Assembly (NCBI RefSeq): GCF_004364575.1
Contig: NZ_SOAG01000005.1
Span: 1 to 64,000, forward strand
Length of the DNA stretch: 64,000 nucleotides
Direction of reading: 5' to 3'
From: Myroides indicus
GTDB taxonomy: Bacteria > Bacteroidota > Bacteroidia > Flavobacteriales > Flavobacteriaceae
Below are positions 1-64,000 of the stretch, one piece after another. The position numbers and the translations under genes were made by a program. Each line of letters starts with the position of its first letter. Positions within the stretch are counted from its first letter, which is position 1. The notes beneath the pieces were generated by a model. It was not told where the DNA came from. It ran no database searches and was given only the letters and a program-made list of their open reading frames with translations.

Positions 1-343
1 AAATAATATCTTTGGAAAACTATTCGGTGATAAGGGATATATTGGCGCTAAGCTTGCTGAATTACTGTTTCTAGATGGAATTGAATTAATTACTAGTATA
101 AGAAATAATATGAAGAACTCCCTTATGAGTATGTCTGATAAAATACTACTTAGAAAAAGATCTGTAATTGAAACTGTTAACGATGAATTAAAAAATGTAT
201 GTCAGGTAGAACACTCTAGACATAGATCGCCTATTAATTTCTTTACTAACCTTATCGCTGGAATTATTGCATATCATTTCTTGCCTAAGAAACCTGCAAT
301 TAGATATGAGAAAGTAATAACTAATCAATTGGCCTTGTTATAA
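1..343 (+). CDS. IS982-family transposase, C-terminal part (5' end outside window)
   Basis: The frame is open from base 2 and reads [15 protein letters not shown], so the gene starts before the window; the ATG at 110 is internal. The visible part (about 113 residues) has the features of the C-terminal half of IS982 transposases: the GDKGYIG block, a basic stretch with [19 protein letters not shown] containing the conserved Glu of the DDE catalytic triad, then [11 protein letters not shown] and a hydrophobic GIIAYHF segment near the end. The enzyme would cut and rejoin the IS ends during transposition. No frameshift or stop is seen in this part, so the copy may be intact. The family call rests on remembered motifs, not a search. 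Confidence 0.85.
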
Positions 344-355
344 TCGAACTCAGGT
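1..355 (+). mobile_element. Right end of an IS982-family insertion sequence
   Basis: The element continues beyond the left window edge. Just after the transposase stop, the sequence taatcgaactcaggt (341-355) reads in the outward-to-inward sense as acctgagttcgatta, which I take to be the right terminal inverted repeat. The matching left end and any target duplication lie outside the window, so the exact boundary is inferred. Confidence 0.6.
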
Positions 356-370
356 TTAAAATAAAAATCG

Positions 371-378
371 TACTTTTG
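371..378 (+). promoter_or_regulatory. Promoter -7 box (TAnnTTTG) for the acid phosphatase gene
   Basis: TACTTTTG fits the Bacteroidota consensus exactly and ends 29 bases before the ATG at 408. It lies only 15 bases beyond the inferred IS end, so the insertion may have replaced the original upstream region, including the -33 element. Confidence 0.5.
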
Positions 379-407
379 CAATCGGTTATTTAGAACAACT
401 CAAAAAT

Positions 408-1226
408 ATGCTTAAAAAATCCATTTTTATTGCAGGTGCTTCTTTTATAGCATTAATTTCTTGCAAATCAAATCAGAATATTATTTCTGTTGAAAAAGGG
501 AACAATTTAAATAATATTGAAGTAAACGGAAAACTATATGCTGCTGTTTTTCAACAAAATGCTGCAGAATTCCAAGCTTTATCCGCTCAGGCTTTCAATA
601 TTGCCACATTACAATTAAATAAAATTCTCGAAGAGCAGCACAATAAACCATTAGCTATTGTTTCTGATATTGACGAAACATTTCTAGATAACTCGCCCTA
701 TGCAGTAGAAATGGCGCATAAAGGAAAATCCTTTGATCAAGCATCATGGACAGAGTGGACTTCTAAAGGAGAGGCTCTTCCCTTTTTAGGCAGTCAGGAG
801 TTTTTTAATTATGCTGCTTCTAAAGGAGTTGAAATTTTTTATATCACCAACAGAAACGAAGATGACAAAGCAGGAACACTAAAAAATCTGAAAAAGTACA
901 ACTACCCTTTTGCCGATGAAACTCACATTGTTGTTAGAACATCTGAGTCAAGCAAAGAAACCCGTAGGCAAAAATTGAGTGAAACTCATGAAATCGTATT
1001 ACTTTTAGGAGATAATCTTTCGGATTTCTCCGCAGCTTTTGACCATAAAACAACACAAGAGCGAATGCAAAATGTAATAAAAAATAAACGTTTATTCGGT
1101 GAAAAATTCATTATTCTTCCAAATACAGGATATGGCGATTGGGAAGCTGCCTTATTTCAATATAAAAAAGATCTTACCACATCACAAAAAGATTCTATCT
1201 ACAGAAACAGCGTAAAAGGATTCTAA
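408..1226 (+). CDS. 5'-nucleotidase / class C acid phosphatase lipoprotein, e(P4) family
   Basis: A 272-residue surface or periplasmic lipoprotein phosphatase of the HAD superfamily. The N-terminus is a lipoprotein signal with a lipobox ending at LISC (Cys about residue 19). HAD motif I is SDIDETFLDNS, where the first Asp is the nucleophile and the second the general acid; a later LLGDNLSDF segment matches the acidic metal-binding motif of e(P4) proteins. Family members dephosphorylate nucleotides such as NMN or 5'-AMP outside the inner membrane so that the nucleoside can be imported. The gene is followed 31 bases later by a second small lipoprotein, so the two may be co-transcribed up to the hairpin at 1745. 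Substrate is not predictable here. Confidence 0.88.
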   Translation: MLKKSIFIAGASFIALISCKSNQNIISVEKGNNLNNIEVNGKLYAAVFQQNAAEFQALSAQAFNIATLQLNKILEEQHNKPLAIVSDIDETFLDNSPYAVEMAHKGKSFDQASWTEWTSKGEALPFLGSQEFFNYAASKGVEIFYITNRNEDDKAGTLKNLKKYNYPFADETHIVVRTSESSKETRRQKLSETHEIVLLLGDNLSDFSAAFDHKTTQERMQNVIKNKRLFGEKFIILPNTGYGDWEAALFQYKKDLTTSQKDSIYRNSVKGF

Positions 1227-1257
1227 TATTTACAATAACAAAAATAAATACAAAATC

Positions 1258-1713
1258 ATGAAAAAATTAATCGCTTCAGTATTATTTATTTCAGCAGCTA
1301 TTGGTTTTACAAGCTGTTCAAGTGATGACAATACCCCTATAAGAAAAGAGGCTTCCTATGAAGGAACCTGGGTAACAGATAGTTTATTTTACAAAGCTGG
1401 AAACTTCGAAGGGAAACACCTTTTTAGTCAAATGCCTCCTGATGATACAAGACCCACTATTATAGAGGAAATTTTGACTTTAACTGAAAAAACAGCATCT
1501 CTTGTTGAAACCGAAAAATTAGAAAATGGATCAACTAAACAGCTAGAGAAAGTAAATGGCACAATCAACGAAGATCTTATAAAATTTAACGGAAAAGAAT
1601 ACCATACCGAAAGAATCATCGTCAGTTATTCTGATTCACGCCTAGAATTAAAATACAATATTACTATGAGAGGAGCCACATTACCTGTTACAGTAACGTA
1701 TAAAAGAAAATAG
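1258..1713 (+). CDS. Small lipoprotein, lipocalin-like domain
   Basis: A 151-residue protein with a clear lipoprotein signal: a Lys-rich start, a hydrophobic core, and FTSCSSDDN with Cys at about residue 20. The rest is beta-rich and opens with YEGTWVTDSLFY, the kind of G-x-W start seen in the lipocalin-like proteins common in Flavobacteriia. It ends in alternating hydrophobic strands. No catalytic motif is visible, and the function is unknown. It sits 31 bases downstream of the acid phosphatase gene, on the same strand and ahead of a strong terminator, so it is probably the last gene of a two-gene unit. Confidence 0.7.
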   Translation: MKKLIASVLFISAAIGFTSCSSDDNTPIRKEASYEGTWVTDSLFYKAGNFEGKHLFSQMPPDDTRPTIIEEILTLTEKTASLVETEKLENGSTKQLEKVNGTINEDLIKFNGKEYHTERIIVSYSDSRLELKYNITMRGATLPVTVTYKRK

Positions 1714-1740
1714 CCAAAAACTCTTATAATTTAAAAATAA

Positions 1741-1781
1741 AAAGGCATTGATATTTTGAATCACATATCAATGCTTTTTTT
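1741..1781 (+). terminator. Rho-independent terminator
   Basis: A perfect 10-bp stem, gcattgatat (1745-1754) with atatcaatgc (1765-1774), has a 10-base loop and is followed by a run of T. It closes the lipoprotein unit. Confidence 0.85.
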
Positions 1782-1791
1782 ATTATGATAT

Positions 1792-2862
1792 TTAGCTATG
1801 TGCCAATTCTCTCTGCAAAACATAAATTTCATTATAATATTCTTTTCTGCTCTTACGAGGATGAAAAATAATTCCGATTTTATTATCTCCACTTGGACAG
1901 ATGCTGGATATAGTTAAGTCATTATCATCAATATATAAAACTTCATTACTCAGCAAGTTTCTATATCCTTGTTTATTTTTATTATAAAAAAGTTCAAGCA
2001 ATTCATCTTCTTTAATAACCAACCAACCATTTCCGAACTCTGTGGTAAACTGAACAGTACTTGTATTCTTATTAATTTGAACAGGAAACCATGTACCAAA
2101 AAACTCATCACCGATATCGTATAGCTTTCCATAAGAACAATTCCCCTTTAGATCAATTTCTACAATTCCAATTTCTCCATTTTCTTCTGTCAGCAAATAA
2201 GAATTAGATGTAAAAGATAGTGTTAAAGCTTCATGAACAAAAGGTAGATCAAAATTTAAAATTCTCTTTTTCAACTCTTTGCCTTCCTCATCTAACTGTC
2301 TGTGTAACCATCCTGATTCTACTTCAGTTATCAAGTGAATTTCATCCTGTCTAACACTAATTTTATTTCCTTTAGGAAAAGGAATTTTTTGTAAAACTTC
2401 ACTTTGAGCTTTATCATTTTGAAAATTAATAGAAAATAAAACATCTTCCCTATTTTTATTCCAAATATCTACACCATAGAAAATAGAGTTAGACTTAACA
2501 ATTCCTGCAAATCTTATACTATCCAGTTTTTCGTGATGTATAAGCTGTTCTTTTTTCAATGCATCATTCACAGAAAAAACACATAGTTGGTCACTTATTT
2601 CCTGTTGTAATAACACACAGTTTTCTTTTTTGGGGCTAATAAAAAGTATGGGAAGTTTATCATTACCCCCTATAATTTCTTTTATTTTTCCTCTATCATC
2701 TATAAATGTATATACCAATCTAGACGAAATAGATTCACCTTCATTTTCCAAAATATAATTTACCGATAAAACTCCCTTTTTACTCCAACAACTATCAACA
2801 GCATAAAGAGCAAAAGAAGTTCTAATCGTTGTAATTAACCCGAAAGGAGTAGTTTCATTCAT
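1792..2862 (-). CDS. Hypothetical protein, 356 residues, beta-rich
   Basis: I do not recognise this protein. It has no signal peptide or membrane segment, so it is probably cytoplasmic. The sequence is made of repeated short strands with aromatic and acidic turns (for example GWLHRQLDEEGKELKKRI and NGEIGIVEIDLKGN), which suggests a beta-propeller or similar all-beta fold; that is an impression, not a domain match. The start at 2862 is supported by a TAnnTTTG box 30 bases upstream. It stands alone, between convergent neighbours on one side and the MFS exporter on the other, so context gives no clear role. Confidence 0.55.
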   Translation of the reverse strand: MNETTPFGLITTIRTSFALYAVDSCWSKKGVLSVNYILENEGESISSRLVYTFIDDRGKIKEIIGGNDKLPILFISPKKENCVLLQQEISDQLCVFSVNDALKKEQLIHHEKLDSIRFAGIVKSNSIFYGVDIWNKNREDVLFSINFQNDKAQSEVLQKIPFPKGNKISVRQDEIHLITEVESGWLHRQLDEEGKELKKRILNFDLPFVHEALTLSFTSNSYLLTEENGEIGIVEIDLKGNCSYGKLYDIGDEFFGTWFPVQINKNTSTVQFTTEFGNGWLVIKEDELLELFYNKNKQGYRNLLSNEVLYIDDNDLTISSICPSGDNKIGIIFHPRKSRKEYYNEIYVLQRELAHS

Positions 2863-2892
2863 AAATTATAGAATAAAGATCAGACAAAACAA

Positions 2893-2900
2893 CAAATATA
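2893..2900 (-). promoter_or_regulatory. Promoter -7 box for the 1792-2862 gene
   Basis: The minus strand reads TATATTTG, an exact TAnnTTTG match, ending 30 bases before the ATG at 2862. Confidence 0.5.
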
Positions 2901-2960
2901 GAAAAAGAAAGACTTCATAAGGAAAAAGTAAAAATTAATTAAAAAACTTATCCAATTTCT

Positions 2961-4388
2961 TTATTTTTCTTCTCCCTTATAAACCCGCTTCCCTGACATA
3001 TTTGCTCCTGCATTTTTATCCAGTTTGGTAAAAATAAAACTAGAAAACACTGTCAGCATTCCCATAACCAGAAAAGTATATCGGAATACCGATATATTAT
3101 CACTACTTAAACCTATATTGCTATTTTTAAACAGTATTAAAAACATTGCTGAAATGGAAATCCCTAGACTAATTGCTAATTGCTGCGTAACTGATAATAA
3201 GCTATTACCATCACTAGACGTTTCATTGTCTAAATCAGCTAATGAAATAGTATTCATAGACGTAAATTGTACCGCATTAAAAGCTCCGTTCCCTATCATT
3301 AACAAAATAACAACCCAATAGGGAGTATTTTTACTGATAAAGAAAAACATTGAAATTAGCATTCCAGTCAATATAGTATTAAATACCAACGTATTACGAT
3401 AACCGAAACGCTTTACGATCGGCACTACAAAACTGCGAGAAATAAGATTAGAAAAAGCTTGAGGTATCATCATTAATCCGGCATAAAAAGCAGAGTATCC
3501 ATATCCTACCTGCAATAAAAGAGGTACCATGAGGGGCATACCTCCTACTCCAAACCGCGTAATAAGATTACCTATTAATCCGATTCTTAAAGTCGTAATT
3601 TTTAATAAGTTTAATTTTATAAGCGGATTCGGCTTTTTTCTAGCATAGATTATATATGAAAATATAAGTATTAAAGATAAAATTAATAACAAAACAAGTT
3701 GAAACAAAGAAATACGAGGAGAGTTCCATCGTTCAATAACCAATGTTATAGCGGTCAATCCACCGCTAAAAAGTATCCACCCCAATAAATCGAACTTGCC
3801 AACCTTATTAGTAAAGTTGGGAATCACAGAGCGAGCCATCATGACGGCTATAATACCCACTGGTATGTTAATTAAAAAAATCCAGTGCCAAGAAAATTTT
3901 TCCACTAAGAATCCCCCTGCCGTGGGTCCTAGCATAGGTCCTATCAATGCAGGTATGGTAATAAAGTTAATTACTTTAAGTAGTTTTTCTTTTGGATAAG
4001 CATAAATCAATGTCAATCTGGCTACAGGCACCATCATAGAACCTCCAATAGCTTGGAATATACGTGCACAAATTAATTCACTTAGCGTATCAGAAAGCGA
4101 ACAAAACAGCGAACCTAATGTAAAAATAGTTACTGCCAGAATAAAAATCCTTTTAGTTCCGTATTTATCTGCCAACCATCCGCTTAGAGGAATTAAGAGA
4201 GCTACCGTTAAAGTATAAGAAACAATAATACTTTGAATTTCTAAAGGCGACTCACCCAAACTCTTTGCTATAGAAGGTAATCCTGTATTTAAGATTGTTC
4301 CATCTAGCGCCTGCATGAAAATAGCTAAAGCACCTAACCAAGGTAAATATTTTTGAATTTTAGGATCTCGAATTACGCCTGCTTTCAT
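2961..4388 (-). CDS. MFS transporter, DHA2 (14-TMS, EmrB/QacA-like) drug exporter
   Basis: An integral inner-membrane proton antiporter of about 475 residues with many hydrophobic segments. DHA2-family signatures are visible: QALDGTILNTGLPSIAKSLG in TM1, GWLADKYGTKRIF (MFS motif A) after TM2, and RIFQAIGGSMMVPVARL in TM4. Such pumps export toxic cations, dyes, detergents or antibiotics; the substrate cannot be told. The longest frame begins with TTG at 4427; I prefer ATG at 4388 (MKAGVIRD), which lies 62 bases downstream of a TAnnTTTG box. It has no adaptor protein next to it, unlike EmrAB pairs, so it probably works alone. Confidence 0.85.
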   Translation of the reverse strand: MKAGVIRDPKIQKYLPWLGALAIFMQALDGTILNTGLPSIAKSLGESPLEIQSIIVSYTLTVALLIPLSGWLADKYGTKRIFILAVTIFTLGSLFCSLSDTLSELICARIFQAIGGSMMVPVARLTLIYAYPKEKLLKVINFITIPALIGPMLGPTAGGFLVEKFSWHWIFLINIPVGIIAVMMARSVIPNFTNKVGKFDLLGWILFSGGLTAITLVIERWNSPRISLFQLVLLLILSLILIFSYIIYARKKPNPLIKLNLLKITTLRIGLIGNLITRFGVGGMPLMVPLLLQVGYGYSAFYAGLMMIPQAFSNLISRSFVVPIVKRFGYRNTLVFNTILTGMLISMFFFISKNTPYWVVILLMIGNGAFNAVQFTSMNTISLADLDNETSSDGNSLLSVTQQLAISLGISISAMFLILFKNSNIGLSSDNISVFRYTFLVMGMLTVFSSFIFTKLDKNAGANMSGKRVYKGEEK

Positions 4389-4450
4389 TGCGTTTCTTTT
4401 TATTTCCGTCTTTAAACTATTCAACAATTAGCTGAAATTCCGAAACACGA

Positions 4451-4458
4451 CAAAGATA
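4451..4458 (-). promoter_or_regulatory. Promoter -7 box for the MFS exporter
   Basis: The minus strand reads TATCTTTG, an exact TAnnTTTG match, 62 bases upstream of the ATG at 4388. It supports a start inside, not at the end of, the longest frame. Confidence 0.45.
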
Positions 4459-4521
4459 AAACAATATAAAATGTCACTAAAATCAAACCTGTTTTTGAAT
4501 CGTTAATATTATACCAAAAAA

Positions 4522-5109
4522 TTAAAGCTGTAGCTCAATCCAATTGGCTACTATTTTTTTACCTTCCGCTGTCATATATGACTCCGGATGAAACTGAATT
4601 CCTCTTACATTGTAGGTTCGATGGCGAAGAGCCATAATAATACCGCTTTTAGTACATGCTGTAACCTCCATATCTTTTGGTAGATTTTCTCTTTTTACAG
4701 CCCATGAATGATATAGCCCCACCTGAATATACGACGAAAGAGAATGAAAAAGCAATTCAGTATTATCTATCTCAATTTCAAATCGTTGTCCATGATAAAC
4801 TCTACGTAGATTTATTAGCTCCGCCCCAAAAAACTCAGCTATTGCCTGATGTCCTAAACAAACTCCCAATATCGGTGTAGTATGTTTATATCTTGAAATA
4901 ATTTCCGACAGCACAGGATATTTTTCCGGCACATCCGGTCCTGGAGAAAGTACGATTCCATGGTATTTTTTCAGTTCATTTAAATCTGCCGCATCATTTG
5001 GTACAACTTCTACCACACAATGGGGATGTTCGTCGAAAATCTGATAAAGATTATAAGTAAAAGAGTCGTGATTATCTATAATAACTATTTTCTTCTGCTG
5101 TTTGCTCAT
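4522..5109 (-). CDS. pabA: Aminodeoxychorismate/anthranilate synthase glutamine amidotransferase subunit
   Basis: A class I glutamine amidotransferase of about 195 residues. It opens with VIIDNHDSFTYNL, has the oxyanion segment VLSPGPDVPE, the nucleophile motif GVCLGHQAIAEFFGA with the catalytic Cys, and the His-x-Glu pair in GIQFHPES. It hydrolyses glutamine and channels ammonia to a chorismate-binding partner. That partner is almost certainly the divergent pabB at 5148, so the product should be 4-amino-4-deoxychorismate for folate; a shared use in tryptophan synthesis is possible because PabA and TrpG are close homologues. The longest frame starts with TTG at 5115; ATG at 5109 is preferred. 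Confidence 0.9.
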   Translation of the reverse strand: MSKQQKKIVIIDNHDSFTYNLYQIFDEHPHCVVEVVPNDAADLNELKKYHGIVLSPGPDVPEKYPVLSEIISRYKHTTPILGVCLGHQAIAEFFGAELINLRRVYHGQRFEIEIDNTELLFHSLSSYIQVGLYHSWAVKRENLPKDMEVTACTKSGIIMALRHRTYNVRGIQFHPESYMTAEGKKIVANWIELQL

Positions 5110-5120
5110 AAACAATTTTG

Positions 5121-5128
5121 TATTTTTG
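5121..5128 (+). promoter_or_regulatory. Promoter -7 box for pabB, decides its start
   Basis: TATTTTTG fits TAnnTTTG exactly and ends 19 bases before ATG 5148. The longer frame would start at a TTG (5118) immediately before this box, which argues against that start. The box lies in the 38-base gap between the divergent pabA and pabB starts. Confidence 0.6.
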
Positions 5129-5147
5129 TTTTCAAATAGTTGTTAAA

Positions 5148-6122
5148 ATGGGACTCAAAGATACGATTATCTCAACAATGAATGAACTTGGTCAAAAGAG
5201 AAAACCTTTTTTATTTATCGTTGATTTTAAAGGAGAAAACGCAATTATCAAACCTTTAGATAATTTAAATAATAATGAGATATCTTTCTGTTTTAACGGA
5301 GTAAGCAATACCAAAGATACGCTAAACATCTCTAATTTTAATATTGATTGCAACGTTTTTCCAATCTCATTTGAACAATACAAATCGCAATTTGATAAAG
5401 TTTATCAACAAATAGAGCGAGGTAACACCTATTTACTCAATCTGACCTTAAAAACTCCGATTAAATTGACTGCTAGTCTACAAGATGTCTACTATACTTC
5501 AAAAGCAAAATACAAACTATATATAAAAGATAAGTTTGTTTGTTTTTCACCGGAAATTTTTGTCCAAATAAAAAATAATACCATTTTATCCTTTCCCATG
5601 AAAGGAACTATAAATGCCAACCTCCCTAATGCTGAACAAACTCTTTTAAACGATTCCAAAGAAATTGCAGAACACTACACTATTGTTGATCTTATTAGAA
5701 ATGACTTGAATATAGTTGCTAAAAAAGTAAAAGTGGATCGATTTCGATATGTAGATAAAATAGAAAGTGCCAAAGGTGCTATTTTTCAGACAAGTTCACA
5801 GATTAGTGGTAAACTATCTGCAAACTGGCACAATCATATAGGTGATATTTTTTCAAAACTTTTACCTGCCGGATCCGTAACTGGTTCACCTAAAGAAAGT
5901 ACAGTTAATATTATTGAAAATACAGAAACCTATCATCGAAAATACTATACAGGCATTGGAGGAATTTATGACGGAAGTTCTATAGATAGCGCAGTACTAA
6001 TCCGCTTTATTGAAAAAGAAAATGACAACTATTTTTATAAAAGCGGTGGTGGAATAACTTTTTCCAGTGATGTCAAAAAAGAATATGAAGAGCTTTTGCA
6101 AAAAATATACATTCCTTATTAA
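5148..6122 (+). CDS. pabB: Aminodeoxychorismate synthase component I (chorismate-binding subunit)
   Basis: A compact 324-residue chorismate-binding enzyme. The C-terminal half carries family signatures: FSPEIFVQI, FPMKGTINAN, HYTIVDLIRNDLN, GSVTGSPKESTVNIIENTE and YYTGIGGIYDG. It would aminate chorismate to aminodeoxychorismate with ammonia supplied by PabA, on the route to p-aminobenzoate and folate. It is shorter than E. coli PabB (about 450 residues) and lacks most of the N-terminal region, which is a common stand-alone form. No PabC-like lyase is visible nearby. The ATG at 5148 (MGLKD) is chosen because a TAnnTTTG box lies between it and the upstream TTG. Confidence 0.9.
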   Translation: MGLKDTIISTMNELGQKRKPFLFIVDFKGENAIIKPLDNLNNNEISFCFNGVSNTKDTLNISNFNIDCNVFPISFEQYKSQFDKVYQQIERGNTYLLNLTLKTPIKLTASLQDVYYTSKAKYKLYIKDKFVCFSPEIFVQIKNNTILSFPMKGTINANLPNAEQTLLNDSKEIAEHYTIVDLIRNDLNIVAKKVKVDRFRYVDKIESAKGAIFQTSSQISGKLSANWHNHIGDIFSKLLPAGSVTGSPKESTVNIIENTETYHRKYYTGIGGIYDGSSIDSAVLIRFIEKENDNYFYKSGGGITFSSDVKKEYEELLQKIYIPY

Positions 6123-6133
6123 TCGTATTTATT

Positions 6134-6162
6134 AAAAAAGTTGCTTTAAAAGCAACTTTTTT
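6134..6162. terminator. Bidirectional terminator between pabB and the TM2 gene
   Basis: aaaaaagttgct is followed after a short loop by agcaactttttt, an inverted repeat of up to 14 bp with A/T runs on both outer sides, so it can act on both converging transcripts. Confidence 0.8.
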
Positions 6163-6178
6163 AATCTTTAAACTTCTT

Positions 6179-6445
6179 CTAAAACCAAGGTCGTTTATTT
6201 ACCTGATATGTCTGATAAAAATCTTCGTCTGATTTTGTCAGATAAATAATACCCTCAATAAATCCTATTATTCCTAATGCCCCGCATGTTACAAGAGAAA
6301 TTACAAGCTGAATTATTCCTTCTTTAGTATATCCCAAATAAAACTTGTGTATTCCAAATGTTCCCAAAAGAATACCCAGTATTCCCGCTACTACTTTTTT
6401 GTTGTCTTGGATCGGCTGTGCGTCCTTTGATGTTACTTGTTCCAT
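6179..6445 (-). CDS. TM2 domain-containing protein
   Basis: An 88-residue membrane protein. It has a short polar N-terminus, then the TM2 pattern: a first helix VVAGILGILLGTFGIHKFYL, the turn GYTKEGIIQL, and a second helix around LVTCGALGIIGFIEGIIYL, ending in DEDFYQTYQ. TM2 proteins are widespread small membrane proteins of unclear function in bacteria. A TAnnTTTG box 17 bases upstream supports the start. It converges on pabB and shares a bidirectional terminator with it. Confidence 0.85.
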   Translation of the reverse strand: MEQVTSKDAQPIQDNKKVVAGILGILLGTFGIHKFYLGYTKEGIIQLVISLVTCGALGIIGFIEGIIYLTKSDEDFYQTYQVNKRPWF

Positions 6446-6462
6446 TACCTTAACTTTTTTAG

Positions 6463-6470
6463 CAAATTTA
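6463..6470 (-). promoter_or_regulatory. Promoter -7 box for the TM2 gene
   Basis: The minus strand reads TAAATTTG, an exact TAnnTTTG match, 17 bases upstream of ATG 6445. The rest of 6446-6717 is AT-rich with no other feature seen except a near match (TATATTTA, 6682-6689) in front of the tlpA-like gene. Confidence 0.5.
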
Positions 6471-6717
6471 TACAGTTTATTTTAATATCAAAATAGGATT
6501 CATTTTTTTAATGAAAAAAAACAAAATGATAATTTATAGTTAATAATTAATCTATAAAGAATGACTTTTTTCAATAAAAACCTCTCCATTTTCATTTATT
6601 TTTTAAATATAAACTTTCATTTCTTCTTCATTTTTCAATAATATCTTTCTCATAACAAATAATAAGGATAGTATAAATTATTATATTTACACGTTTCTTT
6701 TTAAAAATTATAATTTT

Positions 6718-7845
6718 ATGAAATACATATTTATATTTTTTTCTGCATTATTTTCAATAACCTTTTTGACAGCACAAAACCGTTCTGATTTTAATATTAA
6801 TGGCACGGTGAAAAATATTGATAATCATCAAATCGTATATCTGCGAACACTAAAAGCTGACCAAAATATTTTTGTAAATATAGATTCTGTCAAAATAGAA
6901 AACGGACAGTTTGAATTTCAAGGCAATATTGAAAACATCTCTTATGCTTCATTTTATATTGGAAAGGATAAATATCCTTTCTTCCTAGAAAAAGGAAATA
7001 TAAAAGCTAATCTTGAAAAAACAAATCAGGAAGAGCACGAAGTAAAAACTTCTGTCACGGGAACAAAAACCAATGATGAATTTAACGCATTTTCGCAAAA
7101 ACTATATAAATTGCAAAGCGAAACTTCTCAGTATCGAGACAAAAATCAAGATGAGCTGACTAATGCTATTCTCAATCAGGATCAAAAAAAATTAGAACAA
7201 TTTTCAGAGGAATTCAGTAAATATGTAAATAAAATATCTACTGTTATAGACCAACAATTAGCAAATAATCCTAATTCTTATACTTCATTAGTTATTCTAT
7301 ACCAAAAAATAGAAAGCAACCTGATTAGCAAAAGCAATGCAGATGCTTTGTTTTCAAAAGTCAAACCAAGTTTAAAAAACTCTAATATTGGTATGACTAT
7401 TTCTAAACTTATAGATGAAATGGAATTAACTAAAGTACGCGTTGGTGATATAGCACCCGATTTCTCCGGAAAAAATCCACAAGGCAAAACAATTACTTTA
7501 AACAACAATTTAGGTAAAGTTACAATTGTTCATTTTTGGGCTCCATGGTGTCCCGCATGTAGAGCAAAAATACATTTTTTACAGGAAGCCTATTTAAATT
7601 TCAAGCAAAAAGGACTAAATATTATTAGTATCTGCGTAGGAGAAGATGGAGAAGAATGGCGAAGTGAAATTAAAGAGTATCAACTAGATTGGTTCCATAT
7701 TTCTGATCTGGCACCTATTCAGGATTTATATGGGATACAAACAATTCCTACTTTATTTATTTTAGACAAAAACGGCAAAGTTTTGGAAATTAATAATATA
7801 AACAAAGATTTATATAATACTGTTCAAAAACACCTAAACAACTAG
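6718..7845 (+). CDS. TlpA-like thioredoxin with N-terminal DUF4369 domain
   Basis: A 375-residue exported thiol-disulfide protein. Residues 1-19 form a signal peptide ending near LTAQ. About residues 25-120 match the DUF4369 pattern common in Bacteroidota (NGTVKNIDNHQIVYLRT, later FYIGKDKYPFFLEKGNI). A helical linker follows, and the C-terminal thioredoxin fold starts at GDIAPDFSGKNPQGKTITL. The redox motif is W277-C-P-A-C281 in FWAPWCPACRAKI, and the conserved cis-proline is in QTIPTLFILD. It should reduce or shuffle disulfides in the periplasm, for example in cytochrome or envelope protein maturation. Partner unknown; no DsbD or Ccm gene lies next to it. Confidence 0.87.
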   Translation: MKYIFIFFSALFSITFLTAQNRSDFNINGTVKNIDNHQIVYLRTLKADQNIFVNIDSVKIENGQFEFQGNIENISYASFYIGKDKYPFFLEKGNIKANLEKTNQEEHEVKTSVTGTKTNDEFNAFSQKLYKLQSETSQYRDKNQDELTNAILNQDQKKLEQFSEEFSKYVNKISTVIDQQLANNPNSYTSLVILYQKIESNLISKSNADALFSKVKPSLKNSNIGMTISKLIDEMELTKVRVGDIAPDFSGKNPQGKTITLNNNLGKVTIVHFWAPWCPACRAKIHFLQEAYLNFKQKGLNIISICVGEDGEEWRSEIKEYQLDWFHISDLAPIQDLYGIQTIPTLFILDKNGKVLEINNINKDLYNTVQKHLNN

Positions 7846-7952
7846 AGCACTATATACCAATTAATTATTCAAAAATCATAACTTTATTATTCTCTAATCA
7901 TATTTTTTGAGGTAATTCTGTAACAATTTTTGATTACAGACGACATATAGAC

Positions 7953-8447
7953 ATGAACAAATCATTAGAGCAAGATTTTATACAACTGCTGGATAAAAAT
8001 CAAAATCTTATCCATAAAGTTTGTCGGCTGTATACATCAGATGATTTTTCTCACAAGGATTTGTTTCAGGAAATTTCTATTCAACTTTGGAACGCTTTTC
8101 CAAAATTTCGGGGTGATTCCAAATTTACAACGTGGGCATACAGAGTTGCCTTAAATACGGCTATTTCACTTTACCGGAAAAAGGATAAAAGTGTCAATAC
8201 TATCGTTTTTGATAATACTATTCACAAGTTTGAATACAGTGATTACAATTACGAAGAAGAAGAGCAGTTAAAGTTAATGTACAAAGCTGTACACCAGCTT
8301 AATGACATTGAAAAAGCTTTGGTTTTCATGTATTTGGAGGATAAAAATTATGAGGAAATCTCCGAAACATTAGGAATCAGTGAAATTAATGCCAGAGTAA
8401 AAATGAATAGAATAAAGTCTAAACTAAAAAAGATCTTAAATCCATAG
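7953..8447 (+). CDS. RNA polymerase sigma-70 factor, ECF subfamily
   Basis: A 164-residue sigma factor with only regions 2 and 4. Region 2 includes DLFQEISIQLWNAFPKFRG and KFTTWAYRVALNTAISLYRK; region 4 includes LNDIEKALVFMYLEDKNYEEISETLGISEINARVKMNRIKSKLK, whose helix-turn-helix would read the -35 element of target promoters. It directs RNA polymerase to a small stimulus-specific gene set. The next gene begins 10 bases after the stop and encodes a membrane protein, the usual position of an anti-sigma factor. The nearby promoter pattern is not an obvious TAnnTTTG match, so autoregulation is possible. Confidence 0.9.
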   Translation: MNKSLEQDFIQLLDKNQNLIHKVCRLYTSDDFSHKDLFQEISIQLWNAFPKFRGDSKFTTWAYRVALNTAISLYRKKDKSVNTIVFDNTIHKFEYSDYNYEEEEQLKLMYKAVHQLNDIEKALVFMYLEDKNYEEISETLGISEINARVKMNRIKSKLKKILNP

Positions 8448-8457
8448 GAAAGTATAT

Positions 8458-9090
8458 ATGAAGGAGCTTGATTTATTAAAAAAGCATTGGAATGAAACCA
8501 AGGATTTTCCAAAAGTTTCTACTGCAGAAATTGAGAAGATGATTCACAAAAAATCATCATCTATTGTTATGTGGATTCTTTTTATCAGTATTTTAGAATT
8601 TTTATGTCTAAATCTCGTGAGTTATTTTTTTCTGGACGATGACGGCATCAATGTAAATGTTAGTGTAAACAGACCTGAAAGCAATTCATCTTTCGCATTC
8701 ATGATTGAAAATATTGATTATATTTCCGGTACAATTTCTCTTTTCTTTATTGTGCTTTTCTACTTTAACTACAGAAAAATACACGTTGCTTCATCTACTA
8801 AAATGTTAATGAAACAAATAATAAAAACAAGAAAAACAGTAAATTATTATATCTACACTAATATTGTAATGATCTTAATTTGCTTCATCATTGCTACAGT
8901 AAATATTTTTCAAAGCAATGAAAACCAGCAATTCTCTACAGAAAACTATATTATTGCTATTAGCGTTTTATCTATTGTATGTCTGTTATTTTTAGGAGTT
9001 GTTTGGCTATACTATAAACTAGTGTACGGGATATTGATTAAGCGACTGATGAAAAATCACAAAGAACTTGAAAAAATAGATTTGGAATAA
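8458..9090 (+). CDS. Membrane protein downstream of ECF sigma factor, possible anti-sigma partner
   Basis: A 210-residue protein. The cytoplasmic N-terminus (about residues 1-32) reads LDLLKKHWNETKDFPKVSTAEIEKMIHKKSSS (split here only by position), followed by about four hydrophobic segments near 35-55, 82-102, 123-145 and 160-185, and a polar tail. Genes of this shape often follow ECF sigma genes in Flavobacteriia. The short N-terminal helix before the first membrane segment is where an anti-sigma contact would be expected, but there is no zinc-binding HxxxCxxC anti-sigma motif. It starts 10 bases after the sigma gene and is almost surely co-transcribed. The role as regulator is inference from position. 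Confidence 0.6.
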   Translation: MKELDLLKKHWNETKDFPKVSTAEIEKMIHKKSSSIVMWILFISILEFLCLNLVSYFFLDDDGINVNVSVNRPESNSSFAFMIENIDYISGTISLFFIVLFYFNYRKIHVASSTKMLMKQIIKTRKTVNYYIYTNIVMILICFIIATVNIFQSNENQQFSTENYIIAISVLSIVCLLFLGVVWLYYKLVYGILIKRLMKNHKELEKIDLE

Positions 9091-9136
9091 TATTAATTAC
9101 TTATCTTGCAGTTACATCTTTTTTAAGAAACGGACA

Positions 9137-10078
9137 ATGACTATTACACAGTTAATATATGTTTTAGCAGTTGCTGAGCATAAAAATTTCACACTTGCCG
9201 CAGAAAAAACTTTTGTAACCCAACCCACACTTAGTATGCAGATACAAAAGTTGGAAGAGGAATTAGATGTTTTGATTTTTGATCGTTCTACCAAACCTAT
9301 TCAGCCTACGGCAATCGGTACAATTATTATTAAGCAGGCTCAAAAAATAGTAAATGAATCAGACCGAATAAAAGATTTAATAGACCAGGAAAAAGGCTTT
9401 ATAGGCGGTGAATTCAGGTTGGGAATCATTCCTACCGTTACGCCTACTTTATTACCCATGTTTTTAAAATCATTTTTAAAAAAGCACAGTGAAGTAGAAC
9501 TGATTATTGAAGAATATACTACCGAAGAAATTATATCGAGATTAAGAAATGGCTATTTAGACGCAGGAATTGCAGCTACACCACTGGAAGAAAAAGATAT
9601 TTTTGAAAAGGTACTTTTTTATGAGCCTTTTGTAGGCTACATTCCTCCTCAATTCAGAAGCGGATTTGACAAAGAAATTACTGCCGATCAATTAGATTTA
9701 CAAAAACTGTTATTATTACAAGACGGACACTGCTTTCGAGATGGAATCATAAATATTTGTAATAATAAAAACATGTTAGAAAACAGGAAGTTTAAATTGG
9801 AAAGCGGAAGTTTTGAAACCCTCATCCAACTTTCTAAGGAAGGGTTTGGCTATACCTTACTTCCTTATTTGCATACTTTAATTTTAAATCGCGAAGATCA
9901 AAGCAATTTAATTCAGTTTAAAGACCCCAAGCCCGCTCGTGAAATCAGTCTAATATACGCTAAAAACGAATTAAAAATTCAAATTATAAATGCATTATAC
10001 GACTCTATTTTGGGCATTATACGCGGAGCAATCGCTTTTCAGGATGTAAAAATCATAAGTCCGAAAAAAAGAAAATAA
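9137..10078 (+). CDS. oxyR: LysR-type peroxide-sensing activator OxyR
   Basis: A 313-residue LysR-family regulator. The winged helix-turn-helix is at residues 1-60 (FTLAAEKTFVTQPTLSMQIQKLE), and the effector domain follows from about residue 90. The two redox cysteines are present in DGHCFRDGIINIC: by codon count they are Cys199 and Cys208, the same positions as in E. coli OxyR, where peroxide links them by a disulfide and turns the protein into an activator. It should therefore control catalase, peroxiredoxin and iron-storage genes; none of these are in the window. The frame ends inside the hairpin at 10077-10107. Confidence 0.93.
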   Translation: MTITQLIYVLAVAEHKNFTLAAEKTFVTQPTLSMQIQKLEEELDVLIFDRSTKPIQPTAIGTIIIKQAQKIVNESDRIKDLIDQEKGFIGGEFRLGIIPTVTPTLLPMFLKSFLKKHSEVELIIEEYTTEEIISRLRNGYLDAGIAATPLEEKDIFEKVLFYEPFVGYIPPQFRSGFDKEITADQLDLQKLLLLQDGHCFRDGIINICNNKNMLENRKFKLESGSFETLIQLSKEGFGYTLLPYLHTLILNREDQSNLIQFKDPKPAREISLIYAKNELKIQIINALYDSILGIIRGAIAFQDVKIISPKKRK

Positions 10079-10107
10079 TAAGGGAGTCCTAAAAGCACTC
10101 CCTTATT
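10077..10107. terminator. Convergent terminator, oxyR / response regulator
   Basis: A perfect 11-bp stem, aataagggagt (10077-10087) with actcccttatt (10097-10107), has a 9-base loop. The U-rich tract is better on the minus-strand side (inside the 3' end of oxyR), so it probably serves the regulator gene most strongly. Confidence 0.75.
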
Positions 10108-10115
10108 CTGTTTTA

Positions 10116-10835
10116 TTACTCTTCATCTTCACCTTTAATGACAAGTCTGAATCCTTCTCCGTGAATATTTAAAATTTCAACTGATTCATCTCTTTTCAGA
10201 TATTTTCTCAGTTTAGCAATATAAACATCCATGCTACGAGAAGTGAAATAATTATCATCTCTCCAGATTTTAGTCAGAGCAACTTCACGCGGCATTAAAT
10301 CGTTTTCATAAATTGCCAATATTTTTAATAGTTCATTTTCTTTCGGAGATAATTTGATCGGCTCCTCATTTTCATAAGTTAAAAATCTCAATTTAGAATT
10401 CAAATGAAATTTTCCGATCTGAAATTCAAATTTTGTATTATCTGTTTTTATCTCTGACGATTTTCTATGAATAATCGCTTTGATTTTCATCAATAAAACT
10501 TCTGAATCAAAAGGCTTATTTAAGTAATCGTCCGCACCGACCTTATATCCTTTTAACACATCTTCTTTCATTGATTTTGCAGTTAAGAAGATAATAGGAA
10601 TTTCTTTATTCTTTTCTCTAATTTCTTTTGCCAATGTAAATCCGTCTTTATAAGGCATCATTACATCCAAGATACAAAGGTCAAAGGTGTCTCGTTTAAA
10701 TTTTTCAAAACCTTCCATCCCGTTTTTAGCCAAAGTGACATCAAAGTCATTAATTGCTAAATAATCTTTCAAAATCGCTCCAAAATTTGGATCGTCTTCT
10801 ACTAATAAAATCTTTTTGTTGTTTGTTGTTTCCAT
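10116..10835 (-). CDS. OmpR/PhoB-family response regulator (RprY-like)
   Basis: A 239-residue DNA-binding response regulator. The receiver domain (about 1-120) shows KILLVEDD, the phosphorylation site Asp57 in DLCILDVMMPYKDG, the Thr in IIFLTAKS and the Lys in DYLNKPFD. The C-terminal winged helix (about 135-232) has ELLKILAIYENDLMPRE and SRSMDVYIAKLRKYL. It is the cognate partner of the kinase encoded 15 bases upstream. The pair resembles the RprX-RprY system described in Bacteroides, which has been tied to envelope and oxidative stress; that assignment is from general similarity. Confidence 0.9.
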   Translation of the reverse strand: METTNNKKILLVEDDPNFGAILKDYLAINDFDVTLAKNGMEGFEKFKRDTFDLCILDVMMPYKDGFTLAKEIREKNKEIPIIFLTAKSMKEDVLKGYKVGADDYLNKPFDSEVLLMKIKAIIHRKSSEIKTDNTKFEFQIGKFHLNSKLRFLTYENEEPIKLSPKENELLKILAIYENDLMPREVALTKIWRDDNYFTSRSMDVYIAKLRKYLKRDESVEILNIHGEGFRLVIKGEDEE

Positions 10836-10849
10836 ATATATATTATTGC

Positions 10850-12442
10850 TTAATTTATTAATGGTATTTTTATAATAAAGGTACTTCCTTTCCCTTTTTC
10901 GCTTTCGACATACACCTGTCCATTATGGTCTTCTACTATTTGCTGTACATAAGCCAAACCTAATCCATGTCCTTTTACATCGTGTAAATCTCCTGTGTGT
11001 TCGCGATAGAATTTATCAAAAATCCTCTTTTGGGCATTTTTACTCATACCTACTCCTTGATCTTCAATTTTTATCAGTATATAATCTTTTACATTTTCTG
11101 TGTATACATTGATAACCGGACTGTTTTTTGAATACTTAATAGCATTATCTAAAATATTCACTATAACGCTGGTAAAATGAAAATCATTTCCTAATATATC
11201 GTATCGTTTAGCATCCAGATGAAGATTTATTTCTCCTCCTTTATCCTGAATAATTAAACTGACGTGATCTACGGCAGACTCAATTGTTTCGTGCACATCC
11301 ATTGTCGATTTTTCAACATCTAATTCTCTTTTTTCTAACTTGGATATTCTCAACACATTTTCTACTTGTGCATGCATTCTCTTGTTTTCGTCTCGTATCA
11401 TTTGAAGATAGCGATTGACTTTCTCAGCATCTCCAATTACTTTTGGATTTCTAATTGCATCTAAAGCTAAATTAATTGTTGCAATCGGCGTTTTAAATTC
11501 ATGCGTCATATTGTTGATAAAATCTGTCTTAATTTCAGAAATCTGTTTTTGTTTTATCAACTGATTAATAGCATTTAAATATGCTGCTATAATCACAATG
11601 GTGAATAATACGGATAAAAGCGTAATTCCAATTAAAGAAGAAAACAAATACTTCGTTTTTTCAGGAAAAGTAACGTATAAATGATATTTACTTTTTCCTT
11701 CATTATCCGCCAATAACGGTACTCCATAGGATGAACCTTCTTCATATACAAAATCTTCCGATTTAACTTTAGTTGACAGTCCTTTGTTGTAAATACCATA
11801 TTCAAAATGAGCATTTACTCCAGATTGCTTTAATTCTTTCTCTAGAAGCTCTTTCAGTTTAGCCTTAGAAATACGTTCATCTATGCTTCTCAAAGCAACA
11901 ATATCTTTAAAATAAATTTCAAATTGTGCTTTATCAAGTACATCTAAGTTCTCTGATTTTTCTATTACCTCATCCGGATAGTTTTGCTGTAATCCGCTAT
12001 TTCTGTCAAAACTATTTCCTTTGTAGATTTCAGTCTTTCTTTTCGAAACAAGGTTTTTCACCCTTAAACTGTCATCTGCTTTATTATCAAAGAGCGAACT
12101 TTTTAAATTATAATCTTCTAATATTAATGTGTTAGAATAAATAATCTGCTCATTGGTTGAAGGATTTCTCTCAGCAATAAAATATTGTTTTAATTCTACC
12201 TGTTTAGGTGGTGTCCCTATACTATCCTTAAGCTGATTATACTTTTTATAAAAGTCTGTGGCTTCATTTTGTTGAATAATACTAGCAACATTACCAATAA
12301 CTTGTTGAACATGATATTTGAATTGCTCCTCATTGTTTTTATAGGAACTAATAATCCAATATAATTGCACAATGATAATTCCTATCAAAGAAAAGCTCAT
12401 TACGCCAACCAATAGTCGAAAACGTATTTTATTCATAACCAT
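10850..12442 (-). CDS. Membrane sensor histidine kinase (RprX-like)
   Basis: A 530-residue transmembrane kinase. TM1 is near residues 8-30 and TM2 near 268-292, enclosing a periplasmic sensor domain of about 235 residues with no recognised ligand motif. The HisKA dimerisation domain follows: the phospho-acceptor is His314 in NNMTHEFKTPIATINLALDA. The ATPase domain has the N box VIVNILDNAIKYS, G1 EDQGVGM, F box RIFDKFYRE and G2 GHGLGLAYVQQIV. There is no obvious HAMP domain between TM2 and HisKA. It should phosphorylate the response regulator encoded 15 bases downstream. The gene follows coaE by 55 bases on the same strand. Confidence 0.9.
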   Translation of the reverse strand: MVMNKIRFRLLVGVMSFSLIGIIIVQLYWIISSYKNNEEQFKYHVQQVIGNVASIIQQNEATDFYKKYNQLKDSIGTPPKQVELKQYFIAERNPSTNEQIIYSNTLILEDYNLKSSLFDNKADDSLRVKNLVSKRKTEIYKGNSFDRNSGLQQNYPDEVIEKSENLDVLDKAQFEIYFKDIVALRSIDERISKAKLKELLEKELKQSGVNAHFEYGIYNKGLSTKVKSEDFVYEEGSSYGVPLLADNEGKSKYHLYVTFPEKTKYLFSSLIGITLLSVLFTIVIIAAYLNAINQLIKQKQISEIKTDFINNMTHEFKTPIATINLALDAIRNPKVIGDAEKVNRYLQMIRDENKRMHAQVENVLRISKLEKRELDVEKSTMDVHETIESAVDHVSLIIQDKGGEINLHLDAKRYDILGNDFHFTSVIVNILDNAIKYSKNSPVINVYTENVKDYILIKIEDQGVGMSKNAQKRIFDKFYREHTGDLHDVKGHGLGLAYVQQIVEDHNGQVYVESEKGKGSTFIIKIPLIN

Positions 12443-12497
12443 TCAAATTTAACATTAAAAAGGCACCTACACAAGATGATAACATAAAATTAACAGA

Positions 12498-13094
12498 CTA
12501 AATTGAATTATTTCTCAAATTAATATCCTCAATAATATTTTTAATCTCTTTTTTTACTAATTCTTTATCAACATTAATAATTACCCAATCACAAAAAGGT
12601 ATTTTATCTTCGTCTTTGAGCTGATTCCTTATAATATCCCTAATACTTTCTGCTGTTACTCCGTCTCTTTTTACAACTCTTTTAACTCTAATTTCTTCTG
12701 GAGCTGTAACCAAAATGATATAATCACAAGTTTTATATAATTTTTGCTCAAAAAGCAAAGCACTTTCCTTTATCACGAAAGAATATTTTTGATGAAGATC
12801 TACCCATTGTTTAAAATCTTTTTTAACTGCCGGATGAACAATAGCGTTCAATTTTTCCAACAAATGACTTTCTTTAAAAACGATTTCTCTTATCCTTTTT
12901 CTGTTTAATTTCCCTTCTTTTTGTACATTTTCGTCAAATATTTCTTGTATTTTCTGTATAACTTCCGGCTTATCCATTATGATTTTTGCTCTTTCATCTG
13001 AAATGTAAACGGGAATTCCCTCCTCTTTGAAAAAATTAGCAACCATTGTTTTTCCGCTTCCTATTCCTCCTGTCAATCCTACTATCTTTGTCAT
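12498..13094 (-). CDS. coaE: Dephospho-CoA kinase
   Basis: A 198-residue P-loop kinase that phosphorylates the 3'-hydroxyl of dephospho-CoA, the last step of coenzyme A synthesis in the cytosol. The Walker A motif is GLTGGIGSGKTMVANFF at residues 6-22; the CoA-binding region includes IVHPAVKKDF and SALLFEQKLYKTCDYIILVTAPEE, both typical. It starts 7 bases after the glycosyltransferase gene on the same strand, so both are probably translated from one message that continues into the sensor kinase and response regulator. Confidence 0.95.
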   Translation of the reverse strand: MTKIVGLTGGIGSGKTMVANFFKEEGIPVYISDERAKIIMDKPEVIQKIQEIFDENVQKEGKLNRKRIREIVFKESHLLEKLNAIVHPAVKKDFKQWVDLHQKYSFVIKESALLFEQKLYKTCDYIILVTAPEEIRVKRVVKRDGVTAESIRDIIRNQLKDEDKIPFCDWVIINVDKELVKKEIKNIIEDINLRNNSI

Positions 13095-13101
13095 CTCTTA
13101 T

Positions 13102-14097
13102 TTATTTAAAAAACATTTCTGGCATTCCTTCTTCTGGTGTTTTTTGCAGTACATTCAATACAAAATTGGATTTAGCAAACCCAATACCGTACCCGAAAAA
13201 CTGTACTAATACAGCTATTATCGACAAAAAACCAATCAACAGACTTTTTTCTTGCTTTATCGCAAGTACAAAAATTATAAAAAAATAGATAAAATATCCT
13301 GTAATAAAATAAAGATTTCCAAAAAAAATAAAGAGTGTACTTACTAACAAGCCTGCAGTAAAGATTAATGGGAACCAATAAGTAATTTTTGAATAGGCAG
13401 GATATCTTTGGTTTAAAATTGGTCTTGCTTTTCCAAACTTTCTAACTTGCCTATAAAATTTACCCCAATCTATTCTTCTTTTGTGATAAACAAACGCATT
13501 GGGAAACAATTCTGTTTCAAATCCCAGATTCCATAATCGGATAGTCAGATCGGGATCTTCGCCCGGATGGATTTTTCCGAATCCTCCAGATCGAATAAAA
13601 GCTTCTGCTGATATTCCCATATTAAAACTTCGAGGCTGAAACTTCCCTATTCTTTCAGAACTACCTCGAATTCCACCTGTAGTCAAAAAAGAAGTCATCG
13701 AAAAATTAATTGCTTTCTGAATATTAGAAAAGCTCTCTAATGCTTTATCTGGACCGCCAAAACAATGAACAAAGTCTTCTGCCAGATAATAATCTACCGT
13801 GCTTAAATATTGAGGTGGCAATATACAATCAGAATCTAAAATAATAAAGTAGTTCCCTCGTGCCTTTTTCATCCCATAATTTCTTGAATCCCCGGGACCG
13901 GAATTGCTTTTATAGAAATAAGATATAGTCAGCCTATCGTCATATTTCTTTACAATATTACGAGAATCAATTAAAGATCCATCCTCTACGATTACAATTT
14001 CAAATTCCTTCTCGTAAGTTTGCAAAACTAAACTCTGCAAAAGTTCATCTATTTCATCTGGTCTATTGTAAACAGGTATGATAAAAGAATAAAACAT
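13102..14097 (-). CDS. Glycosyltransferase family 2 with C-terminal membrane helices
   Basis: A 331-residue GT-A fold transferase. It begins SFIIPVYNRPDEIDELLQSL, has the nucleotide-sugar segment IVIVEDGS and the metal-binding DSD-type motif in YFIILDSDCILPP, then HPGEDPDLTIRLWNLGF, in which an acidic residue would be the catalytic base. Residues about 245-320 form two or three membrane helices, so it is anchored in the inner membrane facing the cytosol. It probably adds a sugar to a lipid-linked glycan or polysaccharide; donor and acceptor are not predictable. A TAnnTTTG box 25 bases upstream makes it the first gene of the GT-coaE-kinase-regulator run. Confidence 0.85.
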   Translation of the reverse strand: MFYSFIIPVYNRPDEIDELLQSLVLQTYEKEFEIVIVEDGSLIDSRNIVKKYDDRLTISYFYKSNSGPGDSRNYGMKKARGNYFIILDSDCILPPQYLSTVDYYLAEDFVHCFGGPDKALESFSNIQKAINFSMTSFLTTGGIRGSSERIGKFQPRSFNMGISAEAFIRSGGFGKIHPGEDPDLTIRLWNLGFETELFPNAFVYHKRRIDWGKFYRQVRKFGKARPILNQRYPAYSKITYWFPLIFTAGLLVSTLFIFFGNLYFITGYFIYFFIIFVLAIKQEKSLLIGFLSIIAVLVQFFGYGIGFAKSNFVLNVLQKTPEEGMPEMFFK

Positions 14098-14122
14098 TTA
14101 TATTTTTTTATTAAACTAATAA

Positions 14123-14130
14123 CAAAAATA
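14123..14130 (-). promoter_or_regulatory. Promoter for the glycosyltransferase-coaE-kinase-regulator run
   Basis: The minus strand reads TATTTTTG, 25 bases before ATG 14097. A TTG (14149-14151, minus strand) lies 18 bases upstream of the box, a good spacing for the Bacteroidota -33 element, so both promoter elements are present. Confidence 0.6.
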
Positions 14131-14257
14131 TCGCTAAGTATTGTAAAACAAAAATTGATTATTATATTTATCAATACTTTTTTAAAAGTTTGTTTGTTTT
14201 CGTAAATTTATTTGCGAAAGCCAAACTGAAGTTGTTATTAATTTTATAAAACAAACT

Positions 14258-15811
14258 ATGAGTACAATCAATATACTATGGGTGGATGATGAAGTGGATT
14301 TATTAAAACCTCATATTCTATTTTTGGAGAAAAAAAATTACGAAGTAAGTACGTGTACCAACGGCGCAGATGCTATTGATCTATTTAAAGAAAAAGATTT
14401 TGATATTGTCTTTTTAGACGAAAATATGCCCGGATTATCAGGTTTAGAAACTTTAAACGAAATTAAAGCCATAAAAAATAATATTCCGGTTATTATGATA
14501 ACCAAAAGTGAGGAAGAATATATTATGGAAGAGGCTATCGGAGCCAAAATCTCAGATTATTTAATAAAGCCGGTTAATCCCAATCAAATCTTACTCAGCT
14601 TAAAGAAAAACTTAGATGATTCTCGCTTAATTTCAGAAAAATCCTCTTTGAGTTACCAACGCGAGTTTAGAAACATTTCGCTGGATTTGATGAATGTCAA
14701 TTCATATGAAGATTGGACATCACTTTATCGAAAACTATTGTATTGGGAAAGTAAACTAGAGGATATAGAAGATCAAAACCTGCTCAATATATTGGAAGGA
14801 CAAAGAGATGAAGCTAATTCTTTATTTGGAAAGTACATAGAAAAAAACTATGAATACTGGATTAATAATCCGGAAGACAGTCCTGTTTTATCCCATCAGA
14901 TTTTTCGAAAATGGGTTGCTCCGGAATTAAGTAAAGAAGACAGCAAAGTATTATTTATCGTTATTGACAACTTACGATATGATCAATGGCGAGCTTTTGA
15001 ACCGATTGTAGCCAATCATTATAAAACAGAAAGCGAAAACAGTTTTTTTTCTATCTTGCCAACAGCTACCCAATATGCGCGAAATGCCATTTTTTCGGGC
15101 TTAACTCCTTTGCAAATGGAGAGTCAGCATCCTGATTATTGGAAAAACGATGTAGATGAAGGTGGAAAAAATATGTTTGAAAATGAATTTTTACAAGCGC
15201 AATTAAGACGATTAAGGCTTAATATTTCAAATGAATATTTTAAAATTACCGGACAGCGCGACGGAAAAAAATTAGTTGATAATTTTAATTCACTTAAAAA
15301 TAATAAATTAATTTCGATTGTCTACAATTTTGTAGATATGATTTCTCATGCGAAAACTGAAATGGAAGTGATAAAAGAGCTTGCTTCTAACGATAAAGCG
15401 TATCGTTCACTTACTGTGAGTTGGTTTAAGAACTCGCCTTTATTAGAAATCATCCAGCAAGCGCAACAAGCAGGTTACAAATTAATAATTACAACCGATC
15501 ACGGAACCATTAACTGCAAAACTCCTTCAAAGGTTATAGGTGATAAAAACACAAGCCTGAATCTAAGATATAAAACTGGTAAAAGCCTTACTTTTGAGCA
15601 CAAAGACGTCTATTATGTAAAAGATCCTAAAAAGATACAATTGCCTGCAATAAACCTTAGCAGCTCGTTTATTTTTGCAAAAAATGATAATTTTCTAGCC
15701 TATCAGAACAATTATAACTATTATGTGTCCTATTTTAAAAACACCTATCAGCACGGTGGTATATCTCTGGAAGAAATGATTGTTCCATTTATAATTTTAA
15801 ACCCAAGATAA
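14258..15811 (+). CDS. porX: PorX: response regulator fused to PglZ/alkaline-phosphatase domain
   Basis: A 517-residue two-domain protein. The receiver domain (about 1-120) has WVDDEVD, phospho-acceptor Asp54 in DIVFLDENMPGLSG, and the Lys in YLIKPVNP. Instead of a DNA-binding domain, a helical linker leads to a PglZ domain of the alkaline phosphatase superfamily (about 200-517) with metal-site segments LFIVIDNLRYDQW, ILPTATQYARNAIFSG, ITTDHGT and YQHGGISLEEM. PorX is the response regulator of the PorXY system that controls type IX secretion in Porphyromonas and relatives; work on PorX reports phosphodiesterase activity on oligonucleotides. Its kinase PorY is not adjacent. tsaE starts 9 bases downstream, an arrangement I recall from other Bacteroidota. 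Confidence 0.95.
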   Translation: MSTINILWVDDEVDLLKPHILFLEKKNYEVSTCTNGADAIDLFKEKDFDIVFLDENMPGLSGLETLNEIKAIKNNIPVIMITKSEEEYIMEEAIGAKISDYLIKPVNPNQILLSLKKNLDDSRLISEKSSLSYQREFRNISLDLMNVNSYEDWTSLYRKLLYWESKLEDIEDQNLLNILEGQRDEANSLFGKYIEKNYEYWINNPEDSPVLSHQIFRKWVAPELSKEDSKVLFIVIDNLRYDQWRAFEPIVANHYKTESENSFFSILPTATQYARNAIFSGLTPLQMESQHPDYWKNDVDEGGKNMFENEFLQAQLRRLRLNISNEYFKITGQRDGKKLVDNFNSLKNNKLISIVYNFVDMISHAKTEMEVIKELASNDKAYRSLTVSWFKNSPLLEIIQQAQQAGYKLIITTDHGTINCKTPSKVIGDKNTSLNLRYKTGKSLTFEHKDVYYVKDPKKIQLPAINLSSSFIFAKNDNFLAYQNNYNYYVSYFKNTYQHGGISLEEMIVPFIILNPR

Positions 15812-15819
15812 AAATCACA

Positions 15820-16236
15820 ATGGAAATCATCTTTTCATTAGAAGAAATTCAGGAAGTTTCAAAAGAAGTATTGACCTATATTCAACATAAAATAGTTATC
15901 TTTAATGCTCCGATGGGAGCTGGAAAAACCACCTTAATCAAGGCAATAGCAAAAGAATTAGGTGTTTTAGATATGACCAACAGTCCTACTTTTTCTATTG
16001 TAAACGAATATAGATCCAAGCTAACTGGAAATAAAATATATCATTTAGATTTATATCGTTTAAACAATGAAGAGGAAGCATATGATATGGGAATGGATGA
16101 ATACTTATATTCGGGAGAATGGTGTTTTATCGAATGGCCTGATAAAACCCCTACTTTAATTCCAGAGCAACACGCTTTAATTGAACTGGAAATATTATCT
16201 GATGACAGACGAAAATTAATTTTGATTAATAATTAA
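15820..16236 (+). CDS. tsaE: tRNA N6-threonylcarbamoyladenosine synthesis ATPase TsaE
   Basis: A 138-residue small ATPase. The Walker A is GAGKTTL within FNAPMGAGKTTLIKAIAKEL (about residues 29-48), followed by the switch-like SPTFSIVNEY and the family motif IYHLDLYRL; CFIEWPDK near residue 105 is also typical. TsaE works with TsaB and TsaD to transfer threonylcarbamoyl to A37 of tRNAs that read ANN codons. It lies 9 bases after porX and 5 bases before the alanine dehydrogenase gene, so the three are probably one operon. Confidence 0.95.
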   Translation: MEIIFSLEEIQEVSKEVLTYIQHKIVIFNAPMGAGKTTLIKAIAKELGVLDMTNSPTFSIVNEYRSKLTGNKIYHLDLYRLNNEEEAYDMGMDEYLYSGEWCFIEWPDKTPTLIPEQHALIELEILSDDRRKLILINN

Positions 16237-16240
16237 AAAA

Positions 16241-17437
16241 ATGGCAAAGTCAACTCCTTTTACTTCAAAAGATTTAATTCCTCAAGAGGAATGCCTTTTT
16301 ATTCAACCTCGAAAGAGCGATTTATTTATTGGAGTTCCTAAAGAAAACTTTTCTATTGAAAAAAGGATTTGCATAACCCCAGAAGCTGTTCAGACTTTAA
16401 GCTCTTATGGACACAAAATTTTAATTGAAAAAGGAGCCGGAGAAGCTGTCGGCTATATTGATTTAGAATACAGCAAAGCTGGAGCAGAAATAACTACAGA
16501 TGTCAAGAAAGTATTTGGTTGTCCAATTGTAGTAAAAGTTGTGCCTCCCACGTTGGAAGAAATTAAAATGATGACTCAAAACAGTATCTTATGGTCAACC
16601 ATTCAGCCCAAAACAACAAATAAAAAATACTTTGAAGCACTTTTAAAAAAGAAAATTTCTGCCATAGGACTTGATTTTATCAAAGATGAAAACGGTTCAT
16701 ATCCTGCCATTTGCGCATTAAGCGAAATTGCCGGTACTTCGTCAGTTTTAATTGCTTCTGAACTTATGGCTACTTCGAACAAAGGAAAAGGACTATTGTT
16801 TGGAAACATTACTGGAGTAATGCCTACTGAAGTTGTTATTCTGGGAGCGGGAATTGTCGCAGAATATGCTGCAAGAGCAGCAGTAGGACTAGGAGCAAAT
16901 GTAAAAGTTTTTGACAACTCTATACAAAAGCTAAAAAAACTGCAAAACAACTTACCTGTTCGAATCAGTACTTCTACTATTCAGGAGAAAATATTACAAA
17001 AAGCTTTAATGCGTTGTGATGTAGCTATTGGAGCTATTAGAGGTAAAAACAGAGCTCCGATTATTGTAACAGAAACTATGGTTGAGAACATGAAAAAGGG
17101 TTCCATTATTATTGATGTTTCAATCGATACAGGCGGGTGTTTTGAGACATCTGAACTAACTACTCATGAAAAACCAACAATAATAAAAAACGGCGTTATT
17201 CATTACGGTGTTCCTAATATTACTTCCCGTTATTGTAAAACTGCCTCAATGGCAATAAGTAATATCATTACTCCCTTTTTAATCAATTTTTCAGAAAGCG
17301 GCGGATTGGATGGAATTCTCCACCAGGAAAATATATTGACATCGGGCATTTATTCTTATAAAGGACTTATCACTAATCAATTAATTGCCAATTGGTTTAA
17401 CCTCGATTACAGAGATATTCAGTTATTTATATTTTAA
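16241..17437 (+). CDS. ald: Alanine dehydrogenase
   Basis: A 398-residue NAD-linked enzyme that interconverts alanine with pyruvate and ammonia. The N-terminal catalytic part includes IGVPKENFSIEKRICITPEA, the usual N-terminal signature of the alanine dehydrogenase/transhydrogenase family; the Rossmann motif is VILGAGIVAEYAARAAVGLG, ending in the acidic VFD that selects NAD; PNITSRYCKTASMAISN and YKGLITN lie near the C-terminus. It has about 25 extra residues at the N-terminus compared with the classic enzyme, as is common in Bacteroidota. Co-transcription with tsaE (5-base gap) is likely. Membrane transhydrogenase is excluded because there are no membrane helices. Confidence 0.9.
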   Translation: MAKSTPFTSKDLIPQEECLFIQPRKSDLFIGVPKENFSIEKRICITPEAVQTLSSYGHKILIEKGAGEAVGYIDLEYSKAGAEITTDVKKVFGCPIVVKVVPPTLEEIKMMTQNSILWSTIQPKTTNKKYFEALLKKKISAIGLDFIKDENGSYPAICALSEIAGTSSVLIASELMATSNKGKGLLFGNITGVMPTEVVILGAGIVAEYAARAAVGLGANVKVFDNSIQKLKKLQNNLPVRISTSTIQEKILQKALMRCDVAIGAIRGKNRAPIIVTETMVENMKKGSIIIDVSIDTGGCFETSELTTHEKPTIIKNGVIHYGVPNITSRYCKTASMAISNIITPFLINFSESGGLDGILHQENILTSGIYSYKGLITNQLIANWFNLDYRDIQLFIF

Positions 17438-17473
17438 TTTAGTCTTCATACTAGTTTTACAGCTATGAATTAC

Positions 17474-17481
17474 TAATTTTG
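17474..17481 (+). promoter_or_regulatory. Promoter -7 box for the DUF4258 gene
   Basis: TAATTTTG is an exact TAnnTTTG match ending 16 bases before ATG 17498, so this gene need not depend on the porX promoter. Confidence 0.5.
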
Positions 17482-17497
17482 CACAAAACTATTTTGA

Positions 17498-17884
17498 ATG
17501 AAATTTTCTCAAAGATTAGCTTATTATTTGTTTGGTCTATTAATTGGATGTATCTTTTTACTGTACTTTTTTGGAGAAAAGAAAACAGAATTTTGTTACC
17601 TTCCTAACTGTCGCGTTTTAAAAGAGCTACGAACAAAACCTATGACATACAGTCCTGAAGCAGATAGTATCCTACAGCAAAACTGGGTTGAAAAAAAGGA
17701 TATTGAAAAAATACTTCAACACGGCAAAGTAGATTTTTCTAAAAGTAATATAGAATTTGAAAACGGAAAAATTTATATTATTAATGGCATCAATAAAAAA
17801 AATGAATCTATAACTATAAAAGTAATCAATTATTCTAATGATAGCAAGTTATACGATATAGTAAAAAATAATGCTTTTCCCTAA
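17498..17884 (+). CDS. DUF4258 domain protein, membrane-anchored
   Basis: A 128-residue protein. One hydrophobic segment at residues 9-26 (YYLFGLLIGCIFLLYFFG) anchors it, and the rest lies outside the cytosol or is a short anchored domain. The C-terminal part fits the DUF4258 pattern: VEKKDIEKILQHGKVDFSKS, then FENGKIYIINGINKKNE and a final strand IKVINYSNDSKLYDI. DUF4258 proteins are small alpha/beta proteins of unknown function; some relatives sit in toxin systems, but nothing in this neighbourhood supports that. Its own promoter box lies 16 bases upstream. Confidence 0.65.
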   Translation: MKFSQRLAYYLFGLLIGCIFLLYFFGEKKTEFCYLPNCRVLKELRTKPMTYSPEADSILQQNWVEKKDIEKILQHGKVDFSKSNIEFENGKIYIINGINKKNESITIKVINYSNDSKLYDIVKNNAFP

Positions 17885-18216
17885 CATGTAAGTTGGTAAT
17901 TAATTTAAACCATACAAAAATTATCCAAAAAGTACTACCTGTTTTAGAACTAAAAAGCACAATTTCCCCATCAAATTTGCTAAAGCATCATCATTCTTCT
18001 ATTTATAAATATATTTAAAATATCATTTCCGATACTCAAGACATTTATTTTTTAGCAACCTTGATTACCAAACCATATGAGTTATTAAACAGGGAAACAC
18101 TTTAATGATTCCTCCAAGAATATAGACAATATATCAAAGTTGATTATTTTTAGAAATTAAAAGGTAAAACACTAAAGTAATTAGTTTTAACTAATTATCT
18201 AAATTCATTTTTTGAA
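17885..18216. other. 332-base AT-rich gap, no intact gene
   Basis: Both flanking genes point into this gap. One plus-strand frame can be read through with only four stops over roughly 110 codons (segments such as LATLITKPYELLNRETL and ELKQPINF), which might be a decayed gene, but I recognise no family. No strong hairpin or promoter match is visible. I see nothing definite. Confidence 0.4.
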
Positions 18217-18831
18217 CTAAAACAACCCATTAATTTCAGCATCAATACGGTTAATAATATGTCCTAAATCCTCAGGATTATCTACAAAATTGAGCTGATC
18301 GACATCTATAGTCAGCAATTTGCCTTTATTATACGTTTTTGCCCAACTTTCATAGCGCTCATTTAGCTTGTTCAGATAGTCAATAGAAATTGAGTTCTCG
18401 TATTCTCTGCCTCTTTTGTGTATTTGTCCCACCAGATTAGGAATAGAACTTTTTAAATAAATAAGCAAATCAGGGGCTCCCACCAACTCCTGCATCAAAT
18501 CAAATAAAGAGGAATAATTCTGGAAATCTCTGTTAGACATCAATCCCATTGCATGTAAATTGGGTGCAAAAATAGAAGCATCCTCATAAATAGTTCTATC
18601 CTGAATCACATTTTTACCACTTTCTCTAATCTGTAAAACCTGACGAAAGCGACTATTCAAAAAATATACCTGTAAATTAAAAGACCATCGCTCCATCTGA
18701 TGGTAAAAATCGTCTAAATAAGGATTGTCAACTACATCTTCAAAATGAGGTTCCCATCCATAGTGTTTGGACAATAGTTTTGTAAGCGTAGTTTTTCCTG
18801 CTCCAATATTTCCGGCAATAGCGATATGCAT
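18217..18831 (-). CDS. Deoxynucleoside kinase
   Basis: A 204-residue kinase of the dNK/dGK family. The P-loop is AGNIGAGKTTLTK at residues 5-17; VVDNPYLDDFY, NSRFRQVLQIRESGKNVIQD and the DRS-type motif DRTIYEDASIFA follow; the lid region is KRGREYENSISIDYL. It salvages deoxynucleosides by 5'-phosphorylation; whether it prefers deoxyadenosine, deoxyguanosine or others cannot be read from the sequence. It is the last gene of the thyA-folA run, and its ATG overlaps the upstream stop by one base (TAATG), so translation is probably coupled. Confidence 0.9.
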   Translation of the reverse strand: MHIAIAGNIGAGKTTLTKLLSKHYGWEPHFEDVVDNPYLDDFYHQMERWSFNLQVYFLNSRFRQVLQIRESGKNVIQDRTIYEDASIFAPNLHAMGLMSNRDFQNYSSLFDLMQELVGAPDLLIYLKSSIPNLVGQIHKRGREYENSISIDYLNKLNERYESWAKTYNKGKLLTIDVDQLNFVDNPEDLGHIINRIDAEINGLF

Positions 18832-19625
18832 TACGGTATATTTATAAGATAGTTATTTATTTTTTGATTGGTAAAAATACTCAATTTTTGAGTGTTATAA
18901 AAGAACCCGTCAACTGTTTTTTCAGGTATTTGAATTAGATATTTTTTATTCTCCAACAAATCAATATAATAGATTTTTTGCTGATATCGATAAAATATTT
19001 TTTTCAACCCTTCTATCTGAATTTCATCCAAATCCGAATCCAAATTATATCTTAGCACTTCCTTTCCATATATATCTATTCCTAGTATTGTATTCTCACT
19101 ATCTATCCAAAAAAAATTATTCAAAGTTGAATAGCAATATTTCACTTTATCACTCTTAATAATATAAATTGGAGTTATTTTTGAGTCAGATAAATTATAT
19201 TGAAATATTGTGTTATTAGCAGAATTAAACATCCAGCACCTTTTTTTAATACTGACACCTAAGTATGTTATATCAAGTGTAGAAAATTCTGTTTCAAGAT
19301 TAATTTCTTTTACTTCTGAAAGCTCTTTATCCAACAAAATAAATGTTTTAAAATCAGAATAGAACAATAGCAACTGTAAAGGATTAGTAATATCCACCCT
19401 GTAAAGTTTACCTAGCTTCAGGTTAGTATAGTTGCCTGTTTGCGTATTATTTTTCTTTTTCAGCGTATTATTTTCCAACAAATATGTATTGTCATAAATG
19501 TCCTTTCCGATAAACTGTTGATTTTTTTCCAATTGTTCGGAATTTAACCACTGTACACTAATCAAATCTTGCCCATAGAGAGTTAGTCCAAAAAAAATAA
19601 AAATGATACAGTGTACACTTTTCAT
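18831..19625 (-). CDS. Exported protein of unknown function, beta-rich
   Basis: A 264-residue protein with a signal peptide (residues about 1-18, ending FGLTLYGQ) and no lipobox or later membrane helix, so it is exported to the periplasm or beyond. The mature part consists of short strands with repeated K/N-L-x-x-Y and D-x-x-x-V-L patterns (for example DNTYLLENNTLKKKNNT and GIDIYGKEVLRYNLDSD), suggesting a beta-propeller-like fold. I recognise no domain. It overlaps folA by four bases (ATGA) and the kinase by one base, so it is translated within the nucleotide operon although it looks unrelated to nucleotide synthesis. Confidence 0.6.
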   Translation of the reverse strand: MKSVHCIIFIFFGLTLYGQDLISVQWLNSEQLEKNQQFIGKDIYDNTYLLENNTLKKKNNTQTGNYTNLKLGKLYRVDITNPLQLLLFYSDFKTFILLDKELSEVKEINLETEFSTLDITYLGVSIKKRCWMFNSANNTIFQYNLSDSKITPIYIIKSDKVKYCYSTLNNFFWIDSENTILGIDIYGKEVLRYNLDSDLDEIQIEGLKKIFYRYQQKIYYIDLLENKKYLIQIPEKTVDGFFYNTQKLSIFTNQKINNYLINIP

Positions 19626-20116
19626 CCTTTATTTTTTCTGATAAAAGTTTGAAAAGTAAAAGAATACGCATGCTTTTCATCCTGTGGATGAAAAGCTTCT
19701 CGGATCAAATCCCATTCTTCCTTTGAAAATTCCGGAAAAAAGGCATCAGCATCAAAAGAGTGATGTACCCGGGTCAATTCAATTTTATCAGCATAAGGTA
19801 AAGTTTGCCTATAAATTTCACCTCCCCCGATAACAAAAGATTCAGTTTCCTTTTTTACAAGCTCTATTGCTTCTGATAGGCTATTCACAACTATACAATT
19901 CTCAGGCACATCGTAATTTTTCTGTCTTGTAATGATAATATGCGTTCTGTTGGGAAGCGGTTTTGGAAAAGATTCAAACGTTTTTCTTCCCATAATAATA
20001 TAATGATGTGAAGTAAGATTTTTAAAGTGCTTAAAATCATCTGGTAAATGCCATATCATTTGGTTTGATTTTCCTAATGCATTATTTTCAGCCGCAGCTG
20101 CAACCAACGTTAACAT
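19622..20116 (-). CDS. folA: Dihydrofolate reductase
   Basis: A 164-residue DHFR. It shows AAAENNALGKSNQMIWHLPDDF with the active-site Asp, then HYIIMGRKTFESFPKPLPNRTHIIITR and the NADPH-binding FVIGGGEIYRQTLPYAD; the final part DADAFFPEF is also standard. It regenerates tetrahydrofolate after ThyA oxidises methylene-tetrahydrofolate, which fits its place two genes downstream of thyA. Length is normal for chromosomal bacterial DHFR, so this is the housekeeping enzyme and not a plasmid-type resistant form. Confidence 0.95.
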   Translation of the reverse strand: MLTLVAAAAENNALGKSNQMIWHLPDDFKHFKNLTSHHYIIMGRKTFESFPKPLPNRTHIIITRQKNYDVPENCIVVNSLSEAIELVKKETESFVIGGGEIYRQTLPYADKIELTRVHHSFDADAFFPEFSKEEWDLIREAFHPQDEKHAYSFTFQTFIRKNKG

Positions 20117-20132
20117 AACATTCTTATTTAAA

Positions 20133-20525
20133 TTATAATCCTGAAGTAGAGTGATCTTGATTTTGATCCAAATCTCGTTTAGTATCTACTAATGGGAAAT
20201 CTTTTTCAACGCTTGCTCTCAATTCTTTGATTCTCGTCTGCTGTTTATCTATTAATATTTCAATCTGTCTATCCTGCCACTTTTTACCCATAAATCGATT
20301 GACTATCAAAACATTTACAGCATGCAAAAAAACAAAAAACGACCATATTCCTATTGCATACGGCCACCAAACTGAAGATACTGCCGGATCCTGTACAAAA
20401 GTATTAACGCAAAACATCAACAAACTTCCTAAAACAAAAACTACAAAGTGGAAAAAAAGCATTTTTTTTTGCTTTACTCTTTGTTTGGCATACTCATACT
20501 GCTCAATGGATTCATCTTTTTTCAT
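20133..20525 (-). CDS. 2TM domain-containing protein
   Basis: A 130-residue protein with two membrane helices, near residues 22-42 (LFFHFVVFVLGSLLMFCVNTF) and 53-74 (VWWPYAIGIWSFFVFLHAVNVL, split by position). The polar N-terminus YEYAKQRVKQKK and the charged tail after FMGKKWQDRQIE match the 2TM domain seen as a small stand-alone protein or as part of LytTR regulators in Bacteroidota. Function unknown. It lies 16 bases after thyA and 16 bases before folA on the same strand. Confidence 0.8.
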   Translation of the reverse strand: MKKDESIEQYEYAKQRVKQKKMLFFHFVVFVLGSLLMFCVNTFVQDPAVSSVWWPYAIGIWSFFVFLHAVNVLIVNRFMGKKWQDRQIEILIDKQQTRIKELRASVEKDFPLVDTKRDLDQNQDHSTSGL

Positions 20526-20541
20526 AGTATTCAGGTATTAA

Positions 20542-21366
20542 TTAGACAGAGACTTTACCTTTAATTGCCGGGTGAGGATCGTAATTTTGAAGCTCAAAAT
20601 CTTCATATTGAAAACCAAAAATATCTTTTATCTTTTCATTTAATTTCATAATCGGCAATGCTTTTGGCTCTCTTGACAGTTGAAGCTGTACTTGTTCTAT
20701 GTGATTATTATAAATATGGACATCGCCAAAAGTATGAATAAAGTCTCCTGCTTCTAAATCACAAACCTGAGCCACCATCATCGTTAACAATGCGTAAGAC
20801 GCAATATTAAAAGGTACTCCTAAAAACACATCGGCGCTACGTTGGTACAACTGACAAGACAATTTTCCATCCGCAACATAAAACTGAAAAAAGGAATGGC
20901 AAGGCGGTAAAGCAGCTTTTCCGTTAGACACATTTTGGGCAAATGAAACAGAAGTATCCGGCAATACACTTGGATTCCAAGCAGAAACCATAATTCTTCT
21001 GCTATTAGGACTATTTTTTAAAGTGTGAATTACCTCCTTAATCTGATCAATTCCCTCTCCGTTCCAATTGCGCCATTGATACCCATATACAGGTCCTAAA
21101 TCACCATTTTCGTCAGCCCATTCATCCCAAATTCTTACTCCGTTTTGCTTTAAGTAACCAATATTTGTATCTCCTGTTAAAAACCAGAGTAATTCATAAA
21201 TAATAGATTTTAAATGGACTTTTTTAGTTGTAACCAAAGGAAAGCCTTCAGACAAATCAAAACGCATCTGATAGCCAAAAATGCTTTTCGTTCCGGTTCC
21301 GGTTCGATCTCCTTTTTGAACACCTTTTTCAAGCACTTCTCTTACTAAGTCTAAATATTGTTTCAT
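20542..21366 (-). CDS. thyA: Thymidylate synthase
   Basis: A 274-residue ThyA. Motifs: [43 protein letters not shown], the catalytic Cys in [13 protein letters not shown], then [19 protein letters not shown] and [12 protein letters not shown]. It methylates dUMP to dTMP using methylene-tetrahydrofolate and leaves dihydrofolate, which FolA from the same operon reduces. The length is close to the 264 residues of the E. coli enzyme. Because ThyA is present, the flavin-dependent ThyX is not needed. Confidence 0.97.
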
Positions 21367-21390
21367 AGCTACCTTGCTTTCTTTTCTTTT

Positions 21391-21993
21391 CTATTCTTCT
21401 CGTTTACTGATTTCGTCTCTTATTTTTGCTGCTTTTTCGTAATCTTCATTATCAATAGCTTCATCTAACATATTATTCAGAGTTGAAATAGAGAACTCTC
21501 CCCAATCACTTGTTTGAACAATTTTTTCTGTTTGAGTATCTTCTACTTTATCTGTTGTTTCTCGCTCTTCTTGAGTATCGGTATTTAAAATTATTCCTGC
21601 TTTATTCATAATATCTTTATATGTAAAAATAGGAGCAAAAAAACGGATTGCCAAAGCAATGGCATCTGAAGTACGAGCGTCTAAAATTTCTTCTATTCCA
21701 TCACGTTCACAAATCATACTTGAAAAAAAGACTCCGTCAACTAATTTATGAATAATTACCTGTTTTACAACAATATCAAATCGGTCTGCAAAATTTTTAA
21801 ATAAATCGTGAGTCAAAGGTCTGGACGGTCTAATCTCTTCTTCTATTGCAATAGCAATAGATTGTGCTTCAAAGGCTCCTATGACAATAGGTAATTTTCT
21901 ATCTCCATCTACCTCATCCAAGATCAAAGCATAGGCACCATTTTGTGTATGACTGTACGATATTCCTTTGACCGTTAATTTTATTAAACTCAT
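21391..21993 (-). CDS. Bifunctional nuclease (BFN) family protein with UVR-like tail
   Basis: A 200-residue protein. The N-terminal 130 residues match the BFN/DUF151 family: YALILDEVDGDRKLPIVIGAFEAQSIAIAIE, SRPLTHDLFKNF and ILDARTSDAIALAIRF. The tail carries a UVR-type motif LDEAIDNEDYEKAAKIRDEISKRE, which in UvrB/UvrC and Clp adaptors mediates protein contacts. Plant and bacterial members have been reported to have RNase/DNase activity, but the cellular role is uncertain. It is the first gene of the thyA-folA-kinase run; a TAnnTTTG box lies 33 bases upstream. Confidence 0.85.
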   Translation of the reverse strand: MSLIKLTVKGISYSHTQNGAYALILDEVDGDRKLPIVIGAFEAQSIAIAIEEEIRPSRPLTHDLFKNFADRFDIVVKQVIIHKLVDGVFFSSMICERDGIEEILDARTSDAIALAIRFFAPIFTYKDIMNKAGIILNTDTQEERETTDKVEDTQTEKIVQTSDWGEFSISTLNNMLDEAIDNEDYEKAAKIRDEISKREE

Positions 21994-22026
21994 ATTTTTT
22001 ATTTATCGGCAAAAAGCTACTGAAAA

Positions 22027-22034
22027 CAAAGATA
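22027..22034 (-). promoter_or_regulatory. Promoter -7 box for the BFN-thyA-folA-kinase run
   Basis: The minus strand reads TATCTTTG, an exact TAnnTTTG match, 33 bases before ATG 21993. No other exact match is seen in the short gaps between the six genes, consistent with one transcript. Confidence 0.5.
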
Positions 22035-22126
22035 GTAATTCTTTATTTTAATTACCTGTTTTATGCTAAAGGTAAAAGCTTTTTTTAGAGATGTGACTTC
22101 TATTTAAGAAGAAGTTTTAAATATAG

Positions 22127-22171
22127 CCATAAAAAAGCAGCTGTAAATAATTCACAGCTGCTTTTTTATGG
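22127..22171. terminator. Strong terminator downstream of etfA
   Basis: A perfect 18-bp inverted repeat, ccataaaaaagcagctgt (22127-22144) with its complement (22154-22171) around a 9-base loop. The GC core agcagctg is flanked by A and T runs, so it can stop transcripts in either direction; the natural user is the minus-strand etfBA message. Confidence 0.9.
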
Positions 22172-22187
22172 TACACTAAAGCTATTA

Positions 22188-23153
22188 TTAATTATTAGTC
22201 TTAAATTCTTTTAATTTTTCTACTAATTGAGGAACAACTTGAAATGCATCTCCTACAATTCCGTAATCAGCTACTTTAAAGAAAGGTGCTTCAGCATCTG
22301 TATTGATAACCACTTTTACCTTAGAAGCATTAATACCGGCAATATGCTGGATTGCTCCAGAAATTCCGACTGCAATATAAAGATTTGCAGAAACCGGTTT
22401 TCCAGTTTGCCCTACATGTTCTTCATGAGATCTCCATCCCAAATCGGATACCGGTTTCGAACACGCTAATGCTGCTCCTAAAACCTCTGCTAAATCTTCA
22501 AGCATTTTCCAATTTTCCGGACCTTTTAATCCTCTTCCTCCTGAAACTACAATATCTGCATCGGCAATAGTAACCTTTCCGGACATTTTCTCAACATTTT
22601 CTACTTTCAGAGAAAAATCTGCATCATTTAATGAAGGAGAAAAATCTTCAGCTGTGGCAGCTCCTTGAGCTTCTTTTAATCCATATGAGTTTTTTGCCAA
22701 AGCAATTACTTTAACATCTGTAGTAATTTCTGTTTGGTTAAATCCTTTATTTGAAAAAGCATTCCTTTTGACCACAAAAGGAGACGTGCTGATCGGCAAG
22801 GCAACCACGTTAGAAGCAAAACCTGCATTTAATGCAACGGCTACACTCGGAGCCGTATATAAACTGTCCGTTGTAGATGACAAGATAACCAATTTAGCAC
22901 TTTCTTTTTCTACAGCTTGTTTAATAGCATCTGCATAAGCTTTTGCATTAAATGTATTTAATTTATCATTTGATATCTTTAATACTTTATCTACACCATA
23001 TTTCCCCAATTCACTGGTATCTGTCATATTTACGGTAAGAGCCGTAACAGTGGTACCTAAAGACTCCGCTACTTTTTTAGCATAAGAAGCTAATTCTAAT
23101 GCTACTTTTTTAAATTTTCCTTCTGCTGATTCAGCATATATTAAAACTGACAT
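22188..23153 (-). CDS. etfA: Electron transfer flavoprotein alpha subunit
   Basis: A 321-residue ETF alpha subunit. The C-terminal FAD-binding domain is clear: VSGGRGLKGPENWKMLEDLA, ACSKPVSDLGWRSHEEHVGQ and AVGISGAIQHIAGI, with a closing VINTDAEAPFFKVADYGIVGD. With EtfB it forms a soluble heterodimer that takes electrons from acyl-CoA dehydrogenases and passes them to ETF:quinone oxidoreductase. The acyl-CoA dehydrogenase at 46684 in this window is a likely donor. It lies 43 bases after etfB on the same strand and ends at a strong terminator. Confidence 0.96.
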   Translation of the reverse strand: MSVLIYAESAEGKFKKVALELASYAKKVAESLGTTVTALTVNMTDTSELGKYGVDKVLKISNDKLNTFNAKAYADAIKQAVEKESAKLVILSSTTDSLYTAPSVAVALNAGFASNVVALPISTSPFVVKRNAFSNKGFNQTEITTDVKVIALAKNSYGLKEAQGAATAEDFSPSLNDADFSLKVENVEKMSGKVTIADADIVVSGGRGLKGPENWKMLEDLAEVLGAALACSKPVSDLGWRSHEEHVGQTGKPVSANLYIAVGISGAIQHIAGINASKVKVVINTDAEAPFFKVADYGIVGDAFQVVPQLVEKLKEFKTNN

Positions 23154-23196
23154 AATCTTTTCTTTTTAGTTTTTAATCTGATGAATAAATACAAGC

Positions 23197-23943
23197 TTAG
23201 ATAACTTTTGCCTCATTGTGCAACAAATCAATCAACTCATCTAAATTGTCCGGCGAAATCATTTTACATGCAGATTTTGGCGCTGGTTTTTCAAATTTCA
23301 CTGCTTTTGTTGCCAATTCTGCTCCTACCGGTTCCAATACAGCTAAGGCTTTTGTTCTGGCAGACATAATTCCTCGCATATTTGGAATACGCAAATCTTT
23401 TTCGTCCACCAATCCTTTTTGTCCACCAATTACCATAGGTAAATTTCCAGAAATAGTTTCTTTTCCCCCATCTATTTGACGGATTGCTTTTACCGCAGTA
23501 CCTTCAATTTCAAGTCCTTCACATGAATTAATAAAATCAACTCCCAGCAAAGCTGCAAGCATTCCCGGAACCATTCCGCCGTTATAATCCAAAGATTCTT
23601 TTCCGGCAAGAATCAAATCATAGCTTCCCTTTTTTGCAACTTCTGCCAATTGTTTAGCAACGAAAAGACCATCGGTAGGATTAGCATTTACTCTGATAGC
23701 TTCGTCTGCACCTATCGCCAATGCTTTTCTAAGAGTAGCTTCTGTTTCTGCTCCTCCCACATTTACCACCGTTACATTAGCTCCTTGTTTTTCCTTAAAC
23801 CAAACAGCCCTTGTTAAGGCATATTCATCATTTGGATTGATTACAAACTGAACTCCGTTAGTATCAAATTCTGTATCTCCGTTTGTAAAATTAATTTTTG
23901 AAGTAGTATCAGGCACATGGCTGATGCAAACTAATATTTTCAT
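23197..23943 (-). CDS. etfB: Electron transfer flavoprotein beta subunit
   Basis: A 248-residue ETF beta subunit. It starts MKILVCISHVPDTTSKI, has INPNDEYALTRAV, VVNVGGAETEATLRKALAIGADEAI and LILAGKESLDYNGGMVPGMLA, all standard in the family, and ends near ELIDLLHNEAKVI. It binds AMP and provides the docking surface for dehydrogenase partners. Its gene precedes etfA with a 43-base gap; the divergent pdhB gene lies beyond a 366-base spacer. Confidence 0.96.
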   Translation of the reverse strand: MKILVCISHVPDTTSKINFTNGDTEFDTNGVQFVINPNDEYALTRAVWFKEKQGANVTVVNVGGAETEATLRKALAIGADEAIRVNANPTDGLFVAKQLAEVAKKGSYDLILAGKESLDYNGGMVPGMLAALLGVDFINSCEGLEIEGTAVKAIRQIDGGKETISGNLPMVIGGQKGLVDEKDLRIPNMRGIMSARTKALAVLEPVGAELATKAVKFEKPAPKSACKMISPDNLDELIDLLHNEAKVI

Positions 23944-24309
23944 TATTATATAGTTTTTGTTCTACATTATATCTTATTCAGTCAACGAAAATAAGAATTT
24001 ATTCGCACATATTTACTATGCAGGCATATAATTTTTAGTTTTACTTTGCAGCTCATAATGCAACACCTTACAATCATTTAACAAATAATCAGCTTTAAAT
24101 CAAGATACCGACAAAATCAACAAAAATTACCTTAAATTAATTACTATATTTAAAACAAATAAAAGCACAATATTTTTCTACCAAAAGGTTAAAAATGAAT
24201 TTCCTTACTTACTTCTACAAATATTAAATCATAGCTGTGTACTCAAATAATAAATATAATTTTATACTTTTGCTTTCTGTAAATCAATTGCGGAAATAAA
24301 TTACATTAT
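23944..24309. other. 366-base spacer between divergent etfB and pdhB
   Basis: It is strongly AT-rich and must hold both promoters. On the plus strand TACTTTTG (24265-24272) is an exact -7 match for pdhB. No exact TAnnTTTG match is seen on the minus strand for etfB. I see no long inverted repeat, no open frame of note and no terminator. Confidence 0.5.
24265..24272 (+). promoter_or_regulatory. Promoter -7 box for pdhB
   Basis: TACTTTTG fits TAnnTTTG exactly, ending 37 bases before ATG 24310. Confidence 0.5.
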
Positions 24310-25287
24310 ATGAAAACGATTCAATTTAGAGAAGCAGTGTGCGAAGCGATGAGCGAAGAAATGCGCCGCGACGAATCAATATATTTAATAGGAGAAGAAG
24401 TTGCCGAATATAATGGTGCTTACAAAGCATCAAAAGGAATGCTTGACGAATTTGGAGAGAAGCGCGTGATAGACGCTCCTATAGCTGAGTTGGGGTTTGC
24501 CGGAATAGGCGTGGGATCTGCCATGAATGGAAACCGTCCTATTGTTGAATTTATGACATTTAACTTTTCACTGGTAGGAATAGACCAAATCATCAACAAT
24601 GCAGCAAAAATGAGACAAATGTCAGGTGGGCAATTTAACATTCCTATTGTTTTCAGAGGACCTACAGCTTCTGCCGGACAATTAGGAGCTACCCACTCTC
24701 AAGCTTTTGAAAATTGGTATGCAAATGTTCCAGGGCTAAAAGTAGTGGTACCTTCTAATCCTTATGATGCAAAAGGACTCTTGAAATCTGCTATTAGAGA
24801 TGATGACCCTGTTATTTTTATGGAATCAGAACAAATGTATGGAGACAAAGGGGAAGTTCCGGAAGGCGAATATCTCATTCCGTTAGGTGTAGCTGATATA
24901 AAAAGACAAGGTTCTGATGTAACTGTAGTTTCTTTTGGAAAAATTATAAAAGAAGCATTTAAAGCAGCAGAGGAATTGGATAAAGAAGGGATTTCCTGTG
25001 AAATTATCGATTTGCGTACAATTCGTCCAATGGATCACGAAGCCATTTTAAACTCTGTCAAAAAAACCAATCGTCTGGTTATTCTTGAAGAAGCTTGGCC
25101 ATTTGGAAGTATTTCTTCTGAAATTACGTATATTGTACAAGAACAAGCTTTTGATTTTTTAGATGCTCCTATCCAAAGAATTACAACAGCAGATACCCCT
25201 GCTCCGTATTCTCCAGTATTGCTACAAGAATGGCTGCCTAATGCAAATGATGTAATAAATGCAGTAAAAAAAGTTATGTATAAATAA
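24310..25287 (+). CDS. pdhB: Pyruvate dehydrogenase E1 component, beta subunit
   Basis: A 325-residue transketolase-like beta subunit. Markers: the start TIQFREAVCEAMSEEMRRDE, LIGEEVAEYNGAYKASKGML with the Glu that activates thiamine pyrophosphate, ELGFAGIGVGSAMNGNRPIVEFM, and the closing ITTADTPAPYSPVL. With the alpha subunit it decarboxylates pyruvate inside the pyruvate dehydrogenase complex. The alpha subunit and E2 genes are not adjacent here. A branched-chain 2-oxoacid dehydrogenase beta subunit is the main alternative, but the EVAEYNGAYK pattern is that of pyruvate dehydrogenase. Confidence 0.92.
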   Translation: MKTIQFREAVCEAMSEEMRRDESIYLIGEEVAEYNGAYKASKGMLDEFGEKRVIDAPIAELGFAGIGVGSAMNGNRPIVEFMTFNFSLVGIDQIINNAAKMRQMSGGQFNIPIVFRGPTASAGQLGATHSQAFENWYANVPGLKVVVPSNPYDAKGLLKSAIRDDDPVIFMESEQMYGDKGEVPEGEYLIPLGVADIKRQGSDVTVVSFGKIIKEAFKAAEELDKEGISCEIIDLRTIRPMDHEAILNSVKKTNRLVILEEAWPFGSISSEITYIVQEQAFDFLDAPIQRITTADTPAPYSPVLLQEWLPNANDVINAVKKVMYK

Positions 25288-25307
25288 TTTTTAGATTATA
25301 TTTGATT

Positions 25308-25343
25308 ACTCCATCTTAAAATTTCATAAGATGGAGTTTTTTA
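25308..25343 (+). terminator. Terminator after pdhB
   Basis: A perfect 11-bp stem, actccatctta (25308-25318) with taagatggagt (25327-25337), has an 8-base loop and is followed by TTTTTT. It separates pdhB from the DUF5686 gene only 75 bases downstream. Confidence 0.85.
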
Positions 25344-25361
25344 TTTATTTGAATTTATGCT

Positions 25362-27845
25362 ATGAAAATTCACATTAAGTTTTTAATCATACTGTCACTT
25401 TTTCCTTTTATTAATTGGGGACAAACCAAAGTAAGTGGAAAAATATCTGATAATAATAATCTGGAAGTCTCTTTTGCCAGCGTATATTTCAAAAACTCCA
25501 CACAAGGGGTTGTCGCTAATGAATATGGAAAATTTTACCTTGAAAGCGAAAAAACCTATGACACTTTGGTTATTTCTTTTGTCGGATATAAAACAAAGGA
25601 AATTCCTTTAATCTCAAAAAACAATCTTGATTTACAAATAGTATTAGAAGAAGACAATTTATTGTCTGAAGTAAAAATATATGCAGGAAAAACATCAAAG
25701 AAAAACAATCCTGCCCTTGATATTCTTAGAAAAATATGGGAAAGAAAAAGAAAAAATGGTCTTCACATGTTTTCTCAATACGAATATGACAAGTACGAGA
25801 AGATACAGTTCGACCTAAACTCCATAGACAGCGCCTATCAAAAGAAAAAAATATTTAAAGGCATGGAGTTTATTTTTGATCAAGTTGATACCAATAGAGT
25901 TACCGGAAAAACATATCTGCCCATTTTCATCAACGAAAATATTTCTCAAGTTTACGGAGATAATGAAAATAATTACAAAAAAGAGAAAACTTTAGGAAAT
26001 AAAAACTCAGGCTTTGATACCAATCAACACATTATTGCCTTCGTAAAAGACTTGTATGCAGAATACAACATATACAACAACTATATAAAAATCTTTGATA
26101 AAGATTTTGTGAGTCCTTTATCCAGAACAGGGATCAACGTATATAATTATGTTTTAGCAGACAGCGCCTATGTGGACGACAAATGGTGCTACAATATAGT
26201 TTATTATCCAAGAAGAAAAGGAGAACTTACTTTTAAAGGCGATTTTTGGGTAAACGACACTACGTTTGCCATCAAAAAAATAAATATGGAAGCCAGTAAA
26301 GATGCCAATATCAACTGGGTTAAAGATATTTATATAGAACAAGAGTTTGATGTTTTAAATGACTCTGTCTTTTTATTGACAAAAGATTACTTTATGTCTG
26401 ATTTTGCCTTATCTAAAAAAGAAACCTCCAAAGGGGTATATGGCAAACGAACTTCTTTATATCAGGATCATAAGTTCAACATCAAACATCCGGCAGAATT
26501 TTATCAAGAAGATGTAAATGTTTATGACGAAGATATCTATACCCGTTCGGACGATTTTTGGAAAACCTATCGCTTTGAACCTTTAAGCAAAGATGAGTTG
26601 GGAATATACAAAATGCTGGATACCCTAAAGACTGTTCCCAAATTCAAACTGCTATTTGATTTATCATCTACACTAGCCAGCGGTTATTACAACGTTGGAA
26701 ATTTTGATTATGGCCCTATTTTTTCTTCTTTCGGATATAATGATATTGAAGGTATAAGACTCCGCGCGGGCGGGCGAACCTATTTTGGTCCCAACGACAA
26801 ATGGCGCTTAGAGGGCTATACAGCCTATGGCTTTAAAGACAATCAATTTAAATATGGTATCAGCGGAAAAGTTTTACTGCACAACAATACCCGTTTAATT
26901 TTATTTGGAGGAAACAGACGAGACATAGAACAAATCGGAGTGAGTTTAACAGAAACCAATGATGTTTTAGGTCGTAGTTTTGCTTCGAGTTCTTTATTCG
27001 CAAGCGGAGACAATTCTAAACTAACCTCTATCAATTTAAGTACACTTGGATTAGAAATAGAACCGGTAAAAAACTTAAAACTCTCGACAACTTTTACCTA
27101 CAGAACTTTAAAACCTGCATCTGACAGATTTAATCTAAACTATTATGTTGACAAAATAAACAACCTAGTAAAAGACGAAACAAAACAATCCGAAGCAGAA
27201 TTTTCTATTGATTATACTCCCGGAAAAAAAACTGTCGGATATGGCGTTGACAGAACAAATATTGACGAAAAATATCTGCGTCTCTATCTTAGATTTACTC
27301 AGGGGATGAAGGGTGTTTTAGAAAGTGATTTCAAATACAATAAGCTACAGTTTTATGCTAGAAAACCTCTTTTGTTGGGAGGATTTGGAACATTAACAAC
27401 TACTTTCGAAGCAGGTAAAACTTTTGGCGAGGTTCCTTTAGGATTACTAAGCGTTGTTCCCGGAAATCAGTCGTGGTTTAATATAGAAAATACGTTTGCC
27501 AACTTAGACTACTACGAATTCGTAACCAATGAATATGCCTCTCTACATCTTGAGCACAATTTTGGAGGACGCCTGTTTTCGAGAATACCGTGGCTGAGAG
27601 ATTTTAACCTGCGTGAAATTGTAGGAATAAGAGGTATTTACGGAACTATATCTCAGGAAAACATAGATTTAAATGACTCTAATCTTATCTATAAAGCCCC
27701 GGAAGATGTTTACTACGAATACTATGTTGCAGTTGGAAATATTTTCAAAGTTTTCAGGCTCGACTTAAGCTGGAGAGGAAATTATTTAGATATACCCGAT
27801 AGCCGAAAATTTGCCGTAAGAGGATCTTTTGGTTTTTATTTTTAA
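25362..27845 (+). CDS. DUF5686 outer-membrane protein with carboxypeptidase-like regulatory domain
   Basis: An 827-residue exported protein. A signal peptide ends near NWGQ (residues 1-21). Residues about 22-105 form a carboxypeptidase D regulatory-like domain (KVSGKISDNNNLEVSFASVYF, then DTLVISFVGYKTKEIPL), common at the N-terminus of Bacteroidota outer-membrane proteins. The remaining 700 residues match the DUF5686 pattern and end in a long series of amphipathic strands closing with FAVRGSFGFYF, so a C-terminal beta-barrel with a terminal aromatic is likely. Function is unknown, and there is no TonB box or plug domain, so it is not a SusC-type receptor. Confidence 0.82.
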   Translation: MKIHIKFLIILSLFPFINWGQTKVSGKISDNNNLEVSFASVYFKNSTQGVVANEYGKFYLESEKTYDTLVISFVGYKTKEIPLISKNNLDLQIVLEEDNLLSEVKIYAGKTSKKNNPALDILRKIWERKRKNGLHMFSQYEYDKYEKIQFDLNSIDSAYQKKKIFKGMEFIFDQVDTNRVTGKTYLPIFINENISQVYGDNENNYKKEKTLGNKNSGFDTNQHIIAFVKDLYAEYNIYNNYIKIFDKDFVSPLSRTGINVYNYVLADSAYVDDKWCYNIVYYPRRKGELTFKGDFWVNDTTFAIKKINMEASKDANINWVKDIYIEQEFDVLNDSVFLLTKDYFMSDFALSKKETSKGVYGKRTSLYQDHKFNIKHPAEFYQEDVNVYDEDIYTRSDDFWKTYRFEPLSKDELGIYKMLDTLKTVPKFKLLFDLSSTLASGYYNVGNFDYGPIFSSFGYNDIEGIRLRAGGRTYFGPNDKWRLEGYTAYGFKDNQFKYGISGKVLLHNNTRLILFGGNRRDIEQIGVSLTETNDVLGRSFASSSLFASGDNSKLTSINLSTLGLEIEPVKNLKLSTTFTYRTLKPASDRFNLNYYVDKINNLVKDETKQSEAEFSIDYTPGKKTVGYGVDRTNIDEKYLRLYLRFTQGMKGVLESDFKYNKLQFYARKPLLLGGFGTLTTTFEAGKTFGEVPLGLLSVVPGNQSWFNIENTFANLDYYEFVTNEYASLHLEHNFGGRLFSRIPWLRDFNLREIVGIRGIYGTISQENIDLNDSNLIYKAPEDVYYEYYVAVGNIFKVFRLDLSWRGNYLDIPDSRKFAVRGSFGFYF

Positions 27846-27883
27846 TATTAAGTTCAAAACTTGTAATAAACAAGGATTTACAG

Positions 27884-27891
27884 TAATTTTG
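27884..27891 (+). promoter_or_regulatory. Promoter for ppa
   Basis: TAATTTTG fits the -7 consensus exactly. A TTG at 27861-27863 lies 20 bases upstream of the box, so both -33 and -7 elements are present. ATG 27930 follows 38 bases after the box. Confidence 0.6.
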
Positions 27892-27929
27892 CATTCTATT
27901 TTAAAATTTGATATAAAATAAGTTTAGAA

Positions 27930-28457
27930 ATGAATACATTTGAAACATTTGATGCTTTTGTTGAAATTCCCGCAGGAAGCAGAAACAAATATGAATACGA
28001 TTTTGATTTAAAGAGACTGCGTTTTGACCGTTTGTTATATTCTAATATGAGATATCCGGCTGATTACGGATTTATTCCTGAAACTCTGGCTTTAGACGGG
28101 GATCCGTTAGATGTTTTGGTAATGTTTACAGAGCCATCTCTTCCAGGACTAGTGGTTGAAGTAAAACCAGTTGGTATTTTTTATATGGCAGATGATAAAG
28201 GAGACGATGAAAAAATTATCTGTGTACCTGTTTCGGATCCTATCATGAATAAAATCAATGATATTGATGATATTAACGAACATTTCAAAAAAGAAGTTGA
28301 GCACTTTTTTAAAGTCTATAAAGATCTTGAAAACAAAGCAGTGACAACAAATGGATTTGGAAACAAAGCAGCAGCTGTACAAATGATAAAAGAATGCAAA
28401 GAGCGCTTTGACAATCTTGAAAACAAAAAAGAGGGACTTTTTAGTATCTTATATTAA
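27930..28457 (+). CDS. ppa: Inorganic pyrophosphatase, family I
   Basis: A 175-residue soluble family I pyrophosphatase. It contains FVEIPAGSRNKYEYD, the metal-binding MRYPADYGFIPETLALDGDP with the signature acidic residues, LDVLVM and DDKGDDEKIICVP. It hydrolyses pyrophosphate and so drives biosynthetic reactions such as acyl-CoA formation. It has its own promoter and terminator, a single-gene unit. Length matches the bacterial enzyme. Confidence 0.95.
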   Translation: MNTFETFDAFVEIPAGSRNKYEYDFDLKRLRFDRLLYSNMRYPADYGFIPETLALDGDPLDVLVMFTEPSLPGLVVEVKPVGIFYMADDKGDDEKIICVPVSDPIMNKINDIDDINEHFKKEVEHFFKVYKDLENKAVTTNGFGNKAAAVQMIKECKERFDNLENKKEGLFSILY

Positions 28458-28767
28458 AAAACCATAAACAAACATTTATAAGCAAGAGGAAACCGAATTT
28501 GGTTTCCTCTTGTGTTTTTCTATATTATTGATATATTAGTTTGTATTTAAATAAAATCAGCATAGATGACTCTTTTTTGCTATTATAATATTTTATATAT
28601 ATTTCTATTTGGGAACCATAATTAACATCTATTTTGTAATATTATCATACAAAAATGACTTTTTGACATTTAAATATAGTGGTAATCAGATATATAATGC
28701 CAAAAAGGCACTATTTAAAAAATGGAATGTAAATTGTTTTATTATTAGCAACTAAAAACAAAATACT
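28458..28767. other. 310-base gap between ppa and clpB
   Basis: It holds the ppa terminator (28483-28512) and then about 250 AT-rich bases that must include the clpB promoter. No exact TAnnTTTG match or CIRCE-like inverted repeat is seen near the clpB start, so its heat-shock control is not visible here. Confidence 0.45.
28483..28520 (+). terminator. Terminator after ppa
   Basis: A perfect 12-bp stem, caagaggaaacc (28483-28494) with ggtttcctcttg (28501-28512), has a 6-base loop and a following T-rich stretch. Confidence 0.88.
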
Positions 28768-31365
28768 ATGAACTTAAATAATTTTACAATAAAATCCCAA
28801 GAAGCCTTACAACGTGCTCAGGTTATTGTACAAAGTTTAGGACAACAACAAATAGAAAATGAACACATTTTTAAGGCTATTATAGAAGTTGACGAAAACG
28901 CAACCCCTTATCTATTAAAAAAATTAAATATAAATACAGATACTTTTAAATCTGTTTTGGAAGCCACTATTCAAAATTTTCCTAAAGTGTCAGGCGGGCA
29001 AATCGCGCTTTCAAGAGAAGCGACAACTTCTCTTACGGAAGCTCAAAGCATCGCTTTAAAAATGAAAGACGAGTTTGTGTCTGTCGAACACCTGATCTTA
29101 GCTATTTTTAAATCCAAAAGCAAAGTATCACAAATATTAAAAGATCAAGGAGTTACTGAAAAACAATTAGAAATGTCAATTGCTGAAATGCGAGGGGGTG
29201 CAAAAGTAACTTCAGCTTCAGCTGAAGATACATATAATTCTTTGAGTAAGTATGCCAAAAATCTTACCCAATTAGCAAACGAAGGTAAATTAGACCCTGT
29301 AATCGGAAGGGATGAAGAAATCCGAAGAGTGCTACAGATTTTAAGCCGGAGAACTAAAAACAACCCTATGCTTGTTGGAGAGCCAGGAGTTGGTAAAACG
29401 GCTATTGCAGAAGGTCTTGCTCATCGAATTATTCAACAAGATGTTCCGGAAAACCTCAAAGACAAACAGATTTTTTCTTTAGATATGGGAGCCTTAATTG
29501 CCGGTGCCAAATATAAAGGAGAATTTGAAGAACGCTTAAAATCAGTAGTTAAAGAAGTTACCTCTTCAGACGGAAATATCATTTTATTTATTGATGAAAT
29601 CCACACTTTGGTAGGTGCTGGAGGCGGTGATGGAGCAATGGATGCAGCTAATATTCTAAAACCTGCTTTAGCGCGTGGAGAACTTCGTGCTATTGGAGCA
29701 ACCACACTAGATGAATATCAAAAATATTTTGAGAAAGATAAAGCTTTAGAACGTCGTTTTCAAAAAGTTATGGTAAATGAGCCGGATACTGAAAGTGCAA
29801 TTTCTATTTTACGGGGAATCAAAGAAAAATATGAAACGCACCATAAAGTTCGCATCAAAGACGAGGCTATTATTGCTGCTGTAAATCTATCCGAGCGATA
29901 TATTACTAATCGTTTCTTACCAGATAAGGCTATTGACCTTATGGACGAAGCCGCTTCTAAACTGAGAATGGAAATCAACTCTAAACCGGAGGAATTAGAT
30001 GTACTGGACAGAAAAGTCATGCAGCTTGAGATCGAAATTGAAGCCATTAAAAGAGAAAATGATGATGAAAAGCTAAAATCCTTAGGATTAGAATTAGCCA
30101 ATCTCAAAGAAGAGCGCAATAATATTTTTAGTAAATGGCAATCAGAAAAAGAAGTAGTTGACCAGGTACAAAACATCAAACAACAGATGGAAATGTATAA
30201 GGTTGAGGCCGAAAAAGCAGAACGAGACGGAGATTACGGTAAAGTTGCTGAATTAAGATATGGTAAAATCAAAACAGCTCAGGAAGAATTAGAGAAAGCC
30301 CAGCTTCAGTTAAACGAAAATCAAAAAGGACATTCTTTGATTAAAGAAGAAGTCACAAGCGACGACATTGCTGAGGTTGTTGCAAAATGGACTGGCGTTC
30401 CCGTTACAAAAATGCTTCAAAGCGAACGCGAAAAACTTCTCCACTTAGAACAAGAATTGCATAAACGAGTAGTCGGACAAGATGAAGCAATTGAAGCAAT
30501 CAGCGATGCAGTACGGAGAAGCCGTGCAGGATTGCAAGATCCTAAAAAACCTATTGGTTCTTTCTTATTCCTAGGAACAACAGGAGTTGGTAAAACGGAA
30601 TTGGCAAAAGCGCTAGCTTCTTATTTATTCGACGATGAAAATGCTATGACGCGAATTGACATGAGCGAATATGGAGAACGTCACAGCGTGAGTCGTCTGG
30701 TAGGTGCACCTCCGGGATATGTAGGATACGATGAAGGAGGACAATTAACAGAAGCGGTTCGAAGAAAACCTTATTCAGTAGTTTTATTAGATGAAATAGA
30801 AAAAGCACATCCTGACACATTTAATATCTTGTTACAGGTATTAGATGAAGGACGACTTACTGATAATAAGGGAAGGCTAGCTGATTTTAAAAATACAATT
30901 ATTATTATGACTTCAAATATGGGAAGCCATATTATACAGGAAAAATTTGAAAATGCAGCTCATCCTGAAATGGCATCTGAAGAAGTTAAATCAGAAGTTC
31001 TCAATTTGCTAAAGCAAACCGTACGTCCGGAATTTATAAACAGGATTGATGAAATTGTAATGTTTACTCCTTTGACTAAAGATAACATTATTCAAATTGT
31101 AGATTTACAGCTACAAAATGTAATTAATATGCTCAAACAGCAAAATATTATAATGGAAGCGACACCTGAAGCCAAAGATTTTTTAGCAGAAAAAGGATAT
31201 GAACCTGAATTTGGAGCAAGACCGGTTAAAAGAGTTGTTCAAAAAGAAGTTTTAAATAAACTCTCTAAAGAGATTCTTGCTGGAAATGTAAAAGCAGACA
31301 GCATTATTTTATTGGATTGTTTTAATGATCAATTAGTATTTAGAAATAATAAAACAATTATATAA
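28768..31365 (+). CDS. clpB: ATP-dependent disaggregase chaperone ClpB
   Basis: An 865-residue Hsp104/ClpB. The N-terminal Clp repeat domain spans about 1-145. The first AAA domain has Walker A GEPGVGKTAIAEG and Walker B IILFIDEIHTLVGAG; the coiled-coil middle domain (about 400-525) with its many Glu/Lys residues marks ClpB and not ClpC or ClpA; the second AAA domain has GTTGVGKTELAKAL and VVLLDEIEKAHPD. No ClpP-binding IGF-type loop is obvious. Working with DnaK it pulls polypeptides out of aggregates after stress. It is a single-gene unit, followed by an IS256 remnant. Confidence 0.97.
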   Translation: MNLNNFTIKSQEALQRAQVIVQSLGQQQIENEHIFKAIIEVDENATPYLLKKLNINTDTFKSVLEATIQNFPKVSGGQIALSREATTSLTEAQSIALKMKDEFVSVEHLILAIFKSKSKVSQILKDQGVTEKQLEMSIAEMRGGAKVTSASAEDTYNSLSKYAKNLTQLANEGKLDPVIGRDEEIRRVLQILSRRTKNNPMLVGEPGVGKTAIAEGLAHRIIQQDVPENLKDKQIFSLDMGALIAGAKYKGEFEERLKSVVKEVTSSDGNIILFIDEIHTLVGAGGGDGAMDAANILKPALARGELRAIGATTLDEYQKYFEKDKALERRFQKVMVNEPDTESAISILRGIKEKYETHHKVRIKDEAIIAAVNLSERYITNRFLPDKAIDLMDEAASKLRMEINSKPEELDVLDRKVMQLEIEIEAIKRENDDEKLKSLGLELANLKEERNNIFSKWQSEKEVVDQVQNIKQQMEMYKVEAEKAERDGDYGKVAELRYGKIKTAQEELEKAQLQLNENQKGHSLIKEEVTSDDIAEVVAKWTGVPVTKMLQSEREKLLHLEQELHKRVVGQDEAIEAISDAVRRSRAGLQDPKKPIGSFLFLGTTGVGKTELAKALASYLFDDENAMTRIDMSEYGERHSVSRLVGAPPGYVGYDEGGQLTEAVRRKPYSVVLLDEIEKAHPDTFNILLQVLDEGRLTDNKGRLADFKNTIIIMTSNMGSHIIQEKFENAAHPEMASEEVKSEVLNLLKQTVRPEFINRIDEIVMFTPLTKDNIIQIVDLQLQNVINMLKQQNIIMEATPEAKDFLAEKGYEPEFGARPVKRVVQKEVLNKLSKEILAGNVKADSIILLDCFNDQLVFRNNKTII

Positions 31366-31426
31366 TTGGAAATTAATAGCGGTACTATACCAAAAAGGAC
31401 ACTGTACCAAAAATTATGTAAGTATA

Positions 31427-31461
31427 AAATTCTGCTCGGTTTTAAACCAAGCAGAATTTTT
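31427..31461 (+). terminator. Hairpin terminator after clpB, inside the IS256 left end
   Basis: aaattctgct and agcagaattt pair around a second short stem (ggttt/aaacc) with one mismatch, followed by TTTTTTA. It lies between the IS left repeat and the transposase remnant, so it may have come with the element and now ends the clpB message. Confidence 0.7.
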
Positions 31462-31485
31462 TATATATTTAATATTTAGGTAGTT

Positions 31486-32120
31486 ATGGAAAAAGAATAT
31501 CTATTTCGGATGATTTTTTCAAACAGTATAAAACTGGAGTACAGCTACAAAACTTTCTAAAAGAGTTGCAAAAGTGAGAAATTGAAAAAATGCTACAAGA
31601 CGAGTTAGATACTTACCTGGATTACGATAAGCGTGATTTACGAAAGGAAGAAGTAAAAGTCCCCAAGGATTACGATACTAGTTTTAACCATATGATTAAC
31701 CCCAAACGAAAAGCATGGTAGAGAGCTTGTAAAACATTATAGTCTCACGTTATGCCAAAGGAATGTCCGTTTCTGATATTGAAGAACAGATTAGAGAAGT
31801 GTATAATTTGAACGTTTCTCAATTAACCATTTTTCCTTATCCTTATATCGCAGTTTAAAAAATATTCCATTAAAGCCTTTTTATTTAATCGTTTGGATGG
31901 TATTACATTTAAAGTAAAATTCCAAAATAATTAATAAAACAATTTATATCTTAGTAGTATTAAAGCGAGATGGACACAAAAATATAAATTATAAATCTGT
32001 GTAATTGTAATCAATTAGATCCGAAGCGACTAAAAAATGGTCAATGACAATCAAAAACTTGTAGGAAGGTGGTATTGATCAATTCTTATCCCTATATAAA
32101 GAAAGGATTAGGCTTTAATT
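31486..32120 (+). pseudogene. IS256-family transposase pseudogene
   Basis: Several stops and frame changes break the gene. Pieces recognisable in different frames are SDDFFKQYKTGVQLQNFLKE, EIEKMLQDELDTYLDYDKRD, VKVPKDYDTSFNHMINPKRK, RYAKGMSVSDIEEQIREVYN, DGITFKVKF and TIYILVVLKRDG, in the order expected for an IS256 (mutator-type) transposase. The segment between DYDKRD and VKVPKD is shortened, the usual NSRNG-type stretch being missing, and the C-terminal third is absent. It cannot make an active enzyme. Confidence 0.85.
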
Positions 32121-32207
32121 AAAAACCTAACCCAAGCTTTATTTTGCGAAGTTACACATTTGAAGATACAGTGTTAATTAACATCAATATACACTTTTTT
32201 AGTTAAA

Positions 32208-35200
32208 CTACATATTTCTTCTATACTGCCCCCCTACCTTAAATAGGGCGTCAGTAATCTGTCCTAAAGAGCAGACTTTGGTAACGTCCATCAACGCTTC
32301 AAAAATATTTTGGTTTTTAATAGCGACTTCTTGAATGTGTTCCAATTGGACGTTTCCTTCTTTTCCTTTCGTTTTGTGAAGGTTTTCTTTGGTTTTTATT
32401 TGAAATTGCTTTTCTTCTTCCGTTGCCCGAATTACTTCTGCAGGAATCACAGTAGGCGAACCTTTTGAGCTCAAAAATGTATTTACGCCAATAATTGGAA
32501 ATGTTCCGTTGTGTTTCAAAGTCTCGTAGTACAATGATTCTTCTTGAATTTTTGACCGCTGGTACATTGTTTCCATTGCTCCTAAAACCCCCCCTCTTTC
32601 CGTAATCCGATCAAATTCAGATAAAACGGCTTCTTCCACTAAATCTGTCAATTCTTCAATAATAAAAGAGCCCTGTATAGGGTTTTCATTTTTAGCTAAT
32701 CCCAATTCTTTGTTGATAATCAACTGAATTGCCATCGCACGACGTACTGATTCTTCTGTAGGGGTAGTAATTGCTTCATCATAAGCGTTAGTATGCAGCG
32801 AATTGCAGTTATCATAAATAGCATATAATGCCTGTAAGGTTGTACGAATATCATTAAAATCAATTTCCTGTGCATGGAGTGAACGCCCTGATGTTTGAAT
32901 ATGGTATTTCAACATCTGTGCACGTTCATTTGCTCCGTATTTTTGTTTCAGTGCTTTTGCCCAGATACGGCGCGCTACGCGACCGATTACAGAGTATTCA
33001 GGATCAATTCCATTTGAAAAGAAGAATGATAAGTTTGGTCCGAACGCGTTGATATCCATTCCTCGTGACAAATAGTATTCTACGTACGTAAAACCATTTG
33101 CCAATGTAAACGCCAGCTGAGTAACTGGATTTGCTCCTGCTTCGGCAATGTGGTAACCCGAAATAGATACAGAATAAAAATTTCTAACATTGTTATTGAT
33201 AAAATACTCCTGTACATCTCCCATCAATCGAAGAGCAAATTCAGTCGAGAAAATACAGGTATTTTGTGCTTGATCTTCTTTCAAGATATCTGCCTGAACC
33301 GTTCCGCGAACCTGAGCAAGGGTATTTTTTTTAATTTCTGCATAAACATCAGCAGGTAGTATTTGATCTCCTGTTACACCTAAAAGCATCAATCCTAAAC
33401 CATCATTGCCTTCAGGTAGTTCTCCGTTGTAACGAGGTCTTTCTAGACCTTTATCTTCATAAATTGCTTTAATTTTTGCTTCAATCTCTATCTCTAATCC
33501 ATTTTCTTTGATGTATTTTTCACAATTTTGGTCGATAGCTGCATTCATAAAAAAACCTAACAGCATAGGTGCTGGACCGTTAATTGTCATAGAAACAGAA
33601 GTCATCGGATGAGATAAATCAAATCCTGAATATAATTTTTTAGCATCGTCTAAACAACAAATAGAAACTCCGGCATTTCCAATTTTCCCGTAAATATCAG
33701 GACGGTGCCCCGGGTCATTTCCATATAAAGTTACGGAATCAAAAGCCGTGGATAAGCGCTTTGCCGGCATTCCTTTAGACACATAGTGAAAACGACGGTT
33801 GGTTCTTTCAGGACCTCCTTCTCCTGCAAACATCCGAGTTGGATCCTCCCCCTCTCTTTTAAAAGGGTATAGGCCGGATGTAAACGGAAATTCACCCGGC
33901 ACATTTTCCTGCAAAACCCAACGCAAAATATCTCCCCAAGCTTCATACTTTGGAAGTGCTACTTTAGGAATTTGCAAATGGGACAATGATTCCGAATGGG
34001 TTTTGATTTTAATTTCTTTATCCCGGACTTTAAAGGAATAAGTCGGATTCTTATATTTATTTACCTTTTCCTCCCAAGTGGTAATAACTTCCCAATTGTA
34101 TGGATCTAAATCTCTCTTCAACTTGTCAAATTCTGCCAATAAAACTTTTGACAGATCTTTATTATGTGTTCCCGTAATTTCAATCCCGTGTTGTGTCAAA
34201 ACAGGCTGTTTGCCCGAAATAGTTTCTATAGTCTTGAAGAATCCGTATAATTTTTGTGCAACTTCTTTTTGAGTAAGTGCCTTATTGTCATAAGCCCGGT
34301 TATTTTCTGCAATTTCAGAAAGGTATCGAATACGCGATGGCGGAATTACAAATATCTTTTCCGACATTTCTTTTGTAATTTCAAAAGCAGACTGTAAATC
34401 AGCTCCTGTTTTTTCTACTACTTTACTAATAATCGCTTGATACAATTGGTTTGTTCCAGGATCGTTAAATTGGGAAGCAATAGTTCCGAATACCGGCATT
34501 TCATTAGGATTTACATCCCAAAGATTGTGATTTCGCTGATATTGCTTTTTCACGTCGCGCAAAGCATCCAATGCGCCTCGTTTATCAAACTTATTAATAG
34601 CTACAATATCGGCAAAATCCAACATGTCAATTTTTTCCAATTGCGTAGCTGCACCAAATTCCGGAGTCATGATATATAAGGATGCATCCGAATGGTCTAA
34701 AATTTCAGTATCAGACTGACCGATTCCTGAAGTTTCCAAAATAATCAAATCATATTTAGCTGCTTTTAATACCTGAAGCGCTTCTTCTACATATTTTGAT
34801 AGTGCTAGATTTGATTGACGCGTTGCAAGAGAACGCATAAAAACACGAGGATCATTGATAGAGTTCATACGAATACGGTCTCCCAACAAAGCTCCACCAG
34901 TTTTTTTCTTTGATGGATCTACTGATACCAAAGCAATGGTTTTTTCTGGAAAATCCATTAGAAAACGTCGTACAATCTCATCTACCATGGACGATTTACC
35001 TGCTCCTCCTGTTCCTGTAATCCCCAGCACTGGCGCAGATTTGTCTTCAACCTTTTCGTAATCAAATGCTTTTAAAAAATCCTCTTCCCTATTCTCTGCC
35101 AATGAAATCAAACGAGAAATAGTTGTAATATCTTTGTCTTTCAACGATTGATAAACATCTTTTCCTTTAGGCAATTCTAAGTCACCCGTTGGAAAATCAG

Positions 35201-35627
35201 CTTTTTCAACCATATCATTAATCATTCCCTGCAATCCTAACTCTCTACCATCGTCCGGCGAATAAATTCGCGTAATTCCATAATCCATCAATTCTTTAAT
35301 TTCTGATGGAAGAATTACCCCGCCACCGCCGCCGACAATACGGATATGACCTGCTCCTTTTTCTTGTAGCAAATCATACATATATTTAAAATATTCATTA
35401 TGCCCACCCTGGTAAGAAGTCATAGCAATCGCATTTGCATCTTCCTGGATAGCAGTATTTACAACATCTTCTACCGATTTGTCGTGCCCCAAATGAATTA
35501 CTTCACAGCCTGTAGATTGAATAATCCGGCGCATAATGTTAATCGCAGCATCGTGTCCATCAAACAGAGCAGCTGCAGTTACAATACGCACTTTGTTTTT
35601 TGGAGTATAAATTGTATTTTGTTGCAT
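32208..35627 (-). CDS. icmF: Fused B12-dependent acyl-CoA mutase with G-protein chaperone domain (IcmF)
   Basis: An 1139-residue fusion. Residues about 10-150 are the cobalamin-binding domain with [10 protein letters not shown], where His25 is the expected cobalt ligand. A MeaB-like GTPase follows (P-loop [13 protein letters not shown]) that loads and protects the cofactor. The rest is a mutase large subunit ([54 protein letters not shown]). Domain order B12-GTPase-mutase is diagnostic of IcmF, which rearranges isobutyryl-CoA to n-butyryl-CoA and some other branched acyl-CoAs. At the position of the Arg that binds the methylmalonyl carboxylate in MCM (VRNTYIF) this protein has Gln (AQNTCIF), which favours isobutyryl-type over methylmalonyl-type substrates. 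It is a single-gene unit. Confidence 0.93.
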
Positions 35628-35944
35628 AATTTATTAAGTCAATTAGAAAGGCGGCAAGTTAGTGAATTATTCGAAATTATAAAACACTCATCCTCTGTAC
35701 TTATCTAGTTTCCTAAAGTCTCCCTCCTTTCTAACAAAACAAATAATCACATAATTACACATCTATTTTACTGAATAAATGGTAATAATTTTACATATAG
35801 TATATACATACTAAAAAATAATCAAAAATTTTGCGGTTAAATTTGCTTATATGAAAAATAGTTTATAAACTGCAATTCGTAACAAACAATATATGAATAT
35901 AAAATTACCGTAGATAAATACAACCTAACACACACTAACAAACC
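35628..35944. other. 317-base gap between divergent icmF and AraC-type gene
   Basis: Strongly AT-rich. It holds one exact plus-strand -7 match (35838-35845) for the AraC-type gene, leaving a long leader of about 95 bases. No exact match is seen on the minus strand for icmF, no terminator, and no open frame longer than a few codons. A B12 riboswitch would need a conserved B12-box, which I do not see. Confidence 0.45.
35838..35845 (+). promoter_or_regulatory. Promoter -7 box for the AraC-type regulator gene
   Basis: TAAATTTG is an exact TAnnTTTG match, 99 bases upstream of ATG 35945, which would give an unusually long leader. Confidence 0.35.
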
Positions 35945-36793
35945 ATGAAACTTGAATTATTTGAAGAAGTGCAAAGTAATTTTGAACGCTTTGTGAAACG
36001 GTTCGTTTCTTTACCTATAAAAGGAAATCCCTCATCATTAGCTTATCAGCATTATCATTTTCATTATTTTCAAGCGATGGCAAGCATAATAATTGACGCT
36101 ATGACACATATCAATTATGCACAATTGGGAAAAGAAGAAAATAATATCGTATACTCTCAAAGTTTTTCGATATCGTTAAATTCGCAAGGAGCTTTAAAAA
36201 AACAAATCTTTTTTGACAAACTAGATCAACAGAGCCAAAAATCAATATTAAAGACAATAATTCAAAAGTTAGATACACTACAAGTATTAAATAGTAAAAA
36301 TAAATATCAATCTATTCGCTTTGACTGTTTAAACAGAGAAAATAAATTGTGTATGATTTGTGGTACGTTATTGATTGATTCTAATTCGAACAGTTATATT
36401 TTCGATCTTCATTATTTAAAGATAAAAACAGATTACGACGATATGTTTCTAGCTCCGGATTATTATCTGAATGATAAAATAAAACTCCAACATATTTACC
36501 AATCCTTATCAGAAATCAAAAGTCTTGATGAAACTACACTACTTTCTGTTTTAAAACAAAATGATTTGGCTGAAGATGATTTTAAAGCCAATGTTTTATA
36601 TTACTTTGGCGATGATTTTAAGGAATATCTGCGTAAAAAACGATTGATGAAATCTTTGGAAATGCTTTTATTTACAGATAATACAATTTTTGAAATAGCA
36701 GATTCATGCGGCTACAAATCCAGCTACCCTTTATTTAGAGCATATTATCAAATGCACTTTTTACAAAACAAAGCTCTAATTCGATACGTATAG
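35945..36793 (+). CDS. AraC-family helix-turn-helix protein
   Basis: A 282-residue protein. The C-terminal region (about 225-282) looks like one and a half AraC helix-turn-helix motifs: YLRKKRLMKSLEMLLFTDNT, IFEIADSCGYKSSYPLFRAYYQMH. The conserved pattern I-x-E-I-A-x-x-x-G-Y-x-S supports this. The N-terminal 220 residues are not a recognised ligand domain and are rich in aromatic and charged residues, with HYHFHYFQ near residue 38. The second half of the DNA-binding domain is short at the C-terminus, so DNA binding may be weak. Divergent from icmF, it could control that gene; that is a guess from position. Confidence 0.65.
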   Translation: MKLELFEEVQSNFERFVKRFVSLPIKGNPSSLAYQHYHFHYFQAMASIIIDAMTHINYAQLGKEENNIVYSQSFSISLNSQGALKKQIFFDKLDQQSQKSILKTIIQKLDTLQVLNSKNKYQSIRFDCLNRENKLCMICGTLLIDSNSNSYIFDLHYLKIKTDYDDMFLAPDYYLNDKIKLQHIYQSLSEIKSLDETTLLSVLKQNDLAEDDFKANVLYYFGDDFKEYLRKKRLMKSLEMLLFTDNTIFEIADSCGYKSSYPLFRAYYQMHFLQNKALIRYV

Positions 36794-36845
36794 CTGACAA
36801 GTGTCAAAAACTAATCTGTTATTGATTTTCAATCAAAAATTACAT

Positions 36846-36853
36846 TATTTTTG
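36846..36853 (+). promoter_or_regulatory. -7-like box just ahead of rlmD
   Basis: TATTTTTG ends 4 bases before ATG 36858. If it is the real -7 box, transcription would begin at or within the first codon and the message would be leaderless. It also argues against the GTG at 36801 as start. Confidence 0.4.
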
Positions 36854-36857
36854 TGCC

Positions 36858-38270
36858 ATGGGAAAAAGAAAAACAGAAAAAATAGTTTTTGAAAATATTA
36901 AAATTTTAGATGCCGGAGCCAAAGGCGTTTCAGTGGCAAAAGCTCCTGACGGAAAAGTTATATTTATCCCGAATGTGGTTCCGGGAGACGTTGTAGATAT
37001 ACAAACGCTAAAAAAGCGCAAGGCTTATTACGAAGGCACAGCAATTAAATTTCACGAATTATCGCCTTTCAGAATTAATCCTGTTTGTCAGCATTTTGGT
37101 TATTGCGGAGGATGTAAATGGCAGAACATGAACTATCCTCAGCAATTGTTTTACAAAAACCAAGAAGTACACAATAATTTAAAGCGAATAGGCAAAGTAG
37201 AATTACCGGAATTTGAAACTATTTTAGGCTCTGAAAAAACGTTATTCTACCGCAATAAAATGGAGTTTTCATTTTCTAACAGCAAATGGCTTACTCCTGA
37301 AGAAATTGCAAGCGGAGAAGAAATCGGACAAAAAAATGCCCTGGGTTTTCACGTTCCGAGAATGTGGGATAAAATCCTTGATATTGAGAAATGCCATTTA
37401 CAGCAAGATCCTTCCAATCAGATACGAAACGAGATTAAAAAATTTGCCAATGATAATGATTTATCGTTTTTTAATCCGAGAGAGCAAGAAGGTCTATTGC
37501 GTACCTTGATGATAAGAACTGCATCTACCGGGGAGATTATGGTTCTGATTCAGTTTTTTTATGAGGATAAATCTAAAAGAGAATTACTGTTAAACTTTTT
37601 GTCAGATAAATTTCCTGAGATTACTTCTTTGCAATACGTTGTTAACAACAAAGGAAATGATACAATTTACGATCAGAAAGTAATTTTATACAAAGGAAGA
37701 GATTACATTTTAGAAGAAATGGAAGGTCTTTATTTTAGCATCAATGCTAAATCATTTTACCAGACTAACTCGGAACAAGCTTACGAATTATATAAAATAA
37801 CGCGAGATTTTGCAGGATTAACAGGTAACGAGCTTGTGTATGATTTATATACCGGAACAGGAACTATTGCCCAGTTTGTATCTAAAAAAGCAAAAAAAGT
37901 AATTGGCGTAGAAGCCGTTCCGGAAGCTATTGAAGATGCAAAACTAAATGCTAAACGCAATAATATTACAAACTGCGATTTTTTTGTAGGGGATATGAAA
38001 AATGTTTTCAACGACGCCTTTATTCAATCTCACGGACACCCGGATGTTATAATTACCGACCCTCCTCGTGACGGAATGCATAAAGACGTAGTGATGCAGA
38101 TTTTAAAAATTGCCCCAAAACGCGTAGTTTATGTAAGTTGTAATTCAGCCACTCAGGCGAGAGACTTAGCCTTAATGGATGAGCAATACAAAGTAATAAA
38201 AGTAAGACCGGTAGATATGTTTCCGCAAACTCATCACGTAGAAAATGTGGTTTTATTAGAGCACCGCTAA
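36858..38270 (+). CDS. rlmD: 23S rRNA (uracil-5-)-methyltransferase RlmD
   Basis: A SAM-dependent RNA methyltransferase of about 470 residues. An N-terminal TRAM domain (VFENIKILDAGAKGVSVAKA, FIPNVVPGDVVDIQ) precedes an iron-sulfur cluster site with three Cys in CQHFGYCGGCKW and a fourth later, probably in IEKCHL. The methylase domain has LVYDLYTGTGTIAQF, VIGVEAVPEAIEDAK, IITDPPRDGMHKDV and the catalytic Cys in VVYVSCNSATQARDL. E. coli RlmD modifies U1939 of 23S rRNA. The start at ATG 36858 (MGKRK) is chosen over GTG 36801, because the extra 19 residues do not fit the family and run through a -7-like box. Confidence 0.93.
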   Translation: MGKRKTEKIVFENIKILDAGAKGVSVAKAPDGKVIFIPNVVPGDVVDIQTLKKRKAYYEGTAIKFHELSPFRINPVCQHFGYCGGCKWQNMNYPQQLFYKNQEVHNNLKRIGKVELPEFETILGSEKTLFYRNKMEFSFSNSKWLTPEEIASGEEIGQKNALGFHVPRMWDKILDIEKCHLQQDPSNQIRNEIKKFANDNDLSFFNPREQEGLLRTLMIRTASTGEIMVLIQFFYEDKSKRELLLNFLSDKFPEITSLQYVVNNKGNDTIYDQKVILYKGRDYILEEMEGLYFSINAKSFYQTNSEQAYELYKITRDFAGLTGNELVYDLYTGTGTIAQFVSKKAKKVIGVEAVPEAIEDAKLNAKRNNITNCDFFVGDMKNVFNDAFIQSHGHPDVIITDPPRDGMHKDVVMQILKIAPKRVVYVSCNSATQARDLALMDEQYKVIKVRPVDMFPQTHHVENVVLLEHR

Positions 38271-38341
38271 GTTTTTTTGACTGTAAATAAAGGTTCTTTT
38301 TAAAAAATTATTTAACTTTATAGTATTAAAAAAGATAAGTT

Positions 38342-38560
38342 ATGAGTCATAAGAAGTTATTTGCAGGAAGTGAAATTATGGTTTTAGCGGTCAAAAGTAT
38401 TTTGGAAGTGAATAATATACCGTACATTATTAGAGATGATATTGATTCTGCTATTACAGCCGGATTTGGGTCAGCGGATAAAGCTGTTCACGTTTTTGTT
38501 GAAGAAATCGAATTGGAAAAAGCTAAACAATTATTATTAGAAAATGATATTGCAGAATAA
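38342..38560 (+). CDS. DUF2007 domain protein
   Basis: A 72-residue protein of the DUF2007 (putative signal-transducing) type. It contains the pattern LFAGSEIMVLAVKSILEVNNIP, IRDDIDSAI and VHVFVEEIELEKAKQLLLEND, which is the usual beta-alpha-beta layout of this family. Function unknown. It sits alone behind rlmD, and its stop codon overlaps the bidirectional terminator. Confidence 0.82.
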   Translation: MSHKKLFAGSEIMVLAVKSILEVNNIPYIIRDDIDSAITAGFGSADKAVHVFVEEIELEKAKQLLLENDIAE

Positions 38561-38594
38561 AAAAGGGATGTTTTTTAAACACCCCTTTTTTATT
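38557..38594. terminator. Bidirectional terminator between DUF2007 and the LtaS-like gene
   Basis: aataaaaaaggg pairs with ccctttttttatt-type sequence around an inner tgttt/aaaca stem with one mismatch. A and T runs on both outer sides suit two converging transcripts, and the stop codons of the genes on either side lie in or next to it. Confidence 0.8.
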
Positions 38595-40515
38595 AATCCA
38601 ACTTCCTGTCAATAATCCTTTCAAAATAATCCTGAATGAATGCTTTACACTTCATCTCAATGCGCTCCATTTCTTTGTTTTTCTTACGAATAAGATTGGT
38701 TTCTAAACCTTTGTCGTTAATATCATAAAAACCCGTTACTTCTCTCCCGTTAAATCGGCATATATAATTCCCTTCCTGATAGGTGTATTCATTTCCTCCG
38801 TAATTAATAGCAAAAGGTTTGTTTACCGTGTCGTTTATAAGACTTCTGCCCCAACTTCTAAAAGGTTTATCATATCCAATCAAATCTAACAGAGTCGGAT
38901 AAATATCAATCTGCTGCGCCAAATCTCTATTTATACCCTTCAAACTTTCATTTGGCGTATAAAAAAGTATAGGAACCGCAGTTCGGTTAACTAACTTTCG
39001 ATATTCTTCATAATCAACCTGATTGGTGTGATCAGCTGTAATGACAAAAATTGTATTTTCAAACCAAGGTTCTTTTTGGCTTTCTTCAAAAAATCGCTTG
39101 TACGCATAATCTGTATAGCCGATTGTCTGATGAATCTGCTGATTTCCCTTTGGAAATTTCCCTTCATAATCTGCCGGAACTTTAAATGGTTCATGAGAAG
39201 AAACCGTAAACAGCGTTGCAAAAAAAGGTCCTTTTTTATCGTTAAGCGTTTTTCTCATAAACTGAAAAAAAGGCTCATCCCAAATTCCCCATGTACCGTC
39301 AAAATCCTCATCATTATTGTATTCTGTTTTTCCGTAATAGTGATCATAGCCCAAAATATTTCCAAATCCTAAAAACCCCATCGAACCATTAGGCGCTCCA
39401 TGAAAAAATGAAGTATCATATCCTTTGCTTTTTAAAGTTGACACCAGGGATTCTATATCTTGTTTAGGATAAGGCGACGAGGTAAATGCATCTTTAAAGG
39501 AGGGGATTCCGGCAATGACAGAGGACATTCCATGAATAGACTTGTATCCGTTGGCAAAAGCATTAGTAAAAATAAGACTGTGTTGCGCCAGAGAATCAAT
39601 AAAAGGAGTATAGCTTACATAATTTGGAATTTCCATATCCCGGTTAAATGTGCCAATATATTCTCTTGCAAAACTTTCTGTAATAAAAAGAACTATATTA
39701 GGGGTCGAAGGTTCATTATTTGCGTAGTGTTTAATAGGACTAACATTTTCCTGTAACGTTTTTTCATCCATGTATGCTACTTTTTTAAAACTCGTTTTTC
39801 CTATAGTTCTCAAAATAGCAAAAGGAGTATTCAGTATAATATCAGCGTGCTCCGGCTTTTCAGCATGCCTGTTGGCATCAATTATATTAAGCGGGCGAGT
39901 GGTTTTTTTCAGATCACCTCTTACCCCCGCTACAAAACCGATTGTAACAATTACAAAAATTACAGCAGAAGAAATCCAATAAGCTTTTTTAAACTCTACT
40001 TTTATCGGTTTTTTAAACTTTACTTTTTTATATAGATATACCCAAAAAATACACAGTAAAATACACAGGACAAATACATGCCAGTAATTAATTAAAAAAT
40101 TAAGCAATAATTGAGTTTTGTTTGACTCGTGCTCTAAACTGTCAAAAACAGCAATAGTTGTTCTGGAATAAATAAACCGATAATATATAAAGTCAATAAA
40201 ATTGGTCGAATAAGCAATTAAATTGGGAATGATATAAACCCAAAACAACAGCTTCTGGTATCCTTGAGAAGTATTTTTAAAAACAGGAAGAATGGAAAGC
40301 AAAATAAACAAGCTATTGACATAAAAAATTGCCATGCGGTCAAAAGTAAGTCCGTGATAAGCTAAACTCATAAACTGACTAAATGAATCTACGTTTAGCA
40401 AATCTGAATTGTAAAAGAAAAATAAGGTTCTGGCTATAAAATAGAAAATAAATGCCAGAAAAAGCCTGTAAAACATTACAAGTATTTCATTCAATCTAAA
40501 TTGATTAGAAATCAT
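38593..40515 (-). CDS. LtaS-like sulfatase-family membrane enzyme
   Basis: A 640-residue protein. Five membrane helices occupy about residues 8-210. The extracytoplasmic domain (about 265-600) is of the alkaline phosphatase/sulfatase type: NIVLFITESFAREYIG with metal-binding Glu, the nucleophile region NGYKSIHGMSSVIAGIPS (a Ser in place of the Thr of lipoteichoic acid synthase), SFFHGAPNGSMGF, TLFTVSSHEPF and VITADHTNQ. In Gram-negative bacteria such enzymes transfer phosphoglycerol or phosphoethanolamine-type groups to envelope glycans or lipids. The acceptor is unknown; this organism should not make Gram-positive lipoteichoic acid. It has a TAnnTTTG box 21 bases upstream. Confidence 0.85.
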   Translation of the reverse strand: MISNQFRLNEILVMFYRLFLAFIFYFIARTLFFFYNSDLLNVDSFSQFMSLAYHGLTFDRMAIFYVNSLFILLSILPVFKNTSQGYQKLLFWVYIIPNLIAYSTNFIDFIYYRFIYSRTTIAVFDSLEHESNKTQLLLNFLINYWHVFVLCILLCIFWVYLYKKVKFKKPIKVEFKKAYWISSAVIFVIVTIGFVAGVRGDLKKTTRPLNIIDANRHAEKPEHADIILNTPFAILRTIGKTSFKKVAYMDEKTLQENVSPIKHYANNEPSTPNIVLFITESFAREYIGTFNRDMEIPNYVSYTPFIDSLAQHSLIFTNAFANGYKSIHGMSSVIAGIPSFKDAFTSSPYPKQDIESLVSTLKSKGYDTSFFHGAPNGSMGFLGFGNILGYDHYYGKTEYNNDEDFDGTWGIWDEPFFQFMRKTLNDKKGPFFATLFTVSSHEPFKVPADYEGKFPKGNQQIHQTIGYTDYAYKRFFEESQKEPWFENTIFVITADHTNQVDYEEYRKLVNRTAVPILFYTPNESLKGINRDLAQQIDIYPTLLDLIGYDKPFRSWGRSLINDTVNKPFAINYGGNEYTYQEGNYICRFNGREVTGFYDINDKGLETNLIRKKNKEMERIEMKCKAFIQDYFERIIDRKLD

Positions 40516-40536
40516 AAGCTATTAATTTTAAGACTG

Positions 40537-40544
40537 CAAATTTA
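40537..40544 (-). promoter_or_regulatory. Promoter -7 box for the LtaS-like gene
   Basis: The minus strand reads TAAATTTG, an exact TAnnTTTG match, 21 bases before ATG 40515. Confidence 0.5.
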
Positions 40545-40628
40545 ATTAAAACTTTAGACTAATAAGTTTAAACTAATTTTAGCAGATATAATATTTTTTT
40601 CGTATTTTGCATGTAAAACTAGTGAAAC

Positions 40629-42404
40629 ATGATAAATCCAACAAGGCTTTTTGACATTCCTTATCTTCAAAATCAGGAATTTCCTTTAGAGGATGCATTG
40701 GTAACTAAAGTCAATGGCGTTTGGCAAAAAACTTCTACCCAAGAATACATTGACAAAGCCAACGCTGTTTCCAGAGCTCTCCTTCGGTTAGGAATTAAAA
40801 AAAATGATAAGATTGCTGTCATCTCAAGCAATAATCAAACTAAATGGAATATAGCCGATATTGGTATATTACAGATAGGAGCGCAAAATGTACCTATTTA
40901 TCCTACCATTGCCGCAGAAGACTATCACTATATCCTTAGTCATTCAGAATCGGTTTACTGTATTGTTTCTGATCAGGAAGTTTACGACAAATTAATTTCT
41001 GTCAAGGAACAGCTGCCTTTCTTAAAGGATATTTATTCCTTTGACGTTATTGAAGGATGTAAAAACTTTGATGAGTTATTAGCATTAGGAATGGATTCTG
41101 GCAATCAGGATGAAGTGGACAACCTCAAAAGCAGTATTAATGAAAATCATTTGGCTACCCTGATCTATACTTCTGGTACAACCGGTAAACCAAAAGGTGT
41201 AATGCTTTCTCACAAAAACATCTTAGCCAATGCTTTAGGAAGTACGGAAAGAGTTCCTTTCAAACGTTCTGATCGATATAGATCATTGAGTTTTTTGCCA
41301 ATTTGCCATGTCTTTGAACGAATGCTCATCTATCTTTATCAATATAATGCGGTTTCCATCTATTATGCGGAATCCATTGATAAAATGGGGGAAAACTTAA
41401 AAGAAGTTAAACCCAACGTAATGACAGTTGTTCCGCGACTGCTTGAAAAGGTTTACGACAAAATTTTCACAACCGGATCAGCCTTGACCGGCATCAAGAA
41501 AAAAATCTTTTTTTGGGCATTGGAACTGGGTTTTAAATACGAGCCCTACGAGAGAGGCTTCTTTTATAATCTACAACTAAATATTGCCCGTAAATTAGTT
41601 TTTAAAAAATGGCAAGAAGCATTAGGAGGAGAAATAAAAATCATCGTTTCCGGAAGTGCTGCACTTCAACCCCGGTTAACACGCGTGTTTAATGCCGCAG
41701 GAATTCCGGTCGTAGAAGGATACGGATTAACCGAAACTTCTCCTGTGATTGCCGTAAATGATAGAAGAAACAAAGGTATGAAAATCGGTACTGTAGGTCG
41801 TCCATTAAGTAATGTAGAGGTAAAAATTGCTGAAGACGGAGAAATTCTTTGTAAGGGTTCCAATATTATGATAGGCTATTATAAGGATGAAGAAAAAACT
41901 CAAGAAGCAATGCAAGGCGGTTATTTTCATACAGGAGATATTGGCGATATAGACAAAGAAGGTTTTTTGCGCATTACCGACCGAAAAAAGGAAATGTTTA
42001 AGACATCCGGCGGAAAATATATTGCTCCTCAGATGATAGAAAACACCATGAAACAGTCGCGGTTTATCGAACAAATTATGGTTATCGGTGAAGGCGAAAA
42101 AATGCCGGCTGCTTTTATTCAGCCTAATTTTGAATTCGTAAAAGAATGGGCAAAAAGAAAAGGTCTTACTATCGGAAAAACTAATGAAGATATTATTAAA
42201 TCAAAAGAAGTAATTGAACGAATTAAAGAAGAAGTAGAAAGTATAAACAACAAGTTTGGAAAGTGGGAACAAATCAAAAAATTTGAATTAACTCCCGAAG
42301 TATGGAGTATTGAAAATGAACACCTCACTCCTACTCTAAAACTCAAAAGAAGAGTAATACTTAATAAATATAAAGATCTATACGAAAAAATATACCGCAA
42401 TTAA
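40629..42404 (+). CDS. Long-chain acyl-CoA synthetase (AMP-forming)
   Basis: A 591-residue ANL-superfamily ligase of the FAA1/FadD15 type. The phosphate-binding motif is LIYTSGTTGKPKGVMLSH, then SFLPICHVFERM, VVEGYGLTETSPVIAVND and YFHTGDIGDIDKEGFLRITD, with a C-terminal KLKRRVI segment holding the catalytic Lys. It turns fatty acids, ATP and CoA into acyl-CoA, and so supplies the beta-oxidation genes that begin 600 bases downstream. It is probably a separate transcript, because a short hairpin and the MarR promoter lie between. A near match to the -7 box (TATTTTG, 40613-40619) is one base short of consensus. Confidence 0.93.
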   Translation: MINPTRLFDIPYLQNQEFPLEDALVTKVNGVWQKTSTQEYIDKANAVSRALLRLGIKKNDKIAVISSNNQTKWNIADIGILQIGAQNVPIYPTIAAEDYHYILSHSESVYCIVSDQEVYDKLISVKEQLPFLKDIYSFDVIEGCKNFDELLALGMDSGNQDEVDNLKSSINENHLATLIYTSGTTGKPKGVMLSHKNILANALGSTERVPFKRSDRYRSLSFLPICHVFERMLIYLYQYNAVSIYYAESIDKMGENLKEVKPNVMTVVPRLLEKVYDKIFTTGSALTGIKKKIFFWALELGFKYEPYERGFFYNLQLNIARKLVFKKWQEALGGEIKIIVSGSAALQPRLTRVFNAAGIPVVEGYGLTETSPVIAVNDRRNKGMKIGTVGRPLSNVEVKIAEDGEILCKGSNIMIGYYKDEEKTQEAMQGGYFHTGDIGDIDKEGFLRITDRKKEMFKTSGGKYIAPQMIENTMKQSRFIEQIMVIGEGEKMPAAFIQPNFEFVKEWAKRKGLTIGKTNEDIIKSKEVIERIKEEVESINNKFGKWEQIKKFELTPEVWSIENEHLTPTLKLKRRVILNKYKDLYEKIYRN

Positions 42405-42428
42405 AAATCTCCTTTTAGGAGTTTTTTT
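42404..42428 (+). terminator. Weak terminator after the acyl-CoA synthetase gene
   Basis: aaaatctcct and aggagttttt form a short stem (5 GC-containing pairs plus A/T pairs) with a small loop and a T run. It is weak but ends just before the MarR promoter region. Confidence 0.6.
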
Positions 42429-42433
42429 CGCAC

Positions 42434-42457
42434 AAATAGTATGCATGCATACTATTT
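42434..42457. promoter_or_regulatory. 24-bp perfect palindrome, candidate MarR operator
   Basis: AAATAGTATGCA (42434-42445) is followed directly by its exact reverse complement (42446-42457). It sits 7 bases upstream of the -7 box of the MarR gene, where a bound repressor would block RNA polymerase. No loop is present, which suits a dimeric protein site better than an RNA hairpin. Confidence 0.7.
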
Positions 42458-42464
42458 TTTTTTG

Positions 42465-42472
42465 TATATTTG
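42465..42472 (+). promoter_or_regulatory. Promoter -7 box for the MarR/beta-oxidation operon
   Basis: TATATTTG fits TAnnTTTG exactly, ending 19 bases before ATG 42492. The -33 region falls inside the 24-bp palindrome. Confidence 0.6.
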
Positions 42473-42491
42473 AAATAGACATATTTAAAAT

Positions 42492-42926
42492 ATGAAAAAC
42501 AGAACAATAGATTACATACTCAGAGCAACTTGGCAGGCAGTTTCCAGAATGTATAATGAAGAAGCTATTAAGTACGATGCAAGCATGGCAATTGCTTTTG
42601 CCTTATTGAGTATTGACAGAGAAGGAATTTCTTCTACCCTTTTAGGACCAAATATGGGAATGGAAGCAACCAGTTTAACCAGAACACTTAAAAAAATGGA
42701 AACAAAAGGATTAATCTTAAAAGAAAAAAATCCAAATGATGGGCGCGGTGTAATTATTAAACTCACTCCTCTTGGATTAGAAAAACGCGAATTATCAAAA
42801 GCAAAAGTGAAGCGTTTTAATGAAATGATCAGAGCAAATGTATCTGATGAAAAAATCAGACATTTTATAGAAGTCACAGATGTTATCAATGAGTTAATTA
42901 ACAATAAAACAATTTTTGAGAAGTAG
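42492..42926 (+). CDS. MarR-family transcriptional regulator of the beta-oxidation genes
   Basis: A 144-residue winged helix-turn-helix protein. The pattern ISSTLLGPNMGMEATSLTRTLKKMETKGLI gives the recognition helix, followed by the wing segment EKNPNDGRGVIIKLTPLG with the conserved D-x-R. MarR proteins act as dimers on palindromes and often release DNA when a small ligand binds; an acyl-CoA or fatty acid is a plausible ligand here. It is the first gene of the run with hydroxyacyl-CoA dehydrogenase, thiolase and acyl-CoA dehydrogenase, and a 24-bp palindrome in its promoter suggests autoregulation. Confidence 0.9.
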   Translation: MKNRTIDYILRATWQAVSRMYNEEAIKYDASMAIAFALLSIDREGISSTLLGPNMGMEATSLTRTLKKMETKGLILKEKNPNDGRGVIIKLTPLGLEKRELSKAKVKRFNEMIRANVSDEKIRHFIEVTDVINELINNKTIFEK

Positions 42927-42988
42927 CATATTAAAATAAAATCGCTTTTTTTTAGTAAATTTATAGAGTGAACCAAAAAAATTAAAGT

Positions 42989-45394
42989 ATGAATAGACAA
43001 ATAAAAAAGGTCGCAGTAATCGGTTCCGGAGTTATGGGATCCGCTATTGCTTGTCATTTTGCAAATATAGGCTTAGAGGTACTCCTCCTCGACATTGTAC
43101 CTCGTGAATTAACGCCTGCCGAAGAACAAAAAGGACTAACTCTGGAAAGTAAAACCGTGAGAAACAGAATTGCCAGTTCACATTTAGCAAACGCATTAAA
43201 GTCAAAACCATCTCCTATATACGTCCAAAAATTTGCTGATTTTATAACCGTTGGCAATATAGAAGATGACTTAGGAAAAATTAAAGATTGTGACTGGATC
43301 ATAGAAGTAGTAGTTGAACGATTGGATATCAAAAAATCTGTTTTTGAACAAATCGAAAAACATAGAAAACCCGGATCTCTGGTTACTTCAAATACTTCTG
43401 GTATTCCTATGAAGCTGATGGTAGAGGGGCGATCAGAAGATTTTAAAAAACATTTCTGTGGAACTCACTTTTTTAATCCGCCGAGATATTTGCAGTTATT
43501 TGAGATCATTCCCGGACCATATACAAGTCAAGATGTTATTTCTTTCTTTCAAAAATACAGCAGTTTATATTTAGGAAAAACACCTGTCTTGTGCAAAGAT
43601 ACTCCCGGATTTATCGGCAACCGCATTGGCGTATACTCAATGGCAATGGTTATGCAGCTTGCACAGGAAATCGGATTAACCATTGAAGAAGCAGATACTT
43701 TAACAGGTTCAATTTTAGGACGCCCAAAAACAGGAACATTTAAATTAGGAGATTTGGTTGGCTTAGATACTGCTTTGAGCGTTACAAATGGCTTAAAGCA
43801 AAACTGTCCCGAAGATAAAATGATTCAGGAAATCAAAGACAGCAAGCCTTTAAACTATTTACTTGAAAATAATTTTTTGGGAGACAAAACTCAAAAAGGT
43901 TTTTATTACAAGGAAACTGATAAAAGCGGAAAAACAAATCGCTTTGCTCTTGATTTAGAAAAATTACAATATCGTCCGCTCGAGCGCAGCAAAATTGCAG
44001 CAGTAGAAGCAGCCAAACAAGTTGCTGGAACAAAAGCACAATTAGCAGTATTACTCGCAGATAAAAGTAAAGCGGGTAAATTGATTCGCAAACACTTTGC
44101 CTCTCTTTTTGCATACGTATCTCAGCGTGTACCTGAAATCACAGATAGCTTCTACCCTATTGATGATGCCATGCGCGCAGGATATGCGTGGAAATATGGT
44201 CCATTTGAAACATGGGATCTCGTAGGATTGAAAAAAGGAATTGATTTAATTGAAAGTGAAGGCTATCAGGCAGCGGAATGGGTAAAAGAACTTGCGTCTA
44301 CGGGAGCCAGCAGTTTTTATAAAATTGAAAATGGCAAAAAGCTGTTTTACAATCAAAACACAAAAGCTTTCGAAGCTATTCCGGGACAAGATGCATTTAT
44401 TATTCTCAATAATATAAGAAATACAAATAAAGTTTGGGGCAATAGTGAAGCTTCCCTAATTGATTTAGGCGATGGAATTGTAAATCTTGAATTTCACTCC
44501 AAAATGAATACAATAGGCGGAGGTGTTTTAGCAGGTCTTAACAAGGCAGTAGAAATAGCTGAACAAGATTTTAGAGGTTTAGTAATAGGAAATCAAAGCT
44601 CTAATTTTTCTGTAGGAGCTAACCTCATGATGATTTTTATGATGGCCGCAGAACAAGATTGGGATGAATTAAATATAGCTGTTAAGATGTTTCAGGATAC
44701 AACAATGAAAATGCGTTACTCTGCTATTCCGGTTATTGCTGCACCACACGGAATGACTTTTGGGGGAGGTTGTGAAATTAGCCTGCACTCCGATAAGGTT
44801 GTAGCTGCTGCTGAAACTTATATCGGTTTGGTTGAATTTGGCGTAGGGCTTATTCCGGGAGGTGGTGGCTCTAAAGAAATGACGGTAAGAGCCTCTGACT
44901 TATATCGAAAAAACGATGTAGAGTTAAATACATTACAGGAGCACTTTCTGACCATTGCCATGGCAAAAGTAGCTACTTCTGCCCACGAAGCTTATGACTT
45001 AAATATCTTACAAAAAGGAAAGGATGTTGTAGTAATTAATAAAGATCTTCAATTAGCACAAGCAAAAAAACACGCTATACTACTATCCGAATCCGGATAC
45101 ACACAACCAGTAAAACGAAGAGATATTAAGGTCTTAGGTCGTCAGGCTTTAGGGATGTTTTATGTAGGAACAGACAGTATGATGGCAGGAAAATACATTT
45201 CTGAACACGACCGTAAAATTGCCAATAAACTTGCGTATGTAATGGCAGGAGGAGATTTATCAGAACCAACACTAGTTACTGAACAATATTTATTGGATTT
45301 GGAAAGAGAAGCCTTTTTGTCGCTTTGTGGTGAGCGAAAAACCCTAGAAAGAATTCAATATATGTTAAAAACGGGGAAACCTCTCAGAAATTAA
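42989..45394 (+). CDS. 3-hydroxyacyl-CoA dehydrogenase / enoyl-CoA hydratase fusion
   Basis: An 801-residue bifunctional beta-oxidation enzyme. The NAD-binding domain is N-terminal (KKVAVIGSGVMGSAIACHF, then DWIIEVVVERLDIKKSVFEQ, GTHFFNPPRYLQLFEIIPG, KDTPGFIGNRIG), and the crotonase/hydratase domain is C-terminal (about 480-720, with GGGCEISLHSDKVVAAAE and GVGLIPGGGGSKEM). This is the reverse of the E. coli FadB order, and matches the FadN-type proteins of Bacillus. It carries out two consecutive steps, hydration of enoyl-CoA and oxidation of 3-hydroxyacyl-CoA. The gene lies 62 bases after MarR and 78 bases before the thiolase. Confidence 0.94.
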   Translation: MNRQIKKVAVIGSGVMGSAIACHFANIGLEVLLLDIVPRELTPAEEQKGLTLESKTVRNRIASSHLANALKSKPSPIYVQKFADFITVGNIEDDLGKIKDCDWIIEVVVERLDIKKSVFEQIEKHRKPGSLVTSNTSGIPMKLMVEGRSEDFKKHFCGTHFFNPPRYLQLFEIIPGPYTSQDVISFFQKYSSLYLGKTPVLCKDTPGFIGNRIGVYSMAMVMQLAQEIGLTIEEADTLTGSILGRPKTGTFKLGDLVGLDTALSVTNGLKQNCPEDKMIQEIKDSKPLNYLLENNFLGDKTQKGFYYKETDKSGKTNRFALDLEKLQYRPLERSKIAAVEAAKQVAGTKAQLAVLLADKSKAGKLIRKHFASLFAYVSQRVPEITDSFYPIDDAMRAGYAWKYGPFETWDLVGLKKGIDLIESEGYQAAEWVKELASTGASSFYKIENGKKLFYNQNTKAFEAIPGQDAFIILNNIRNTNKVWGNSEASLIDLGDGIVNLEFHSKMNTIGGGVLAGLNKAVEIAEQDFRGLVIGNQSSNFSVGANLMMIFMMAAEQDWDELNIAVKMFQDTTMKMRYSAIPVIAAPHGMTFGGGCEISLHSDKVVAAAETYIGLVEFGVGLIPGGGGSKEMTVRASDLYRKNDVELNTLQEHFLTIAMAKVATSAHEAYDLNILQKGKDVVVINKDLQLAQAKKHAILLSESGYTQPVKRRDIKVLGRQALGMFYVGTDSMMAGKYISEHDRKIANKLAYVMAGGDLSEPTLVTEQYLLDLEREAFLSLCGERKTLERIQYMLKTGKPLRN

Positions 45395-45472
45395 AATAAT
45401 GAGTCAAGAATCAAGATCGTAAATAAAACTCTGTTTTTTAATCTTGTTTCTTTCATCTAAAAAAATAAAATC

Positions 45473-46654
45473 ATGAAAACTGCATATATAGTAAAAGGAT
45501 ACAGAACTGCCGTAGGCAAAGCTCCAAAAGGAGTTTTTAGATTTAAAAGACCGGATGAACTGGCTGCCGAAACGATCCAATATCTGATGAGTCAATTGCC
45601 GGAATTTGACAAAAAACGCATTGATGACGTCATGGTCGGAAATGCGATGCCTGAAGCCGAACAAGGTTTGAATGTTGGTAGATTAATATCCCTAATGGGA
45701 TTAAAAATCAGCGATGTACCAGGTGTAACGGTTAACCGTTATTGTGCTTCCGGATTAGAAACAATTGGAATGGCCGTAGCTAAAATTCAAACAGGAATGG
45801 CAAATTGCATCATTGCCGGAGGTGCAGAAAGCATGAGTTATATTCCCATGGGGGGCTATAAACCTACACCTGATTACGGCGTTGCCAAAGAAGGACATGA
45901 AGATTATTATTGGGGAATGGGATTAACTGCCGAAGCGGTAGCCAATCAATTTAATGTATCCCGAGAAGACCAAGATGAATTTGCTTATCATTCTCATCAA
46001 AAAGCTTTAAAAGCACAGACAGAAGGAAAGTTTGACCAACAAATTGTTCCTATTACAATAGAAGAAGTTTTTGTTAATGAAAAAGGGAAAAAAGATACTA
46101 AATCTTACACCGTAAACAAAGATGAAGGTCCCAGAGCAGATACTTCCATACAAATACTAAACAAATTGAGACCTGTATTTGCTGCCAACGGCTCAGTCAC
46201 TGCTGGTAATTCGTCTCAAATGAGCGACGGAGCTGCCTTTGTAATGATTATGTCCGAAGAGATGGTTAAAGAACTAAATCTGGAACCAATTGCCCGAATG
46301 GTAAGTTATGCCGCAGCTGGTGTAGAGCCCCGCATTATGGGAATAGGACCAGTAAAAGCTATTCCAAAAGCTTTAAAACAAGCAGGATTACAATTAAAAG
46401 ATATTGATTTAATTGAGTTAAATGAAGCTTTTGCTTCTCAGTCTTTAGCTGTCATCCGAGAGCTTGGTCTTAATCCTGAAATTGTAAATGTCAACGGAGG
46501 AGCAATTGCTTTAGGACATCCTTTGGGTTGCACCGGAGCCAAGCTCTCCGTACAGTTATTTGACGAAATGAAACGCCGCAGCTCAAAATATGGTATCGTA
46601 ACCATGTGTGTAGGAACAGGACAAGGAGCTGCAGGAGTATATGAGTTATTATAA
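45473..46654 (+). CDS. Acetyl-CoA acyltransferase (beta-ketothiolase)
   Basis: A 393-residue thiolase. The nucleophilic Cys is in [20 protein letters not shown] (about residue 91), the active-site His in [17 protein letters not shown], and the second Cys in [14 protein letters not shown], followed by the C-terminal glycine-rich end. It cleaves 3-ketoacyl-CoA with CoA to release acetyl-CoA, the last step of the cycle. It is between the hydroxyacyl-CoA dehydrogenase and the acyl-CoA dehydrogenase genes, which is the standard fadNAE-type order. The biosynthetic acetoacetyl-CoA thiolase is less likely in this context. Confidence 0.94.
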
Positions 46655-46683
46655 AAACTAATTAACCAATAAAAAAAGAAAAT

Positions 46684-48477
46684 ATGAATCAAGATATCAC
46701 AAGAGGAGGTCAATTTCTGGTTAAAGAAACAAAATGTGAAAACATTTTCACACCAGAAGATTTTACGGAGGAACAGATGATGATGCGCGAATCGGTTAAA
46801 GAATTCGTCGATAAAGAATTATGGTCTAACAAAGATCGTTTTGAAAAAAAAGACTATGCTTTTACCAAAGAGTGTATGCAAAAAGCTGGTGAACTTGGTC
46901 TTTTAGGCGTATCTGTACCTGAAGAATACGGCGGATTAGGCATGGGATTTGTTTCCACAATGCTTGTATGTGATTACATTTCCGGTGCAACCGGATCATT
47001 CTCTACTGCATTTGGTGCACATACCGGAATTGGAACTATGCCGATTACGCTATATGGAAATGATGAACAAAAGAATAAATATGTTCCCAAATTAGCTTCA
47101 GGAGGATGGTTTGGCGCCTATTGCCTCACCGAGCCTGATGCCGGATCTGATGCCAATTCTGGAAAAACAAAGGCTGTCTTATCTGAAGATGGAAAATACT
47201 ATTCCATTACCGGACAAAAAATGTGGATTTCCAATGCAGGATTCTGTAATTTATTTATTGTATTTGCCCGTATCGAAGATGATAAAAATATTACCGGGTT
47301 CATTGTAGAAAATGATCCCGATAACGGAATTACACTGGGTGAAGAGGAACATAAACTCGGAATCAGGGCCTCCTCTACCCGTCAGGTTTTCTTTAGCGAA
47401 ACAAAAGTTCCTGTAGAAAATATGCTTTCTGAAAGAGGAAACGGTTTTAAAATTGCAATGAATGCTTTAAACGTAGGACGCATTAAACTAGCAGCTGCCT
47501 GTTTAGATTCGCAACGTCGTTTAATAACTCAATCTGTAAAATATGCCAACGAACGCATTCAGTTTAAAACTCCTATATCAACTTTTGGTGCAATCCGCAC
47601 CAAATTGGCCGAAATGGCAACCAACGTATATGCAGGAGAAGCAGCTTCTTACAGAGCTGCTGCCAGTATAGAAGAACGAATAAAACAGCGCATTGCGGAA
47701 GGAAATCCACAGCAGGAAGCAGAGTTAAAAGGAGTTGAAGAGTTTGCCATAGAATGTTCTATCCTGAAAGTAGCAGTATCAGAAGACGTACAAAACTGCG
47801 CTGATGAAGGTATCCAGATTTTTGGCGGAATGGGCTTTTCAGAAGATACACCTATGGAAAGTGCCTGGAGAGATGCCCGTATTTCTCGCATTTATGAAGG
47901 TACGAACGAAATTAATCGTATGCTATCAGTTGGAATGTTGATTAAAAAAGCAATGAAAGGACATGTAGACTTATTAGGTCCGGCGATGAAAGTAGTGGAT
48001 GAATTGATGAGTATTCCAAGTTTTGATACTCCTGATTATTCAGAATTATTTGCGGAAGAAAAAGAAATGATAGACAAGCTTAAAAAAGCCTTTTTAATGG
48101 TTGCCGGCAGCGCCGTTCAAAAATATGGTCCTGATTTAGAGGAGCACCAGCCTTTATTAATGGCAGCTGCTGATATGATGATAGAAATTTATATGGCAGA
48201 AAGTGTTGTTCTTAGAACTGAAAAACTAGCAAAAAATCAAGGACAGGAAAAAGTAAAAGAGCAAATAGCGATGGCTCAATTGTATTTATATCATGCTGTA
48301 GATATCATCACTCAAAAAGGAAAAGAAGGTATTGCTTCTTTCGCAGAAGATGATGAGCAACGCATTATGCTAATGGGGTTACGCAGATTTACAAAATATA
48401 CTAATTTGCCGAATGTAAATGCACTTAGAGAAATTATTGCCACTAAATTAATTGATGCTAACGAATATGCATTCTAA
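46684..48477 (+). CDS. Acyl-CoA dehydrogenase with C-terminal extension (FadE-like)
   Basis: A 597-residue flavin dehydrogenase. The usual acyl-CoA dehydrogenase fold occupies about 45-430: [60 protein letters not shown] and [15 protein letters not shown], whose Glu is the expected catalytic base. The last about 160 residues form an additional helical domain, as in very-long-chain and ACAD9-type enzymes. It introduces the first double bond of the acyl chain and passes electrons to ETF (etfBA at 22.2-23.9 kb). It lies 29 bases after the thiolase and ends the operon. Confidence 0.94.
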
Positions 48478-48513
48478 ATATTAGGATACAACAATTTGGT
48501 TTAGTTTGTTTGA

Positions 48514-48552
48514 AAAAAACCGTCTCTTTTTTTGGAAAGGGACGGTTTTTAT
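48514..48552 (+). terminator. Terminator of the beta-oxidation operon
   Basis: aaaaccgtctcttt pairs with aaagggacggtttt around a short loop with one T/G mismatch, followed by TTTT. It lies 37 bases after the acyl-CoA dehydrogenase stop. Confidence 0.85.
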
Positions 48553-48578
48553 ACTTGTGACATTTTATTAACAACTGT

Positions 48579-49022
48579 TTAGTCATCTATTCTTTTAAAT
48601 TCCCCTTTAGAATTGAATTCCAACTCAAGTCCATTTGAAAGTTTTACTTCTTGTTTACCAAAACGTCCTTTTTCAATTTTAACAATATGTGCATGAGGAA
48701 ATTTTTCTGATACATACGTTAAAATGCTTTTTTGAATAAACGCGGTGGGAATTGCTTCTTTTTTACCGCTAACTTCCTGCCAAATTCCTTCTGAATCAAA
48801 TTCTATTTCTGCTCCATCTGTAAACTTAACTTTATAATCTGTAGAAAGGATTTCTTTATCCATTTTTACATAATCAATCGTATAAGTAGTAAAATTAGCT
48901 GAAATAAATTGTTGTGCCGATTTTGGCAGTCCTTCTTTGGTTATGATTGACTCTTGAGCATTCATACTAATCGTGAACAAGAATATAAACACCATTAAAA
49001 TTTTTATTGCCTTACTTTTCAT
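48579..49022 (-). CDS. PepSY-like domain periplasmic protein
   Basis: A 147-residue exported protein. A signal peptide ends near ISMNAQ (about residue 22). The mature part has two PepSY-like repeats: YKVKFTDGAEIEFDSEGIWQ and EVKLSNGLELEFNSKGEFKR, each with the pattern D/N-G-x-E-x-E-F-x-x-x-G. Such proteins in Bacteroidota are thought to be small periplasmic binding or inhibitory domains, function unproven. It is divergent from the copper-type ATPase across a 204-base spacer. Confidence 0.8.
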   Translation of the reverse strand: MKSKAIKILMVFIFLFTISMNAQESIITKEGLPKSAQQFISANFTTYTIDYVKMDKEILSTDYKVKFTDGAEIEFDSEGIWQEVSGKKEAIPTAFIQKSILTYVSEKFPHAHIVKIEKGRFGKQEVKLSNGLELEFNSKGEFKRIDD

Positions 49023-49182
49023 ATCAGTATCTTTTAAATTAAACTTTGTATAACAAGATACGAAATTTTGGTAAAACTCAATATTAACTTTTTATATATT
49101 AATCTGTTTTTATATTTCACTAATTTTAAATGTGAAATTATATAACTCTTTTAAAAAATTGTATAACAGATGTTACATTTTT

Positions 49183-49204
49183 TAGTACGAATTTTGTAGT
49201 ACTA
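49183..49204. promoter_or_regulatory. Inverted repeat ahead of the copper-type ATPase
   Basis: TAGTAC (49183-49188) and GTACTA (49199-49204) are perfect inverted half-sites separated by 10 bases, 22 bases before ATG 49227. This is a reasonable place for a metal-responsive repressor; no regulator gene is adjacent. Confidence 0.35.
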
Positions 49205-49226
49205 TAATCCTCAATTGTAATATCAC

Positions 49227-51761
49227 ATGAAAAAACAATATAAAATAAGCGGCATGAGTTGCAATGGCTGCCGAACAAAAGTAGAACAAACTCTAAACGA
49301 AATAGCGAATATCAATGCTACAGTTTCGTTAGAGAAAGAACTGGCAGACATAGAAATGAAAGAACCTGTAGAAACCTCAATACTTCAAAAAGCGCTCTTA
49401 AAAAAAGGGCAATACATTTTGCAGGAAATAATGACGCACCCCGATGGAACAGAGGAGATTTTACCTCCGGTTGAAATCAGTGAAGAAGATCACTATCACC
49501 CCAAAATACCCAAAAATATGCAAAACAAAGCAGGTAAATATTTCTGTCCGATGTTATGTGAAGGGGACAAAATCTATGACAGTAATGTAGGCTGTCCGGT
49601 GTGCGGTATGAATCTTGAACAAATTCCGGCTCCAAAAATAGAAAAAACAGTATACTATTGCCCTATGCTTTGTGAAGGAGATAAAACTTACGATCACCCC
49701 GGATCATGTCCGGTGTGCGGTATGAATTTAGTTGCCAAATCCATCGCAATAGAACCGGAAGATACAACGTATAAAGAAATGGTAAAGAAACTAAAGTTAT
49801 CTATTGCGTTTACCATTCCTGTTTTTATACTTTCTATGGGGGGTATGATTTCCAATAATCCTTTAAATGAAATCCTTTCGCATCAAGCTAATAATTATCT
49901 GCAGTTTTTATTTACTATTCCAGTTGTCTATTTCTGCTGGATATTTTTTCAAAGAGCATGGACATCGTTTAAAACTTGGAATTTAAATATGTTCAGTCTA
50001 ATTGGATTGGGGGCAGCAGCCGGACTCATATTTAGTGTTTTTGCCTTGTTTTTTCCGGGTATTTTTCCAGAAGATTTTAAAGGCGAACACGGCATTCATT
50101 TGTATTTTGAGTCCGTAGCCGTAATTCTCACGCTGGTATTAGTTGGTCAGGTTATGGAAGCCAAAGCCCACAGTAAAACTAATACAGCTATCAAGGAATT
50201 ATTAAAACTATCCCCTACCGAAGCTACTTTGATAACTGAAAATGGTGAAGACAAAATTGCTATTGAAAATATTGTAAAAGGAAATAAATTGCGCGTTAAA
50301 CCCGGCGAAAAAATCCCGGTTGACGGAGTTATTGCGGAAGGAGAAAGTTACATTGACGAATCTATGATTACCGGAGAACCTATTCCTGTACACAAAAAAT
50401 CAAGTGATAAAGTAATATCCGGAACTATTAACGGTAATAGCACCTTTATTATGATTGCAGAAAAAGTAGGAAGCGAAACTCTCCTGTCACAAATCATTGA
50501 AATGGTCAATAATGCTAGCCGTTCCAGAGCACCCATACAAAAATTAGCAGATAAGGTTGCGAAATATTTTGTTCCAACAGTTATAGCTATAGCTATCCTT
50601 ACATTTATTTTATGGAAACTATTAGGTCCTCAGCCAACTTTAGTTTATGCATTTGTAAATGCACTAGCAGTGTTAATTATTGCCTGTCCGTGTGCATTAG
50701 GACTCGCCACGCCAATGTCCGTTATGGTAGGAATTGGTAAAGGTGCTCAAAACGGAGTTTTAATCAAAAACGCTGAAGCACTTGAAACAGCTAATAAAAT
50801 AAACGTTTTAATTACGGATAAAACAGGAACACTAACCGAGGGCAAACCATCTGTAGAAAAAATAATTTCACTTTCCAACGAATATACTCCTGATGATTTA
50901 CTTGCCTTATCTGCTTCATTAAACCAAAATAGCGAACACGCTTTATCAAAAGCCTTTATATCTAAAGCAAAAGAAAAAAACACTTCTCTCTCTCCTGTTA
51001 AAATGTTTGTCAATCAAACCGGAAAAGGAATTCAGGGAATTGTGGATAAAAAGCGCATCTCTTTAGGAAATTCTGCATTAATGCAAACCATAGGAATTAC
51101 AATATCTGACAAATTACTTGAACAAGCATCTAAAGAACAGCTGCTTGGAAAAACCGTTTCTTATCTCGCTGAAAATAAAATAATAATCGGTTATGTCGTA
51201 CTGTTCGACAAAATTAAAGAAAGTAGCAAAGAAACTATTCGATTGCTTCACGAAAAAGGTATTGAAGTAGTTATGATTACCGGAGATAATCCAAATACGG
51301 CAAAAGCAGTTGCGGATGAATTAGGAATAGATGATTTTATAGCGGAAGCATTGCCACAAGATAAGTTAGAAGCTATTAAAAAATTACAGGAACAAGGTAA
51401 AATCGTTGCAATGGCAGGAGACGGCATCAACGATGCGCCTGCATTAGCACAAGCTAATATAGGAATTTCGATGGGAACCGGAACAGATGTAGCAATAGAA
51501 AGCTCAGAAGTTACCTTATTGCAGGGAGATATCAGCGGAATACACAAAGTAATTAAATTGAGTCACAAAGTAATGCAGAATATTAAACAGAATCTGTTTT
51601 TTGCTTTTATTTACAATACTATAGGAATTCCCATAGCAGCAGGCATACTATATCCTGTTTTCGGAATTGTTCTATCGCCAATGATAGCTGCATTGGCAAT
51701 GAGTTTCAGCTCGGTATCCGTTATTTTAAATTCACTCCGATTGAAAAATATCAGGCTATAA
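49227..51761 (+). CDS. Copper-type heavy-metal P1B-ATPase
   Basis: An 844-residue cation pump of the CopA type. An N-terminal HMA domain has the metal site GMSCNGC (residues 8-14). Two tandem heavy-metal-binding repeats follow, FCPMLCEGDKIYDSN with CPVCGMNLEQ and YCPMLCEGDKTYDHP with CPVCGMNLVA. The membrane core has the ion motif ACPCALGLATP with Cys487-Pro-Cys489, the phosphorylation site Asp531 in ITDKTGTLTEGKP, and the hinge GDGINDAPALAQ. The CPC motif indicates copper(I) or silver export to the periplasm. No CopZ, CusB or CopY-like gene lies beside it. Confidence 0.93.
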   Translation: MKKQYKISGMSCNGCRTKVEQTLNEIANINATVSLEKELADIEMKEPVETSILQKALLKKGQYILQEIMTHPDGTEEILPPVEISEEDHYHPKIPKNMQNKAGKYFCPMLCEGDKIYDSNVGCPVCGMNLEQIPAPKIEKTVYYCPMLCEGDKTYDHPGSCPVCGMNLVAKSIAIEPEDTTYKEMVKKLKLSIAFTIPVFILSMGGMISNNPLNEILSHQANNYLQFLFTIPVVYFCWIFFQRAWTSFKTWNLNMFSLIGLGAAAGLIFSVFALFFPGIFPEDFKGEHGIHLYFESVAVILTLVLVGQVMEAKAHSKTNTAIKELLKLSPTEATLITENGEDKIAIENIVKGNKLRVKPGEKIPVDGVIAEGESYIDESMITGEPIPVHKKSSDKVISGTINGNSTFIMIAEKVGSETLLSQIIEMVNNASRSRAPIQKLADKVAKYFVPTVIAIAILTFILWKLLGPQPTLVYAFVNALAVLIIACPCALGLATPMSVMVGIGKGAQNGVLIKNAEALETANKINVLITDKTGTLTEGKPSVEKIISLSNEYTPDDLLALSASLNQNSEHALSKAFISKAKEKNTSLSPVKMFVNQTGKGIQGIVDKKRISLGNSALMQTIGITISDKLLEQASKEQLLGKTVSYLAENKIIIGYVVLFDKIKESSKETIRLLHEKGIEVVMITGDNPNTAKAVADELGIDDFIAEALPQDKLEAIKKLQEQGKIVAMAGDGINDAPALAQANIGISMGTGTDVAIESSEVTLLQGDISGIHKVIKLSHKVMQNIKQNLFFAFIYNTIGIPIAAGILYPVFGIVLSPMIAALAMSFSSVSVILNSLRLKNIRL

Positions 51762-51778
51762 AACCAATGATATTTTTA

Positions 51779-51786
51779 TACCTTTG
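51779..51786 (+). promoter_or_regulatory. Promoter -7 box of the structured leader / DUF805 gene
   Basis: TACCTTTG fits TAnnTTTG exactly. It is 297 bases upstream of the DUF805 ATG, so the transcript would carry a leader of about 290 bases. Confidence 0.5.
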
Positions 51787-51847
51787 TAAAAAATAAAAAC
51801 TCGTAAATATGAATTAAAAAACAACAACTTACATATAAAAAACCAGC

Positions 51848-52041
51848 GTTTCGCTTTAAAGTTTCCTTTAATCTGAAATCTACCACATTATCTGAAGAAT
51901 CACAGGAGAGTAAAAGCGAAAACGCCTATAATATGCGTGGGCGTTCTCTTTTGCTTTGTGGTTCGGGTTCGTGGTAGAGCCTCAGATAACAAGTAATGAG
52001 AATTAGCTCACGCTCATTGTATAATACCCAAAAAGCGAAAC
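51848..52041 (+). ncRNA. Structured RNA leader upstream of the DUF805 gene (candidate cis-regulatory RNA)
   Basis: Hand pairing shows: a closing helix GTTTCGCTTT (51848-51857) with AAAGCGAAAC (52032-52041); a small hairpin ttaaag-tttc-ctttaa near 51856-51871; helix C, TCTACCAC (51879-51886) with GTGGTAGA (51971-51978); helix E, TTATCTGA (51888-51895) with TCAGATAA (51982-51989); a long imperfect hairpin from 51901 to 51960 with core aacgcc/ggcgtt; and a hairpin aatgag...ctcatt (51995-52018). Helices C and E cross, so they form a pseudoknot or exclude each other. From memory, a survey of conserved bacterial RNAs named motifs DUF805 and DUF805b for RNAs ahead of such genes; whether this is one of them is not verified. 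Confidence 0.6.
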
Positions 52042-52083
52042 ATAGAAAAAACCTTATATATACTAATCTTTAAACTTAAAGCT

Positions 52084-52404
52084 ATGTTTAAAAGACCTTT
52101 TTCATTTGAGGGTCGTATCAGAAGAACTGAATACGGACTCAGTTTAGTCATTTACGCTATTTGTGCTATAATTTTAAATATTATGATCGAAGTTGACGAA
52201 GAAACCTTCATTCTTCTATTCGCTTATACTCCACCTATGTTCTGGTTTTTATGGGCACAAAGCACTAAAAGATGTCATGATATTGGCAAAAGTGGTTGGT
52301 GGCAGTTTATTCCTTTTTACATACTTTGGTTGTTATTTGAAGATGGACAACACGCAAAAAATCAGTATGGTGATACTCCTAAAATATCTCGAAACACCAG
52401 GTGA
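52084..52404 (+). CDS. DUF805 family membrane protein
   Basis: A 106-residue inner-membrane protein. It matches the DUF805 pattern: an N-terminal FEGRIRRTEYGLSLVIYAIC, a second helix LFAYTPPMFWFLWAQ, then STKRCHDIGKSGWWQFIPFYILW and the closing QYGDTP. It has three predicted membrane helices. The family is common in bacteria and without an established function; some members appear in phage-related or stress contexts. Its start is 43 bases after the closing helix of a structured leader, which suggests RNA-level control. Confidence 0.88.
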   Translation: MFKRPFSFEGRIRRTEYGLSLVIYAICAIILNIMIEVDEETFILLFAYTPPMFWFLWAQSTKRCHDIGKSGWWQFIPFYILWLLFEDGQHAKNQYGDTPKISRNTR

Positions 52405-52422
52405 AATTGATGGTTCAAAAAC

Positions 52423-52455
52423 AGAAAAGCCTGAAAATTTCAGGCTTTTCTTAAT
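52423..52455 (+). terminator. Terminator after the DUF805 gene
   Basis: agaaaagcctgaaa pairs with tttcaggcttttct (14 bp, small loop), followed by a T-rich stretch. Strong. Confidence 0.88.
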
Positions 52456-52565
52456 ATATCTTTTACTATATACAAATCATAATGATAATACCTTTATCAC
52501 AGTTTTTTGTTATAAAGTAATAATAAACATGTAAATATAATAATCAAATTAACTAATCTGTCTTA

Positions 52566-52880
52566 CTATTGATTAACAGAAACTTCTTTTTGTTTCTTTT
52601 TTCCAATAAAGAAAGATCCAGCTAAAATAGCTGCTACTCCAATATGGACGATTTTCCATCCCATTATTCCTAAAGGAATTTCTACAAACGGTTGAAACAA
52701 GAAAACCATAGCAATATAAAAACCTAATTCAAAAACACTAGCCTTAGTATGTGCGTTATAGGCCATAATACTGAATAAAGCTACTAAAATAAATCTTGTT
52801 AACTGATAAAAATCTGCCGGTAAGGATAATAAGCACAACAATAAAAGTGCTATTATTCCAATTTTTACACCTTTTTCCAT
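52566..52880 (-). CDS. Small integral membrane protein
   Basis: About 104 residues with three to four membrane helices: IGIIALLLLCLLSLPADFYQ, LTRFILVALFSIMAYNAH, LGFYIAMVFLFQPF and WKIVHIGVAAILAGSFFIG, followed by a Lys-rich tail. It resembles the DUF6804-type proteins of Bacteroidota; I am not certain. The longest frame begins with TTG at 52907, but that codon lies inside a perfect -7 box (52905-52912, minus strand), so the real start is ATG 52880 (MEKGV). Confidence 0.7.
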   Translation of the reverse strand: MEKGVKIGIIALLLLCLLSLPADFYQLTRFILVALFSIMAYNAHTKASVFELGFYIAMVFLFQPFVEIPLGIMGWKIVHIGVAAILAGSFFIGKKKQKEVSVNQ

Positions 52881-52904
52881 AACAAATATGTTTTTTATTC
52901 TCTG

Positions 52905-52912
52905 CAAAGATA
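52905..52912 (-). promoter_or_regulatory. Promoter -7 box that decides the start of the small membrane protein
   Basis: The minus strand reads TATCTTTG, 24 bases upstream of ATG 52880. The TTG used by the longer frame is part of this box and cannot be the start if the box is real. Confidence 0.6.
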
Positions 52913-53179
52913 AGAAAATTTATAATCTAATTTGTTAATTTTATGATTTTTACACAAAGTTAACGGTTATTTAAAATACATATATCTTGGATTAGGTAAG
53001 ATGCCTTACGAAAACTGATGTTTTATGCTTAAACTAAGAATAGTAAAAAGTTATAGTTACCCTTATTTTAACTTTATTTTACACGTATAATCGTTAAATT
53101 ACTTTAACATAAAGTATGTTTTTGAATCAATTAAAAATAATGTACTTTAGCGCATCTTAAAATTTTATAGTTTAATACA

Positions 53180-54262
53180 ATGAAACAAGTAGCTTTAAAT
53201 CATATACACGAAAGTTTAGGAGCAAAAATGGTTCCGTTTGCAGGATTTAATATGCCTGTTCAATATGAAGGTGTCAATATCGAACATGAAACAGTACGCA
53301 AAGGTGTAGGTGTTTTTGATGTATCTCACATGGGATTATTCAAAATTTCCGGACCTAACGCATTGAGTTTAATTCAAAAAGTTACTTCAAATGATGCTTC
53401 TGTGTTAACCGATGGAAAAGCGCAATATTGCTATTTTCCAAACGAAAAAGGCGGTGTTATTGACGATATCATTACTTATAAAGTAAACGACAACGAATAT
53501 TTAATGGTTGTCAACGCTTCTAACATTGAAAAAGATTGGAATTGGATTAATCAACACAATGATATGAAAGCTGTTGTAGAAAACCTTTCAGATGGATATT
53601 CTATTTTAGCTATTCAGGGTCCAAAAGCAATTGAATCGATGCAAAGCTTAACGGATATTAATTTATCTGACATTAAGTTCTACAATTTTGTAACAGGCAA
53701 CTTTGCCGAAGCATCAGATGTTATCATTTCAGCAACTGGATATACTGGTTCCGGAGGATTTGAAGTATATGTGAAAAATGAAGATATAGAAACTGTGTGG
53801 AATAAAGTTTTTGAAGCTGGTGCAGATTGGGGAATTAAACCAATTGGTCTCGCTGCACGTGATACACTTCGTTTAGAAATGGGATACTGCTTATACGGAA
53901 ATGAACTTACAGATGAAACTTCTCCATTAGAAGCTGGTTTGGGATGGGTTACTAAATTCACGAAAGACTTTGTAAACAGCGAAAATCTAAAAGCAGAAAA
54001 AGAAGACGGAATAAAAAACAAATTAATTGGTTTTGAATTAATCGGAAAAGGTATTCCACGCCATGATTATGAAATTGTAGATGCAGCAGGAAATGTTATT
54101 GGAAAAGTAACTTCAGGAACTATGTCGCCATCCTTAGGTAAAGGCATTGGAATGGGATATGTACCCGTTGCATCAGCAGTTGAAGGAAATCAGATTTTTA
54201 TTAGAATCCGAAAAAATGATATAGAAGCTAAAGTTGTAAAAACACCATTTTATAAAAAATAA
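53180..54262 (+). CDS. gcvT: Glycine cleavage system T protein (aminomethyltransferase)
   Basis: A 360-residue GcvT. It has [59 protein letters not shown], the folate-binding [13 protein letters not shown], and [12 protein letters not shown], then [20 protein letters not shown] with the conserved Arg/Glu. It takes the aminomethyl group from the H protein and makes methylene-tetrahydrofolate and ammonia. The other genes of the glycine system are not adjacent. No tandem glycine riboswitch is visible upstream. Confidence 0.96.
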
Positions 54263-54285
54263 AATTTATAATTAGAAATCTTTAT

Positions 54286-54323
54286 AAAACAGATAAGAGC
54301 GATTAATCGCTCTTATCTGTTTT
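54286..54323. terminator. Bidirectional terminator gcvT / barrel pseudogene
   Basis: A perfect 32-bp palindrome (54289-54320, acagataagagcgatt and its complement) is flanked by A on the left and T on the right. It overlaps the stop codon of the minus-strand gene. Confidence 0.9.
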
Positions 54324-54953
54324 TTTATTTCCAAGTTTAAAAATTGCTTTGAGATTAAAGCCTCCCCAAATATTTTTGAATTTATGAACTCTGTAGTATT
54401 CTTCTTTATTAACATAAGTAAGCCCTATATTTTCTTGGAAATCAAACCCTAGACTAAAACTATCAGAAACTTCCAGTTTATAGCCTATTCCCACTCCTAT
54501 TCCTAATTCAAAAGAATTCAAAGCTCCTTTTATATTTTGAGATTCTAACTTAGCTGCTGTCAAAAAACCTAAATTAGGTCCAAAGTTTAAGTACCACTTT
54601 CTAGTACTTCCAAAATGCCAATTCACATTAAGAGGTATAGTTAAATAATTTAATTTCTGTTCCCCAACTGACGAAAAGAACCCTTCGGATTCTACCCCTT
54701 TTCTTTGATAGCTTAATCCAGAGTGAAAACTTCATCTATCATTAAAAAAGTAATAAAAATCAGCTCCAAAAGTTATTGAACTAGCAGACGTAGTAGTTAG
54801 ATTGCCACTATCTGAAAAGATATAATCACTAGTCGAATATCCTATAAAGGGTATAATTTCAACATCTCCTTTCTCTCTTATTTGAGCACTTAACGAAGTT
54901 GAAGCAAACAAAATAAATAGTAGCTTTTTCTTCATAAAAATAGATTTAATCAT
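54303..54953 (-). pseudogene. Outer-membrane beta-barrel protein, interrupted by one in-frame stop
   Basis: One continuous frame of about 216 codons is broken only by TGA at 54732-54734. The first part (54953 to 54732) has a signal peptide LFILFASTSLSAQ and EIIPFIGYSTSDYIF; after the stop the same frame continues SFHSGLSYQRKGVESEGFFS, then LNVNWHFGSTRKWYLNFGPN, ELGIGVGIGYKLEVSDSFSL and the last strand. This is the pattern of small porin-family barrels of Bacteroidota (typically about 200 residues). The intact pattern on both sides makes one recent nonsense change or a sequence error more likely than two genes. Confidence 0.85.
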
Positions 54954-54977
54954 TTTTTATTAACGATTAGTTTTTTG

Positions 54978-54985
54978 TAACTTTG
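54978..54985 (+). promoter_or_regulatory. Promoter -7 box for the yebC family gene
   Basis: TAACTTTG fits TAnnTTTG exactly, 30 bases upstream of ATG 55016. Confidence 0.55.
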
Positions 54986-55015
54986 CGAATATACTTAAAT
55001 AAAAGTTAATATAAA

Positions 55016-55726
55016 ATGGGAAGAGCGTTTGAATTTAGAAAAGGACGTAAGCTAAAACGTTGGTCTGCTATGGCTAAAACGTTTACAAGATTAGGAAAAG
55101 ACATTGTAATGGCAGTAAAAGAAGGGGGACCAAACCCAGAAAGCAATGCCCGTCTGCGTGCCGTAATTCAAAATGCAAAAGCGGCAAATATGCCGAAAGA
55201 CAACGTAGAAAGAGCTATAAAAAGAGCATCAGACAAAGATACTGCAAATTATAAAGAAGTTATTTTTGAAGGATATGGTCCGCACGGAATCGCTTTCTTA
55301 ATCGAATGTGCAACTGATAACAACAACAGAACTGTGGCTAACATCCGCAGCTATTTCAATAAATGCAACGGAACTTTAGGAACGCAGGGTTCGGTTGAAT
55401 TTATGTTTGACCATACTTGTAATTTTCGCATTCCAAAAGAAGAAGATCGAGATCTTGAAGAATTTGAACTTGAATTGATTGATTTTGGGATAGATGAAAT
55501 TTTTGAAGATGAAGACGGTGTTATGATATACGCTCCTTTTGAAAGTTTTGGGGCTATCCAAAAAGAATTGGAAGAAAGAGAAATTGAAATTTTATCTTCT
55601 GGTTTTGACAGAATTCCACAAGTAACTAAAGAACTTACAGAAGAAGAACAAGCAGATGTTGATAAGCTATTAGAGAAAATAGAGGAAGATGATGACGTTC
55701 AAAATGTATTTACAACCATGGCATAA
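55016..55726 (+). CDS. YebC/PmpR family protein
   Basis: A 236-residue YebC-family protein. It begins MGRAFEFRKGRKLKRWSAMA, has VAVKEGGP-like AVKEGGPNPESNARLRAVI, ANMPKDNVERAIKRA and YEGYGP-like FEGYGPHGIAFLIECATDN, all conserved. Family members have been described as DNA-binding regulators, and more recently as translation factors that relieve ribosome stalling at proline-rich stretches; which applies here is unknown. It starts KRWSAMAK as in the shorter YebC forms of Bacteroidota. It is a single-gene unit with its own promoter and terminator. Confidence 0.92.
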   Translation: MGRAFEFRKGRKLKRWSAMAKTFTRLGKDIVMAVKEGGPNPESNARLRAVIQNAKAANMPKDNVERAIKRASDKDTANYKEVIFEGYGPHGIAFLIECATDNNNRTVANIRSYFNKCNGTLGTQGSVEFMFDHTCNFRIPKEEDRDLEEFELELIDFGIDEIFEDEDGVMIYAPFESFGAIQKELEEREIEILSSGFDRIPQVTKELTEEEQADVDKLLEKIEEDDDVQNVFTTMA

Positions 55727-55749
55727 TCGTCGTTAGCAATTTATATTTT

Positions 55750-55779
55750 AAAAAATCTATCAGATCTGATAGATTTTTT
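55750..55779. terminator. Terminator after the yebC family gene
   Basis: A perfect 30-bp palindrome with core tctatcagatctgataga, A on the left and T on the right, 24 bases after the stop. Confidence 0.88.
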
Positions 55780-55821
55780 TATGCTTATACATATCCTAAT
55801 TTCTACATCGGGTATTTTTAC

Positions 55822-55829
55822 TATTTTTG
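55822..55829 (+). promoter_or_regulatory. Promoter -7 box for the zinc metallopeptidase
   Basis: TATTTTTG, exact TAnnTTTG match, 16 bases upstream of ATG 55846. Confidence 0.5.
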
Positions 55830-55845
55830 TAAATAAAATTAAGTT

Positions 55846-56703
55846 ATGAAATGGGAAGGCAGAAGAGAAAGTAAAAATGTATCTGACAAGCGAGGAAAAT
55901 CAGCAGCAGGTAAAACAGCTTTAGGTGGTGGTTTAATAGGAATTATTGCTGTTTTACTTTATTTATTTGGTGGCGAAACGGGTAAGCAGATTGCACCGGT
56001 TCTTGAACAAATGAATTCGCAACAGAATACGGAGCAAACAGAAACCACTCGAAATCTGACTGAGACAGAGCGCCAAATGGGAAAAATGGTAGCTGTCATG
56101 TTTGCTGACACCGAAGACGTATGGCATCAGATTTTTGAAGAAAACGGCATGCAATACCGCGAACCTAAAATGGAGCTTTTTGATGACAAAGTAAATACCA
56201 AATGTGGTTCTGCAACAGCTGATGTAGGTCCTTTTTATTGTCCTGCAGACGAAACGGTTTATATGGATTTGCGTTTTTTTGAAGAATTGCACAATCGGTT
56301 TGGTGCAGAGCGAGGGAATTTTGCAATTGCCTATGTTATTGCCCATGAAGTAGGACATCATGTACAGACACTTTTAGGCACAAACAGTAAAGTACATCAA
56401 TTGCAGCAAGGCAAAAATCAAAAAGAATCCAATAAATTATCAGTAGGTCTGGAATTACAGGCTGATTTTTATGCGGGAGTCTGGTCAAAATACAATCAAA
56501 AATATTTAGAACCTAAAGATATTGACATTGCCTTAAGTGCGGCACAGGCAGTTGGAGACGATGCTATTCAAAAAAGAGTTAACGGTCAGGTCAATCCGGA
56601 TTCGTTTACTCACGGAACTTCACAGCAGCGAAAAGAATGGTTTATGAAAGGATTTAATACCGGAGATATAAAACAAGGCAATACATTAGACTTTCTACGC
56701 TAA
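55846..56703 (+). CDS. Neutral zinc metallopeptidase, YpfJ family
   Basis: A 285-residue membrane-anchored peptidase. One helix at about 27-44 (GGGLIGIIAVLLYLFGG) follows a cytoplasmic start with WEGRRESKNVSDKRG. The catalytic domain has the family marks CGSATADVGPFYCPADETVYMD and the zinc site VIAHEVGHHVQTLLG (HExxH with Glu as base), with the further ligand in ELQADFYAGVW. Related proteins are called YpfJ or KPN_02809; substrates are unknown. It lies 66 bases before a membrane protein gene on the same strand. Confidence 0.92.
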   Translation: MKWEGRRESKNVSDKRGKSAAGKTALGGGLIGIIAVLLYLFGGETGKQIAPVLEQMNSQQNTEQTETTRNLTETERQMGKMVAVMFADTEDVWHQIFEENGMQYREPKMELFDDKVNTKCGSATADVGPFYCPADETVYMDLRFFEELHNRFGAERGNFAIAYVIAHEVGHHVQTLLGTNSKVHQLQQGKNQKESNKLSVGLELQADFYAGVWSKYNQKYLEPKDIDIALSAAQAVGDDAIQKRVNGQVNPDSFTHGTSQQRKEWFMKGFNTGDIKQGNTLDFLR

Positions 56704-56769
56704 GCATATTTAAAAAAACAAGTAATTCATCTATAATTTTTAGTTTGATTTAATCAGACAAACCAACTT

Positions 56770-57537
56770 ATGAGCAATTTAAACGAAAAACTCAGTGACA
56801 TTAGAGAAAATGGTTACCAGCTGTCCCCTTTTAATGTTATGAGTGAAGCTTTTGTATATTTTAAAAGATCATTTCTGTTAATAACAATCTCGTTACTGAC
56901 AGTTATTCTTTTTCTGTCTTTTATTTCTTCTTTGTTTATAAGCAGATACATTGACGCAGATAGTCCTGATTTACAAGAACAAATTAATGGTATAATAAAT
57001 CTTTTGCTACAACCACCCTATATTTATTATTACATAATTGGAGTTACTATTTTAACAGCACTAAGTAGTGTTTTACTTGCAGGATATTTAAAAGTAAATG
57101 CCGAAATAAGTCAGGGAAAAAAACCTTCTTTTTTAACTGTATTTAAATATTTTGTCAGTAAAAAAGGTATCTATATTTTTTTAGCACAATTGCTGATTTC
57201 ATCTGTTTTTAGTCTTATTACTTTTGCCCTTCAGCTTAAAAACCTTCAGATGGTTTCAATGGCAATTAACTGGCTGATAAATACACTGACTATTTTTATC
57301 ACACCGTTGATTATTTTTGGCAATCAAAAGCCTCTGGAAGCAATTAAAAACAGTATAATGGTAGTAAACAAACAACCTGTACCTATTATACTTACAGTTG
57401 TTTTAAACTATTTTTTAGTTTTGTCGGGATTATTCTTTTTCGTCATTGGCTTTTTATTTACACTTCCGTACTTATTCTCCATATATTTTACTCTGTACAA
57501 GCAAGTTATAGGCTATATTCCGGAAGAGAAAGATTAA
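56770..57537 (+). CDS. Polytopic membrane protein of unknown function
   Basis: A 255-residue protein with five or six membrane helices, for example LLITISLLTVILFLSFISSLF, YYIIGVTILTALSSVLLAGYL, GIYIFLAQLLISSVFSLITFAL, LINTLTIFITPLIIF and IILTVVLNYFLVLSGLFFFV. The pattern of short loops with a repeated AIKNSIMVV segment resembles the membrane domain seen in glycerophosphodiester-phosphodiesterase-linked and related DUF families; no catalytic residues are visible. Function unknown. Its TAA overlaps the stop of yifB on the other strand in a shared TTAA. Confidence 0.6.
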   Translation: MSNLNEKLSDIRENGYQLSPFNVMSEAFVYFKRSFLLITISLLTVILFLSFISSLFISRYIDADSPDLQEQINGIINLLLQPPYIYYYIIGVTILTALSSVLLAGYLKVNAEISQGKKPSFLTVFKYFVSKKGIYIFLAQLLISSVFSLITFALQLKNLQMVSMAINWLINTLTIFITPLIIFGNQKPLEAIKNSIMVVNKQPVPIILTVVLNYFLVLSGLFFFVIGFLFTLPYLFSIYFTLYKQVIGYIPEEKD

Positions 57538-59069
57538 CTAAACCAACCATCTCTATCCAGACTTCTATATTGAATAGCCTCTGCAATATGTTGAGGCATT
57601 ATTTTTTCATGTGCTTCTAAATCAGCAATAGTTCTGGATACTTTTAAAATTCTGTCATAAGCTCTTGCTGATAAGTTAAGTTTGTCCATGGCTGCTTTTA
57701 AAAGATCCAAAGAAGCTATATCCAAAGAACAGTAAATTCGCAGTAAACGAGAAGACATTTGAGCGTTGTAATATATTCCTTTGTGATTAGAAAACCGTTC
57801 AGACTGAATTTCTCTGGCTTTAATAACTCTTTTTCTAATTTCTGCACTGGATTCTGACACTTCTTTTTGGGCTAATTTTTCAAAGGGAACTGGATTTACT
57901 TCAATGTGAATATCAATTCTATCTAATAAAGGTCCTGATATTTTGTTAATATAACGCTGCATTTCTGATTGAGAAGACCGGACAGGAGCATTGGAATCAT
58001 TAAAGTATCCGCTTGGACTTGGATTCATACTTGCTACTAACATAAATGATGACGGATAAGTTATTGTAAATTTGGCTCGGGCGATAGTCACTTCTCTGTC
58101 TTCCAAAGGTTGCCGCATAACTTCCAGTACTTCTCTTTTAAATTCCGGCAATTCATCTAAAAACAATACACCATTATGTGCCAATGAAATTTCTCCCGGT
58201 TGAGGATAGCTCCCCCCTCCTACCAACGAAACTGAAGAAGCGGTATGGTGCGGACTTCTAAAAGGTCTGCTTGTAATTAACCCGCTGTCTTTTGCTTTTC
58301 CAACAACACTGTGGATTTTTGTTGTTTCTAAAGCTTCGCCTAAAGTCATAGGAGGCAAAATACCTGCCAATCTTTTTGCAAGCATTGTTTTTCCTGATCC
58401 CGGAGGTCCTATTAAAATAATATTATGTCCGCCGGCAGCAGCAATTTCCATAGCCCTTTTAATACTTTCCTGTCCTTTAACATCCTTAAAATCTAAATCA
58501 ACTTCTTCGCTGTGATTCTCTCCCATAAGAATATCAAATAAAGCAGGCTGAACAGTATTTTTACCTTCAAAAAAATCAATTACTTGACTAATGTTTTCTA
58601 TTCCATATACTTCTAATCCATCCACTATAGCTGCTTCTTTTTCATTTTCTTTAGGAATAATAATTCCTTTAAACCCTTCTTCTTTCGCTTTAATAGCTAT
58701 AGGTAATGCACCGTTAATACTTTGAAGAGAACCGTCCAATGATAATTCGCCCATAATAATATAATCGGTTAAATTTCTCTTTATTTTGAGTTGTTCTGAA
58801 GCAGCCAAAATTCCCATTGCAATCGTCAAATCATACGCAGAGCCTTCTTTTCGCATGTTTGCCGGCGCCAGATTAATTGTAATTTTTTTACCGGGAAGTT
58901 TATATCCCGTATTCTTTAAAGCTGCAGCAATTCTATAACTGCTTTCTTTAATTGCATTATCAGGTAATCCTACCAAATGATATCCAATACCTGTATCTAT
59001 GTTTACTTCTGCCGTAATAGTAACTGCATCAATACCAAAAACAGCACTGCCATATATTTTTATTAACAT
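57534..59069 (-). CDS. YifB-family Mg-chelatase-like AAA ATPase
   Basis: A 511-residue ATPase. The N-terminal domain (about 1-170) has MLIKIYGSAVFGIDAVTITAEV, then GLPDNAIKESSYRI and ITINLAPANMRKEGSAYDL, a ComM/YifB hallmark. The AAA domain has Walker A ILIGPPGSGKTMLAKRLAG and Walker B GVLFLDELPEF, with sensor ASMNPSP. In gamma-proteobacteria ComM helps branch migration of incoming DNA during natural transformation; the role in Bacteroidota is not established. It converges on the membrane protein gene with a four-base overlap and no terminator between. Confidence 0.93.
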   Translation of the reverse strand: MLIKIYGSAVFGIDAVTITAEVNIDTGIGYHLVGLPDNAIKESSYRIAAALKNTGYKLPGKKITINLAPANMRKEGSAYDLTIAMGILAASEQLKIKRNLTDYIIMGELSLDGSLQSINGALPIAIKAKEEGFKGIIIPKENEKEAAIVDGLEVYGIENISQVIDFFEGKNTVQPALFDILMGENHSEEVDLDFKDVKGQESIKRAMEIAAAGGHNIILIGPPGSGKTMLAKRLAGILPPMTLGEALETTKIHSVVGKAKDSGLITSRPFRSPHHTASSVSLVGGGSYPQPGEISLAHNGVLFLDELPEFKREVLEVMRQPLEDREVTIARAKFTITYPSSFMLVASMNPSPSGYFNDSNAPVRSSQSEMQRYINKISGPLLDRIDIHIEVNPVPFEKLAQKEVSESSAEIRKRVIKAREIQSERFSNHKGIYYNAQMSSRLLRIYCSLDIASLDLLKAAMDKLNLSARAYDRILKVSRTIADLEAHEKIMPQHIAEAIQYRSLDRDGWFS

Positions 59070-59392
59070 ATTTTTTTACTTTAAAAATTAGAAATAACCA
59101 TTTTATTCAAAGCCCAATTACTACATATTCTTCTCATTATTAATATATTTACTGCGTTTTTGTAGAACTACTCTACGAAACGAGAATCAAAATTTATTTA
59201 TTTGAATCAAATTTATTTACATTTTTGTGATATATAACGTTCTGTAAATACAAACAACAATTTGAAAAACAGCAAAATATATTCCAAAACCTCATTTTAA
59301 CTAATCATTTTAGTATTTTGGCATTAGACTTGGAATATATTCATACGGAGAATATTTCTCACCTTCAACTTAAAAAAACAGTTCTTAACAAA
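59070..59392. other. 323-base spacer between divergent yifB and the RND operon
   Basis: It must hold two promoters. An imperfect hairpin-like inverted repeat is centred near 59169: CGTTT-GTAGA (59155-59166) with TCTAC-AAACG (59172-59182). A near -7 box (TATTTTG, 59314-59320) overlaps the TTG that begins the longer efflux-adaptor frame. No exact TAnnTTTG match is seen on either strand, and no repressor gene is adjacent. Confidence 0.45.
59155..59182. promoter_or_regulatory. Inverted repeat upstream of the RND efflux operon
   Basis: CGTTT/AAACG and GTAGA/TCTAC form a nested inverted repeat around actac, 211 bases before the adaptor ATG. It could be a repressor site for the efflux operon; a role as a weak transcript end for yifB is excluded by its orientation and distance. 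Confidence 0.3.
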
Positions 59393-60544
59393 ATGATAAC
59401 AAATAAAAAAACAATTTTAATTGCATTTTCTGCGTTAATAATGATTGGAACATTAATAGCTATTAACAGCTGTAATATTGGTTCATCCAAAACCATCGAT
59501 CCTAAAGAAAATGCCCTCGCATTACCCATTATAGAAGTAGATACTACTACAGCGATTACCGTAAAAGATTATATAGGAAATATAGAAGGGAAAATCAATG
59601 TAGAGATTCGCCCTCAGGTAGAAGGCAGCTTAGAAAAAATATTTGTTGATGAAGGTGCTTTTGTCAAAGAAGGACAACCTCTATTTCAGATTAATCCACA
59701 ACCTTATCAGGAAATTTTAAATAACGTGGTGGCTACAGAAAATGTAGAAAAAGCAAAGCTAAAAAATGCTCAACTGGAAATAGACCGCTTAAAACCTCTT
59801 ATTGACAATGAAGTGATTGCTGAAGTTCAATTAGAGACCGCTAAGTCGAATTATGAAATAGCAAAAGCATCTTTAGCAAAAGCATCTGCCGAAGTAGCCA
59901 GTGCAAAAATTAACTTAAACTATACAGTAATTAAAGCTCCTGTAAGCGGATACATCGGCAGAATACCTAAGCGGATAGGGAACTTAGTAAGCAAAAGCGA
60001 CAAAGAGCCCTTAACGGTTTTATCAGATGTAAGCGAAGTTTATGTATACTTTGGAATGAGCGAATCCGATTTCTTATATTTTGCTAAAGACTCTAAAAAA
60101 ACGGATAGCACAAACATTACCTCTTCAGGGCAAATCCTACCCGAGGTAAGTCTTATACTTGCTGATGGTCATGAATATGCCGAAAAAGGAAAAGTAGATA
60201 TGGTAAACGGACAGGTAAATAGAAATACCGGCTCCATCTCTTTAAGAGCTTCTTTTCCAAATTCACAAGACATTATGCGTTCAGGAAATACAGGAACTGT
60301 CAAACTTCAAGAAACTAAAACGCATGTTATCCTTATTCCGCAGGAGGTGACAAATTCTATTCAGGATAAAACCTTTGTTTATGTTTTAGACGATGAAGAT
60401 AAAGTCAAACTTCAGACTATAGAAATAGACGGTGTTTCTGGCAGCAATTATATTGTTACTTCAGGACTAGCCATCGGAGACAGAGTCATAAAAACCGGAT
60501 TTGACAAATTATCCGAAGGGATGTATGTAAAACCTATCAAGTAA
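59393..60544 (+). CDS. RND efflux periplasmic adaptor (AcrA/MexA family), lipoprotein
   Basis: A membrane-fusion protein of about 383 residues. A lipoprotein signal ends at IAINSC. The barrel-sandwich (lipoyl) halves flank a coiled-coil hairpin: [30 protein letters not shown], then a heptad-like stretch ([18 protein letters not shown] through [14 protein letters not shown]), then [21 protein letters not shown], all typical; cited segments are split by position. It links the inner-membrane pump to the outer channel. The longest frame starts at TTG 59318 in a near -7 box; ATG 59393 (MITNKK) gives a correct signal peptide. It is the first gene of the adaptor-pump-channel operon. Confidence 0.93.
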
Positions 60545-60603
60545 ATCTATCAAAAAATATTGCAAACGGAGTTTTTAAACTCGCCTTACAAAAAAATGAT
60601 ACT

Positions 60604-63600
60604 ATGCTAAAAGCCATTATAAATCGTCCTATACTTGCCACTGTAATATCTATTATGTTTGTTCTGTTGGGATTAGTAGGACTTACTCTGCTTCCTATTA
60701 CGCGCTTTCCTGAAATTGCTCCCCCAAGTGTAACAGTTACTACTTCTTACCCTGGAGCTAATGCCGAAACGGTAGCACAAAGTGTATTGCTGCCTATTGA
60801 AGAAGCTATTAACGGAGTTGATAACATGACCTATATCAGCTCTAAAGCTAGTAATAGCGGTTCCGGAACCATTAATGTATTTTTTGAAGCAGGAACAGAT
60901 CCCGATCAAGCTGCGGTAAACGTCCAAAACAGAGTAAGCAAGGCGTCTAATGACTTGCCCTCCGAGGTAAATGAAAACGGAATTTCAGTTACTCCCCGTC
61001 AAAGCGGAAATATCATGACTATAAATTTTTACAGTGATCATCCTGAAAGAATTTATAATGAAACTTTTTTACAGGCCTACACCCAGATCAATATCAATAG
61101 AGAGCTACTGCGAGTTCCGGGAGTTGCATCTGTCGGACGCGTAGGCGCAAGAGACTATTCTATGCGCACCTGGCTAAATCCTGAAAAGTTGGCTCTTTAT
61201 AGTCTGACCCCTCAAGATGTAATTGCCGCTATTAAAGATCAAAATTTTGAAATTGCTCCGGGTAATTTTGGAGAGACGTCAGAAGAAGCCTTTGAAACAG
61301 CCTTAAAACATAAAGGAAGATTCAGTCTTCCCGAAGAATATGAAAGCATCGTTATCAAAACTAATACTGATGGTTCTGTTTTAATGCTTAAGGATGTTGC
61401 ACGAGTTGAATTTGGAGCTTCAAATGTTGGAAGTGATAACAGTGTCAACGGCTATCCCGGGTTAACGATGAACATCACGCAGACGGCAGGTTCCAATGCC
61501 AGAGATATCGACATTGCCGTCAGAAAAGTATTAGAACGCGTTTCACAATCATTCCCACAAGGCATACACTATGAGATTAGTTATTCAGTAAAAGATCAAA
61601 TAGACGAATCCATCTCTCAGGTAAGAAGTACACTTTTTGAAGCTTTCTTTTTAGTTTTTATCATCGTTTATCTCTTTTTGCAAGATATTCGATCTACTAT
61701 AATACCTGTCATTGCCATTCCGATCTCTTTAATAGGAACCTTGTTTTTTATGTATTTGATGGGATTTTCCATCAATGTCTTAACTATGTTTGCTTTAGTT
61801 TTAGCCATAGGAATTGTTGTTGATGATGCTATTGTTGTAGTTGAAGCTATTCATGAAAAAATGCATCAGACAGGATTAAAAGCTAAAGAAGCTACGATTT
61901 CTACAATGAGCGAGATTACTCGTGCGATTATTTCTATCACTCTGGTGATGGCTGCTGTATTTTTACCAGTTGGTTTTATGCAGGGACCAGCAGGCTTATT
62001 TTATAAACAGTTTGCCTATACACTTGCTTTTGCCATTTTAATTTCAGCTGTTAATGCCCTGACACTTAGCCCTGCATTATGTGCATTATTCCTAAAGCAG
62101 CAACATGATGAACCAATTATCCGTAAAAGAAACAAAAGCAATGTAAAGCGCATTATGGGAAGATTCTTTTTTGCCTTTAATACTGCATTCGAATCTTTTA
62201 CAAACCGCTACGTTATTACAATTAAAAAATTAATACAAAACAAAAAAGTAGCAATCTCTGGTTTAGCACTAATTATCGGATTAGGAATTGCTTTACTTTA
62301 CAAAACACCTTCTTCTTTTATTCCACGGGAAGATGACAGTTTTATTACTTATTCTTTAGCAATGCCTCCAGGGGCATCATTGGCAAGAACTAAAATCGTT
62401 TTGGCAAAAGCTGACAGCATTTTAAAACTTCGAAGTGATATTGAAGGCATGACAGCCATATCAGGATATAATACCATTGACGGAAATGCCAGTCCTTCCT
62501 TTGCCGTTGGCTATATTAATTTAAAACCTTATAAAAAACGTGGAAAAATTAAGAATATAGATAAAATTATCTCCGATATCCAAAAAGATTTATCGGTAAT
62601 AAATGAAGCCAATTTTAATGTTTTCCCTCGTCCTACTATTCAAGGATTTGGAGATTTTGGAGGAATTGAATTTGTTATTCAGGACAGAATGGGAGGCGGA
62701 TTTGATGAATTTAGCAAGATAACTGAAGGTGTAATTAAGGAACTAAATGACAGACCGGAAATTGATGATGCATTTACTTCTTTTAAAGCTAATTTCCCGC
62801 AATATTTGCTAGAGATTGATTACGTAAAAGCAAAGTCATTAGGCGTAAGTGTCAAAGATTTGATGACAACCATAAAAAACTACTACGGCAGAGTAAAAGC
62901 CGGCGATTTCACCAGATTTGGTCGCACCTATCGTGTATATATGCAGGCAGATATAGAATACCGAGAAAATCCGCAATCCTTTAATTCTATTTATGTCAAA
63001 AATAAAGACGGTGAAATGCTGCCGGCCAATACATTGGTTAAATTAAAAAAAGTTTTAGGTCCGGAAACTGTTACCCGATATAATTTATACAATGCTATTT
63101 CGATAAAAGCGAATCCCTCGTCCGGATACAGTACAGGAGATGCAATGAAAGCAATTGAAGAAGTAGCCTCTAAAATGCCTGGAAACTATTCCTATGAGTT
63201 TACCGGAATGTCTCTAGAAGAAAAGGATTCAGGTAATCAGGCAATTTTAATTTTTGTACTGAGCATTGTTTTTGTTTACTTTTTATTATGTGCACAATAC
63301 GAAAGCTACTTACTTCCCATCGCAATTTTGCTTACTGTTCCAACCGGATTATTAGGCGTTGCCGTATTTATTTACCTTGCGGGTTTACAAAATAATATCT
63401 ATGTACAGGTGGGATTAATTATGTTAATCGGATTATTAGCTAAAAATGCTATTTTGATTGTTGAGTTTGCTCTACAACAAAGAAAAGCTGGCTCTTCTAT
63501 TTTTAATGCTGCAATAGAAGGAGCCAAAATGCGTCTGAGACCTATTCTGATGACTTCTTTTGCATTTGTTGCCGGATTAATCCCATTGATGTTCACAGTA

Positions 63601-63753
63601 GGTCCCTCTGCACAAGGAAATCACTCAATAAGCTTTAGTGCGGCAGGCGGAATGATTTTTGGAGTAATGTCTGGGATATTTATTATTCCCGTCTTATTTT
63701 ATATTTTTCAGAATTGGGATGAAAAGTTAAAAACAAAATTTACTAATGATTAA
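60604..63753 (+). CDS. RND efflux pump, HAE1 (AcrB) family
   Basis: A 1049-residue inner-membrane proton/drug antiporter. TM1 and the porter domain start [42 protein letters not shown] and the docking segments follow. The TM4 proton-relay region [20 protein letters not shown] has the two conserved Asp (Asp-Asp), and the second half repeats with [16 protein letters not shown] and [19 protein letters not shown]. The length and motifs match HAE1 pumps, which expel drugs, dyes, detergents and bile-type compounds. Overlap with heavy-metal CusA type is excluded by the hydrophobe-type TM4 pattern. Confidence 0.95.
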
Positions 63754-63765
63754 ACAAAAGAATTT

Positions 63766-64000
63766 ATGTTGAAAAAACACTTATATAAATACGCTGTTTA
63801 CAGTTTTACTTTTTCAGGATTTCTGATATTTGTTTCATGCGTTCCTCAATCTAAATACAGTGCTCCTAAATTTGAAATTCCGGATAGCTATAGAACACAA
63901 GACTCCTTAAAAGTAAGTAATGACTCTACTAATATAGCTGATATTGATTGGAAATCCTTTTTTGAAGATGCACAACTTCTCTCTCTCATTGAAAAAGGAT
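63766..64000 (+). CDS. Outer-membrane efflux channel (OprM/NodT family), 5' part
   Basis: A lipoprotein signal with FLIFVSCVPQSKY (Cys about residue 25), then FEIPDSYRTQDS and IDWKSFFEDAQLLSLIEK, the standard first helix region of OprM/NodT-type TolC proteins. The gene starts 12 bases after the pump stop and runs off the window at 64000, so only about 78 residues are visible. With the adaptor and pump it forms a tripartite exporter across both membranes. Confidence 0.9.
   Translation, partial: MLKKHLYKYAVYSFTFSGFLIFVSCVPQSKYSAPKFEIPDSYRTQDSLKVSNDSTNIADIDWKSFFEDAQLLSLIEKG

Follow-up and report, generated by a model that had tools for sequence, protein, structure and literature searches.

The window analyzed here is a 64,000-nucleotide stretch of the Myroides indicus genome (assembly GCF_004364575.1, contig NZ_SOAG01000005.1, positions 1 to 64,000), and the leader region of interest occupies positions 51779-52083 on its + strand. 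A P-type ATPase gene lies upstream of this region and ends at 51761. We found no ORF of at least 50 aa between this end and the start of a DUF805 gene at 52084, in keeping with an earlier note on this DNA, which saw no open frame in the leader. The following features define the locus.

51779-51786, + strand: -7 promoter box of the Bacteroidota type, TACCTTTG, read from the sequence and starting 18 nt past the end of the P-type ATPase gene
51809-51817, + strand: two-codon mini-ORF ATG-AAT-TAA between promoter and core, read from the sequence
51845-52014, + strand: core of the RNA family described below, a pseudoknotted leader (covariance model R2 match at 51844-52019, 147.8 bits, E 9.8e-26, a score that is not independent as this copy is one of the 14 R2 training sequences)
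52084-52404, + strand: DUF805 gene, the first gene past the leader (Pfam PF05656, E 5.4e-18)

We take TAnnTTTG-type boxes to be the promoter consensus of Bacteroidota. Because the upstream P-type ATPase gene ends at 51761, the box at 51779 is a plausible start for the DUF805 message. This box and the three helices that the earlier note had described (two crossing helices of 8 bp and an outer helix of 10 bp) all sit in the sequence at exactly the coordinates that were claimed. The segment 51845-52045 had a predicted fold energy of -67.0 kcal/mol relative to -41.1 +/- 4.4 kcal/mol after shuffling (z = -6.0), and 0 of 200 dinucleotide shuffles of this segment folded as well as the real strand. 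The view that the leader is structured and pseudoknotted with compensatory changes is upheld by the comparison of its copies described below.

A BLAST search with the leader and its gene against 60 relatives returned matches in 8 genomes, M. indicus itself included. The sole match elsewhere that covered most of the RNA was in a genome of the same genus (G022; 72% identity, E 4.4e-14), where the copy precedes a type III methyltransferase gene. A 16-base pattern taken from the 5' end of the RNA occurred at five sites in 4 of 299 genomes of the genus, the window included, and the same RNA shape was present at all five sites ahead of four different genes. With a covariance model built from these five genus copies (R1), we detected matches at E <=0.01 in 8 of 397 genomes of the family, one with four copies and one (G488) with a partial match only (L062, E 0.0077), which was excluded from alignments. 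A second covariance model (R2; 14 training copies, 172 model positions) had matches in 71 of 296 genomes sampled from the order, 41 of which carried at least two, as well as in 64 of 295 sampled genomes of the class and, at E <=0.001, in 21 of 198 genomes from the phylum, six of them outside the class; the samples are not disjoint, and the genome of the window is among them. Up to eight copies were found per genome, and all copy counts are lower bounds because the 7-14 best first-look candidates were scored per genome. Among the matches listed, the whole model was spanned in the order and phylum samples and in all but two cases in the class sample. The window copy likewise matches R2 at full length, P1-P5 included. 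An antisense match in L051 (22 bits) was removed by a stricter cut-off.

As a rough negative control, we searched 137 kb around 36 other DUF805 genes and observed one strong match (54.2 bits; L016, Pedobacter sp. JY14-1), located on the strand opposite the DUF805 gene and pointing away from it; the next-best match reached 18.2 bits (E 0.23). The earlier note had suggested aligning the upstream regions of DUF805 genes in related genomes. At E <=0.01, 0 of these 36 loci have the RNA directly upstream of the gene, which speaks against a link to DUF805.

We aligned 149 copies of the RNA, 69 in a first set and 80 in a second. The first set comprises the best matches of their searches, including 14 training copies, and its members are not independent. 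In these 69 copies, 32 modelled pairs form in 92.3% of alignment cells compared to 70.1% after shuffling and 32-46% after sliding, percentages that depend partly on the model to which the alignment was fitted. Two-sided changes occurred in 27 of the 32 pairs (453 cells versus 136 in the control). We also applied a swap test, which asks whether two regions of one copy pair better than regions of different copies over 10,000 permutations, to 35 copies with <70% identity and to 16 copies with <66% identity. On the 35 copies, P0, P1, P2, P3, P4, P5, P6, PK1, and P7 each gave 0/10,000. On the 16 copies, P0, P2, P3, P4, P6, and PK1 again gave 0, with 34, 107, and 768 per 10,000 for P1, P7, and P5, respectively. 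P5 misses the test on the 16 copies because its sequence hardly varies, with its strand GCGUGGGC nearly invariant at 91-100% identity in the 69 copies. P0, P4, P6, PK1, and P7 were outside the search model. The elements of the fold are as follows, with swap-test values given per 10,000 permutations.

51845-51855, + strand: P0, a local 5' hairpin AGCG-UUU-CGCU with its 5' strand in common with P1 (swap test 0/10,000 on both 35 and 16 copies)
51845-51849, + strand: P1 5' strand AGCGU, partner 52010-52014 (97.3% of cells paired; two-sided changes in 2 of 5 pairs)
51862-51867, + strand: PK1 5' strand UUUCCU, partner 51904-51909, crossing P2, P3, and P4 (swap test 0/10,000)
51871-51876, + strand: P2 5' strand AUCUGA, partner 51982-51987 (two-sided changes in 7 of 8 modelled pairs; swap test 0/10,000)
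51879-51886, + strand: P3 5' strand UCUACCAC, partner 51971-51978, the first 8-bp helix of the earlier note (99.8% of cells paired; two-sided changes in 6 of 6 modelled pairs)
51888-51895, + strand: 5' strand of the second 8-bp helix, partner 51982-51989 (found in this copy, not conserved across the family)
51897-51904, + strand: P4 5' strand GAAUCACA, partner 51957-51964, its last base being the first of the PK1 3' strand (swap test 0/10,000)
51904-51909, + strand: PK1 3' strand AGGAGA (swap test 0/10,000)
51909-51915, + strand: 5' strand of an inner helix below P5, partner 51949-51955 (88.5% of cells paired; two-sided changes in 7 of 7 pairs)
51921-51945, + strand: P5 hairpin AACGCC...GCGUGGGCGUU (89.8% of cells paired; two-sided changes in 5 of 6 pairs)
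51957-51964, + strand: P4 3' strand UGUGGUUC (swap test 0/10,000)
51966-51981, + strand: P6 hairpin, GGUU at 51966-51969 with AGCC at 51978-51981, the second pseudoknot (swap test 0/10,000)
51982-51987, + strand: P2 3' strand UCAGAU (swap test 0/10,000)
52010-52014, + strand: P1 3' strand ACGCU (window sequence)
52032-52041, + strand: 3' strand of the outer 10-bp helix, partner 51848-51857 (real, not general)

Comparison of the copies establishes a predicted core that measures about 170 nt and consists of P1 as the closing helix, the stacked helices P2-P3-P4-P5 as an arm, PK1 reaching across this arm, and hairpin P6. The loop of P6 is the 3' strand of P3, with one base in common, and P6 thereby crosses P3. 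Both pseudoknot pairings, PK1 and P6, are present in the window copy and covary across the family. P0 and P1 have their 5' strand in common and both covary, so that these two helices would form only as mutually exclusive alternatives. The outer pair of P1 is broken in 6 of 68 distinct rows. Considered one by one, copies exceeded the 95th percentile of swaps in 59 of 69 cases for P4, 58 for P2, 42 for P3, 24 for PK1, 13 for P7, 8 for P1, 6 for P0, and 3 for P6, the last because the stem is short. Support for the short helices thus comes from the group and not from single copies.

The earlier note had read the two 8-bp helices as a crossing pair expected to show compensatory changes, enclosed by the 10-bp helix. 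Both 8-bp helices are present in the window, and the first, as P3, is conserved with compensatory changes in all of its 6 modelled pairs. The second is not conserved: 9370/10,000 permutations were at least as high on the 16 diverged copies, a pairing score of >=14 was reached in 2 of 149 copies, and its 3' strand belongs by homolog comparison to P2 (51871-51876 with 51982-51987). Similarly, the 10-bp helix exists in the window and is not general in the family, with 9736/10,000 permutations at least as high on the 16 diverged copies. The outer-helix regions did score above swaps on all 149 copies (0/10,000), a signal that probably comes from a single large subgroup whose members resemble each other and carry a CUAAGC segment further downstream. 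A conserved switch made of the second crossing helix and the outer helix is therefore not borne out by the diverged copies. We also considered, and do not claim, an exchange of strands involving the 3' strand of P5 and the CCCACGC end, for which support was inconsistent at 1412 (35 copies), 58 (16 copies), and 0 (149 copies) per 10,000.

In the first set, the RNA lies mostly in sense orientation close to gene starts. Within the 1200 nt that follow the RNA, 61 of 69 copies have their longest ORF on the sense strand, and upstream neighbors are on the same strand in 43 cases and on the opposite strand in 25. For 56 of the 68 copies with an ORF, the chosen ORF (the longest ATG frame of at least 50 aa starting near the RNA) starts within 80 nt, with a median of 49 nt. 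The second set consists of 80 copies chosen by hand among the listed matches that had no locus yet, and a single family of the order contributed most of them. The chosen ORF starts within 80 nt in 32 of these 80 copies, with some ORFs short and doubtful, and many of the remaining copies form a subgroup with leaders of about 100-430 nt and a looser gene assignment. In 14 copies of one subgroup, described further below, 47-53 nt separate the core from the AUG, and the genes that follow are of several kinds, some of them interrelated. By its position, the leader is probably cis-regulatory.

The downstream genes are varied. Among the 68 first-set proteins, for which 25 of 26 families were listed, we observed response regulators (7), N6/N4 DNA methylases (6), type III methylation subunits (4), N6 methylases (3), HsdR N-termini (2 and 1 with two models), MmeI (2), DUF805 proteins (2, the window and L063), and many singletons; a PADLOC type III methyltransferase model matched 8 of the 68. 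The 74 second-set proteins included sigma-70 region 4 proteins (7), TonB plug proteins (7), DNA methylases (2), and no DUF805 protein. Lipoprotein-like starts were seen by eye among the downstream proteins. The genes behind this RNA likely matter for phage defense, signaling, and the cell surface, and the RNA could explain control of some type III methyltransferase genes and regulators in Bacteroidota. Varied downstream genes together with the nearly invariant P5 strand would fit one trans-acting binder, with a conserved RNA-binding protein recognizing the core and controlling a regulon with no small-molecule ligand involved. However, folds as elaborate as this one, with its two pseudoknots, are typical of RNAs that bind a ligand, albeit not proof of one, and we consider a protein-binding leader unlikely.

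The occurrence of several copies per genome before different genes, the patchy presence of the RNA, and the one subgroup of similar copies would also be expected of a mobile repeat, such as a MITE, inserted by chance upstream of genes. Most copies are instead diverged with compensatory changes rather than near-identical, and their orientation is constrained. No copy was found on plasmid records by BLAST with four RNA copies as queries or in a phage look-up by BLAST with one query, and of two scans of viral contigs with sequence patterns, one gave no copy and the other a single copy, which the model confirmed at 50 bits. These findings make a mobile repeat highly improbable.

The earlier note had linked the leader to the conserved RNAs associated with DUF805 genes, and this link did not hold. 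Rfam 15 gave no match across the whole window at gathering scores, and a scan around the leader at E values up to 10 gave unrelated sub-threshold matches only, with neither RF03081 nor RF02914 among them. The RF03081 and RF02914 models did match 4 of 20 other DUF805-gene loci scanned (1 and 3, respectively; RF03081 in L029). At 33 homolog loci besides the window, no Rfam family matched the core at gathering scores, and permissive scans of two homolog loci gave sub-threshold matches only. DUF805b (RF02914) and DUF805 (RF03081) are likewise leader RNAs of Bacteroidota and are found at DUF805-gene loci. In contrast, the new RNA mostly precedes other genes, with a DUF805 gene downstream in 2/68 and 0/74 cases, and has 172 model positions relative to 35 and 68 in DUF805b and DUF805, respectively. 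Since position before a DUF805 gene is not a trait of the family and neither model matched, we rejected membership of the window leader in the DUF805 RNAs. That the RNA is a divergent member of the Rfam DUF805/DUF805b clan is barely credible: the window gene does encode a DUF805 protein, and in one genome (G380; L056, L063, L064, L065) each of the four copies found is followed by DUF805b at a distance of 8-29 nt, but the two elements are separate and adjacent there, and the window matched neither model even at permissive cut-offs. Because DUF805b follows all four G380 copies, composite leaders exist, and the small DUF805b element can form part of a longer one. The genes after the G380 composite leaders comprise two with lipoprotein-like starts (by eye), one DUF805 gene, and one other.

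Signals flanking the core recur across the first set. The 150 nt upstream contain a TAnnTTTG box in 56 of 69 copies versus 3-7 of 69 in four control windows, and ACATAT or ACATAA occurs just 5' of the core in 31 of 69 copies versus 0 and 1 in controls. A T5 run directly follows P1 in 52 of 69 copies, whereas a control region further downstream has one in 6 of 69. This run is absent from 17 copies, among them the window, where CATTGTAT follows ACGCT. Beyond the U-run and shortly before the start codon, the bases just 5' of the P1 3' strand find a further pairing partner, a helix that we call P7. P7 is supported at the level of the group, most clearly in one subgroup; the window P7, at 5 bp, is chance-like, and the combination of U-run and P7 is common, not universal, in the family.

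These flanking signals bear on two further explanations. In a transcription attenuator, P1 and the U-run would act as an intrinsic terminator and P0 as the antiterminator. The enrichment of the T5 run after P1 and the covariation of two helices with a strand in common suit this arrangement, but usual terminators do not have a stem around some 150 nt, as this one would, 17 of the 69 copies including the window lack the T5 run, and a P7 pairing past the U-run implies a functional read-through transcript. We regard attenuation as the main function of P1 as quite unlikely. Alternatively, the promoter box and the U-run might mark the two ends of an independent, trans-acting small RNA to which the following gene is incidental, and many second-set copies do lie farther from the next gene. 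Against a trans-acting RNA stand the sense bias of downstream genes relative to upstream neighbors, the narrow start-codon spacing in one subgroup, and the pairing of P7 across the U-run towards the gene, which together render it very unlikely.

Start-stop mini-ORFs were also found upstream of the core. In near relatives, ATG-ATT-TAA, ATG-AAC-TAA, ATG-AGT-TAA, ATG-AAT-TAA, and ATG-AAA-TAA lie 32-50 nt before the core. Of 42 post-promoter segments in the first set, 17 had an ATG (16.6 expected), and each of the 17 holds one closed within two codons, relative to 4.7 expected and a maximum of 10 over 300 shuffle rounds, a significance that is overstated as the RNA copies are kin. Of the 20 segments tested in the second set, 6 had an ATG and 4 had one closed in this way, versus 2.0 expected and a maximum of 7, which is not significant. 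This test was limited to the segment after the promoter box, and some start-stop pairs lie at or before the box. Either the start-stop mini-ORF has a role, or selection purges frames that would carry ribosomes into the structured RNA. Mini-ORFs of the form ATG-X-TAA were seen 25-50 nt before the core in L050, L051, L053, L054, L066, L112, and L120.

Considering homology, fold, and the exclusivity of P0 and P1 together, our comparisons of genomic sequences establish a widespread, often multi-copy family of predicted pseudoknotted leader RNAs in Bacteroidota, and we infer regulation in cis. On balance, we favor the view that this family, which is absent from Rfam 15, serves as a cis-acting regulatory leader. 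The most likely switch would be the alternation of P0 and P1. In this model, the RNA would fold during transcription, and a signal would choose between a P0 state and a P1 state, the latter possibly with P7; the choice would then alter either how accessible the start codon is or how often transcription continues past the U-run that follows P1.

One subgroup of 14 copies, picked by eye from 27 copies matching a loose P8 hairpin pattern, suggests how such a switch might reach the start codon. In these copies, hairpin P8 carries the P7 partner in its loop, and its own 3' side can instead pair near the AUG to form hairpin P9, with a best stem of 4-7 bp whose end is no more than 4 nt from the AUG in 12 of 14 copies. 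The swap test on this subgroup gave 0/10,000 for P7, an uninformative 8291/10,000 for P8, and a weak result for P9 (mean 12.4 versus 12.0; 420/10,000). P7 and P8 could compete with P9 beside the AUG, which would point to control of translation in this subgroup. The U-run after P1 would also allow transcription attenuation.

Because the downstream genes are so varied, the signal is probably global, such as a second messenger, stress, or translation state, rather than a metabolite of one pathway. In the window, the RNA would control the DUF805 gene, and the output may differ because this copy has no U-run and no convincing P7. We speculate that the unusual 10-bp outer pairing, which takes up strands of P0 and P1, may serve this copy as a local substitute. 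As a tentative extension, possible rather than probable, the family may constitute a riboswitch-like class across Bacteroidota, often multi-copy, in which a single global signal would tune how strongly genes for DNA-modification enzymes, response regulators, sigma factors, outer-membrane receptors, and lipoproteins are expressed. In a bolder form of this proposal, a ribosome held on the start-stop mini-ORF would decide between P0 and P1, and the leader would thereby sense translation initiation or termination.

Many structured leaders with comparable covariation have proved to be riboswitches or control elements bound by proteins. Like orphan riboswitch candidates, the new RNA is a pseudoknotted, multi-copy 5' leader with compensatory changes ahead of varied genes, and part of the family has alternative pairings near the start codon. 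Among these riboswitch-like features, the conserved fold and the exclusivity of P0 and P1 are supported, and the AUG-proximal P9 is weak. Unlike these candidates, the gene set of the new RNA points to no pathway, and the likeness is one of kind and not of family. The RNA occurs in about a quarter of the sampled order genomes, and the defined construct of about 170 nt and the accompanying gene list offer a starting point for discovery of a ligand or partner.

Our full-text searches, which covered the main texts of mostly open-access papers, listed no description of the RNA. The Flavo-1 RNA (RF01705) is listed for Bacteroidetes (PMC2864571). Matches to Flavo-1 are reported in 5' regions of Flavobacterium psychrophilum, where they seemed indistinctly sense or antisense (PMC9723704). 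Both RNAs occur in Bacteroidota, and the new RNA is mostly in sense orientation in contrast to the orientation reported for Flavo-1 (PMC9723704). Flavo-1 gave no match in our Rfam scans of the window and the 33 homolog loci. Two studies report 64 structured 5' regions in F. psychrophilum (PMC9723704) and thousands of RNA candidates from microbiomes (PMC8040213), and either candidate set may contain fragments of the new family.

Other observations concerned individual copies. A subgroup within L125-L183 with the core start AAGCTATTGCTTAG consists of similar copies with long leaders, with up to four among those fetched per genome. These copies frequently have a downstream CUAAGC, which is complementary to the 3' side of P0, and precede sigma-factor-like genes, TonB-receptor genes, and a repeated gene of no known kind. 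The copy on a predicted viral contig (L205, 10274-10440; IMGVR_UViG_3300026911_000014) lies 46 nt ahead of a gene for a 160-aa protein that is membrane-protein-like. Finally, the type III methyltransferase frame of G022 (L002, about 2195-2240) reads ...CHSERSEES..., which looks like a small palindromic repeat that has entered the gene without breaking its frame.
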